This document shows positions 1 through 37,510 of a stretch of 37,510 nt of DNA, piece by piece. A model generated the notes under the pieces. That model saw only the letters and a list, made by a program, of their open reading frames with translations. It made no database searches and was not told where the DNA came from. This stretch comes from a virus: the IMG/VR virus record IMGVR_UViG_3300031718_000092, positions 1-37,510 of that record; one strand, given 5' to 3'. The position numbers and the translations under genes were made by a program. The stretch's first letter is position 1. Each line of letters begins with the position of its first letter.

Positions 1-185
1 ACGCTGTGGGCGTCGCTGTGGGCGGCGCTGTGGGCGGCGCTGTGCGCGACGCTGTGGGTGACGCTGTGCGCGGCGCTGTGGGCGGCGCTGTGGGCGGCGC
101 TGTGGACGACGCTGTGCGCGACGCTGTGGGCGGCGCTGTGGACGACGCTGTGCGCGGCGCTGTGGACGACGCTGTGGGCGGCGCT
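1..185 (+). repeat. 12-bp tandem coding repeat, left part
   Basis: Tandem dodecamers of the form GCTGTG followed by two variable codons. The first variable codon is GGC, GGT, CGC or GAC. The second is GGC, GAC or GTC. The protein reads A-V-[GRD]-[GDV]. The array continues from 37061-37510 across the junction, about 51 units in total if the overlap is accepted. Confidence 0.9.
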
Positions 186-896
186 GAGAAAAAATCAAAA
201 GAGAAAAGAGTCAAAGAAGCGTTGGATTACATCCAAGTCAACTGGTACAACCTAATCGGAGGGCAACTTTGGGTGGGAAGCTGGGGTTGGTACGCATCGC
301 CGTCTATGACTTCATTTTTCCGCGATGTATGTAGCCTGGACTTTGGCAAAGACATGAACGAACGTGCCCAAGCCTACGCCGATACCGCTTCCAGCGCCTG
401 CTGGTGGTGGCCTCATAAAGACTTTGTGATGGTCTGCGAGCGTCCGGCCGCTATCCATCGAGACGACCGTGGCCGCTTGCACAACGCTTCCGGCCCCGCG
501 TTCTTGGCGCGTGACGGCTGGGGCCTGCATTTCTGGCACGGTATCCGCGCCAATGCGCTCATCATCGAACATCCCGAGCAGATCACCGTCCAGATGATTA
601 ACCAGGAGAAGAACGCCGAACTTCGCCGAGTGATGATGGAACGTTATGGCCTGGAACGGTACATCACCGATTCCGGCATGAAGGCCGTCCATGAGGACAT
701 GTACGGTAAGCTGTACCAGCTCCCCAACGCACAACTGCCTGTGGTCCTGGTGACCAATTCCACGGCGGAGCCGGACGGGACGTTCAAGCGTTATACCCTG
801 ACCGCCACTCGTGCCGACGTGCGGACCGCCCATGAAGCCGTCGCCAGTACCTTCGGGATGACGGCGGAGCAGTACCAGCCGGTGCATGAGTCATGA
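1..896 (+). CDS. DUF6745-type repeat protein, C-terminal part (gene crosses the circular junction)
   Basis: This is the 3' part of a gene that starts at 36812 and runs over the ends of the map. Reading is in frame from base 3. The first 60 or so codons are tetrapeptide repeats A-V-x-x. A unique region follows with motifs typical of DUF6745 proteins: WWWPHKDFVMVCERP, IHRDDRGRLH, a DGWGLHFWHG block, then ERYGLERYI and VTNSTAEPDG. Joining the two parts through the 20-base overlap gives an unbroken protein of about 524 residues. The function of the family is unknown to me. It is the first large gene of the rightward operon, and its stop overlaps the next start (ATGA). The repeat number is uncertain because the assembly broke inside it. 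Confidence 0.85.
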   Translation, partial: AVGVAVGGAVGGAVRDAVGDAVRGAVGGAVGGAVDDAVRDAVGGAVDDAVRGAVDDAVGGAEKKSKEKRVKEALDYIQVNWYNLIGGQLWVGSWGWYASPSMTSFFRDVCSLDFGKDMNERAQAYADTASSACWWWPHKDFVMVCERPAAIHRDDRGRLHNASGPAFLARDGWGLHFWHGIRANALIIEHPEQITVQMINQEKNAELRRVMMERYGLERYITDSGMKAVHEDMYGKLYQLPNAQLPVVLVTNSTAEPDGTFKRYTLTATRADVRTAHEAVASTFGMTAEQYQPVHES

Positions 897-1102
897 GCGC
901 CGAGCAGGACATCACTCTAGACCGCGCCGACTTGTCAGACTTGGACCTCGTGCTGGGCCGTATCGCCCGCGGCGAGACCGACGGGAAGGACGCGGCATAC
1001 GTCAAGGAGCAGCTTCTCGCGGCGGAAGCTAAGGGCTATCACACCGCATTAGATGACGTGAATTTCATCCTATCCAAACACTTCCCGAGGAAGCAACCAT
1101 GA
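893..1102 (+). CDS. Small hypothetical protein, 69 aa
   Basis: Not recognised. It is an acidic, probably helical protein beginning MSAEQDITLDRADLSDLD. Its start overlaps the DUF6745-type gene stop (ATGA), and its stop overlaps the Sak4-type ATPase start (ATGA). It is therefore translated as part of the recombination operon. No membrane segment or metal-binding motif is visible. A role alongside the recombination proteins is only an inference from position. Confidence 0.75.
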   Translation: MSAEQDITLDRADLSDLDLVLGRIARGETDGKDAAYVKEQLLAAEAKGYHTALDDVNFILSKHFPRKQP

Positions 1103-1983
1103 GCCTGTTCACAAAAGCAGAACGCCGCCGTGCCAAAGCCCGCGTCCTCATCGACGGCCCTAGCGGGGCTGGCAAGACCAAGGGCGCGCTGCTGATCGCC
1201 AAGGGCCTGGGCGGCCGTACCGCCATGCTGGACACCGAACACGGCTCCGGCAGCCTGTACGCCGACATCATGGACTACGACGTGGCCGAGCTGGGTCCGC
1301 CGTTCTCGCCCGAGAACTACGTCAAGGCCATCAAGGCGGCCGAGGAAGCGGGTTACGCCACTCTCATCATCGACAGCATCACCCACGAGTGGACCGGGGC
1401 CGGCGGCCTGTTGGAGTCCGTGGACCTGGCTGGCGGTGGACCCGGCGGCAAGTTCAAGGCATGGGCCGCGGCCACCCCGCGACACAACGCCTTCATCGAC
1501 GCCATCCTGCGTTCATCCATCAACATCATCTGCACGGTCCGCAGCAAGCAGGACTTCGCCCTGGTCGAGAAGGACGGCGGCGGCAAGGAAGTGAAGAAGC
1601 TGGGCATGGCACCCATCACCCGCGACGGCATGGAGTACGAGTTCACCTGCGTCCTCGACGTGTCCTTGGACCGGCATGTGGCGACCAGCAACAAGGACCG
1701 CACCGGCCTGTTCGACAGCCAGCACTTCGTCATCACCGAGGATACCGGCAAGAAGCTCAAGGCGTGGCTGGAGAGCGGCGCGGAGCCCGCGGCGGCTAGT
1801 ACCCCAGACTTCGGCAGCGCCTACGCGGCCAAGGAGAACGAGACGCTGGCGGCGCAGTTACGGGCGGCGACCACGCTGTCCTACCTCAAGCGCGCCTGGG
1901 ATCTGATGACCGACGATCAGAGGTCCGACTTGGAGCAGGTCAAGGACGAGTGCAAGGCTAAACTGACAGGAGCGGCGGCATGA
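1099..1983 (+). CDS. Sak4-type RecA-like ATPase (AAA_24, single-strand annealing/recombination)
   Basis: A 294-residue P-loop ATPase. Walker A GPSGAGKT lies at residues 20-27 and Walker B TLIIDSIT at 88-95. A RecA-core segment (CTVRSKQDF and following) and a short C-terminal helical tail come after. Length and motif order fit the phage Sak4/AAA_24 family, which are RecA-like proteins that promote annealing of single strands, usually together with a phage SSB. The very next gene is SSB-like, which strengthens the call. Starts and stops overlap both neighbours by 4 nt. The alternative is a generic phage nucleotide-binding protein of the same fold. Its exact strand-exchange activity is inferred. 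Confidence 0.85.
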   Translation: MSLFTKAERRRAKARVLIDGPSGAGKTKGALLIAKGLGGRTAMLDTEHGSGSLYADIMDYDVAELGPPFSPENYVKAIKAAEEAGYATLIIDSITHEWTGAGGLLESVDLAGGGPGGKFKAWAAATPRHNAFIDAILRSSINIICTVRSKQDFALVEKDGGGKEVKKLGMAPITRDGMEYEFTCVLDVSLDRHVATSNKDRTGLFDSQHFVITEDTGKKLKAWLESGAEPAAASTPDFGSAYAAKENETLAAQLRAATTLSYLKRAWDLMTDDQRSDLEQVKDECKAKLTGAAA

Positions 1984-2270
1984 GCGAATATCAGGAACAC
2001 GACGGCACCGGAGCTATCTTCCCAAACCGTTTTAAGGAAAAGTCCAGCCAACCAGACATGACTGGAAGCATCACGATAAACGGAGCCCAGCACAAGCTGG
2101 CGGGCTGGTGGAACGAATCCCAAACATCGGGCGAAAAATACCTACGCATCCGCGTTGGGGGCTTTAAGCGGGAGCCGCAGGAGAAGAAGCTGGAGCAGCC
2201 GGCGACTACGCCAGCTCCCGCAGCGCAGCCCGACTTCGTTGACGATACCTTAGGGGATGTGCCCTTTTAA
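1980..2270 (+). CDS. SSB-like single-stranded DNA-binding protein, 96 aa
   Basis: A short protein with a beta-rich N-terminal half (about residues 25-60: GSITINGAQHKLAGWW, then EKYLRIRVGGF). A Pro/Ala/Gln linker follows, and the acidic C-terminal tip is DDTLGDVPF. An acidic tip ending in Phe is the hallmark of SSB tails that recruit partner proteins. The start overlaps the Sak4-type stop (ATGA). At 96 residues it is shorter than the cellular SSB, and the OB fold is inferred, not proved. It most likely coats single strands for the adjacent ATPase. Confidence 0.65.
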   Translation: MSEYQEHDGTGAIFPNRFKEKSSQPDMTGSITINGAQHKLAGWWNESQTSGEKYLRIRVGGFKREPQEKKLEQPATTPAPAAQPDFVDDTLGDVPF

Positions 2271-2293
2271 AACGGATATGTTAGAATGGAGGC

Positions 2294-2731
2294 GTGAACA
2301 AACGATGCTTTAAGTGCCGGCGACTTCGGCCATTGTCTGACTTTTACAAACACTCAGCTATGGCCGATGGTCACCTGGGTAAGTGCAAGGAATGTACGAA
2401 GGCAGACGTTAGCGCACATCGTTTAAAGAACATAGAGAAGATTCGTGAGTACGACAGAAAGAGAGCGGCATTGCCGCATAGGCGGAAGCTCTCTCAGATA
2501 GTAGCGAGCAAATGGAGGAAGGCCGATAGGCGACGGGATAGGGCTCACAACATGGTTATCCTGTCTATAAGGAGCGGGAAGATGCAGAGGAAGCCATGTC
2601 AGGTGTGTGGCTCACAAAAGTCTCACGCTCATCACGACAACTATGATTTTCCGCTGGATGTTATCTTTTTATGCGCGGTTCATCACAAACAACGTCATGC
2701 AGAGCTAAAAGCTAAAGGACTATCACCATGA
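2294..2731 (+). CDS. HNH-like zinc-binding endonuclease candidate, 145 aa
   Basis: An N-terminal CxxC...CxxC zinc knuckle (residues 5-8 and 33-36, C-F-K-C and C-K-E-C) is followed by a very basic helical linker. The C-terminal module has CQVCG, then HAHHDNYDFP, then LCAVHHKQRH. The last part matches the His/Cys pattern of phage HNH-like nucleases. GTG is the only possible start before the first CxxC, because a stop lies four codons upstream. GGAGG sits only one base ahead of it, an unusually tight ribosome site. It could be a DNA nuclease acting in recombination or packaging, or a free-standing homing-type enzyme. Catalysis is not shown. Confidence 0.65.
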   Translation: MNKRCFKCRRLRPLSDFYKHSAMADGHLGKCKECTKADVSAHRLKNIEKIREYDRKRAALPHRRKLSQIVASKWRKADRRRDRAHNMVILSIRSGKMQRKPCQVCGSQKSHAHHDNYDFPLDVIFLCAVHHKQRHAELKAKGLSP

Positions 2732-3267
2732 GCACTTGGACAGACATACGTGACACCATCGAGAAAGTCGCCCCCTACGCCTTGAGCGCGCTCCCGGGCG
2801 CCGGTCCGGTGGTCGGCGGCATCCTATCCATGGCATTAGGGACCAAGAACGACCCCGACAGCGTACAACAAGCTATCCAGGCCGACCCGCAAGCGGCGGA
2901 CAAGATCATGGCCTATCAGGTGCAGCTCAAGGCCATCGTCGCTAATCAAGCCGTGGCGGACCATCAGGCAGCCGTAGCGCTAGCTCAAACCGATACTGCC
3001 GATAGGCAGAGCGCCCGCGGGCTCGCCATCGCCAAGGGCTTCACGCCCCAGGTCGCCTTGAGCGCCCTGTTCGTCGGCGGCTACTTCGTCCTGCTGGCGC
3101 AATTCATCCTGGGCTACACCCACCTGGACCCGTCGTACAAGGACCTGCTGCTGACCCTCATCGGCGTGCTGACCGCCGGTATCCCGCAGATACTCAACTT
3201 CTGGTTCGGCAGCAGTCACGGCAGCCAGAAGAAGGATGACGCACTCGCGCAGGCGGCTCTGTCATGA
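2728..3267 (+). CDS. 3-TM phage holin (GTA_holin_3TM type)
   Basis: A 179-residue membrane protein. A hydrophobic N-terminal segment (about 13-37, rich in Gly/Ala/Pro) precedes an amphipathic helical stretch, then two clear transmembrane helices at about 109-130 and 139-160. The tail is polar (GSSHGSQKKDD). This order fits the 3TM holin family. Holins form the inner-membrane lesion that releases or activates the endolysin. The lysozyme itself lies about 9 kb away on the other strand. Start and stop overlap both neighbours (ATGA). Confidence 0.75.
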   Translation: MSTWTDIRDTIEKVAPYALSALPGAGPVVGGILSMALGTKNDPDSVQQAIQADPQAADKIMAYQVQLKAIVANQAVADHQAAVALAQTDTADRQSARGLAIAKGFTPQVALSALFVGGYFVLLAQFILGYTHLDPSYKDLLLTLIGVLTAGIPQILNFWFGSSHGSQKKDDALAQAALS

Positions 3268-3821
3268 GCAACGAATCCAGCAAAGCCTTGAAACGCCTCC
3301 AGATAGACCCGCTGTGGGCTCGGGTGCAACGTGCCCCGAAGCCCTACATCGACATCGGGGCTGGCGGCGATCCGATACCGGGAGCCGAAGGCTATGACAT
3401 GCAGCAGGGCAACGCCAACTACATCGACAATCGCCCGGACGGCGCCTACGGGCTGGTGTGGTCCTCGCACTGTCTGGAACACATGGTGTTCCCCCTGGAC
3501 GCCTTCGGGCGCTGGTGGCAACTGGTAGCCCCGGGTGGCTGGCTCTGGGTCATCGTGCCGGACGTAGTGCTGTACGAACACAGCCAGTTCCCGAGCAAGT
3601 TCAGCAGCGACCACAAATGGATGTTCAGCGTCAACCGGCCGGTCATGCACCCGCGGCACATCAATCTGACGGATCTCATCAAGCTCTGTCCGGGTGGCGA
3701 GCTGATGCGCCTAGCGCTGGTAGATACGAACTACGACTGGACGAAAGGGCCGGACGTGGATCAGTCGGCCGGCGACAGCGACGTGGAAGTGGCTTGCGAA
3801 ATAGTGGTGTGGAAGCGGTAA
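3264..3821 (+). CDS. SAM-dependent methyltransferase, 185 aa
   Basis: A class I (Rossmann) methyltransferase. Motif I DIGAGGDPIPG is at residues 30-40, the acidic loop after beta-2 at about 45, SSHCLEHM at 67-74, and APGGWLWVIVPD at 89-100. This resembles the Methyltransf_11/23 type found next to glycan genes. The substrate cannot be read from the sequence; small molecules or sugars are more likely than DNA because no target-recognition or (D/N)PPY motif is present. It follows the holin with an ATGA overlap. Confidence 0.8.
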   Translation: MSNESSKALKRLQIDPLWARVQRAPKPYIDIGAGGDPIPGAEGYDMQQGNANYIDNRPDGAYGLVWSSHCLEHMVFPLDAFGRWWQLVAPGGWLWVIVPDVVLYEHSQFPSKFSSDHKWMFSVNRPVMHPRHINLTDLIKLCPGGELMRLALVDTNYDWTKGPDVDQSAGDSDVEVACEIVVWKR

Positions 3822-3844
3822 CCCCCTGATGCTACGGAGGAACA

Positions 3845-4033
3845 ATGAGATTTGAATTACGAGTTGGGCCGCCTAAAGGACGTGAGTGGCATCCATGGTT
3901 TGCATGGCGCCCTATACGAATAGGTAGTGTGGTTGTGTGGCTTGAAGTGATTCAGCGCAGATTTGAATATCTCGCGTTTGGTGATGGCTACTATCGTGAC
4001 ACAGATTATCGTTTCTTCAAGGAATCCCCATGA
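3845..4033 (+). CDS. Small hypothetical protein, 62 aa
   Basis: Not recognised. The protein is aromatic and basic (WHPWFAWRP, then YYRDTDYRFF). A strong ribosome site GGAGG at 3836-3840 supports this ATG. The stop overlaps the next ATG (ATGA). Base composition is more AT-rich than in the preceding genes. Confidence 0.65.
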   Translation: MRFELRVGPPKGREWHPWFAWRPIRIGSVVVWLEVIQRRFEYLAFGDGYYRDTDYRFFKESP

Positions 4034-4059
4034 GCGCGGATAAACTGAGGAGCAACACC

Positions 4060-4191
4060 ATGAATAATCGCTATAAGCCTGGAGCATCGAGGCTGAAAAA
4101 GCGTTGCTGCTGGTATCCGGCTAGTCCATGCGCCGGTCTTCCTAAGTGCTGCAAGTGCCAGAAGAAATATCCATGGGAGAAACGCAAATGA
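4060..4191 (+). CDS. Cys-rich micro-protein, 43 aa
   Basis: Small open frame starting MNNRYKPGAS, with six Cys in the next 25 residues (RCCWYPASPC then KCCKCQKK), so it may bind zinc. The start at 4060 is chosen because GAGGAG at 4047-4052 is correctly spaced. An upstream in-frame ATG at 4030 overlaps the preceding stop and would give 53 residues. Its stop overlaps the next start (ATGA at 4188). No family is recognised. Confidence 0.6.
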   Translation: MNNRYKPGASRLKKRCCWYPASPCAGLPKCCKCQKKYPWEKRK

Positions 4192-4493
4192 GTTGGTCAA
4201 CTAGTTTTGAACTGCATCAGCTCCCGGATTCAAACCCAAGGGATATTTACCGCGAGATTGAGCGGAACATAATGCCGCTCGCAGAAATTAACAGCGGCAA
4301 GTATCAAATGGCCCCCGGCCATCAGGTCAGAGCGGCCATTCACGGCGCCACACAAATGGTGCTTGCCCTGGAAGTTCCCGCTTACCATCATGTGAATTTG
4401 GTAGTCACGGGGCATTATAAGGCGCTGGCGCCCAACTCGATGCCCGATAGCCTGAGCATCAGCTGCAATGTAACCCCGGATAAAGCGCCATGA
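4188..4493 (+). CDS. Hypothetical protein, 101 aa
   Basis: Not recognised. ATG 4188 is preferred over the longer frame from 4146 because it overlaps the previous stop (ATGA) and has GGGAGA about 8 nt upstream. The protein is mixed alpha/beta (IYREIERNIM, then HHVNLVVTGHYKAL) with no membrane helix or metal motif. Confidence 0.6.
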   Translation: MSWSTSFELHQLPDSNPRDIYREIERNIMPLAEINSGKYQMAPGHQVRAAIHGATQMVLALEVPAYHHVNLVVTGHYKALAPNSMPDSLSISCNVTPDKAP

Positions 4494-4564
4494 CCACCGA
4501 CGCTCGCCTAGCCGTGCCAGAACGAGAACAGTTCGAGAAGGAAAGCGGAAATCGAAGCAGATAG
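4490..4564 (+). CDS. Possible 24-aa micro-ORF between two genes
   Basis: A very short charged frame beginning MTTDARLAVPEREQ. Its ATG overlaps the preceding stop (ATGA), and it ends just before the ribosome site of the XRE regulator. It could be a coupling peptide that carries ribosomes to the next gene, or mere spacer. Little supports it beyond position. Confidence 0.25.
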   Translation: MTTDARLAVPEREQFEKESGNRSR

Positions 4565-4575
4565 GAGCAGAGCCT

Positions 4576-4968
4576 GTGATTGTGACATGGAGTAAGCGCC
4601 TTCTCGAAAGGCTCTCGAATAAGAAGTACCGGAGTGCCTACGTTGAACAGAACGTAAAGACTGGCATTGCCTACCAGATTCGAAATCTGCGCGGCCAAAT
4701 GTCTCAAGCCGAATTCGGAAAGAAGATCGGCAAGCCTCAAAGCGTTGTTTCAAGGCTTGAAGATCCCGACTACGGGAAACTTAATGTCCAAACGCTTTTA
4801 GAAGTTGCCGCTGCTCTGGATATAGCGTTGCTGGTGAAGTATGTGACGTTCCCTGAATTCATACACAGGACACGAGACGTATCTCCAGAAGGACTTCACG
4901 TTCCGCCGTACAGCCAAGATCAATTTAAGAACTATTCCGGAATCAATGTATTCAATACGCCGCCTTAG
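4576..4968 (+). CDS. XRE-family HTH regulator, 130 aa
   Basis: A helix-turn-helix protein with the pattern IAYQIRNLRGQMSQAEFG, then GKPQSVVSRLEDPDYGK (residues 31-68), followed by VQTLLEVAAALDIALLVKYV. This is a common XRE family of phages and bacteria that bind operators as dimers. GTG 4576 is supported by AGGAG at 4563-4567. It is the last gene of the rightward operon and is convergent with the glycosyltransferase gene, with only 29 bp between them. A role in an early-to-late switch is an inference. Confidence 0.8.
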   Translation: MIVTWSKRLLERLSNKKYRSAYVEQNVKTGIAYQIRNLRGQMSQAEFGKKIGKPQSVVSRLEDPDYGKLNVQTLLEVAAALDIALLVKYVTFPEFIHRTRDVSPEGLHVPPYSQDQFKNYSGINVFNTPP

Positions 4969-4997
4969 CGCCGGGAGGGCTGATCTACCGCCTGTGC

Positions 4998-6467
4998 TTA
5001 CGCTTTCGCCGCTTCGAGTCTCTTTGACACCTCGTCCACCACCGTAGTCCATCTCCCGCGCTTCGTCTGCCGGAGGATGCGTAGCGATGGATACCAAGCC
5101 GTGCGCTCGCCGGTCACCCCCCAGCGCCAGTCCGGGTTGAAGGGCAACAGGAGCCACGTCGGCGTCCCAGCCTTGCCCGCCAGGTGGGCGTGACTGGTGT
5201 CCACGGTGATGAGCAGATCCGCGTCCCGTAGCCAGCCCTCGGCCTCCACAATGGTGCCCTTGCGCTGCTCTATGGGTAACCCCAGCTTGGCGATGTCCTC
5301 GGCCGCCCGTGGCTCCGGCAGGACCGTGAACCAGTGGATGCCCGGGAACTGCCGCACCAGGCCGGCTAGCTCCTTGAGCTTCATGGAGCGGTTGCGGTCG
5401 TTTTCGTGGTCCGGGTTCCCGTACCAACTCAATGCCACTGACCTGGCCTCAGTTAGTTGCTTTTCTGCAACACCGTATCCAGGCGACTGCTCTGGACTCC
5501 ATAGTTTCAGTGTCAACGGCAGGCTCATGAGGGGCTGCTGGTGGTCGTATTTATGCAACACCCGTAGGTCCGGGGTGCGCGGGACCACCTCGTCAACGCC
5601 GGGGAGCGTGAGCGCATAGCTCATGAAGTTTGGGTAGACCTCCAGGATCACCCTGTTCCCGCGGGCCTTGAGCAGCGGCAGGTAGCGGCTAAACTGGATG
5701 AGGTCGCCCAGTCCCTGCTCGGTCCACACGTACAGTGCCCCTGGCGCCTCGCCGTCCCAGCGGGGCTTGCCCTTGAACCGGGCGTAGTCGTCCCGGTGCA
5801 GGCTCTCCAGGCGGCACTCCCAATGCTTCCAGCCCTCCTCGTACCGTCCGGTCAAGAGGCCGTGGAGAGCGATGTTCATGCCGTAACGGGGCTCCGGGAC
5901 CAGTTGGTAGGCTTTGACGTAGCAAGCCCAGGCTTCCTCGTGCCGGCCCTGTTCGTTCAGCACGTTGGCGAGGGAGCCGTAGCCCGCCCCGAAGGCGGGA
6001 TCTTGGGCTATCGTGTCCCGGAACGCCCGCTCGGCGCCCTTGAGGTCACCCGCGATGAAACAGGCGTTTCCCCGGGCTATGGGGTAGAGCTTGGCTTCCT
6101 GGGTGCCCGGCTTGATGAGGGCCCGGGCGCGCTCCAGCACCTTCAAGGCGTCCTGGGGACGCTCGTTGTAGGACATGGTGTCGGCGTAGCCCAGCATGGC
6201 GCCGATCAGCGTCGGGTTGAGCCGTAGCGCCTGCTTGTAGCACGCCTGGGCATTGTCGAACTGGTCTACGTTCATCCAGCAGTCGGCCAACTGGGCCCAT
6301 GCCTCGGGCACGTTGGGGTTGTGCTTGATGGCGGCCTCGTAGTGTTCGATGGCCTTTTTGTAATCGAAGCTGTCCTTGAAGCCGCGGGCGAAGGTGAGGT
6401 GGGACTGGTGGAGCTGGTATGCCTCCGCTCCCAGGCGCAGGGCGTACTCATAAACTTCTCGCTTCAA
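4998..6467 (-). CDS. TPR-repeat glycosyltransferase-like protein, 489 aa
   Basis: The N-terminal half (about 30-230) is a run of tetratricopeptide repeats: KKAIEHYEAAIKHNPNVPEA, DNAQACYKQALRLNPTLIGA, GAERAFRDTIAQDPAFGAGY and EEAWACYVKAYQLVP. The C-terminal half (about 240-485) has the GT9/GT41-like pattern, with YVWTEQGLGDLIQFSRYLP near its start and ITVDTSHAHLAGKAG near its end. Such TPR-GT proteins occur in bacterial glycan loci and in some phages. Likely roles are changing a host surface sugar or glycosylating a virion protein; neither is shown. It is coupled (ATGA) to the repressor-like gene upstream, making a separate leftward island among rightward genes. Confidence 0.8.
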   Translation of the reverse strand: MKREVYEYALRLGAEAYQLHQSHLTFARGFKDSFDYKKAIEHYEAAIKHNPNVPEAWAQLADCWMNVDQFDNAQACYKQALRLNPTLIGAMLGYADTMSYNERPQDALKVLERARALIKPGTQEAKLYPIARGNACFIAGDLKGAERAFRDTIAQDPAFGAGYGSLANVLNEQGRHEEAWACYVKAYQLVPEPRYGMNIALHGLLTGRYEEGWKHWECRLESLHRDDYARFKGKPRWDGEAPGALYVWTEQGLGDLIQFSRYLPLLKARGNRVILEVYPNFMSYALTLPGVDEVVPRTPDLRVLHKYDHQQPLMSLPLTLKLWSPEQSPGYGVAEKQLTEARSVALSWYGNPDHENDRNRSMKLKELAGLVRQFPGIHWFTVLPEPRAAEDIAKLGLPIEQRKGTIVEAEGWLRDADLLITVDTSHAHLAGKAGTPTWLLLPFNPDWRWGVTGERTAWYPSLRILRQTKRGRWTTVVDEVSKRLEAAKA

Positions 6468-6736
6468 AGAGCCTCCGGTTGTGTTGCTTTTTTGAGACAG
6501 AACTCACACTGACATCCAGCCATGGGGAACAGGTCGGGACGCAGGTCGTGACGGGTCACGGCGCCCTCACTCAGCTTCTCGATGGCGACCGCGAGTTTGG
6601 CCCCCGGCGGCCACTTGCCCTGGGCAATGCTGCGCAGGTGCTGGATGGTGCAGCGGTAGCCGGCCTTCTGTAGCGATTCCGCCACAGCTTTCTTGGACAC
6701 CGCGCTCTTGTGGCGCCACCAGTCGGAAAAGTTCAT
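6464..6736 (-). CDS. YdaS/Cro-like HTH regulator, 90 aa
   Basis: The segment GAVTRHDLRPDLFP (residues 58-71) is the signature end of YdaS/Cro-like phage repressors, and an HTH core precedes it. The C-terminus adds a C-x-C-x-x-C cluster (GCQCEFC, 74-80) not usual for the family. ATG 6736 or GTG 6742 could start translation. No Shine-Dalgarno is visible, and a TATACT hexamer lies just upstream (6748-6743), so a leaderless transcript is possible. The gene is divergent from the rightward gene at 6844 and coupled to the TPR-glycosyltransferase. It probably controls this intergenic region. Confidence 0.75.
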   Translation of the reverse strand: MNFSDWWRHKSAVSKKAVAESLQKAGYRCTIQHLRSIAQGKWPPGAKLAVAIEKLSEGAVTRHDLRPDLFPMAGCQCEFCLKKATQPEAL

Positions 6737-6843
6737 GGGCACAGTATAGCTAATTTACTTTCCCTATGCTAGTCTGAAAGCACAAGTGAGCGCGCAGACC
6801 GTTTCCTGAACTTGTGGTAATGACGAATCAAGGAGTTATGTGA
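6737..6843. promoter_or_regulatory. Divergent control region between the YdaS-like gene and the 6844 operon
   Basis: About 100 bp separates two divergent genes. Leftward there is a -10-like TATACT at 6748-6743, which would place the transcript start at or near the first ATG. Rightward there is TGTGGTA at 6813-6819, a motif recurring at other promoter-like places in this genome. AAGGAG at 6830-6835 lies 8 nt ahead of GTG 6844. No good -35 is visible for the leftward unit. Confidence 0.5.
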
Positions 6844-7131
6844 GTGGACGGCGAAACAAGTACGCAAAATGATGACAAAAAGCCGCGTAAAGGCCGTCCG
6901 CCGAAGCTGGAATCGGTAGTCGAGGAGGCTGTCCGGGAGTGCCTGGAAGCCTCCAAGGAGGAGCAGAAGGCCGTATACGACACCGCCAAGGAGACCATGG
7001 TCTTGACCGGCCCCACCTTCAAGGACCGCCTGATGGCCGTCCGGCTGGCCCAGGACTGGGTGAAGATCAAGCACAAGATTGACGAGTCCGGGGAGGCCGG
7101 CAAGTTCTTCAACGAAGAGGACCAGCAATGA
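6844..7131 (+). CDS. Hypothetical protein, 95 aa
   Basis: A charged helical protein beginning MDGETSTQNDDKKPRKGRPP, with the rest predicted helical (VVEEAVRECLEASKEEQ). GTG is chosen as start because AAGGAG is 8 nt upstream. The RKGRPP stretch resembles an AT-hook-like DNA contact, but this is weak evidence. Small terminase subunits have similar size and charge, and none was found near TerL, so that is one possibility. I do not recognise the family. Confidence 0.6.
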   Translation: MDGETSTQNDDKKPRKGRPPKLESVVEEAVRECLEASKEEQKAVYDTAKETMVLTGPTFKDRLMAVRLAQDWVKIKHKIDESGEAGKFFNEEDQQ

Positions 7132-7337
7132 CCGACGACATGTCCGCTGCCCTGGCCGAAGGCATCAAGCTTTCGGCCCACCTGTTCGCCCGCCGGCTGC
7201 TGACCCTCATCGGCATGGTGCTGGACTTCGCCCTGTTCGCCTGGGTCTGCGCGTACCCCGACTGGGTGCGCTTCGGTGCGGCCGTCGCCTTCGGGGTGGC
7301 CGTGTTCGCGTTCACGTACAAGAGAGCTGAGACGTGA
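7128..7337 (+). CDS. Small two-TM membrane protein, 69 aa
   Basis: Two hydrophobic helices (about 24-44, LLTLIGMVLDFALFAWVCAY, and 46-63, FGAAVAFGVAVFAF) are separated by a short PDW turn. Both ends are short and polar. The size suits a class II holin or other inner-membrane phage protein; a separate 3-TM holin candidate lies at 2728-3267. The start overlaps the upstream stop (ATGA), and the stop overlaps the next GTG. Confidence 0.6.
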   Translation: MTDDMSAALAEGIKLSAHLFARRLLTLIGMVLDFALFAWVCAYPDWVRFGAAVAFGVAVFAFTYKRAET

Positions 7338-7615
7338 CCCTCAAGGCCAAGGACGCCAAGATGGTGATGGAGGCCATGGAAATACTGCTGGTCGAGTGGG
7401 TACTCGCCAACAAGCACACCACCATCCTTCAGACCGTCGAGCCCCAGCTACGCTACGCCATGATGATGAAGTCGAACTTCGGTGACATCATGATCGGTAT
7501 TGCTCTGATGCCGGACACGGCCAAGGCTGTGCTGAAAGCAGCGGTCGAGCAGGAACAGGAACACGACAAGGACCACCCGATACTGGCGCCGGATGGCGGG
7601 AAGCTGACGAACTAG
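7334..7615 (+). CDS. Hypothetical protein, 93 aa
   Basis: Not recognised. A Met-rich helical protein (DAKMVMEAMEILLVEWVL, then YAMMMKSNFGDIMIGIALM). GTG overlaps the previous stop (GTGA). Its stop codon sits in the palindrome CTAG that also provides the stop of the convergent late gene, so both transcription units end on the same four bases. Confidence 0.55.
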   Translation: MTLKAKDAKMVMEAMEILLVEWVLANKHTTILQTVEPQLRYAMMMKSNFGDIMIGIALMPDTAKAVLKAAVEQEQEHDKDHPILAPDGGKLTN

Positions 7616-10188
7616 GGCTTCTTCTTTTTCTTCGGCAGGAACACGCCCGCCTGCGCCAGCGCCGTGTCCTCCAGGTTGCCGCCGACCTCCTGGTAGTTAG
7701 CGAACGGGTAGAACAGATTGCTCCCTACGTCCTTGCCAATGATCTTGGCCTGCTCCTTGACCGGCGGGTACTTCCCGCCCTTCTTGCGCATCTCGCGGTA
7801 GCTCTGCTCCACGTCCACGCCTGACGTGAGTACCGGGTTGATGGTCACCATGAGGCTGATGAGGCTGCTCATGGGCTTCTTGCGCTCCGCCACATCCTTG
7901 GCGCCCTGCAACACGCGGGCTTCACCGAAGCGTTCGATGCGCGCCTGGTCGTTTCCACTGGCCTTACGCAACGCCTGGTCTATCTGCGGGTAGACCACGA
8001 ACGCCATGAACATGGTCCCCATGAGCTGTGACGCCTTCTCCGGGTCACCCGTGACGGTGCCCGCCACCCGGTCCCACAGCACCCGCACCCGGTCAACGTG
8101 GTAGGGCATGAACCACGTCAGTCCCAGGTCCGAAGCGTTGGCGAAGATGTGTGACACCCGGCCGCTATAGCTGATGCGGTACTGCGGGAACGCGGTGAAC
8201 ACCTCGTCGGCGGCCTGCTCCAGCGGGATCTTCTTGGCCTGCATCCGCTCATAGATGGCCTCCATGGTGAGCATGTCCTGGGCCGGCCACACGCTGTGCA
8301 CCACGTTCTTGAGATACCAGTTGACGCCGGACTTGACCACGCCGATAGGCAGCTTGGCCTTTTCCAGCGCCGTGCGGGCCGCGGGCGTGTCCACTTCCTT
8401 GAGCAGCGATTCGACCACGGCACGGTAGGCTTCGGGCGTGACCACCCGCGCCTTCATCATGGGGTAGCCGGCCTTGACCAGATGCAGGTAGTCATCGCCT
8501 GACTGCGTGACCTCCTTGAACGCCTTGCCGAAGTTCTTAGGGAGTCCGGCCCAGACCTCGGGGTGGCCCAGCCGGGGCGTGCGCTCGGTCAGCCAGAAGT
8601 TCAACTCGTTCAACTGGTGCCACAGCGGGATGGCGAAGGTGACGTTCAGGATGGCCGAGGACATGGCGTGCAGCGCCTGAGCGCCCTTGCCGCGCTCCCC
8701 GGTGAACGCGTTGATGACCCGGGCCATGAGCGGGTGGGCGTACACGGGCTGGCCGTTCTTGTCCTTGAAGAACGGCGAGGTCAGCGGCTTGTAATCCGCC
8801 GGCCGGCTCACGTCATCGCTGTCACGGAATAGCGCCTTGTTCTCGTTCTTCACGTCCGCTAGGAACCGCTGGGTCAACTCCTTGGTCTTGACCTGTCGGT
8901 AGGTCTCAGCTATCGCCACCATGGGGTTGTGGATGTAGGTGGAGGCGCTGTGGCGCTCAATCTCGCCCACGGTCGCCTGCTTGACCTCCCATTGCTTGCC
9001 ATCCGGTCCGCGCACGACTGCGCCCACCGGGTTGTCCTTGTTGATGATCCGGGCGTCGCCCATCTCGAAGGGCTGCTTGTCCCGGAACCCCGTCATCTTG
9101 AAGGTGCGCTCGGTGAAGGGCTTGGGCTCGAAATGGACCACCATCTCGGGCGCGTCATGCCCCACCGGGACCAGCTTGAACATGGCCCGGCCCTTCTCGG
9201 ACTGGACCTTGGTGGACAGCTTGGCGGTGATGGACGGCTGGCCGTGCTTGGCGATATAGGCCGTCACCGGGCTCTCGTGTTCCTTGGAGATGCGGGGGAA
9301 GTAGCCCGGCGGGTGCCCCATCTCCTGCCGGTAGGGCTCGATGTAGTTTTTATACAACAACTCCTCATGGGGCGTCAGGGGGTAGTTGCCGGTCTCGTCC
9401 TCCATGTACTCCCGGATATGGTCTACCTCCTCGGGGGTCTTGGGGTGCCGGTCCCAGCCTTGCTGGACCCGCGTCAGGTTGTCCAGGAGAGCCTTATGCT
9501 CACCGTCAGCCTGGTAGGCCCGCTCCTCGACGTTCCTGGCGGCCTGGCGCTCAGGGCCCTCGGTGGCCTTCTTTACCGCTTCTCCCGCGGCTGCCCTGAC
9601 GGGTTTACTGACCTCATCCCGCATGAACTCCACAGGCTTGCCCGTAGACCGCCCCAAGAGGATGGCTGGCGCCCAGACGCCCATCTTGGCCGCGGCGCCC
9701 AGGAACCCCGACACGTCCGCCCCAGCGCCCTTGGTGTCCGCCCGGACAGCCTCGCCGGCCCCCTCACTAGTGCGCTCCAGAGCCGAGAAGGGCACCGCCA
9801 TGAGCTTCGCCATGGCCTTGCCGGTGTCGGTGTGAGGCAGGTAGGTCAGCTTGTCCCGGATGGCCTGGGCGCTCTCGTCGGTCACGACCACGTTGGCGAG
9901 CCCGGACAAAGCGGTCGCTCCGTAGCCGGTGAGCATGGACAGGGCGTTCTCCGCCATACCGACGCCCGTAGTGGCGACGGACTTGATGGGGTGTTCGGTG
10001 TACAGATCCTTGAGTTCGGACGCCGCCCCCTTGGTCTCGCTGACGTAGGTGGGCTTATAGCCCAGCTTGGCGTTGAACGTGTCCTTGTCCATGCCCTTGC
10101 CGTACTGGTCGTACAGTCTGCCGACCAGCACGTCGTCGGGGACGTTGGCTACAGCGGGATAGGCTTTCTTGTACTCGTCAAGGTTCAC
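7612..10188 (-). CDS. Large internal virion / DNA-ejection protein candidate, 858 aa
   Basis: The last and longest gene of the leftward late region. It starts MNLDEYKKAYPAVANVPDD, a short helical N-terminal motif often seen at the start of large phage internal proteins. Long helical stretches with a few hydrophobic patches follow (for example about 165-178), and it ends in LPKKKKKP. No catalytic motif is evident. Large proteins encoded after tail genes together with smaller Ala/Gln-rich ones are typical of podovirus ejection proteins that form a channel across the envelope. GTG overlaps the upstream stop (GTGA). Function is inferred from size, position and neighbours. Confidence 0.6.
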   Translation of the reverse strand: MNLDEYKKAYPAVANVPDDVLVGRLYDQYGKGMDKDTFNAKLGYKPTYVSETKGAASELKDLYTEHPIKSVATTGVGMAENALSMLTGYGATALSGLANVVVTDESAQAIRDKLTYLPHTDTGKAMAKLMAVPFSALERTSEGAGEAVRADTKGAGADVSGFLGAAAKMGVWAPAILLGRSTGKPVEFMRDEVSKPVRAAAGEAVKKATEGPERQAARNVEERAYQADGEHKALLDNLTRVQQGWDRHPKTPEEVDHIREYMEDETGNYPLTPHEELLYKNYIEPYRQEMGHPPGYFPRISKEHESPVTAYIAKHGQPSITAKLSTKVQSEKGRAMFKLVPVGHDAPEMVVHFEPKPFTERTFKMTGFRDKQPFEMGDARIINKDNPVGAVVRGPDGKQWEVKQATVGEIERHSASTYIHNPMVAIAETYRQVKTKELTQRFLADVKNENKALFRDSDDVSRPADYKPLTSPFFKDKNGQPVYAHPLMARVINAFTGERGKGAQALHAMSSAILNVTFAIPLWHQLNELNFWLTERTPRLGHPEVWAGLPKNFGKAFKEVTQSGDDYLHLVKAGYPMMKARVVTPEAYRAVVESLLKEVDTPAARTALEKAKLPIGVVKSGVNWYLKNVVHSVWPAQDMLTMEAIYERMQAKKIPLEQAADEVFTAFPQYRISYSGRVSHIFANASDLGLTWFMPYHVDRVRVLWDRVAGTVTGDPEKASQLMGTMFMAFVVYPQIDQALRKASGNDQARIERFGEARVLQGAKDVAERKKPMSSLISLMVTINPVLTSGVDVEQSYREMRKKGGKYPPVKEQAKIIGKDVGSNLFYPFANYQEVGGNLEDTALAQAGVFLPKKKKKP

Positions 10189-11243
10189 GGCTGCGGCGAG
10201 GCGTCACCGCCAACTTGGTAAGTGTCACCGCCTCCCAGACCCAGGAACCCGGTCTCGGTGACCGGCAGCAGCCCCTTGGACTTGGCCGTGTTATAGGTCG
10301 CCACCGCGGCGTCATGCGGGGGCGTCTTGGGGTTAGCCTGCATGTACCCGGCAGTCAGGGACGCCCAGTAGTCTTGGAACGCGGCCTTGTCGTCGTCGCT
10401 CATGCCGGACAGCAACTTATCTTTACCGGCCAGAGTGGTGAATAGCGATGACACACTGTCGCGCACCGGCTTGGACACGGTGACGGGTTTGATCTTGCCC
10501 TGGAACGAGTAGTATTCCCGGGCGAAAGTGTTGTGCGCTTTGGACAACTGCGTGAGCGTGGTCGCCATGGCCGCGTAGTCCTTGGCGTCCGTGGCGCGCT
10601 GCATACGGGCATCCTGGTAATACTTTGCCGTAGCCTGCATTAGCGCGGTCTTGCGATCCAGACTCAACTGCTGGTTGTTGATGATGTCGTGGTAGGATTG
10701 CAACTTCTCTTGGTTGAGTTTCAGCGCCTCATCAGTCTTATCCTTCCAGACCTGATACCCGGCGGCGTACTGGTCCTTCTTGCCCTGGCCGTAAGCCTTG
10801 AGCCCGCTCGCCAGCGCAGTCACGCCGGTCGCCACACCTCCCCCAGCGAAGGACGCAAGCGCGGTGAAGGCCAGCAGCAGCGGCGCAAACTTCTTTATCT
10901 CCCGCGCCTTGGCCTGGGCATCCTCACGCGGGAACGATGACACGTTCTGCATGTTGAGGATGGTCTTGTTGATTTCGTCGTTCGTAGCGTCGATGTTTGC
11001 CTGTTGATCGCTTATCGACTTACGCTGCGCCTGCAAGTCATCGCGCTCCTGCTGAGTCATCTCATCGCCCTGGTCGATAGACTTCTGGGCCTTGCTCAGT
11101 AGCGCGTTCACCTTGTCGTCGAGCGTGTCCTGGGTCTTGGCGGGTTTGGCGGGCGTAGCGCCCTTGGCAGCCGGTTTGGCGGCGGGAGCAGGCATCGCGG
11201 CGGGGGTAGCGAACGGATCAGCGAGGGTGGATGCGTCAGCCAT
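10185..11243 (-). CDS. Internal virion / ejection protein candidate, 352 aa
   Basis: The N-terminus is Ala/Pro/Lys-rich (low complexity, residues 1-40). A coiled-coil region follows (about 42-100), then a Gly/Ala-rich hydrophobic segment (FAPLLLAFTALASFAGGG, about 118-135) and long helices. The composition resembles podovirus internal core proteins that insert in membranes during DNA delivery. AGGAG precedes the ATG. It is coupled by GTGA to the 858-residue protein. No enzyme motif is seen. Confidence 0.6.
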   Translation of the reverse strand: MADASTLADPFATPAAMPAPAAKPAAKGATPAKPAKTQDTLDDKVNALLSKAQKSIDQGDEMTQQERDDLQAQRKSISDQQANIDATNDEINKTILNMQNVSSFPREDAQAKAREIKKFAPLLLAFTALASFAGGGVATGVTALASGLKAYGQGKKDQYAAGYQVWKDKTDEALKLNQEKLQSYHDIINNQQLSLDRKTALMQATAKYYQDARMQRATDAKDYAAMATTLTQLSKAHNTFAREYYSFQGKIKPVTVSKPVRDSVSSLFTTLAGKDKLLSGMSDDDKAAFQDYWASLTAGYMQANPKTPPHDAAVATYNTAKSKGLLPVTETGFLGLGGGDTYQVGGDASPQP

Positions 11244-11251
11244 ACATGCTC

Positions 11252-11746
11252 CTAGATGAGACTGCCAATAGCATTACCTAGCCCAGAAAACGCGCCTATC
11301 AGGTTAGTTTGCTGCCCCAGGGCATAATTGTCGATGGCTGCCGAAGCCGTATCTTGTATACCAAGCGCCTGCATTCCGGCAGCCAAATCGTTGTTCAAGA
11401 TGGCCTGCGTGGCTTCCTCGGTTTGCATATTCACGTTCTCATCCAGGCCGAGATTTGCGGTGGACGCGCTCTGCCCGGTTTTTGAGACGTAATCATTTAC
11501 GGCAGCCTGATTCGCTTTGGTCAGCGCATCCACTTGCGCTTGTTCGCCAGCAGATAGTTTCCCGGATGTCCATTCATTGATGAGCTGCGTCGACAACCCC
11601 TGGGCGGCATTGAATGTCTGCGATGCCGGTCCAGCCGACTTATTGGTCAAGCCGGCCGTCGGACTTGATGGGGTCGGCTTGAGGCCGAGCCCGCCGCTAC
11701 CAGTCAGATCTAGCGGGTCTAGCAAGCCGCCAAGACTGAAACTCAT
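11252..11746 (-). CDS. Small internal virion protein candidate, 164 aa
   Basis: An Ala/Gln/Ser-rich protein with a Gly-rich N-terminus (MSFSLGGLLDPLDLTGSGG) and a Gly-containing hydrophobic C-terminus (NLIGAFSGLGNAIGSLI). Such short Ala/Gln-rich proteins are common among ejection proteins of short-tailed phages. It lies between the lysozyme and the 352-residue protein. A purine-rich ribosome site (GGAAGGAA) precedes the ATG. Confidence 0.55.
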   Translation of the reverse strand: MSFSLGGLLDPLDLTGSGGLGLKPTPSSPTAGLTNKSAGPASQTFNAAQGLSTQLINEWTSGKLSAGEQAQVDALTKANQAAVNDYVSKTGQSASTANLGLDENVNMQTEEATQAILNNDLAAGMQALGIQDTASAAIDNYALGQQTNLIGAFSGLGNAIGSLI

Positions 11747-11747
11747 G

Positions 11748-12176
11748 TCATATTCCTTCCGGCCACTGGCCGGTACGCATCATCTGTGACAGTCTAGCAG
11801 ATCGGATACCTACCTGCTTGGCCCATTGGCTATCCAGCATGGCGTCTGCGGCGCCCGCGTAGTCGCTCTGCTGGAGCCTGAACCACATCTGGTGGAAGCC
11901 CGAGAGGGCATTTACGCCCATGTTGAACGCCATGTCCAGGAGGACGTTCTGGCGCACGGCGTCCAACCTCACGTAGATTGGATTCTCGGACATCGCCGCG
12001 ACGACCTTGTTGATGTCGTTGCTCAACATCAGCATGGCCTCGTCACGGCTGATGCCGTTGTCGGTCAGGTTCCGGCCGACGCCTATGGTCAGCTTGCCCA
12101 CCGTGTCGGTGTACGGCATGAACTTCATGTTTTCCTCAACGTTCAATTCTGTCGTCAGGCGTTGTATGTCAGCCAC
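11748..12176 (-). CDS. T4-type lysozyme (GH24 endolysin), 142 aa
   Basis: This enzyme cleaves the glycan strand of peptidoglycan. With the start used here, the catalytic triad of T4 lysozyme (Glu11, Asp20, Thr26) aligns with E15, D24 and T30, within the segments ELNVEENMKF and YTDTVGKLTIGVGRNL. Length is normal for the family. GTG 12176 is preferred over an upstream ATG at 12209 because AAGGAGG lies 7 nt before it. No signal peptide or anchor is seen, so release depends on a holin. Membrane proteins lie directly upstream. Confidence 0.9.
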   Translation of the reverse strand: MADIQRLTTELNVEENMKFMPYTDTVGKLTIGVGRNLTDNGISRDEAMLMLSNDINKVVAAMSENPIYVRLDAVRQNVLLDMAFNMGVNALSGFHQMWFRLQQSDYAGAADAMLDSQWAKQVGIRSARLSQMMRTGQWPEGI

Positions 12177-12189
12177 GGCAATTCCTCCT

Positions 12190-12480
12190 TCACAGATGAG
12201 CCTTGACATAGAAAAAAACAGTCAGAAGAATAAACCCAATCACTCCAATAGAGGCCCAACTCAAAACTGTCGTCCAAAATAATTGCCAGTCTATGCCTCC
12301 CTTAGCCTTTTCTCCGTATTGGTCTGGTGGGTATTGCTGAGTAAGCACGGCAACAACAGCCGTGGTTATCAGGGGAACTAATACCTTCGCCAAGGCATCT
12401 GCAAATCTAGGGCGAGACTCTTCTATAGACTTGGTGACCCGCATCTCGATAAGCTCAACATCTCTCTCATCCAGCCTCAC
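12190..12480 (-). CDS. Two-TM membrane protein, possible holin or lysis accessory, 96 aa
   Basis: The N-terminal 25 residues are charged (RLDERDVELIEMRVTKSIEE). Hydrophobic helices follow at about 30-46 (LAKVLVPLITTAVVAVL) and 69-92 (VLSWASIGVIGFILLTVFFY). It sits immediately upstream of the lysozyme and would be transcribed with it. GAGGAGG precedes GTG 12480, which overlaps the upstream stop (GTGA). Holin function is an inference from location. Confidence 0.6.
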   Translation of the reverse strand: MRLDERDVELIEMRVTKSIEESRPRFADALAKVLVPLITTAVVAVLTQQYPPDQYGEKAKGGIDWQLFWTTVLSWASIGVIGFILLTVFFYVKAHL

Positions 12481-12713
12481 GTATCCTCCTCTATGCCCAG
12501 CTTCGTGCAGATGCGGGTGATGTTGCGACCCTGCTTATCTTGCTTCCCGTCTATCTTATCCAGACGTTTCATAACTATATTGAATATAATCATGCCCAAC
12601 ACTCCAGCGAGCGTAAGGAGTACGCCGATGATTCCGAGCCAGTCTCCACTGGTCAGGCCCTCTGAAACCTGTGATGCGTCCACGGCCAGTTCCTTGTGCG
12701 AATGAACGTCCAC
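12477..12713 (-). CDS. Single-TM membrane protein with basic tail, 78 aa
   Basis: A polar N-terminus, one transmembrane helix (about 26-48, WLGIIGVLLTLAGVLGMIIF), then a basic, possibly coiled C-terminus (MKRLDKIDGKQDKQGRN). It resembles XhlA-like or Rz-like lysis accessory proteins in layout only. The start may be GTG 12713 or GTG 12683; the latter has AAGGAA at a good distance and reduces the overlap with the upstream gene. Confidence 0.55.
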   Translation of the reverse strand: MDVHSHKELAVDASQVSEGLTSGDWLGIIGVLLTLAGVLGMIIFNIVMKRLDKIDGKQDKQGRNITRICTKLGIEEDT

Positions 12714-13150
12714 GCCCGCTTCACCTGCGGTTCGACGGGGCCACTGAAATAGATCATAGTAGCCACCTGTAGTGTCTCGATTGTGGCGGCTAGGCAGAAA
12801 TAGCAGATCCCAGGGAGTTTGTTGCCGCTAGCCGCGAAACCGAAATAGGTTGCGTCTACTACTAGACCAGCGGACGACAAACAAATGAGATACCAACGTG
12901 CACGCGCTGTGGGAGCGTACCAGGCGACAGCAAGCAACGCGGCATTAGGTATCGCGTTCCACGCATACCACCAGTAATGCCAGTGCTGCGCCCTTCCGTG
13001 GAAGAACACGTAGAACGAGGCTAACGTGATCCCAAATAACATAGGTATCATTCGTGTGTCGCGGTTGTTGTTGCGCGATAGCCAGTACGCCAGCCAACAT
13101 CCTGCCCAGCATCCTAAGAACAGGTAGATGCCGAACTCTGCGTATGTCAC
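12653..13150 (-). CDS. Polytopic membrane protein, 165 aa
   Basis: Aromatic-rich integral membrane protein with four or five helices (YAEFGIYLFLGCWAGCWLAYW near the start; ICYFCLAATIETLQVATMIY near the end). GTG 13150 is chosen because it overlaps the upstream stop (GTGA); a longer frame to 13456 would run antiparallel-free but over two other coding genes and is rejected. Function is unknown. Its place in the late operon, ahead of lysis genes, suggests a membrane or superinfection role. Confidence 0.6.
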   Translation of the reverse strand: MTYAEFGIYLFLGCWAGCWLAYWLSRNNNRDTRMIPMLFGITLASFYVFFHGRAQHWHYWWYAWNAIPNAALLAVAWYAPTARARWYLICLSSAGLVVDATYFGFAASGNKLPGICYFCLAATIETLQVATMIYFSGPVEPQVKRAWTFIRTRNWPWTHHRFQRA

Positions 13151-13329
13151 TTCGGTTTGCCGTTCGTAGGCGTTCCTGACGCCGGGCGATCCGTACCCAC
13201 CTTGATTGTCGGGTCGGCCGGAGGATTTATAGTGATGGGGGCCTTCGGATTTTTCTCCAACATGGCGCGGATATGCGCCAGGGCATCTTCCAGTTCCATC
13301 TCTATTTCCGTGACTATCTTGATGCTCAT
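13147..13329 (-). CDS. Small hypothetical protein, 60 aa
   Basis: Not recognised. A helical N-terminal half (VTEIEMELEDALAHIRAML) is followed by a Pro/Thr/Gly-rich tail. The ATG overlaps the upstream stop (ATGA), and its stop overlaps the start of the membrane protein, which supports a true coupled gene. Confidence 0.55.
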   Translation of the reverse strand: MSIKIVTEIEMELEDALAHIRAMLEKNPKAPITINPPADPTIKVGTDRPASGTPTNGKPK

Positions 13330-13538
13330 GAGGCCTCCGGCGTGATGGAGATGGTGAAGTTCTTGCCGCTGTCAGCAAGGTTGGAGAACGGCAGCGTGGC
13401 GACGTCACGGCTAGTGATGCGCAGCAGCTCGTCGTCACCGCACAGCGTTCCATCATCCTTGATGCGGGCTGCGGTCATGGTGTAAAGCGGTTTGCCACCA
13501 TTGAGCGGAGCTTCGATGTGGACGACTTTGAATTTCAT
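13326..13538 (-). CDS. Small hypothetical protein, 70 aa
   Basis: Not recognised. A mostly beta-strand protein starting MKFKVVHIEAPL. It begins one base after the lipoprotein stop and is coupled to the next gene by ATGA. Probably late-expressed. Confidence 0.55.
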   Translation of the reverse strand: MKFKVVHIEAPLNGGKPLYTMTAARIKDDGTLCGDDELLRITSRDVATLPFSNLADSGKNFTISITPEAS

Positions 13539-13539
13539 G

Positions 13540-14331
13540 TTACGGTCCTATTGAGGTTGAAGAAAACGGCCCAGACGGGATGCCGGATGTGGCCTGAACA
13601 TTTTGTGTCAGCTCGAACGCCGCGGGATAATTGTTCGGACCCCCGACGATTTTTACACAGGGGGGTGGCGAACCTATGGCCGAGGAAGGCGCGTCCACTT
13701 CTGAATTTGCGAACTCCGCAACTGAAGTTTCACCCGCTGGTAACATGAGATAGTCTGACGCATCGGTGTCGCCTATAGCCCCGACACCAAATACGACGCC
13801 CTGTGTTACATTGGCCTGAGATAGTCCGGCGGCAAGCACGGTGAACGCCGGCCCAGAGCAGTCAGAACTCTCGAAGAATATCGCCGATGGGAACCCAGCG
13901 GAGTTGTTTCCGGAACCATCTGCTGCGGAAATGAACAGATAGTTTGTCGACGAGATGCCAACCTGCTGGGTCATGCCAATGACCGATCCACTTGTGGGGC
14001 CAAGGAACGTCCCCACTATTGTTGGTGCGGTACTCGTAGCGGGGGTCGCCGCTAGCGTAACGCCATAGGTCCGCATTCCAACTGAGTGCGCAACGACACC
14101 ACTACTTGTGATGATGAGGTTATGGGGGACTTCCGCCTGTAGTGTCGACACGGCAGAAGATAGGGACGCGATCTTGGCGTTTAAGGGCGCCACCGCTGAC
14201 GCGATGTCAGCTAGCACCTGGGCGTCTGTATCGCCACTTGGTCCGGCGGAGCTTGATCCGCCGCAGGCCCACAGAAACAACGCTGCCGAGAGCGCCAGTA
14301 GAGCGACGAGAGGATTCCTTTTCATGCTCAT
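13540..14331 (-). CDS. Phage-encoded lipoprotein, 263 aa
   Basis: A basic N-terminus (MSMKRN), a hydrophobic h-region (LVALLALSAALFLW) and a lipobox ending at Cys23 (LWAC) form a type II signal peptide, so the mature protein would be lipid-anchored in the periplasm or outer membrane. A short coiled coil (about 35-70) and a long Ser/Thr/Gly-rich beta region follow. It lies directly after the fibre block. Surface lipoproteins encoded by phages often block superinfection by masking receptors, which is a possibility here. Translation may begin at ATG 14331 or two codons later, where GGAG is better spaced. Confidence 0.7.
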   Translation of the reverse strand: MSMKRNPLVALLALSAALFLWACGGSSSAGPSGDTDAQVLADIASAVAPLNAKIASLSSAVSTLQAEVPHNLIITSSGVVAHSVGMRTYGVTLAATPATSTAPTIVGTFLGPTSGSVIGMTQQVGISSTNYLFISAADGSGNNSAGFPSAIFFESSDCSGPAFTVLAAGLSQANVTQGVVFGVGAIGDTDASDYLMLPAGETSVAEFANSEVDAPSSAIGSPPPCVKIVGGPNNYPAAFELTQNVQATSGIPSGPFSSTSIGP

Positions 14332-14735
14332 ACTCCAGTTGTTACAGGATGTTTACCTACCGAAGCGCCACCGGCGTCGGCCTTCGCCACGACATCCGCA
14401 TTGATTATAGCCTGACTCGGGGCGCCCAGCCCAGCGCAATCTGAGCACAAATCGACCCTGATTTTCGGAAGATTCGTGATAACCCCGTGGCTCCCCACCA
14501 AGGCGCAGATGGCGTCCAACTGGGCCTCGGCCATGGCTTTATCCATATCGTTCTTGGGGGCCTCAATACGCTGCATCAGGGCCACGATAATGGTCGCCAC
14601 ATGCTTCCAGCCAAAGGCCACGTATTCAGGGCCGTCTGCCGTGGGCTGGACTGTGTGTTGCCGACTCCGCTCGGAGTCGTTGATGATGAAATGCCCCTGG
14701 ATGGGGGAATCGCTATGCCGTATCTGGACTTCCAT
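14328..14735 (-). CDS. Hypothetical protein, 135 aa
   Basis: Not recognised. The middle (about 50-85) is helical, and a CSDC pair at about 96-99 follows. GAGGTGA precedes the ATG. It sits between the tail fibre and lipoprotein genes, and its stop overlaps the lipoprotein start (ATGA). It could be a fibre chaperone by position, without sequence support. Confidence 0.55.
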   Translation of the reverse strand: MEVQIRHSDSPIQGHFIINDSERSRQHTVQPTADGPEYVAFGWKHVATIIVALMQRIEAPKNDMDKAMAEAQLDAICALVGSHGVITNLPKIRVDLCSDCAGLGAPSQAIINADVVAKADAGGASVGKHPVTTGV

Positions 14736-14743
14736 ACTTCACC

Positions 14744-17700
14744 TCAATTTGAAGGACAACTGAATTTTAGACCAACCGTACCGCTTGTGTTGACAGATCC
14801 CGTGCTCCGGCTGTCGTTCACGGCGCATTGTACGGTAGTGGGGTAGCGCGTGCCCGGGGCTGTCGTGGTGGCCTCTGTGTCGGAGACCGTGCAAGTCTGG
14901 GAAGTAGAGCCCGACGAAATAGTTCCCGTCCCCGATGTGACGGACCAAGAATACGTGTAACTGCCATTACCACCCGTGGCATTAGCGGTCGCTGTGCCAG
15001 TAGCAGTACAAGTATTGCCGCACGTTGAAGCCGAGCAAATGCCGTTGGTAACTGACGTAGTTGCCGTGATAGATGGATATACAAGTGTGTAGGTGTTGGT
15101 GATCGTGCAGTTTGAGCTAGTTGCATTCCCCGATGCGCTATCCGTCACCTTGCACTTAATGACCGTGTTGAATGTAGCGCCGCCGGTAGTAGCGGTCTCG
15201 GTATCCGAGACCGTGCAGGTTTGGGCGGTAGAGCCCGCCGTGATTGTGCCGGCTCCGGACACCACGGACCACAGAAACGTATAAGGCGGCGTACCGCCAC
15301 CAGGAGTGCAAGTTACATTCTCAGAAGCTGCGCATGTGGTGGCGGTATAGGTGGCAACGCAGTTTCCTGTGGCTGTAGAAGGAACAGCGGAGGTCACAGC
15401 TCCGGTAATGGAATACGAGTTATTGTTGGTGCAGCTATATACCAATGCACGTCCATTGACGCTTATCGTGTCAACCGCGCTGGTGTTTTCACACATCACG
15501 CGTATCTGGAAGTCTCCGGTTCCACTTGCAATGTTTGAGACATTGGCTACCCCAACAGCCCCGCCAGTACTTGTTACCAGTGTGAGTGGTTGGGCGGTAG
15601 TCCATGTTGACCCGCTATTGGTGCTATAGTCGAAATGTAGCAACAAACTGGGCGTGCCCGCATTTGTGCTATAGCTGAACTGTAGAATAGCGTTATAAGT
15701 AGTCGCTATGGCTGGAGCGGGCACGCCAAACGTATTGCCAAGCTGTACCAGAGATGCCGCTGTAAAGGTTCCACCACCAAATATAGCGGTAAAAACATTT
15801 AACTCGGGGCCATACTTGGTGTTGAAGTATGGTGCACCGCTATTATCGCGCTGTAAAACCTGGCCTACCGCGGTCGCATTGGGGAGAGTTGTCTGCGCAT
15901 TGGTTATGCCATATCCCGCAAGCGTCGTCGGAGTTTGTGTGATATTTAACCACGATGCTGTCTGGCTCCAGCCCTGATCGTCAATCTGCTTGGATGTGAG
16001 TACCCCAGATACCCCGCTACTAGATAGCGCTAGCGCGTTTGTGCCGTTAGCGCTGATGTTGAAGAAATTCCCCTTGCCATCCTGCAAGGAAAATTGCGGA
16101 ACCCCTCCCGCCGTCGTTCCTAACCAGAACCCCGTCCCGGTCGCATAGGCTGTCTCGCCGGATGAGACTGCGCCTCCATTACCTAGGGTCACCCCGCCCG
16201 TGAAGTTACCAGAGAGCGCATTGATGACTCCATTAACTGTGAAGGTGGTGCCATCCCAGGTAAATCCCTTTGTGGACGATCCAAGGGACATTCTCGGAGT
16301 GCCAGCGTTGTACTCAAGCCAGTATCCCGTGCCAGTGTTGTAAGCTGTTTGCCCACTGTGGATATTGCCACCCGTACCTACGGCTATACCCGCGGTGAAT
16401 GTCGAAGCGCCAGTGATATTGACCGTGCCGTTGACAGTAAACGTTGCGCCATCCCAAGTAAATCCGGCGGTGGATGAGCCGATGGACATTCTCGGAGTGC
16501 CAGCGTTGTACTCAAGCCAGTATCCCGTGCCAGTGTTGTAAGCTGTTTGCCCCGCATGAATGTTGCCACCAGTGGATAAAGCCAGGGCCCCAATCAAGGT
16601 ATTTCCGTACACCCTGAATGTGGTGCCGTCCCAAGTGATGCCACTGGTGGTGCCGTTTCCAATAGAAAGGCGTGGCGTGCCTGCATTGTATTCAAGCCAA
16701 TAACCAGCCCCCGTCTCCCACGCTGTCTGCCCTGACGACAGGCTTCCGCCTGTGCCGATAGTCACACCCCCCGTGAAACTTCCGGATGTAGCAGTGACCG
16801 CTCCCGTGACAGAGAACGCGGCGCCGCTCCACGTGAAGCCAGCGGTAGAGGAGCCCACCGACATCCTCGGTGTGCCGGAGTTATATTCGAGCCAATATCC
16901 AGTACCTGTGTTATAGGCAGTTTGCCCGGAATGGATATTTCCGCCAGTAGAGACAGCGACAGCACCTGCCACGACAGATCCATAGACATTGAAGTTGGTG
17001 CCATCCCATGTGATGCCTGATGTCGTACCGTTTCCGATAGATAGGCGGGGAGTTCCAGAGTTGTACTCAAGCCAATAGCCAGCACCAGTTTCCCACGCTG
17101 TCTGCCCTGAACTGATGACACCGGCCCCGGCGCCTGAGGAAATTTGCAAATTTCCTACCAACGCGCTTCCCGCTATGCGGAACGTAGAGCCATTCCACGT
17201 GACGCCACTAGTCGCACCATTCCCTATGGACATTCTTGGCGTGCCGCCGTTATAGTCGAACCAGTAGCCCGTTCCAGTCTCCCACGCAGTTTGGCCGGAG
17301 TGCAGGTTGCCACCCGTGCTGATGGTAAGACCGCCGGTAATCGTTCCACCAGTCACCGTCATACTTCCCTGCACGGTAAACGTAGTCCCATCCCAGGTGA
17401 ACCCCTGTGTAGGCGATCCCAGGGACATTCGCGGTGTACCAGCGTTGTTCTCCAGCCAGAATCCAGTACCGGTGTTGTATGCGGTCTGGCCTGACGACAG
17501 GCTTCCACTCGTACCGACGGTCAGATTTCCGATAGACGCAACGATAGCGGACAGATACGCCGCGTCGATGCGGTTGGCATCTAGCGCTCCCGTATTGGGA
17601 GTCGTGAAGTTGATGGAACTCTGGCGCGACTGGTTAAGCGACGAGACCGCGTAACGTCCAGACTTAGGGCTGTCCTTGATGTCCGCAAGAGTAAGCGTCT

Positions 17701-17806
17701 TGATGACGGCTGACCTTAGCTGCCCGATCTGGGATGGATCTGGCAAATCAGGCTGTACTACGGGTTGGCCAGAGGCCCCCCTAGCTTGCGTGACTACCCA
17801 GGCCAT
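14744..17806 (-). CDS. Repeat-built tail fibre/spike protein, 1020 aa
   Basis: The N-terminus (1-90) is likely the virion attachment part. Eight repeats of about 60-67 residues follow, each with the core SGQTAYNTGTGYWLEYN and GTPRMSIG then GFTWDGTTF (variants Y/W, N/E). A unique segment comes next (about 600-760), then a Thr/Ser/Cys-rich C-terminal region with two Ig/PKD-like domains (PPYTFLWSVVSGAGTI and GSYTYSWSVTSGTGTI). This design suits a trimeric adhesin that carries receptor-binding tips. Some repeats are identical at DNA level over 69 bp, so copy number could change by recombination. GGAG lies 7 nt before the ATG, which overlaps the end of the upstream tail gene. Confidence 0.8.
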   Translation of the reverse strand: MAWVVTQARGASGQPVVQPDLPDPSQIGQLRSAVIKTLTLADIKDSPKSGRYAVSSLNQSRQSSINFTTPNTGALDANRIDAAYLSAIVASIGNLTVGTSGSLSSGQTAYNTGTGFWLENNAGTPRMSLGSPTQGFTWDGTTFTVQGSMTVTGGTITGGLTISTGGNLHSGQTAWETGTGYWFDYNGGTPRMSIGNGATSGVTWNGSTFRIAGSALVGNLQISSGAGAGVISSGQTAWETGAGYWLEYNSGTPRLSIGNGTTSGITWDGTNFNVYGSVVAGAVAVSTGGNIHSGQTAYNTGTGYWLEYNSGTPRMSVGSSTAGFTWSGAAFSVTGAVTATSGSFTGGVTIGTGGSLSSGQTAWETGAGYWLEYNAGTPRLSIGNGTTSGITWDGTTFRVYGNTLIGALALSTGGNIHAGQTAYNTGTGYWLEYNAGTPRMSIGSSTAGFTWDGATFTVNGTVNITGASTFTAGIAVGTGGNIHSGQTAYNTGTGYWLEYNAGTPRMSLGSSTKGFTWDGTTFTVNGVINALSGNFTGGVTLGNGGAVSSGETAYATGTGFWLGTTAGGVPQFSLQDGKGNFFNISANGTNALALSSSGVSGVLTSKQIDDQGWSQTASWLNITQTPTTLAGYGITNAQTTLPNATAVGQVLQRDNSGAPYFNTKYGPELNVFTAIFGGGTFTAASLVQLGNTFGVPAPAIATTYNAILQFSYSTNAGTPSLLLHFDYSTNSGSTWTTAQPLTLVTSTGGAVGVANVSNIASGTGDFQIRVMCENTSAVDTISVNGRALVYSCTNNNSYSITGAVTSAVPSTATGNCVATYTATTCAASENVTCTPGGGTPPYTFLWSVVSGAGTITAGSTAQTCTVSDTETATTGGATFNTVIKCKVTDSASGNATSSNCTITNTYTLVYPSITATTSVTNGICSASTCGNTCTATGTATANATGGNGSYTYSWSVTSGTGTISSGSTSQTCTVSDTEATTTAPGTRYPTTVQCAVNDSRSTGSVNTSGTVGLKFSCPSN
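16286..16552. repeat. Perfect 69-bp direct repeat inside the fibre gene
   Basis: Bases 16286-16354 and 16484-16552 are identical, 198 bp (66 codons) apart. They are the most similar pair among eight protein-level repeats, so duplication was recent or is maintained by recombination. Confidence 0.85.
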
Positions 17807-19239
17807 GTGGTGCTCCAGTCAAACTGGAATTGGAACCCCTCGAACGTCCAATTCGCCGCAGAGAACGTCACCGTCTCTCCAAAATACTGCCCGCTATTTG
17901 AACAGGATTGGCGTAGCCAGTTATAGCCAACCTTGGGTGACGGCTCATAGGTATTCGATGCCTGACCCTCTACGTCCTGGTTCACGGTTATGGTTTGTGC
18001 AGAAACGGTCGGGCACTGGACTTCTACACCATACTTTTTGACGCGCTTTGTAGTGGTCGGGTCTCCCCCATCCCAAAACTTGGTGATGATCTTGCCGCTA
18101 ATGGGCGTAGATGTGTCGTTGAATAGCTCATAGACGTTTGTCCCGTCTGAACCAAACGCGGTCGCTACGTTTGACAGTATGGTGAACGTGACAGAGGTCA
18201 ATGAACCAAGATTTGCCAGAAACCACCCGCCAGCATCCATCCAGCACATAAGGTATATAGTGCTGGTGGGTTTGTAGGTACATAGAATCAGCAGGCACAG
18301 AACGTTATACACAGCGCCCACCGCAGCCGCGATAGGCTGGGTGAAGTCGATATTTGAAAAGAACCCGTTCATCGGCGCAGAAAGCTGCTGCGGAGTGGAC
18401 CCTTGATAAGCCCACGCGCCGTGGCCGTTGACCACTACGAGGGCTCCGTTCCATGCGAAACATCCGTAGGGATAATTTGATCCATTGGTGCTACTGATAT
18501 TCGTCACCGGAGTCAAGCGGACATTGGCGGTCCCCAGCGTTACGTTGTTGATGGCGACAATGCAGGACGGACCGATGATGTATAGCCAGTCCACGCACGC
18601 CACCATCGCCGTGATACTTCCGCGCATCCCCTGATCTGTTATGACGATACTGCCACCGCCATCTGCCACGGTGTAATCGCTGACGCTATTGGGCGCGCTG
18701 AACGTGATGGTCCTGCCGTTGGCGATCCACACTGAACCCGCATACACCGCCACCCATAGGCCGATGAGAGATGCGCTGATAAGCGTCCACGTGGTGCCGT
18801 CCCACTTCGACAGACCATTAGTCGGGTCAAGTATAAGTAGGTACGTATTCTGCCACGGGGCGAACGTAAGTCCGGAGGTAGAAAGCCCGGCTTTGACTAA
18901 TGTCGTGCTGGTGCTGCCAGCTACCGAGGCATAGACATTCCCGGCACTGGTAGCATGGATGGTGTACTCAATTCCAAGGATCGTGACGGAAGATGAGGCG
19001 TAGCAGGTCTCACCTGAAAATGAGAACTTGGATGTTTTATTCGGGACCACCGTGAGATTCGCGGGTCCGATGGGGATGACATTTTCAAGCCAAGCAAAGT
19101 CCGTGGCGCCCGCCACGCTTCCGGTGGAAAGCAGGCTACCACCTTCCGCTAAGCCCTGGCGGCTTGACGTGGTGTTCATGGCGCCGAAGTCCCTGAATAT
19201 CAGGGACTGCGTAGAGGCGTCTGGTTTTGAGGACGGCAT
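17794..19239 (-). CDS. Tail hub/tube protein, probable beta-propeller, 481 aa
   Basis: A beta-rich protein with repeating short blades such as NGLSKWDGTTWTLI, GSVWIANGRTITF and VYNVLCLLILC. Its place between the adaptor and the fibre gene, and its length, fit podovirus tail hub or stabilisation proteins (gp10-like position in P22-type tails). The exact family is not certain. Translation is coupled to the adaptor (TGATG). The C-terminal 13 bp overlap the fibre start. Confidence 0.6.
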   Translation of the reverse strand: MPSSKPDASTQSLIFRDFGAMNTTSSRQGLAEGGSLLSTGSVAGATDFAWLENVIPIGPANLTVVPNKTSKFSFSGETCYASSSVTILGIEYTIHATSAGNVYASVAGSTSTTLVKAGLSTSGLTFAPWQNTYLLILDPTNGLSKWDGTTWTLISASLIGLWVAVYAGSVWIANGRTITFSAPNSVSDYTVADGGGSIVITDQGMRGSITAMVACVDWLYIIGPSCIVAINNVTLGTANVRLTPVTNISSTNGSNYPYGCFAWNGALVVVNGHGAWAYQGSTPQQLSAPMNGFFSNIDFTQPIAAAVGAVYNVLCLLILCTYKPTSTIYLMCWMDAGGWFLANLGSLTSVTFTILSNVATAFGSDGTNVYELFNDTSTPISGKIITKFWDGGDPTTTKRVKKYGVEVQCPTVSAQTITVNQDVEGQASNTYEPSPKVGYNWLRQSCSNSGQYFGETVTFSAANWTFEGFQFQFDWSTTWPG

Positions 19240-20312
19240 CAGTCGATGTTCGCGTTATCGTAGTACGCCGACTGCAAACTCCTTGTGTACATCTGATTTG
19301 TCCAAGTAGCGTAGCTGGCGTACAACTGGATGAAATGCTGTGCCTTGTCTGTGTTCTGCTCGTTCTCCTGAGCTAGATATGCCGCCCACGCCTTGACGGC
19401 CTCGGTGTACGGGCCATTGATGGGGCCGAGCGTGGTTCCGTAAATCTTACGGGCGATGGTCATGGTGTCCATTTCCATCTGATACTGCTGATCGCAAGGT
19501 GGGTCTATATAGAGACCCTGGCCGTAACGGGCGTAGGCATAAGGCGTGTACTTATACACCGTCCAAGCGCGTTCCAGCGCCGACTGGTCACTGAACGCCC
19601 GGTTACGTAACTGGACCCGAAGATTGCCCCAGAAGATAGTGCCGTTGATGAGGTCTACGGCATTTAGCGGCAGGATATAAGCTGTCGCGGTAGCCGCGCC
19701 GCTGCTAAAAGATACTGTCGGAGGATCTTCGTAGCCAGAGCCTTGAGCCGTCACAGTGATGCTTATGACCTTCCCACCTGACACCGTGGCCGTAGCAGTA
19801 GCGCCCGAGCCCTTTGTGACCAAGGTGACGGTGGGCGTGCTGGTGTATCCAGCCCCACCATCTAAGACGACTATGGCGTTGACCGCACCAGCAGATAGCG
19901 TGGCGTAGGCTGTGGCTCCAAAACCACCCCCGCCTGATATGACGACATCGGGAGCGGTGGTATAGAGAGTGCCGCCCGCACTGACGGCGATAGAAGCTAC
20001 GGCACCATTGGTAACCGTGACGGTGCCCGCAACAGCGCCCGAACCAGAGTTGATCGTGACCGTAGGAGCACTGGCGTACCCTGAGCCCCCCGCTGTGACC
20101 TGGATACCCGTGACGCAGCCGAACGAGTAGAACTCGACGCCGGTCTCCAGGTAAATCGTCGATAGCGTGCGCAGGCAGCCAGAGTCCACGGCGACGTGGC
20201 CCCTGGCTTCGTTGATGTAGTCTGTCAGTTGGCCGTCAGACCAGAAGTTGCCTTGTGGGTCACGGAGTAGCCGCCGGACTTGTACCAGATAGTCCGTTAT
20301 GCGGTCGGCCAC
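19239..20312 (-). CDS. Head-tail adaptor (gp4-like) with inserted beta-repeat domain, 357 aa
   Basis: Residues 1-60 (ITDYLVQVRRLLRDPQGNFW, SDGQLTDYINEARGHVAVD) match the N-terminus of podovirus gp4-like/DUF6682-type adaptors, which connect portal and tail. The helical C-terminal part (about 215-357) fits the rest of the same fold. Between them lies an insertion (about 66-214) of four repeats of the type GGSGYASAPTVTI at about 74, 112, 151 and 189. The last two bases of AGG lie only one base ahead of the GTG start. The uninterrupted protein would be near 210 residues, the usual adaptor size. Confidence 0.75.
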   Translation of the reverse strand: MADRITDYLVQVRRLLRDPQGNFWSDGQLTDYINEARGHVAVDSGCLRTLSTIYLETGVEFYSFGCVTGIQVTAGGSGYASAPTVTINSGSGAVAGTVTVTNGAVASIAVSAGGTLYTTAPDVVISGGGGFGATAYATLSAGAVNAIVVLDGGAGYTSTPTVTLVTKGSGATATATVSGGKVISITVTAQGSGYEDPPTVSFSSGAATATAYILPLNAVDLINGTIFWGNLRVQLRNRAFSDQSALERAWTVYKYTPYAYARYGQGLYIDPPCDQQYQMEMDTMTIARKIYGTTLGPINGPYTEAVKAWAAYLAQENEQNTDKAQHFIQLYASYATWTNQMYTRSLQSAYYDNANID

Positions 20313-20320
20313 GCCTCATC

Positions 20321-20641
20321 TCAATTCAGGTTGAAGTACCAGATGGTGATGCCAGTGGTCGCGCTGTTGTGGACGCGCCACGCCTGACCATCCGATTCCA
20401 CGATGCCGCAGTAGCCTGTGGGCGCGAACTGGCGGTAGGTCGTGGTCTGGTTCGGCGTGTACTGGAGCTGCGCCGCCGTGCCGTCGCCGGTAATGTACAC
20501 GGCTCCGATGGGGACCTGCCAGTTTCCGGCCGAGGCGATGCTGACGCTGGTCTCGCTGGCGTACAGGCTGACCGGGTTGCCGAAGGCGAGGATGCTACCG
20601 GTGTTAACCAGTATCTTTTGACGACCAAATCCGATTGCCAT
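20321..20641 (-). CDS. Hypothetical virion protein, 106 aa
   Basis: Beta-rich, Gly/Thr/Ala-rich protein between the capsid and adaptor genes. AGGAGA precedes the ATG. Small proteins at this position are often head decoration or head-fibre proteins; this is inferred from place and composition only. Confidence 0.55.
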   Translation of the reverse strand: MAIGFGRQKILVNTGSILAFGNPVSLYASETSVSIASAGNWQVPIGAVYITGDGTAAQLQYTPNQTTTYRQFAPTGYCGIVESDGQAWRVHNSATTGITIWYFNLN

Positions 20642-20651
20642 TGCGAATCTC

Positions 20652-21662
20652 CTATACGGTCAGGTAGCCGAGGTTTTGAATCTGCGTCATGGCCTTGGGC
20701 TTCGCCACGACCAGCTCCGCGACGGTCAGCACCGCGCCCACGAAGCCCACCTGGAAGTTGGGTAGCGTACTCGCGAAGCCAGTGAAGGCGAACGCCGCGT
20801 CCTCATGGACGTATAGCGCGCCGTAGTTGTCGTTGAACAGGTACAGCGTACCCTCCGTGGCGTACTGATCGAAGTAGATGGGCACCCCCGCGACCATGAG
20901 CGCCTGGAACGCGCCCTTGACGCCGAAGGCGCTGTCAGAGAACGCCTCTTTCGGGGTGACCAGATACCGCTCCAGGCCGGTGAAGTCCTCAGCCAAGAGC
21001 GCCCAGGTGCCGGGTCCGGTGATGCCGAAGGTAGGCTTCTCGCCGCAGGCTTTCACGGTGCCTACGATGTACTGCAGGATCAGGTTGCGGGTCGGCGTGG
21101 TGGTGGACGCCGGGGTGTACAGGTTCGCCTTCCAGAACGTCGAACTTGTGCGGTTGAAATTGCCGTACACGTTCAGCGTCGCGCCGTTGTCGATGGCGCC
21201 CGGCAGGCCGATGAACTGCTGGTTGTTGGACGTGTTGTTGTACAACGCCGTGGACATGAGGTCGATGGTGTTGTTGGTCGCATCGTTCATGCGCGCTTCG
21301 ATGAGCGGCACGACCGCATGATTGACCTGCACCGCGCCTTCCATGCCCAGGAAGGGCACGGGGGTGATGGCGAGTTTCAGGTCAAATTCCGCCAGGGATG
21401 CGCCCTGCTGGACCGCCGGACCGGTGAACGACCCGGAATAGTCGGACCACTGGGCGGTCACGAAGCTGGCACCCTGGACGGGCACCGACACCGAGGACAC
21501 GCCGCCGGATGCGGTCTGCGCGTTGGCGAGCAGCGCGGCCATCAGCGGCGAGGCGTTGTAGATCTGCACGATCATCTTGGGGATGAACGCGCGCCGAGTG
21601 ACGTAGGTCAGCTCGGTGCCTATATTGCCAGAGGGGACAATGCCTTGGCCGAGGACGCTCAT
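20652..21662 (-). CDS. Major capsid protein, 336 aa
   Basis: Located right after the scaffold gene and led by a strong AGGAG. An N-terminal arm is followed by a segment rich in long strands (SSVSVPVQGASFVTAQWSDY) and helices (EARMNDATNNTIDLMSTALY). The C-terminal end is VGFVGAVLTVAELVVAKPKA. Length and neighbours fit a HK97-fold coat protein. It builds the icosahedral shell around the scaffold. No protease is seen nearby, so maturation without cleavage is likely. Confidence 0.85.
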   Translation of the reverse strand: MSVLGQGIVPSGNIGTELTYVTRRAFIPKMIVQIYNASPLMAALLANAQTASGGVSSVSVPVQGASFVTAQWSDYSGSFTGPAVQQGASLAEFDLKLAITPVPFLGMEGAVQVNHAVVPLIEARMNDATNNTIDLMSTALYNNTSNNQQFIGLPGAIDNGATLNVYGNFNRTSSTFWKANLYTPASTTTPTRNLILQYIVGTVKACGEKPTFGITGPGTWALLAEDFTGLERYLVTPKEAFSDSAFGVKGAFQALMVAGVPIYFDQYATEGTLYLFNDNYGALYVHEDAAFAFTGFASTLPNFQVGFVGAVLTVAELVVAKPKAMTQIQNLGYLTV

Positions 21663-21672
21663 GATTCAGCTC

Positions 21673-22191
21673 CTAGTTCTGTTTGTTGCGCAAAAGTTCG
21701 TTGACCGCTTCATAGGCGGCATCTCGCGACCAGCCATTGGGATCTTGGCCAAGGCGCTCCATGTTCTTCTCGTGCTGCGGAAGCGTGAGACGCGTCCGCT
21801 CCAGGGAAGGCGTCGGGGCCGCCGCTACCTGGGTTTGGTCGTACAGCTTGAGTGCGGCCTCGTACTTGCCGATGCCGTTCTCCTTCATGAACTCCTCGAC
21901 CTTGGCGACCTTGTCTGCGCCATGCTTCTCGACCAGCTTGGTTTTGCTGGCCTCCAAGTTGGCGTTGAACTTGAACTCGTCCAACTGCGACTTGACCTCG
22001 GCCTTAACAGCCTTGTCGAAGTCGGTGAACCGCTGGTCCATCCGGTTGTCGATGGCTACCTCCGGGAAATACTTGCTCGGGTCTTTCGCTTGGAGCTTCT
22101 TGAGGACAGCCGGGCGTAGCTCGGGGTCGCTCAGGATTTCGTTGAGCAGCGCCTCGTTCGCGCTCTTGCCTTCCAGATTGTCGTCAGCCAT
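21673..22191 (-). CDS. Scaffolding protein, 172 aa
   Basis: A charged, almost entirely helical protein (KKLQAKDPSKYFPEVAIDNR, then KAVKAEVKSQLDEFKFNANL) directly upstream of the coat gene, the normal place for a scaffold. GGAGAG precedes the ATG. It would direct coat assembly and then leave the prohead. Confidence 0.75.
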   Translation of the reverse strand: MADDNLEGKSANEALLNEILSDPELRPAVLKKLQAKDPSKYFPEVAIDNRMDQRFTDFDKAVKAEVKSQLDEFKFNANLEASKTKLVEKHGADKVAKVEEFMKENGIGKYEAALKLYDQTQVAAAPTPSLERTRLTLPQHEKNMERLGQDPNGWSRDAAYEAVNELLRNKQN

Positions 22192-22200
22192 GTCGCTCTC

Positions 22201-22818
22201 CTAGATGTAAGAAGGATTCTTGGCCTTCACGGGGCCACCAATTACGCCGCCGCCCGAAGGCGTTTTGCCCTTGAAATTCACTGGATTGTTGCTCCCAGAC
22301 GTCACCGGGGCCTTGGGTGGTTGTGGTCCGAAGGTAGATAGTTTCCCGACAAGTGTCGGGGATGATGTCGGCGTTTGTCCGCCAGATGTCGGGATTGGGC
22401 TGGCCGAGGCGCCCTTCTTCCCGCGGCCACCACCTCCGCCACCGCCTCCCTTGCCACCAGTACCTCCGCCACCTCCGCCCGTAGTCACAGGAGGTTTGAC
22501 GCCACCGAAGCCACTGAAAGACGAGCCTGATGGCTGCGCAATAGTGGATAAGTTATAGGCTCCGCCACTGGCGGAATCCTGGGTGTTGGTGGAGGCCAGT
22601 GTGTTGGCAACCGCAGCAGTGACTGTCGGTTGCGTAGTGGGATTGGGGGTCGCCGACGGAGCTGGTGCGGTATACCCGGGGTTTTGAGTGGCGTTTGATG
22701 GAGAGATTGAATACTGACTTCCTGGCGCAGAGTTCCCGCCGCCGCCGCTCGACCGGGACGCCTGCTGGTCATCGCCAGTGTTGACGAGGCCCGAAAAGAA
22801 TGACGGGTCACGAGGCAT
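22201..22818 (-). CDS. Gly/Ser/Pro-rich low-complexity protein, 205 aa
   Basis: The whole protein is low complexity: Gly-rich runs at about 113-135, Pro/Thr/Ser-rich elsewhere, and a basic tip. Probably disordered. Translation is coupled to the previous gene (TAATG). It lies in the head module, between the portal and scaffold genes. No family is recognised; a role in head assembly is guessed from place. Confidence 0.6.
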   Translation of the reverse strand: MPRDPSFFSGLVNTGDDQQASRSSGGGGNSAPGSQYSISPSNATQNPGYTAPAPSATPNPTTQPTVTAAVANTLASTNTQDSASGGAYNLSTIAQPSGSSFSGFGGVKPPVTTGGGGGGTGGKGGGGGGGGRGKKGASASPIPTSGGQTPTSSPTLVGKLSTFGPQPPKAPVTSGSNNPVNFKGKTPSGGGVIGGPVKAKNPSYI

Positions 22819-22997
22819 TACTTCTCGCCTCCGGGCTTCTTCACGTCGAAGTTGTTTTTCCGCACCATGGAGGCGTCGTAGGCACCGCCGAAGTCCGGGT
22901 AACGGGGTGGATTCATGATCCGTCCGTTCTCCTTGGCGTTGGAGGTCGGATTGCGCAAGGGAGCGCTACCGGGTTCAAGGGAATTTTTCTTGGCCAT
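22818..22997 (-). CDS. Small hypothetical protein, 59 aa
   Basis: Short basic protein starting MAKKNSLEPGSAPLRNP and ending KKPGGEK. ATG 22997 is preferred (AAGGAG 7 nt upstream; TGATG with the previous gene) over a GTG one codon earlier. Confidence 0.5.
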   Translation of the reverse strand: MAKKNSLEPGSAPLRNPTSNAKENGRIMNPPRYPDFGGAYDASMVRKNNFDVKKPGGEK

Positions 22998-23326
22998 CAC
23001 TGGACTCCTTGCTGAGCATTGGCGCCGCCTTGTGCAGCCTGGCGGGCGAGGGCTTGGATCTGGGCCGGGACGAGCTGGCTCTGGGGGGCGGGTTGCCCGA
23101 ACACCATGGCTAGCTTCTTGAGGACATCCAAGACTGCTTTCCCTTCCCGGCTGCCCATGCCATAGGCAGGCAGGGCGCTCTGGAGGAGCATCATCGCGGT
23201 CTGGATGCTGGCATCAGACACCATCCTGTCCCCGGCCTTTTCGGTGGGGTTGGACATAGGCGCGCCCTGGGGAGGCTGATTGCCTCCCTGGAGCTGCTGG
23301 CTAACGTCATCGGCGGTGGCTGACAT
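22997..23326 (-). CDS. Hypothetical head-module protein, 109 aa
   Basis: Gln/Ala-rich, mostly helical protein. Its ATG lies 8 nt after a perfect GC hairpin (23335-23355), whose 3' arm GGGGCGG occupies the place of the ribosome site. Its own translation may thus be limited by RNA structure. No family is recognised. Confidence 0.55.
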   Translation of the reverse strand: MSATADDVSQQLQGGNQPPQGAPMSNPTEKAGDRMVSDASIQTAMMLLQSALPAYGMGSREGKAVLDVLKKLAMVFGQPAPQSQLVPAQIQALARQAAQGGANAQQGVQ

Positions 23327-23334
23327 GGATAAGT

Positions 23335-23355
23335 CCGCCCCGGGGTGCGGGGCGG
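23335..23355 (-). promoter_or_regulatory. GC hairpin overlapping a ribosome-binding region
   Basis: A perfect 7-bp stem (CCGCCCC/GGGGCGG) with a 7-nt loop. On the minus strand the 3' arm ends 8 nt before ATG 23326 and covers the likely ribosome site. There is no T-run after it, so it does not look like a terminator. Confidence 0.5.
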
Positions 23356-23361
23356 TGCAAC

Positions 23362-23430
23362 CTACCGTTTACGACGGGCTTTACGCAGATTGCTCCGCGC
23401 AGCCATACGTTGACGGGCGGTGCGCTTCAT
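23362..23430 (-). CDS. Basic 22-aa micro-protein
   Basis: Reads MKRTARQRMAARSN and continues with four more Arg/Lys pairs; nearly half of the residues are basic. Its ATG overlaps the stop of the 9-codon ORF (TAATG), so translation would be coupled. It lies between the portal gene and the head-module gene. It might bind RNA or DNA; this is inference. Confidence 0.45.
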   Translation of the reverse strand: MKRTARQRMAARSNLRKARRKR

Positions 23431-23459
23431 TAGCGCTTGTGCTTACGCTTACGGGTCAT
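23430..23459 (-). CDS. Basic 9-aa leader peptide
   Basis: MTRKRKHKR followed by a stop that overlaps the next ATG. GAGGAG lies 9 nt upstream. This is the first frame after a promoter-like region at 23511-23541, so it may be a leader peptide that loads ribosomes for the capsid genes. Confidence 0.4.
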   Translation of the reverse strand: MTRKRKHKR

Positions 23460-23510
23460 GTGACTGAACTCCTCGTGGTGGTTGGAGTTGCATAATTGCA
23501 ACAACGAGGA

Positions 23511-23541
23511 TGGTATAGGTTGTTTCTATACCACAAGTCAA
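23511..23541 (-). promoter_or_regulatory. Promoter with overlapping inverted repeat ahead of the capsid genes
   Basis: On the minus strand, TTGACT (23541-23536) and TATACC (23517-23512) are 18 bp apart, near the sigma-70 pattern. A perfect 8-bp inverted repeat TGGTATAG/CTATACCA (23511-23518 and 23526-23533) covers the -10 and spacer, as an operator would. It would allow separate control of scaffold and capsid after the portal gene. Confidence 0.55.
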
Positions 23542-23551
23542 CGGCTTGGGA

Positions 23552-25243
23552 CTACTTCTTTGCGGGCCTCATCATAGCGAAGAACCGGCCTAGGAACCCA
23601 GCGGACTCCTTAGGCGGCATACGGGCGGCCAGCTCGATGGCCTGTTGCTCCTTGGCGTCCTGCTCCTGCTTGGCACGGGCCTGGTTCTTCTTGAGCCGTT
23701 CCCGGATGGTATCGGCCATGGGCGGGTCCACCATCTCGACCAGGGTATCCCCGTCGATAACGCCTTCCTTATACAGTTCCATAGCGGTGGACTTCATATC
23801 CCCGCTGAATATGGGGCTGCTGGTGTGAGGAGATACCCGGACGGTGAAGTTCTTGCTGAACTGCCCGGCCACGAACAGCTCGCCAGATTCGGTAGTCAGG
23901 GCGGTGTCGTCCTCCTGCTGGAGCCCCATGAGGATCATCCGCCCTTCTTTCTCCAGGTCGCCGCGCACGATCATGCCGGTCTGCTTCAAGCGGGCGCCGG
24001 ACATCTGAGCTAGTAGGTCGCCGTGCTGGCCGGCCCGTACCCCCTGCTCGCCCTTGCCCTGGAGGATAGGGGACATGCCGGACACGTCGTCCATCATGGT
24101 ATCGAAGCGGTCCAGGATGAACATGGCGTCGTCCGGCAGCTTGGGCTCGAATACTTCGACCTTGGCGGATGGGGACTGGGCGCTGATGGCGCCGCCCGGG
24201 CGCATGAACGCCGCGGCCTTCTCGTCGGTGATGCCCATGAACCCGGACAGGCTTACCGGCGGCTTGAGCTGGCGGGCGAACAACTGATCCACCTCGTTCA
24301 TGCGCTTCTCGCGCCACATCTGGAGAGGCACGATCAGGGCGCACTCGGAGATGCCCCAGAAGTAGTCGTACATGGGGGACGGGACCAGGGCCTCGAACGG
24401 CAGCTCCCCCTCGACGTAGATATTGGCTCGGTCGTAGATCACGATGTCGGGGTCGGCCAGGGTGACGGTGCGGTAGTCGGATAGGTCGTCGTCCCAGACC
24501 CACAGCTCAAACATCTGCACCAAGTCCTGATTGACCTTGGCGACGTAATCGAACTGCTGGAACGGCCCACCCGATACCACGCCGGTCATGGTGCCGGCGA
24601 CGCTGGGGGCCGTGGAATTGGTGAGGATGAGACGGCCGACGTTGGTGGGGAACGCGGTCTCATCCTGCTTGCCGCGGGTACTAACCCGGCCGATTATCTC
24701 CTCCCGGGCCGGGTGGTCCTTAAGCAACCGGTCCAGCTCGGACTTGCTGATGGTGTATATCTGGACCACGGCCTCCTGGTCGTCCAGGTTGGTGATGTCC
24801 TCGCGCAACACCCCGAAGTTGCCCGGCTCCTGGAGGTAGTAGTTCAGGTGGCCGTTGACCCAGATGTGCTTGGACAACATGCAGCCGAACACCAGGGACC
24901 ATTTCAGCTTCTCCTGGTACTTCTCGTCGGCCTTGCTGCCATGCCAGTGCTGCTGGGCCCGGCGGCCCATGGCGGCGCCGCGTTCCACATCCTTGCTGTC
25001 GGTCATGTCGTCCGGCTCGACGCTGAACCGCATGGTCTCCTGTGAGTAGAGGTAGGAGGCTTTCAGGGAAATCTGGGGATAGATGCGGTTGTACCGGGCC
25101 GGCGTCGCGGTGTCGGAGGCGTAGAGGTAGAACTTGCGCAGCGAGTCGTACCACGCCCTGCGGTCCTGGCGGGACACCAGGCAGCGGTTCAGCACGTCCT
25201 GGTAGAACGCCGCTCGCTCGCGCAGATCCTCGGGGACACGCAT
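23552..25243 (-). CDS. Portal protein, 563 aa
   Basis: The dodecameric portal forms the unique vertex through which DNA enters and leaves. The protein has the size and mixed alpha/beta architecture of podovirus portals, with features such as YNRIYPQISLKASYLYSQET, PSPMYDYFWGISECALIVPL and SGMSPILQGKGEQGVRAGQH. A Lys/Arg/Gln-rich helical C-terminus (KKNQARAKQEQDAKEQQA) could be the barrel. It lies between TerL and the scaffold, in the standard order. Coupled to the upstream zinc-ribbon gene (TAATG). Confidence 0.85.
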   Translation of the reverse strand: MRVPEDLRERAAFYQDVLNRCLVSRQDRRAWYDSLRKFYLYASDTATPARYNRIYPQISLKASYLYSQETMRFSVEPDDMTDSKDVERGAAMGRRAQQHWHGSKADEKYQEKLKWSLVFGCMLSKHIWVNGHLNYYLQEPGNFGVLREDITNLDDQEAVVQIYTISKSELDRLLKDHPAREEIIGRVSTRGKQDETAFPTNVGRLILTNSTAPSVAGTMTGVVSGGPFQQFDYVAKVNQDLVQMFELWVWDDDLSDYRTVTLADPDIVIYDRANIYVEGELPFEALVPSPMYDYFWGISECALIVPLQMWREKRMNEVDQLFARQLKPPVSLSGFMGITDEKAAAFMRPGGAISAQSPSAKVEVFEPKLPDDAMFILDRFDTMMDDVSGMSPILQGKGEQGVRAGQHGDLLAQMSGARLKQTGMIVRGDLEKEGRMILMGLQQEDDTALTTESGELFVAGQFSKNFTVRVSPHTSSPIFSGDMKSTAMELYKEGVIDGDTLVEMVDPPMADTIRERLKKNQARAKQEQDAKEQQAIELAARMPPKESAGFLGRFFAMMRPAKK

Positions 25244-25710
25244 TAGGTCTTAGCGTCCTCGGGATGGATGACCTTGGAGGACGGCCGCGGCCGGTGAAAC
25301 ACCTTCTGCACCTGGCCGAACCCCAGGGTGTCGCGGGATTCACGCGGGATGCCACTCTGAGCCTGCATGTTGCGGGCCTTGGACACCGCGTCGGCCCCGT
25401 TCATGCCGGCGAAGTTACCGGCGATGTGCTGGCGCAGCTCTGTCACTTCCGGCTCCTCGCGCTGCCTGGGCGGCCGGATGTCGGTCTGACCGCGCTCCTC
25501 CAACCCATCCTTGATGAGCGTGTCGATGCGCTTCATGCTGGTGGACTTGAAGTTAAGGGAGGGCGCCTGGAGGATGACCTGCTTGCCCTGCTTGCCGCAC
25601 TTGGGGCAGAACGCGATCTTGGGTTCCTCGTGGATACCGAACGACATCTCCCAAATGGAGACGATACCGCGTTTCAGGCAGGGTTCGCATTGGAAATCGT
25701 AGTTCGCCAT
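25243..25710 (-). CDS. FmdB-like zinc-ribbon protein, 155 aa
   Basis: N-terminal zinc ribbon with C8-x2-C11 and C35-x2-C38 (MANYDFQCEPC, then FCPKCGKQG). The remainder is polar and probably helical, ending in a Pro/Arg-rich stretch. The start is placed at ATG 25710, one base after the TerL stop. Similar proteins are found between terminase and portal genes in many phages, with no known function. Confidence 0.65.
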   Translation of the reverse strand: MANYDFQCEPCLKRGIVSIWEMSFGIHEEPKIAFCPKCGKQGKQVILQAPSLNFKSTSMKRIDTLIKDGLEERGQTDIRPPRQREEPEVTELRQHIAGNFAGMNGADAVSKARNMQAQSGIPRESRDTLGFGQVQKVFHRPRPSSKVIHPEDAKT

Positions 25711-25711
25711 G

Positions 25712-27499
25712 TCAGTTGGGCCTCCCACTGAGGATTCCACGGAGATAGTTGTTGACCACGGAATTGACCGTGCCATCCATCGCATTAGGCTGCGGACCGT
25801 CATCCAGTATCTCCCGGTGGACGTAGCGTTCGTTGCCGATGAGGGTCGGCTGAATCTGCTCCATCCATGCCTGTACGCACAGGGCCAAGGCTATCACACG
25901 GTCGTCCTTGCTGCGACCCTGGCCGCCGATGCTTGAGCCCTCCTGGACCACGAACCGGGCCTCCTCGGCCCAGTCCTCGCTGTTGATGGTCAGGTACTTG
26001 CGTTCGATGGCGTCGCGTAGATTGTTCATCATAATGGGCTTCGTGGAGGGCGTCGTCTGCCACTGCCATACCTGCCCCGACCCCATGCTATCCGGCCGTC
26101 GGTAGATGTAATGCTCGATGGACGAGAAAAGGGCCATGAGCTTCTTCCCGGCTGCGTCACTTCCGCGGAAGGACTTGCCGGAGAGGAGGGAGGGTAGGCG
26201 CTGGAGTTCCTGGAGGACCCCACGGCCGGGGCCGTTGATTTCAAGAATGCAGGTACAGCGGGACTTGTTCTCCAGCATGTAAGCGCCCGCCAGATGGCAG
26301 ATGATCCACGCGAAACCATACATCGTGCCCACGCGGCTGCTGTACTCAGCCACCTGCTCGATGTGGTCCGCATAGCAGCGGCATACCTGGATGACGAACT
26401 GGTCGGCCCAGTCCGATGAACCGTAAGCGGGGTCAGCTCCGATGACATAGTGTGCCTCCGGTACAGGTTCTTCCCATACCTTCAATTCTCCCTCTTGGGT
26501 CGCGTGTATCCGCATCTCCGAGAAATCCGCGCCCACCTCGTAACGATACGCCTGATACGGGCGCTTGGCAGCCTTCTTCTTGATGGCGTAGATGCTGTCG
26601 GTGGAGAAGAACTGGTCTCCCGTCAGGATGAACGCATGGTCCTCAGTCGGCGGGAAATTCTGCATCATCAGCTTGATGTCGCGTATCTCAGTCTCCAGCT
26701 TCCAGCGCCACCAGGCGATCTGCTCGGGCGTGATGTCGAAGTCGTAGAGCCGCTTCACGTCCCGTATCCAGGCGCGCTCCTCCGGCAGTATCACGCCGTC
26801 CCAGTAGAACTTAAACAGCTTGTCGTCCTTGGGGATGGACAGCGCCTCCTTGCGCCACCAGCCGATGAAGATGGCCTTCTGGGTCTTGCTGCGCTTAGCG
26901 TCCTGGTACATGTCGTGGAACATGTTGAAGCCCTTGGCCGTGGACTCGAATAAATAGAGACGACGCGGGTTCTGTTCGGCCAGCGCGGACATGAGCGAGC
27001 GTAGCCCATCCTCGTCGGCCCAAGTGGAGGTCTCGGTGCCATGCACGAAGTTGATACCCTTGCCCTGCGCCATGGTGCCCTTCTTGCGCGTGCCGGCGAT
27101 GATGTAGTTCACGCGGCTGCGGTTGGCGAACACCAGTTGGTTGCGGTTGTGGTTGACGACCTTGATCTTATAGCTGTTCGGCAGGTACTTGAGATAGCCT
27201 TCGAGCGTGGACTTGAAGTAGTCGCGGTTGCTCTCGTCGTCCGTGATGATGCTGCCCTGCATACCGCGGTAGTTCATCTGCCAGAACAGGTCCAGCGCGA
27301 GACAGATGGTGGACATGCCGCCCTGGCGGAACTTGAGGGCGATGAACGTGTGGATGTCCTGTTCGAGCCCGGCGATGACCTCATCCACGAAATACTGCTG
27401 CGAGCCCATCAGCGGCCACAGCTTGATGAGCCCCTGCTCCTTGGACTCGATGGTCAGGTGACGGCAGAACTCGTAGAACTTCTCACGCGGGAATTTCAT
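25712..27499 (-). CDS. Terminase large subunit (packaging ATPase-nuclease), 595 aa
   Basis: This enzyme pumps DNA into the prohead and cuts it. The N-terminal ATPase has a deviant Walker A RQGGMST at 58-64, a likely Walker B/acid at about 150-162 (NFVHGTETSTWAD) and the coupling motif LFEST at 183-187. The C-terminal RNase H-like nuclease begins at GADPAYG (354-360), with a further acidic site in LEIN and SKDDRV. The length is normal. It follows a small gene with a 17-nt overlap. A small subunit could not be identified with confidence. Confidence 0.9.
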   Translation of the reverse strand: MKFPREKFYEFCRHLTIESKEQGLIKLWPLMGSQQYFVDEVIAGLEQDIHTFIALKFRQGGMSTICLALDLFWQMNYRGMQGSIITDDESNRDYFKSTLEGYLKYLPNSYKIKVVNHNRNQLVFANRSRVNYIIAGTRKKGTMAQGKGINFVHGTETSTWADEDGLRSLMSALAEQNPRRLYLFESTAKGFNMFHDMYQDAKRSKTQKAIFIGWWRKEALSIPKDDKLFKFYWDGVILPEERAWIRDVKRLYDFDITPEQIAWWRWKLETEIRDIKLMMQNFPPTEDHAFILTGDQFFSTDSIYAIKKKAAKRPYQAYRYEVGADFSEMRIHATQEGELKVWEEPVPEAHYVIGADPAYGSSDWADQFVIQVCRCYADHIEQVAEYSSRVGTMYGFAWIICHLAGAYMLENKSRCTCILEINGPGRGVLQELQRLPSLLSGKSFRGSDAAGKKLMALFSSIEHYIYRRPDSMGSGQVWQWQTTPSTKPIMMNNLRDAIERKYLTINSEDWAEEARFVVQEGSSIGGQGRSKDDRVIALALCVQAWMEQIQPTLIGNERYVHREILDDGPQPNAMDGTVNSVVNNYLRGILSGRPN

Positions 27500-27710
27500 C
27501 GTGCGCCCGGTGTTGGTCGAGGATGTCCTGTTGGGCGGTCTCCATGGCGCCTATCATCTCCATGACGGTGGCGTCCCCATAGAACTTCCACGACCATGTA
27601 TCGCCATAGCGCGTGATGAGGATGCCGGTGTCGGGCTTGTCACGGGACAGATGCGCGATGAGCGCGTCCAGGTCTCGTTCCTTCGGGGTGCGCAACTTGG
27701 TGACTGACAT
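27483..27710 (-). CDS. Small hypothetical protein upstream of TerL, 75 aa
   Basis: Not recognised. Starts MSVTKLRTPKERDLDALIAH. ATG 27710 overlaps the methyltransferase stop (TGATG); its own end overlaps the TerL start by 17 nt. Mixed alpha/beta, with GDTWSWKFYGDATVMEMIG. Position allows a packaging role, but small terminases usually carry an HTH, which is not seen. Confidence 0.6.
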   Translation of the reverse strand: MSVTKLRTPKERDLDALIAHLSRDKPDTGILITRYGDTWSWKFYGDATVMEMIGAMETAQQDILDQHRAHDEIPA

Positions 27711-28252
27711 CAGAGGACCACGTATTCCTGGTTGCCGGTTGACGACTGCTTTATCTGCTCGGCCGTGAACCACTCTCGCACGGCGCGCTTGGCGCCCTCC
27801 AGGTTAGGTGAATCATCGAACCAGATGACGCCGCCCTTCAACATGCGCGGCAACAGATACCAGATGCTCTTGTGTACGCTCTCGTACTGGTCGCAGTCAA
27901 CGTGAGCGAACGCGATATACTTCCCAGTGAACTCCTTGGAGGCGCAGTCGGGGAACACGCCCTTGACCACGATGGCGTCGGGGATGGCGCGCTGCACTTC
28001 CTCGTAGCTGGTGTCCGCGAACTCTCCGATCTTGTGCCGGTCCCACAGCGGATGCTGGTTCGGCATCCCCTCGAAGGTGTCGTAGCAGATGAACCACCGG
28101 CCCTGCTGGGTGGCGAGCTTGTCCAGGTGCCAGGCGGTTCCGCCCTTGTAGACGCCGACCTCCAGGAAGCAGCCGTGCGCGGGCGTCACTTCCGCGAGCT
28201 TCAACATCTCCGTAATGGTGCCGATGTCCACCAGGGAGTGCGGGGAGCCCAT
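27710..28252 (-). CDS. TylF/MycF-like O-methyltransferase, 180 aa
   Basis: A class I methyltransferase with the glycine loop EVGVYKGGTA at 31-40, the acidic pair in YDTFEGMP at 57-64, HVDCDQYES at 117-125 and FDDS at 145-148. The two metal-binding positions of macrocin-type O-methyltransferases match the D-x-D and D-D sites. Substrates in the family are sugars or small molecules. The start is placed at ATG 28252, 4 nt after the upstream stop. It is the second methyltransferase of the window and the only evident metabolic enzyme in the late region. A role in modifying a glycan is possible. Confidence 0.8.
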   Translation of the reverse strand: MGSPHSLVDIGTITEMLKLAEVTPAHGCFLEVGVYKGGTAWHLDKLATQQGRWFICYDTFEGMPNQHPLWDRHKIGEFADTSYEEVQRAIPDAIVVKGVFPDCASKEFTGKYIAFAHVDCDQYESVHKSIWYLLPRMLKGGVIWFDDSPNLEGAKRAVREWFTAEQIKQSSTGNQEYVVL

Positions 28253-28256
28253 GGTA

Positions 28257-28487
28257 TCAACCTGGGGTTGGCTCAAGGTCGCTCTCGGTGGCGGTGAGGA
28301 CATGGTGGCCGCGCTTGCTGGCCCAGCCGAAGTAGTCGCGTAGATTGGCGTTCTCTGGCTTCGCCAGCTCGGCATCGGTCGGCTTGACGTGGTACATGGT
28401 GCCGTCGCGCCCGGTGATGACGACCTGCATGGGCACCGGCACCTGATGGCTGCGGATGAGTGTGGCGGTGGTGCCCTCGTCTCTCAC
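28257..28487 (-). CDS. Small hypothetical protein, 76 aa
   Basis: Not recognised. GTG 28487 overlaps the upstream stop (GTGA), giving a protein starting VRDEGTTATLIRSHQVPVP. It ends ESDLEPTPG. Mixed composition, no membrane segment. Confidence 0.5.
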   Translation of the reverse strand: MRDEGTTATLIRSHQVPVPMQVVITGRDGTMYHVKPTDAELAKPENANLRDYFGWASKRGHHVLTATESDLEPTPG

Positions 28488-28819
28488 ATTAATATCCTGA
28501 AACTGCCGTCGTTGGCGCGTCCGACCTGCATGACGTGACCCTCGACCTTCTCGAAGCTGGCCTTGCCGCTCCAGGACCAGGAGGCGGACTTGTGACGCGG
28601 CCCCTGGATGACCCAGTGCCACTCGCCGGACTCCAGGGACTCGACCAGGGCGCACATGTGCTTGAACGACGGCGACGGGTTGCCGTTCTTGCCGGTGTAC
28701 TGCTGCTGCATGGCGACGATGGCCTGGACGGTGAAGCGGGTATAGCCTGAGCGTTTGGCCCAGGCGAGGAGGGGGGCGGAGTCCTTGAGTTTCCTAGACA
28801 GGACTCTCGGCGTCATCAT
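28484..28819 (-). CDS. Hypothetical protein, 111 aa
   Basis: Not recognised. The start ATGATG at 28819 overlaps the previous stop (ATGA). The N-terminal half is basic and helical (RVLSRKLKDSAPLLAWAKRS). The C-terminal half is beta-rich with Trp residues (GEWHWVIQGPRHKSASWSWS). Confidence 0.6.
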   Translation of the reverse strand: MMTPRVLSRKLKDSAPLLAWAKRSGYTRFTVQAIVAMQQQYTGKNGNPSPSFKHMCALVESLESGEWHWVIQGPRHKSASWSWSGKASFEKVEGHVMQVGRANDGSFRILM

Positions 28820-28974
28820 GACCGATTGTAGTCGCGCTGTGGCCGGACGGTGCGGGTCGCGTTGCCGCTGCGCTTTGCCACGGATCGCATCCTGTTCGGA
28901 CTGCGTTCAACGGTGCCCTGAGCCTGCTTACGCTCGGCCTCCCGGGCCATATCTCCAACGGGTACGTCTGCCAT
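28816..28974 (-). CDS. Basic micro-protein, 52 aa, first gene of the late operon
   Basis: Starts MADVPVGDMAREAERKQAQG and is Arg-rich toward the C-terminus. AGGAG 6 nt before ATG 28974 fixes the start. It follows the promoter at 29009-29037 and is coupled to the next gene (ATGA). No family is recognised. Confidence 0.55.
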   Translation of the reverse strand: MADVPVGDMAREAERKQAQGTVERSPNRMRSVAKRSGNATRTVRPQRDYNRS

Positions 28975-29008
28975 CGCGGTCTCCTGTGGTGGTGGGCTAA
29001 CAGTAGCA

Positions 29009-29037
29009 GAAATACCACATCTTGCAAGGCGTGTATA
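29009..29037 (-). promoter_or_regulatory. Leftward late promoter candidate
   Basis: Minus strand: -35-like TATACA (29037-29032), 17-bp spacer, -10 TATTTC (29014-29009) preceded by TGG, an extended -10. It carries the recurring TGTGGTAT motif. It would start transcription about 30 nt before the ribosome site of gene 28974. Overlapping on the plus strand is a -10-like TATACT at 29034-29039, which could serve the rightward micro-gene at 29120. Confidence 0.5.
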
Positions 29038-29080
29038 CTGGATGGGTGTGGTGGACAACGTATGAGCCCAAGTGCCACCC

Positions 29081-29098
29081 GGCCCCCGAAAGGGGGCC
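29081..29098 (+). promoter_or_regulatory. GC hairpin with GAAA tetraloop in a leader
   Basis: Perfect 7-bp stem GGCCCCC/GGGGGCC with loop GAAA, followed by TTCTAATACC and the ribosome site AGGAGG at 29109-29114. With only a short T-run it could be a weak terminator, or a structured leader of the micro-gene. Confidence 0.55.
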
Positions 29099-29119
29099 TT
29101 CTAATACCAGGAGGCCGCA

Positions 29120-29263
29120 TTGAAGCCATATAACGTGTTGGAAGATATAGAGAAACGTGCAATTCCCGTCACCGAAAAGGGCCGCGGGAAATATGCCGGC
29201 CGATACTGCCATGCTGAAGGTCCGGTCCCCAGCCTATTTACAGAGATACCACAAGTTCAGTAA
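29120..29263 (+). CDS. TTG-initiated micro-protein, 47 aa
   Basis: After a strong AGGAGG (29109-29114) and five bases, TTG opens a 47-codon frame: LKPYNVLEDIEKRAIPVTEK, then a basic aromatic part and the end EIPQVQ. It lies on the plus strand amid leftward genes. The leader (hairpin, CTAATAC, ribosome site, CCGCA) resembles that ahead of 32722. Length is too small for a family call. Real coding is likely but not certain. Confidence 0.5.
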   Translation: MKPYNVLEDIEKRAIPVTEKGRGKYAGRYCHAEGPVPSLFTEIPQVQ

Positions 29264-29358
29264 ACTTTACATCGCCCGGGTTAGCGCCCCTGGGCGGCCG
29301 GGTACGGGGCTAAATGGCTACGATTCCTGATGCCCCGTGTCCTGCCTTGGAATTAAAA
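29264..29358. other. Structured intergenic stretch without a gene
   Basis: GC-rich segment between the rightward micro-gene and the leftward terminator. It can form ACGGGGC/GCCCCGT (7 bp, a loop of about 21 nt) and other CG stems. I checked for a tRNA and saw no T-loop pattern. It may be a small RNA or simple spacer. Confidence 0.25.
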
Positions 29359-29385
29359 GGCCCCGGCGTGTTACCGACCGGGGCC
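29359..29385 (-). terminator. Rho-independent terminator, leftward
   Basis: Minus strand: perfect 8-bp stem GGCCCCGG/CCGGGGCC with an 11-nt loop, followed by TTTTAATT. It ends the micro-gene operon that reads down to 29441. Confidence 0.8.
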
Positions 29386-29440
29386 ACCCTAAACACTATT
29401 GAGCTTCCGACCGGGTTGCCTCCTCGTTGTTGTGGAGAAA

Positions 29441-29611
29441 TCAAGTCTTGATCGTGAACATCCTGCCAGGCTTGCGCCAGAACAGGCCGATGATGAGCGG
29501 TTCCACGTGGAACACCATGCGCAGGCGCCCCACTTCCAGGTAGGTCACGTCTAGGTCTGAACTGCGGGATGGGTTGAATACCAGCCCCCAGTCGGTCGTG
29601 ACGGCTTTCAC
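29441..29611 (-). CDS. Micro-gene, 56 aa
   Basis: GTG overlaps the stop of the preceding 13-codon ORF (GTGA). It reads VKAVTTDWGLVFNPSRSSDL and goes on with beta strands (VTYLEVGRLRMVFHVEPLII). It is the last of a six-frame coupled chain, and a terminator follows. Function unknown. Confidence 0.55.
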   Translation of the reverse strand: MKAVTTDWGLVFNPSRSSDLDVTYLEVGRLRMVFHVEPLIIGLFWRKPGRMFTIKT

Positions 29612-29649
29612 TTGGGGTAGGTCCGGCGCTGTATGTGGAATATACCCAT
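29608..29649 (-). CDS. 13-aa coupled ORF
   Basis: MGIFHIQRRTYPK. Start and stop overlap both neighbours (TGATG and GTGA). Too short to judge alone; the tight coupling of the whole chain is the evidence. Confidence 0.35.
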   Translation of the reverse strand: MGIFHIQRRTYPK

Positions 29650-29819
29650 CAGCAGGCGCCTTTCAGGGTGCCGTTCGGGCGGGAGCCTAACCCGTAGGTC
29701 TTGGTGGGCTGCATACCGCTATCACCCTTCTGGTTCTGGTTCGGCGGGTTGTAGGACTGACCGCGGGTGTTGCGTTCCCCGATCTTGGTCTTGCTATGGT
29801 CTACGGTACGGCCGGGCAT
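29649..29819 (-). CDS. Micro-gene, 56 aa, polar
   Basis: Starts MPGRTVDHSKTKIGERNTRG; the rest is Asn/Gln/Pro/Gly-rich and probably disordered. TGATG overlaps join it to both neighbours. Confidence 0.5.
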   Translation of the reverse strand: MPGRTVDHSKTKIGERNTRGQSYNPPNQNQKGDSGMQPTKTYGLGSRPNGTLKGAC

Positions 29820-29872
29820 CAGCGTGGTTTCCGCTTGTAGCCGGCGCGGGGACTCGGGCGTTGTTTCAACAT
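29819..29872 (-). CDS. 17-aa basic ORF
   Basis: MLKQRPSPRAGYKRKPR, preceded by AAGAGGTGA and followed by an overlapping ATG (TGATG). Very basic. Kept because of a ribosome site and coupling. Confidence 0.4.
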   Translation of the reverse strand: MLKQRPSPRAGYKRKPR

Positions 29873-29876
29873 GGGG

Positions 29877-29990
29877 TCACCTCTTGGACGACTTTCGGGT
29901 ATCGCGCTTGGTGCGCTTGCCGCGGGGATTCCCGGCGGCTACACCCTGGCGGGTGGTGCCGAACACGGTTATGGGCTGGGATTTCCTCAT
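29877..29990 (-). CDS. Basic micro-gene, 37 aa
   Basis: Starts MRKSQPITVFGTTRQGVAAG and ends RDTRKSSKR; strongly basic. The ATG overlaps the stop of the 147-residue gene (ATGA). It may bind nucleic acid; no family is recognised. Confidence 0.5.
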   Translation of the reverse strand: MRKSQPITVFGTTRQGVAAGNPRGKRTKRDTRKSSKR

Positions 29991-30430
29991 GGTGAACTGA
30001 GTGTAGCCTCGAGGTAGGACACTTGCAAGGTCGCCAGGGCCGCGGTCTCACCGGGCGCGCAGACGGCGATCTTGATCGTGTAGTCGCCGGGATCAGTGAT
30101 GATGGGTTCCCTGGGCTCGTAGTCCGAGACGTTGTGTAGGTAGATGCCGTCGGCCCGGTATTCCAGGACGCCCAGCCAGGCAGTCGTGCCGCCAGGGATG
30201 GTGCGTTCGCCCATGGTCAGATCCATGCCGGCCCACTTGAGCAGGGCATCATCCTTCGGGGGATTGCCGTTCACGGACTCCACGAACCCGACGACGCCGG
30301 AGACCGTGACATCGCTCTGGACCGAGACTTTCAGGACGCGCATGGGGGCGGCGGATTCCTTGTCCTTGCCGTACTTCACGTGGGGAGAAATCACGTAGTC
30401 ATTGATGGCGAGCATCATGGCAGTCCTCAA
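29987..30430 (-). CDS. Hypothetical beta-rich protein, 147 aa
   Basis: First and longest gene of the micro-gene chain. Mainly strands (VKVSVQSDVTVSGVVGFVE and YTIKIAVCAPGETAALATL), suggestive of an Ig-like or jelly-roll fold. GAGGAC precedes the ATG. TACCACATCTTG in its leader (30439-30433 reversed) is a recurring motif. Could be a head decoration or host-interaction protein; uncertain. Confidence 0.6.
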   Translation of the reverse strand: MRTAMMLAINDYVISPHVKYGKDKESAAPMRVLKVSVQSDVTVSGVVGFVESVNGNPPKDDALLKWAGMDLTMGERTIPGGTTAWLGVLEYRADGIYLHNVSDYEPREPIITDPGDYTIKIAVCAPGETAALATLQVSYLEATLSSP

Positions 30431-30476
30431 GATGTGGTAGGCCCAATCAGCGTAGTACAGACGCGGGCAAAAAGAA

Positions 30477-30498
30477 AGCCCCAGGTTAGGCTGGGGCT
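30477..30498 (-). terminator. Rho-independent terminator, leftward
   Basis: Minus strand: perfect 8-bp stem AGCCCCAG/CTGGGGCT with a 6-nt loop, followed by TTCTTTTT. It ends the transcript of the two small genes at 30871-30558. Confidence 0.85.
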
Positions 30499-30557
30499 CA
30501 ATGCCGGTTGGGGTTACCGGCTGGGCAGGGTCTACGGAAACATCAGGGATAGTCTAG

Positions 30558-30665
30558 TCAATTCTCGCCGGGTTGTCCAGCGGCGGTCTCCTGGATGCGG
30601 CCGATAAGCCAGATGGCTAAGATCCATCCGAGGAAGAAGCCGATGACGAACGCGACTGCGATCAC
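30558..30665 (-). CDS. Single-TM micro-protein, 35 aa
   Basis: GTG overlaps the upstream stop (GTGA). Residues 1-22 form one hydrophobic helix (VIAVAFVIGFFLGWILAIWL), then a short polar tail GRIQETAAGQPGEN. A small inner-membrane protein of this kind could act in lysis control, superinfection exclusion or host interference. A terminator follows. Confidence 0.6.
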   Translation of the reverse strand: MIAVAFVIGFFLGWILAIWLIGRIQETAAGQPGEN

Positions 30666-30871
30666 ATCGTACCGCCAGTGCCCATATCGGGCCCCATGCG
30701 GTCCTGGTCATCCCGGGCCTGGGCCTTCACGTTGCGGTCAGCCTGGACCGCGGTGCGGTCGGAGGTATCACGGGCACGCCTGGCATCGGTCTGACGGGCT
30801 ACCTGCCGGCGTAGCGCCTGCTGACCTGGGTTCTTGCGGGTGGAGCGGGACATGCAGACAGCGTAGCACAT
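30662..30871 (-). CDS. Charged small protein, 62-69 aa
   Basis: Highly charged, Arg/Gln/Asp-rich and helical. ATG 30871 or ATG 30853 (MSRSTRKNPGQQALRRQ) may start it; neither has a good ribosome site. The stop overlaps the GTG of the membrane micro-protein. Not recognised. Confidence 0.5.
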   Translation of the reverse strand: MCYAVCMSRSTRKNPGQQALRRQVARQTDARRARDTSDRTAVQADRNVKAQARDDQDRMGPDMGTGGTM

Positions 30872-30885
30872 GGGGAGGAAAAGGA

Positions 30886-30913
30886 AAGGGCCCGAGATTT
30901 CTCCCAGGCCCTT
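30886..30913 (-). terminator. Terminator-like hairpin, leftward
   Basis: AAGGGCC/GGCCCTT (7 bp) encloses a second stem GAGA/TCTC. On the minus strand it is followed by TCCTTTTCC. It lies between the TTG-initiated ORF (ends 30919) and gene 30871, so it either ends the former or attenuates the latter. Confidence 0.6.
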
Positions 30914-30918
30914 GCAAG

Positions 30919-31056
30919 TTAGCAGGCAGGTGCTAAACTTGCCGGTAGGTGTTCACGGCACCCAATCAAAGAATACCACATCTTCTCCCGATTGCAAGCC
31001 GTGTCCCCCAGCCGGGGCTGACCCGTCCCTGCCCAACTCGCATCGGCGAGCGGCAA
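30919..31056 (-). CDS. Possible TTG-initiated micro-protein, 45 aa
   Basis: Minus strand: AAGGAGGA (31068-31061), then TTTA and TTG. The frame reads LPLADASWAGTGQPRLGDTA and ends SLAPAC at a stop six nt before a terminator hairpin. Ribosome site, frame and terminator make a complete small unit. Against it, the frame contains a promoter-like TTGCAA (30992-30997) and TATTCT (30975-30970) pair, so it may instead be a leader region. Confidence 0.4.
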   Translation of the reverse strand: MPLADASWAGTGQPRLGDTACNREKMWYSLIGCREHLPASLAPAC

Positions 31057-31156
31057 TAAATCCTCCTTCACCGGTGGGCCCGAAAAGCCACGAGACCGGA
31101 GAGCGCAAGCCCTTGGAGGGCATACGGCACCGAGACGCGGAACTGATTTTTCGGAT

Positions 31157-31195
31157 GACCCGCGTTCTTCACGGGTCCCTTATTGTCTTTTTCCA
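31157..31195 (+). terminator. Terminator-like hairpin, rightward
   Basis: GACCCG/CGGGTC stem (31157-31162, 31172-31177) with a 9-nt loop, then CCTTATTGTCTTTTT. No rightward gene is seen upstream, so it may end a small RNA or read-through transcript. Confidence 0.45.
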
Positions 31196-31600
31196 GCCTC
31201 CACTCCCGAGCCGGCCGCCGGCGCCCTACGCCAAGGCGTCTAGGCGATCCAGTCCCCTCCAGATCCCAAGATGAAAGATACAAGACCGGCCTACGCAACG
31301 GCGGGTTGGTAGGGCCACCCGCCTGCTACGGCCTACAGGGCAGATGGCGGTAGTAGCTGACATATCAGTAGGTTACGACAAGATGCTGACGTAGGTTAGA
31401 TGGCTAGAAACGAGAATTTTTATGGGGTGGGAGAAGTTGGATAGACAGTTTCTCTCACCAGCGTCCATCGCGTGAGCCTAAAACGCAGCCGGTTACACTA
31501 CGCCGATGGGCTACGTAGCTGACAGGCTGGAAGAGCAAGAGGGAAAAGAGGGGAAGCGGAGTTGTGTCCTCCACTTCGCTCTGCTCGTCCCGATCCCGGC

Positions 31601-31656
31601 TGTTACATGCTGTGACACTTGCTGTCACACACTGACATGAATGGTCACATTGTGAC
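31601..31656. promoter_or_regulatory. Cluster of TGTGACA half-sites (two palindromes)
   Basis: TGTGACA-N5-TGTCACA (31611-31629) and GTCACA-T-TGTGAC (31644-31656) are perfect palindromes with shared half-sites; their centres are 30 bp apart. A near half-site TGTTACA lies at 31601. Spacing does not fit CRP (TGTGA-N6-TCACA). Likely operators for a phage repressor, or origin iterons. Confidence 0.6.
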
Positions 31657-31754
31657 AATACCGCGTGATAGCTGGATTTAAGCACCAGTCTGCCCATTGC
31701 CTTTGCTGTTGCGTTCACACAACAGCCTGTTGCGAAGATACAACAAAGAAATAC

Positions 31755-31782
31755 TTGCTTTCCTCTCCCTATGGGCTATAGT
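31755..31782 (+). promoter_or_regulatory. Sigma-70-like promoter of the rightward accessory operon
   Basis: TTGCTT, 16-bp spacer, TATAGT. The transcript would start near 31789, about 100 nt before ATG 31898. Confidence 0.6.
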
Positions 31783-31897
31783 TTGTCTGCCGAAGTTCTG
31801 GCGGCCTAACTAAGAGAGACCGAGATTCAGGATTACAAGACTAGCTAGAGTGATTCTTTACAAGTTAGTTGTACCACTAGTTACCAGGGAGAAATTT

Positions 31898-32065
31898 ATG
31901 GCGTTCGGTAGTAATAAAGTCCAGATTCGCAGCCTTGATTATATCAAGCGCAATCTCATGGAACATTCAGAGCTTACCCTGGCTTTGACCGCCGCCGGTA
32001 TGCCGCAGAAAGAGGCCAGCAAGCAGGCTTACGCGGAAATCACTACTAAAGGGCAGCGCAAATGA
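31898..32065 (+). CDS. Small hypothetical protein, 55 aa
   Basis: First gene after the promoter. MAFGSNKVQIRSLDYIKRNL and a helical remainder with KEASKQAY. GGGAGA 6 nt before ATG 31898 supports this start over an upstream ATG at 31850. Coupled to the next gene (ATGA). Not recognised. Confidence 0.6.
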   Translation: MAFGSNKVQIRSLDYIKRNLMEHSELTLALTAAGMPQKEASKQAYAEITTKGQRK

Positions 32066-32364
32066 GCAATGACCCGGCGATGCGTCAAATTCCAGTAATC
32101 CGCACGGCACTACTGAAGCGGCGCAGAATACTCAAGCGCCATATTAAATCGCTTGAATACAGGTTTCTTACCTTACAGGATGCGGCAATAAGACTCAATG
32201 AGGAATATCAGGATTTGGTAAATGATAGCGACGAAATAGAAGCAATGGATTGTGTAGGGGGTATGGCTATGGAAGCTGCTGATACACTTCATGGGGTCCG
32301 CGAGAGACTTGATGATATTCCTTTATTCGGAGACGCTGACCAACCTATATCGCGTCAAGGTTAA
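32062..32364 (+). CDS. Coiled-coil hypothetical protein, 100 aa
   Basis: A basic helical segment (LLKRRRILKRHIKSLEYRFL) is followed by an acidic half (EIEAMDCVGGMAMEAADTLH). The start overlaps the upstream stop. The DNA here is AT-rich compared with the genome. Confidence 0.6.
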   Translation: MSNDPAMRQIPVIRTALLKRRRILKRHIKSLEYRFLTLQDAAIRLNEEYQDLVNDSDEIEAMDCVGGMAMEAADTLHGVRERLDDIPLFGDADQPISRQG

Positions 32365-32431
32365 CTCATTACAGAAGTGCAAAATCATAAAATCCAGTTT
32401 AGCGATTCCATTCATGATTCAGGAGATAATT

Positions 32432-32668
32432 ATGAAACTAACTAGAATTCAATGTTTCGCTCTTAATTGTATTTCTCGCGGAGCAAATAATACTACCACC
32501 ATCCATGGGAAAACTCTCCGTTCACTCCGTAACTTAGGCTTAATTGAGTATGCTAGGTTCCCAGATGGGAAACTCAAAAATGCTAACAATCATCCCTACG
32601 GATATTCAATATTGACGGAAGAGGGGAGAAAAATCTGGAGGGCCGAAGTCGGTCCACATCACGGTTAA
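32432..32668 (+). CDS. Winged-helix-like small protein, 78 aa
   Basis: GKTLRSLRNLGLIEYARFPD followed by YSILTEEGRKIW is the recognition-helix and wing pattern of small winged-helix proteins. AGGAGA lies 6 nt before ATG 32432. A regulatory role is likely; the target is unknown. AT-rich. Confidence 0.6.
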   Translation: MKLTRIQCFALNCISRGANNTTTIHGKTLRSLRNLGLIEYARFPDGKLKNANNHPYGYSILTEEGRKIWRAEVGPHHG

Positions 32669-32681
32669 TATGCCCCTCCCC

Positions 32682-32708
32682 TTAGCCCCTGTCCCGAGAG
32701 GGGGCTAA
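32682..32708 (+). promoter_or_regulatory. Leader hairpin before the DUF7666-type gene
   Basis: TTAGCCCC/GGGGCTAA, a perfect 8-bp stem with an 11-nt loop, followed by TACGAGGGACCGC and ATG 32722. The layout is like that at 29081-29120. Confidence 0.5.
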
Positions 32709-32721
32709 TACGAGGGACCGC

Positions 32722-32793
32722 ATGTACCTTACCCGCGCCTCGGGGTATCTCAGGGGCTGGAGTTCACATGACCAATCATCCGAACCGCTCTAA
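32722..32793 (+). CDS. Possible 23-aa leader ORF overlapping the DUF7666-type start
   Basis: MYLTRASGYLRGWSSHDQSS and three more residues. GAGGGA lies 6 nt upstream. It ends 26 nt inside the main gene, so its translation could adjust the main start. Confidence 0.3.
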   Translation: MYLTRASGYLRGWSSHDQSSEPL

Positions 32794-33454
32794 GAAAACC
32801 GTCCTTGCGTGGCATTTCCTCGCCGAAGCCAAGCTGGCGAATGGCGATGGACGCGCCGTCGCGGTCGGCAAGAAACTGACCGTCGAGGGCGATATATCGC
32901 TGTGCAACCTAGGCCTGCATGGCTCCGTGCGCCTCATCGACGCGTTGAGCTACGCCTCGGGCGCTCTGCTCTGCCGCGTCCGCCATTCCGGCGCCATCAT
33001 CCACGGCGATGACAAGCTGTGCAGCAGCGAACGCATGGTGCTGTGGATGGGTGATGTGTCAACCATCCTGCACGAGTTCGCCTGCGATGAAGCCGAGCGC
33101 GCCTTGGAAGCACGGCGCAAGGCCGGCGACACCATAGACCCGCGCTCCACGGCGGCCATCAAGGCTAAGCGGGATTGGCTCGCTGGAAAGATCACGGACG
33201 CCCAGTTGGCCGCTGCCTGGGCCGCTGCCAGGGCCGCTGCCAGGGACGCTGCCTGGGACGCCCAGTTGGCCGCTGCCTGGGCCGCTGCCAGGGACGCTGC
33301 CTGGGCCGCTGCCAGGGACGCTGCCTGGGACGCTGCCAGGGCCGCTGCCAGGGACGCTGCCAGGGACGCTGCCAGGGACGCTCAGAACAAGCGCCTGACG
33401 GCCATCATCATGAAGCGCATCAAAAAGGAGACAGCGAAGAAGCGCAGCCGCTAA
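32768..33454 (+). CDS. DUF7666-type protein with Ala-rich repeat, 228 aa
   Basis: The N-terminal part (about 10-120) has motifs of the DUF7666-type phage/bacterial family: LAWHFLAEAKLANGDGRAVA, LCNLGLHGSVRLIDALSYAS, GALLCRVRHSG and the DDKLCSSERMVLWMGD block. Residues 144-206 are tetrapeptide repeats A-A-[WR]-[AD], then a basic helical tail (KRIKKETAKKRSR). Function is unknown. The repeats probably form a long helix with Trp/Arg/Asp on one face. GGAG lies upstream of the ATG. It parallels the A-V-x-x repeat of the DUF6745-type protein. Confidence 0.75.
   Translation: MTNHPNRSKKTVLAWHFLAEAKLANGDGRAVAVGKKLTVEGDISLCNLGLHGSVRLIDALSYASGALLCRVRHSGAIIHGDDKLCSSERMVLWMGDVSTILHEFACDEAERALEARRKAGDTIDPRSTAAIKAKRDWLAGKITDAQLAAAWAAARAAARDAAWDAQLAAAWAAARDAAWAAARDAAWDAARAAARDAARDAARDAQNKRLTAIIMKRIKKETAKKRSR
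33197..33395 (+). repeat. 12-bp combinatorial coding repeat (A-A-x-x)
   Basis: Units GCTGCC-(T/A)GG-G(C/A)C with almost only these two variable bases. A 60-bp block starting at 33197 recurs at 33257 (shift exactly 60), including the flanking unique codons D-A-Q-L. Confidence 0.85.
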
Positions 33455-33463
33455 CCCTCACCC

Positions 33464-33483
33464 GAGCCCGTCAGAGCGGGCTC
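33464..33483 (+). terminator. Hairpin after the DUF7666-type gene
   Basis: GAGCCCG/CGGGCTC (7 bp), loop 6 nt, no T-run. It may be a weak terminator or a leader element for the next gene, whose ribosome site is about 50 nt on. Confidence 0.4.
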
Positions 33484-33548
33484 CCATGAGTGTTAAGTGC
33501 CGACGCCCGCACGGCCTGGTAATGCGGACACCAGTGGAGGATTTATCC

Positions 33549-33842
33549 ATGTCTGAACGCATCACAGAATCGAACCTAAAGGCCCTAGTGCGCCGCATCA
33601 ACGAGGCCACCGGCTCACCCCTGGAGCCTTACACCAAGCAGCCGGACGGCACCTATAAGGCTGGGATCGGCAATTACCACCTAGACATCGCCTACGGCGG
33701 CTATGCCCTTGACCGCATGGTTAACGACGGAGGCGGGGCGTCTGTCATCATCGGGCGCGGCACCAAGCGCGAGCTGTGGGACAAGATGCACGCCTTCCTG
33801 CGTGGCTATGAGACCGCACAGGAGGCCCGCCGCCATGACTGA
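33549..33842 (+). CDS. Hypothetical phage protein, 97 aa
   Basis: Contains GIGNYHLDIAYGGYALDRMV followed by NDGGG, a conserved pattern I associate with small accessory phage proteins of unknown role. GGAGG about 10 nt upstream fixes ATG 33549; the longer frame from 33486 lacks one. Confidence 0.65.
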   Translation: MSERITESNLKALVRRINEATGSPLEPYTKQPDGTYKAGIGNYHLDIAYGGYALDRMVNDGGGASVIIGRGTKRELWDKMHAFLRGYETAQEARRHD

Positions 33843-34035
33843 CAACACCAAACACCAAGCCTTTAACGTCTATCTTCGCGGAAAACTGATAGACACCGTG
33901 TTCTACACCAGCAACACGCGGGAAAGCTGCGAGGACGTGAATAAAAGCCTTGTAGAGCATGATGGGTACAACCCCGGGATACAGGTGACGAGGCGTAGCG
34001 GTCCGGTTCACGCTCTCGCCCGAGGTGACATATGA
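33835..34035 (+). CDS. Hypothetical phage protein, 66 aa
   Basis: Motif AFNVYLRGKLIDTVFYTS, then SLVEHDGYNPGIQV, typical of a small accessory phage protein of unknown function. GGAGG before ATG 33835; it overlaps the previous gene by 8 nt and the next by ATGA. Confidence 0.65.
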   Translation: MTDNTKHQAFNVYLRGKLIDTVFYTSNTRESCEDVNKSLVEHDGYNPGIQVTRRSGPVHALARGDI

Positions 34036-34376
34036 GCCGCCGGGAGATAGTCGCCGTCTGCGAACTTGCGGCGCATTTGGCCCTGCGGGATGCGAAGCTG
34101 GCACCGCTTGGGCCCGCCACGATCCACAACAAGGCGGGTCAGTTCGCCCAAGACGCCATGACGCTCCAACGGCTTGGCAGACGTGCGCGGCGTCACATAG
34201 AGAAATGCGACGCACGCCAGGGCATCTACTGGGGCGCATCGGTAGAACATGAGCGCATCGAGAGACAAGGCGACCAGCTACTAGCGCCCTATGGCTTAAC
34301 CGCGAAACTCGGGAACACCGGCTTGTGCATCATCGGCCTGCCGTCCAATGGGGACGGGGAAGGCTTTGGGGTCTGA
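34032..34376 (+). CDS. Hypothetical protein, 114 aa
   Basis: Helical N-terminal half (MSRREIVAVCELAAHLALRD) with a basic centre (GRRARRHIEKC) and a beta C-terminal part. ATGA overlap with the preceding gene. Not recognised. Confidence 0.55.
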   Translation: MSRREIVAVCELAAHLALRDAKLAPLGPATIHNKAGQFAQDAMTLQRLGRRARRHIEKCDARQGIYWGASVEHERIERQGDQLLAPYGLTAKLGNTGLCIIGLPSNGDGEGFGV

Positions 34377-34390
34377 CCTATACTCAACCA

Positions 34391-34411
34391 GGGCGGTGCC
34401 TGTGGCCGCCC
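34391..34411 (+). promoter_or_regulatory. Hairpin abutting the ribosome site of gene 34426
   Basis: GGGCGG/CCGCCC (6 bp, 9-nt loop) ends at 34411 and AGGAGG begins at 34412. Folding of the stem directly next to the ribosome site could affect initiation. Confidence 0.5.
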
Positions 34412-34425
34412 AGGAGGTTCACGAC

Positions 34426-34587
34426 ATGACAGGCACGAAAGCAAGCGGCGCAGATCAGGCCGCCGTCCCCGCCAGCCCCCCGGCTGACTGGTCCGACGAC
34501 AGGCCGATGTTCACCAATGACAGCGCCCCGTCACAGGCTGAATTGCAAGAAGCGCGAGACCTGAACCGAGAACTCAACCGGAGGTGA
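34426..34587 (+). CDS. Small polar protein, 53 aa
   Basis: Pro/Ala/Asp-rich N-terminus (MTGTKASGADQAAVPASPPA) and a helical end (ELQEARDLNRELNRR). AGGAGG 8 nt upstream fixes the start. Not recognised. Confidence 0.55.
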   Translation: MTGTKASGADQAAVPASPPADWSDDRPMFTNDSAPSQAELQEARDLNRELNRR

Positions 34588-34590
34588 CCC

Positions 34591-34758
34591 GTGAAATACT
34601 ACATGCACGACTGCTCCAAGTTGGCCCGCACCGGCTTTGGCCGGGCGGAGTCTAGTCACGATACCTGGCTTGGTGACTTCCTGGCCGCCTGTGTCTGCGC
34701 GCTGGGGTTCGCCGCGTTCGTCTACGTCATGTCCCTGGCTGGCTACCTGTTGCCGTAG
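34591..34758 (+). CDS. Single-TM small membrane protein, 55 aa
   Basis: GTG with GGAGG at 34580-34584 opens a frame of 55 residues. A polar N-terminal half (MKYYMHDCSKLARTGFGRAE) is followed by one membrane helix (about 29-54, FLAACVCALGFAAFVYVMSL). It is the last gene of the accessory operon and abuts the convergent gene. Confidence 0.6.
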   Translation: MKYYMHDCSKLARTGFGRAESSHDTWLGDFLAACVCALGFAAFVYVMSLAGYLLP

Positions 34759-34974
34759 TCAGCGCGCTTTGCTCGCGCACACGAAGTCAACCGACTCTCC
34801 CAAGTGCTGCCACCGGGCCTGTGCCTGCATCCCCGCCGCCTTGCAGCTCTGGAAAGTCCTGAACCCAGGCACAATCACGACCGAGTGGTGACCCTGGCTC
34901 TGCACGTCCAGCAGCAGGTCGAAGCCGCCACAGGCCAACATGACGCCGCCTACGAGCAAGCCGCGCAGGTTCAT
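34759..34974 (-). CDS. Putative exported small protein, 71 aa
   Basis: Starts MNLRGLLVGGVMLACGGFDL, a short signal-like hydrophobic segment; the rest has two Cys (QSCKAAG, VDFVCASK) that could form a disulfide. The lipobox (MLAC) is imperfect. ATG 34974 overlaps the nuclease stop (ATGA). Periplasmic location is inferred. Confidence 0.55.
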   Translation of the reverse strand: MNLRGLLVGGVMLACGGFDLLLDVQSQGHHSVVIVPGFRTFQSCKAAGMQAQARWQHLGESVDFVCASKAR

Positions 34975-35306
34975 ATCTCTCGGATCTCGATGCCGTAACA
35001 AGCCTTCATCAGCTTCTTCTTGATCTTATAAACATCGGTCCTGACGCCCTTTACATCCTCGACGACCGTGGTTGATTTAAGGGAGTAATGCTCGACATAC
35101 ACGAAGTCCGCAAAGTATTTGCAGATATGAACGCCGTTGAAGTCCAGCCGGTACATGACCTGGCGACGTAGGCCGGTTATCTCGCCGGCCTTCTCCAGTA
35201 ATTTCAGTTCACCCCACCGCTTCGCCTCCTTCTTGCTGGCGAATAGCAGGCCGTCAACCATCGTGCGTTTATTACGGTACTTGCTATGGCCTACCACCAG
35301 CGCCAC
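34971..35306 (-). CDS. DUF1064 nuclease-like protein, 111 aa
   Basis: SKYRNKRTMVDGLLFASKKE, RWGELKLLEKAGEITGLRRQ, YFADFVYVE and VVEDVKG identify DUF1064, a phage family with a PD-(D/E)xK-like core. The likely acids and lysine are E27, D67, E83/D84 and K86. Such enzymes may resolve recombination or replication junctions, which would complement the Sak4-type ATPase. It overlaps the upstream gene by 16 nt. Confidence 0.8.
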   Translation of the reverse strand: MALVVGHSKYRNKRTMVDGLLFASKKEAKRWGELKLLEKAGEITGLRRQVMYRLDFNGVHICKYFADFVYVEHYSLKSTTVVEDVKGVRTDVYKIKKKLMKACYGIEIREI

Positions 35307-35569
35307 CCATTCTCGCCATTCAGGCGCGTCACCAGCTTGGCGTCCAGCAAGTCGGGAAGGCGGCGAGCGGTCATGTAGCGTTCGAGTCCCGCTATCTCGG
35401 CAAGCTCCTTGCTAGTCCGCCCCGGATATTTCTTGACGGCCTCCAGCACCTTCCGCTGGTCACTGGCGCGCCGTCCCGATGCGTTCTGCCGGGCCTCCGC
35501 CGCCTTGCTGGCGGAATTATCCGTGCGCCGGCTGGCGGGCTGGTCAGAAAGCAAGGTGAGCTGTTGCAT
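35291..35569 (-). CDS. Winged-helix DNA-binding protein, 92 aa
   Basis: VLEAVKKYPGRTSKELAEIA followed by GLERYMTARRLPDLLDAKLV is the helix-turn-helix and wing of a MarR-like phage protein. The N-terminal linker is polar. AAGGAG 8 nt upstream sets ATG 35569. It may regulate the block or load replication proteins. Confidence 0.7.
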   Translation of the reverse strand: MQQLTLLSDQPASRRTDNSASKAAEARQNASGRRASDQRKVLEAVKKYPGRTSKELAEIAGLERYMTARRLPDLLDAKLVTRLNGENGWRWW

Positions 35570-35804
35570 GGGGATGCTCCTTGTGGTGAGCAGGGTTCGA
35601 GCAGTACCAGCGCCCGTTGGTCGCCTGGATGATGGCCGACGCCCCGCACTCACAGGCATCACGCGGCATGGCCCACAGTTCACGCGCCAGGCGGATCACG
35701 GCCGGATGGGGCGAGATGTCCTCGCCCCGGCGCTTGCGTTCCTTACGCTGACGCGATGCCGCGACCACGAAGCACCTGTCTGACGCGTTCCCGGCTGATG
35801 CCAT
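35544..35804 (-). CDS. Zinc-ribbon-like small protein, up to 86 aa
   Basis: Basic N-terminal half (SRQRKERKRRGEDISPHP) and C-terminal CECGASAI with YCSNPAHHKEHPH, a Cys/His arrangement fit for one zinc. The start is uncertain: ATG 35804 or GTG 35768, both inside the preceding gene. It overlaps the winged-helix gene start by 26 nt. Confidence 0.5.
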   Translation of the reverse strand: MASAGNASDRCFVVAASRQRKERKRRGEDISPHPAVIRLARELWAMPRDACECGASAIIQATNGRWYCSNPAHHKEHPHATAHLAF

Positions 35805-35925
35805 ACCTGTCAGCGATTCGTTGTAAGGTCCAGCCGCGAGCGCGTAGCGCCTGCATGGTCTGGCGCCGTTTGGTGGCTTTTTCGATGCAAGCCAGGACTT
35901 TTGGGTGCAGGGGGGGTGTAGCCAT
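35743..35925 (-). CDS. Sigma-70-region-4-like HTH protein, 60 aa
   Basis: Residues 31-53, GWTLQRIADRYGISRERVRQ then VLRG, copy the -35-binding helix-turn-helix of sigma-70 region 4, with the typical GxSRERVRQ. The protein is only 60 residues and has no other sigma region. It could bind -35-like sites or core polymerase, or be a simple repressor of the divergent promoters beside it. Confidence 0.7.
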   Translation of the reverse strand: MATPPLHPKVLACIEKATKRRQTMQALRARGWTLQRIADRYGISRERVRQVLRGRGIASA

Positions 35926-36030
35926 GATGACAGCCTGCCATTATTAAAATACGGCTGTCAATAGGGATAGCCCTTGACAGGCTCAAATTCTTGTACCACA
36001 CTAGCCAACGATGACACCGGAGACAGCAGC
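35926..36030. promoter_or_regulatory. Divergent control region with three TGACAG half-sites
   Basis: GACAGCC (35929-35935), GGCTGTCAA (35953-35961) and TTGACAG (35974-35980) form two inverted pairs that share the middle half-site. TTGACA at 35974 could be a rightward -35 and TTGACA on the minus strand at 35961-35956 a leftward one, though matching -10 boxes are poor. TACCACA at 35994-36000 is the recurring motif. Confidence 0.55.
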
Positions 36031-36225
36031 ATGAAGCCCCGTACCTACGCAGAGATAGTCGAGTCCCAGCGTGACAACGACCCCACCGAGCCCAACTGGG
36101 TCATCGGCCAGCGGTCCCGTGGCGACCTTCATGTGCGCTACGTCACCGAGCAGCCAGACTTGGACTGCGCCGGTCGCATCGGTGACTGGGCGCGGGACGT
36201 GCTGAACCCGGATAATAGCAAGTGA
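36031..36225 (+). CDS. Small hypothetical protein, 64 aa
   Basis: MKPRTYAEIVESQRDNDPTE, then GQRSRGDLHVRYVTEQPDLD. GGAGA 8 nt upstream sets ATG 36031. First gene of the rightward operon that crosses the map junction. Not recognised. Confidence 0.6.
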   Translation: MKPRTYAEIVESQRDNDPTEPNWVIGQRSRGDLHVRYVTEQPDLDCAGRIGDWARDVLNPDNSK

Positions 36226-36254
36226 TCCGTTCAACAACTCAAGGAGTACCGACA

Positions 36255-36674
36255 GTGGAAATCAAGCTGCATATAAAAGCTGGCCAGGGTCGCCAGGGCG
36301 ACGTATTCGTGGTCCCCGCTTCCCGGCCGTTCGAGGATTCCGACCTGGGCGAGCCCATCTTGGAGCAGTCCGGGAACCGGGTCGTCCTGGCCCACGGCGA
36401 AGTCACGGGGCACGCCCATGCGTTTTACCCCGAGCAGGACGTGGCGGAAGGGTTGGCCGAGCCGGTCGTGTCCCCGGTGCGCCTGTTCCCGCTCCACAAC
36501 GCCGACAAGTACGCGCCGACGGCCTTCAAGGAAGCTCGGGCGCTGCGTCTCAAGGTCCGGGCGTTCCTGCGTCACGAGGAACACACCATCCACAGCTTCC
36601 CGGCCGGCGATTACGTGGTCATCCAGCAGCACGAAGGCGACGAGTTGAACGAACTGCGTCGGGTCGCTGACTAG
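36255..36674 (+). CDS. Conserved-looking hypothetical protein, 139 aa
   Basis: Beta-rich protein with the motif RVVLAHGEVTGHAHAFYPEQ, which recalls a cupin-like H-x-H site. Later, FLRHEEHTIHSFPAGDYVVI adds further His residues, so metal binding is possible. AAGGAG 9 nt before GTG 36255 supports this start. Confidence 0.6.
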   Translation: MEIKLHIKAGQGRQGDVFVVPASRPFEDSDLGEPILEQSGNRVVLAHGEVTGHAHAFYPEQDVAEGLAEPVVSPVRLFPLHNADKYAPTAFKEARALRLKVRAFLRHEEHTIHSFPAGDYVVIQQHEGDELNELRRVAD

Positions 36675-36815
36675 ATGCGCTGGGGGCAAACATTAAGTAC
36701 AGGATTCTGGCGGACATGGTGGATACGTCTGTGGTGTCCACACCGCCGCTGGATTTCGATAGGCATATACGAACAAGCCTGTCTGCAATGCGGCAAGGAG
36801 AGACTAGAGCCATGA
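36675..36815 (+). CDS. Small zinc-ribbon-like protein, 46 aa
   Basis: Trp-rich (FWRTWWIRLWCPHRRW), ending CLQCGKERLEP. CPH and CLQCG could bind a zinc. It starts directly after the upstream stop and overlaps the start of the DUF6745-type gene (ATGA), so expression is coupled. Confidence 0.5.
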   Translation: MRWGQTLSTGFWRTWWIRLWCPHRRWISIGIYEQACLQCGKERLEP

Positions 36816-37510
36816 AATCAGTTAAACGCATCGACAAGCTCACTCCCGAACAGGAAGGCCGGTTTGCGGAGTGGCGTGACAAGTGGATACGCACGGGCCT
36901 ATGCACTGACCCGGCGGATCGCCAGAAGTTAGAGCAAGCCGTAAAGGTCTGCTACAAGAAGGCTGGCCTTGCGCCTCCCAAGCGGGTGGTGTGGGTAGAT
37001 TCTCCCATCGTCCTCGCGTTTGCCGCACCTACTGCTTCGTTCTTGTTGAAGAACGGCGGCGCTGTGGACGACGCTGTGCGCGACGCTGTGGGCGGCGCTG
37101 TGGACGACGCTGTGCGCGGCGCTGTGCGCGGCGCTGTGCGCGACGCTGTGGACGACGCTGTGCGCGGCGCTGTGCGCGACGCTGTGGGCGACGCTGTGCG
37201 CGGCGCTGTGCGCGGCGCTGTGGGCGGCGCTGTGCGCGACGCTGTGGGCGTCGCTGTGGGCGGCGCTGTGCGCGGCGCTGTGGACGACGCTGTGGGCGTC
37301 GCTGTGGGTGACGCTGTGGGCGGCGCTGTGGACGACGCTGTGCGCGGCGCTGTGGACGACGCTGTGGGCGTCGCTGTGGGTGACGCTGTGCGCGGCGCTG
37401 TGGGCGGCGCTGTGGGCGGCGCTGTGCGCGACGCTGTGGGCGACGCTGTGCGCGGCGCTGTGCGCGGCGCTGTGGGCGGCGCTGTGGGGGACGCGGTGGG
37501 CGTCGCTGTG
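36812..37510 (+). CDS. DUF6745-type repeat protein, N-terminal part (continues at base 1)
   Basis: Starts MKSVKRIDKLTPEQEGRFAE, then KWIRTGLCTDPADRQKLEQA and KAGLAPPKRVVWVDSP, the N-terminal pattern of DUF6745 proteins. From about residue 84 it is A-V-x-x repeat to the window edge. Overlapping the last 20 bases with the first 20 keeps the frame and adds the C-terminal half at 1-896. Confidence 0.85.
   Translation, partial: MKSVKRIDKLTPEQEGRFAEWRDKWIRTGLCTDPADRQKLEQAVKVCYKKAGLAPPKRVVWVDSPIVLAFAAPTASFLLKNGGAVDDAVRDAVGGAVDDAVRGAVRGAVRDAVDDAVRGAVRDAVGDAVRGAVRGAVGGAVRDAVGVAVGGAVRGAVDDAVGVAVGDAVGGAVDDAVRGAVDDAVGVAVGDAVRGAVGGAVGGAVRDAVGDAVRGAVRGAVGGAVGDAVGVAV
37061..37510 (+). repeat. 12-bp tandem coding repeat, right part
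   Basis: About 37 consecutive dodecamers GCTGTG plus two variable codons, with no stop in the coding frame. The last unit carries GCGGTG instead of GCTGTG at 37493-37498, the single mismatch to the left edge. Confidence 0.9.

Follow-up and report, generated by a model that had tools for sequence, protein, structure and literature searches.

A chain of six overlapping frames upstream of a phage terminase, read as a putative four-protein operon with two candidate relay cistrons

The Locus and Its Genome Setting

The window analyzed in this work comprises an entire IMG/VR virus record (37,510 bases, GC content 59%), with the head and packaging genes found on the minus strand. The landmarks around the chain are the following.

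21662-20652, minus strand, major head protein
25243-23552, minus strand, portal
27499-25712, minus strand, terminase
27710-28375, minus strand, TylF-like / Methyltransf_24 methyltransferase (Pfam E 1.4e-12), between the chain and the terminase

The closest relatives are about 50% identical by the terminase and about 65% by the head protein. They are nearly all uncultivated, and two of them are circular genomes from Manatee Spring. The terminase relatives L095-L100 (44-49% identity) come from bins labelled Betaproteobacteria, Alphaproteobacteria, Patescibacteria, Nitrosomonadales, and Saccharibacteria, labels that are unreliable for phage contigs. The head genes and their order are common to the relatives, which share nothing of the gene content upstream of the terminase, the region of the chain; the methyltransferase was not found at that position in the related loci. 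The window also contains two arrays of a 12-nt repeat, at 33181-33418 and 36949-37510 (both plus strand), which apparently code for four-residue repeats; the second extends to the end of the record.

The chain is made up of six frames, listed here in the order of translation; the z values refer to the synonym shuffle described in the next section, and SD stands for the Shine-Dalgarno site.

29987-30418, minus strand, g143: 143 aa; SD AGGA (-5.9 kcal/mol); z 5.5; the alternative start TTG 30430 would give 147 aa
29877-29990, minus strand, g37: 37 aa, pI 12; ATGA overlap (-4) with g143; no SD; z 2.8
29819-29872, minus strand, g17, MLKQRPSPRAGYKRKPR: 17 aa; 4-nt gap after g37; SD AGAGGTGA; z 0.5
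29649-29819, minus strand, g56a: 56 aa, basic, rich in Asn, Gln, and Gly; TGATG (-1) start; no SD; z 3.6
29608-29649, minus strand, g13, MGIFHIQRRTYPK: 13 aa; entered by TGATG (-1), left by GTGA; z 1.3
29441-29611, minus strand, g56b: 56 aa, basic; GTG start in a GTGA overlap (-4); no SD; z 3.0

An earlier sequence-only reading of this DNA had described six frames joined in this manner, and checking every frame and junction on the minus strand bore this out: a stop/start overlap or a spacing of a few nucleotides holds along the whole chain (-4, +4, -1, -1, -4). The same reading gave the first gene 147 residues. The frame ending at 29987 is real, but its start is most likely ATG 30418 rather than TTG 30430, since the ATG has an AGGA five bases upstream and the TTG has no SD (-2.4 kcal/mol).

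The surroundings of the chain include two terminator-like hairpins and a further unit of small coupled frames.

29355-29385, minus strand, terminator-like hairpin GGCCCCGG...CCGGGGCC-TTTT downstream of the chain, -23.8 kcal/mol
30476-30499, minus strand, terminator-like hairpin with a T run before the chain, ending the preceding unit, -20.9 kcal/mol, z -3.5
30871-30558, minus strand, coupled small pair: a basic frame of 63-69 aa, followed through GTGA by a 35-aa membrane-type peptide MIAVAFVIGFFLGWILAIWLIG...

The hairpin with its T run at 29385-29355 lies where a terminator had been predicted after the chain; an equally stable structure was found in 2 of 200 shuffles, and the z value for 29395-29345 is -2.6. 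On the other side, the coupled pair at 30871-30558 precedes the chain and is itself followed by the terminator at 30499-30476. No promoter match was found between 30476 and 30418, so the unit is no more than putatively autonomous. The sequence TACCACATCTTG, exact or with one mismatch, is present at 29013-29024 (plus strand), 30428-30439 (minus strand), and 30974-30985 (plus strand), so that each of three units of small genes (28974-28484, the chain, and 30871-30558) is preceded by one copy, the one at the chain having the opposite orientation. With up to two mismatches there are five copies in place of the 1.7 expected, a number reached in 4 of 100 shuffles, and it is possible that these repeats are a shared operator.

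Chain Geometry and Codon Content

It had been suggested that the unbroken coupling of the six frames argues for real translation. The geometry alone turns out to be weak evidence: when the 550-nt stretch was dinucleotide-shuffled 3000 times with the start forced, linked frames covered at least 90% of it in 118 shuffles (3.9%), and at least five linked frames were obtained in 24 (0.8%). Real translation is better supported by the codon content, which is independent of the coupling geometry and is clearly decisive for four of the six frames, g143, g37, g56a, and g56b. With 18 of the phage's own structural genes as the training set for codon log-odds, the chain reaches 53 bits against a shuffle maximum of 13.7, a signal that g37, g56a, and g56b supply and g17 and g13 do not. 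Per codon, the log-odds are 0.46 for g143, 0.28 for g37, 0.46 for g56a, and 0.33 for g56b, all four exceeding the 99th percentile for out-of-frame stretches of equal length (g37 barely so, 0.28 vs 0.27). The values for g17 (-0.23) and g13 (0.24) are indistinguishable from noise in a test that has little power at 17 or 13 codons.

Shuffling synonymous codons while keeping the amino acids fixed gave the same division, with z values between 2.8 and 5.5 for the four frames and of 0.5 and 1.3 for g17 and g13, whose few codons again give little power. The GC3 of the four frames is 0.79-0.82, compared to 0.74 in the training genes. By these measures g143, g37, g56a, and g56b look like true genes. Between g37 and g56a lie 57 nt, and between g56a and g56b lie 37 nt, which carry no coding signature in any frame; nor do fusion or read-through frames drawn across them. 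These stretches are therefore best taken as spacers and not as missed parts of genes.

Ribosome Sites and the Relay Reading

Strong pairing with the tail of the 16S RNA is found at two starts only, those of g143 and g17. The pairing at g17 (-11.5 kcal/mol) falls in the top 0.9% of all ATG and GTG starts on the strand. An SD is absent at g37, g56a, g13, and g56b, a pattern that would fit a dependence on translation of the frame upstream. The start of g56a is 57 nt past the stop of g37, and that of g56b is 37 nt past the stop of g56a; with g17 and g13 in place, the gaps become +4/-1 and -1/-4 junctions, respectively. A bridge as tight as g17 and with an ATG start occurs in 0.2% of shuffled spacers. 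A bridge like g13 is common by chance (5-10% of shuffled spacers), which makes g13 the weaker link of the two; it is probably a relay cistron or a chance frame.

In E. coli, reinitiation was found to be reduced by 80-100% at a gap of 38 nt (PMC10666635), and a short upstream ORF that serves only to deliver a ribosome is a proposed mechanism (review PMC12548453). g17 fits this form, being short, led by an SD, and overlapping with its stop the start of g56a (TGATG); g13 has no SD of its own. Having no SD and being 57 and 37 nt away from the previous stop, g56a and g56b would be beyond the range of coupling if the relays were absent. The best support for g17 and g13 as real frames is indeed that the SD-less frames following them have no other evident start route.

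Given the SD pattern, the lengths of the spacers, and the 38-nt limit of coupling, the economical reading of the chain is a four-protein operon with g17 and g13 as relay cistrons, to which we would assign a probability of roughly 0.55. The chain would then be a small accessory operon of a tailed phage, bordered by the two terminator-like hairpins, presumably carried on one transcript, and encoding proteins of 143, 37, 56, and 56 aa. The only two entry sites for ribosomes would be the SDs of g143 and g17, the latter very strong. Those finishing g143 would pass on to g37 by termination-reinitiation at the ATGA. Those recruited by g17 would be handed through the TGATG to g56a, and g13 would carry them over the next spacer, in by TGATG and out by GTGA, to g56b. 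A more specific version, in which g17 and g13 are purpose-made relays of 17 and 13 codons with no functional peptide, and in which one internal SD feeds three successive reinitiations for the sake of two small proteins, is more tentative, and we would give it somewhat less than even odds.

Alternative Readings

The six frames could also all make functional products, with g17 being a basic micro-peptide like those found after the portal in this clade, a class of 10-15 codons that is proven in the relatives and is discussed in the last section. As much as 41% of g17 is Lys or Arg, and SD-led ATG frames as basic as this number two in the window, the other being a portal-gap micro-gene, against about 0.05 per strand in shuffles. 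We nevertheless consider this reading unlikely, given the lack of a codon signature in g17 and g13, the location of g17 away from the conserved post-portal site, and a search that found no relative of g17.

Another view of the chain is that one or two longer genes were broken by frameshifts or a stop, through decay or an assembly error. g37 and g56a share a reading frame and are separated by 20 codons that include a single TGA, and the coding signal switches frame twice along the stretch, both as might be seen in a broken gene. A single broken gene would not be expected to contain 57- and 37-nt spacers that are coding in no frame. Moreover, the stop-to-start junctions are of the -4 and -1 types, the strong SD sits exactly at the start of g17, and no intact longer relative was found in the collections searched. 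Breakage is, in our judgment, improbable.

Slightly less credit can be given to the idea that only g143, perhaps with one or two more, is a gene and the remainder a run of chance frames: the 3.9% of shuffles with such coverage speak in its favor, while g37, g56a, and g56b each bear the codon signature independently, and the 53 bits are far from the values, at most 13.7, seen in shuffles. Finally, read-through of the g37 TGA into g56a to yield a longer second product is very improbable, for although the two share a frame with no further stop between them, the 19 intervening codons lack the coding signature (-0.20 per codon) and an SD and a start come directly after the TGA.

Properties of the Predicted Products

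The description of the products as small and basic applies to the five small ones, with pI values of 10-12, but not to the 143-aa protein, which is acidic (pI 4.7). The accompanying proposal that such proteins target host enzymes found no support, as searches of family, fold, and defense libraries gave no match. For g143, g37, g56a, and g56b there was no credible profile match in Pfam, PHROGs, NCBIfam, or PADLOC, and a PDB sequence search gave nothing credible. Homologue searches were similarly empty, for g143 in IMG/VR, GTDB contigs, INPHARED, and 25 whole related records, for g56a and g56b in IMG/VR and INPHARED, for the chain-region proteins by tblastn on 163 related loci, and for a neighboring 111-aa gene, it being understood that these searches used exact 8-residue seed patterns or records without a positive control, which distant homologues could escape. 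The best weak match, of g56a to locus L081 (E 0.077 over 18 residues), was judged to be due to chance.

Modeled from its single sequence, g143 is predicted with low confidence (pLDDT 56) to be a beta-sandwich. The fold neighbors of this model are middling: NPC2 scores best (Z 6.5, rmsd 3.9 over 107 residues), level with many Ig-like folds, and there was no match in BFVD at E 0.001. With only generic beta-sandwich neighbors of a low-confidence model, deriving a function from the fold was given up. The model of g56b was uninformative. Our most likely guess is that the proteins may form a moron-like accessory set that is replaced rapidly, in which the 143-aa protein would be a beta-sandwich binding domain.

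Comparison with Known Systems

Termination-reinitiation at -4 (ATGA) and -1 (TGATG) overlaps has been described by Huber et al. (2019, 2023; PMC6728339, PMC10666635), and the same junction types are found in the chain. The SD-less genes of the chain sit at distances where coupling is efficient in those systems, although coupling is here read from the sequence. The chain differs in that two of its frames have only 13 and 17 codons and are relay-like, and in that the linked products are uncharacterized small proteins. g17 further resembles the ribosome-delivering upstream ORF (review PMC12548453, citing Shell et al. 2015) in its strong SD, very short length, and stop/start overlap; coding selection was not detected in it, with little power at 17 codons. 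Unlike that ORF, g17 is internal to an operon, and a second relay without an SD, g13, comes after it, so that several successive reinitiations would be needed.

The chain is also like the small-gene cassettes of phages (review PMC11323111) in that its genes are very small, mostly basic, without homologues, and near the packaging genes. A row of small genes before the terminase is present in the GenBank relative MW202825. Coupled runs of at least three small frames before the terminase were seen in only 3 of 35 related loci, with frames of 59-73 aa except for one of nine codons, and no homologue was found there. Overall, the chain is a tidy but not a revolutionary arrangement. It is of interest for the amount of coding content in phages that can escape the length thresholds of gene finders, and because it offers a small, naturally occurring system in which chained reinitiation through relay ORFs could be tested. 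Should the relay reading be true, ORFs of this kind, acting as spacers from one genuine gene to the next, would amount to a means of translation control that goes unseen in gene-finder output.

Micro-Genes after the Portal

In most relatives, the gap after the portal has one or two SD-led, Lys/Arg-rich frames of 10-15 codons, such as MYKKMKRGRKTRR, MARKARKGRKARK, and MRRKGRKAKR. These are found in about 50 related loci, and examples are given here together with those of the window.

23459-23362, minus strand, micro-genes of the window: MTRKRKHKR at 23459-23430, coupled by TAATG to MKRTARQRMAARSNLRKARRKR
Locus L005, 6925-6966, micro-gene in the gap between the portal and the next gene
Locus L061, 12675-12716, micro-gene in the same gap
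Locus L093, 4758-4799 and 4878-4919, micro-genes in the same gap

Among 837 kb of related loci, 95 of the 96 gene-strand frames of this type come after the portal and ahead of the next head gene (or of the locus end), and the other strand has only one such frame. DNA alignments show that the micro-genes are conserved with a strong third-position bias: substitutions occur at rates of 0.081, 0.107, and 0.339 at the first, second, and third codon positions, compared to 0.173 in the flanks, with the reservation that the loci are related and do not give independent pairs. In IMG/VR, 69 stretches encode exactly the peptide MYKKMKRGRKTRR. Its 80 copies in the related loci, where some contigs are represented twice, have 18 different DNA spellings; 79 copies are from loci that have a portal match, and every one of these is downstream of the portal on the same strand. 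The evidence for real micro-genes is stronger at the portal gap than anything put forward for the chain itself, and these extremely basic products of 10-15 residues, in a large clade of uncultivated phages, may matter more than the chain. With an SD and 41% Lys/Arg (the class has at least 40%), g17 would fit in with them, being slightly longer than usual at 17 codons, but it is off site, upstream of the terminase instead of in the gap behind the portal. MW202753 and MW202825, the two GenBank relatives inspected, have CDSs annotated on the opposite strand over the micro-genes, and the micro-genes themselves are left unannotated.
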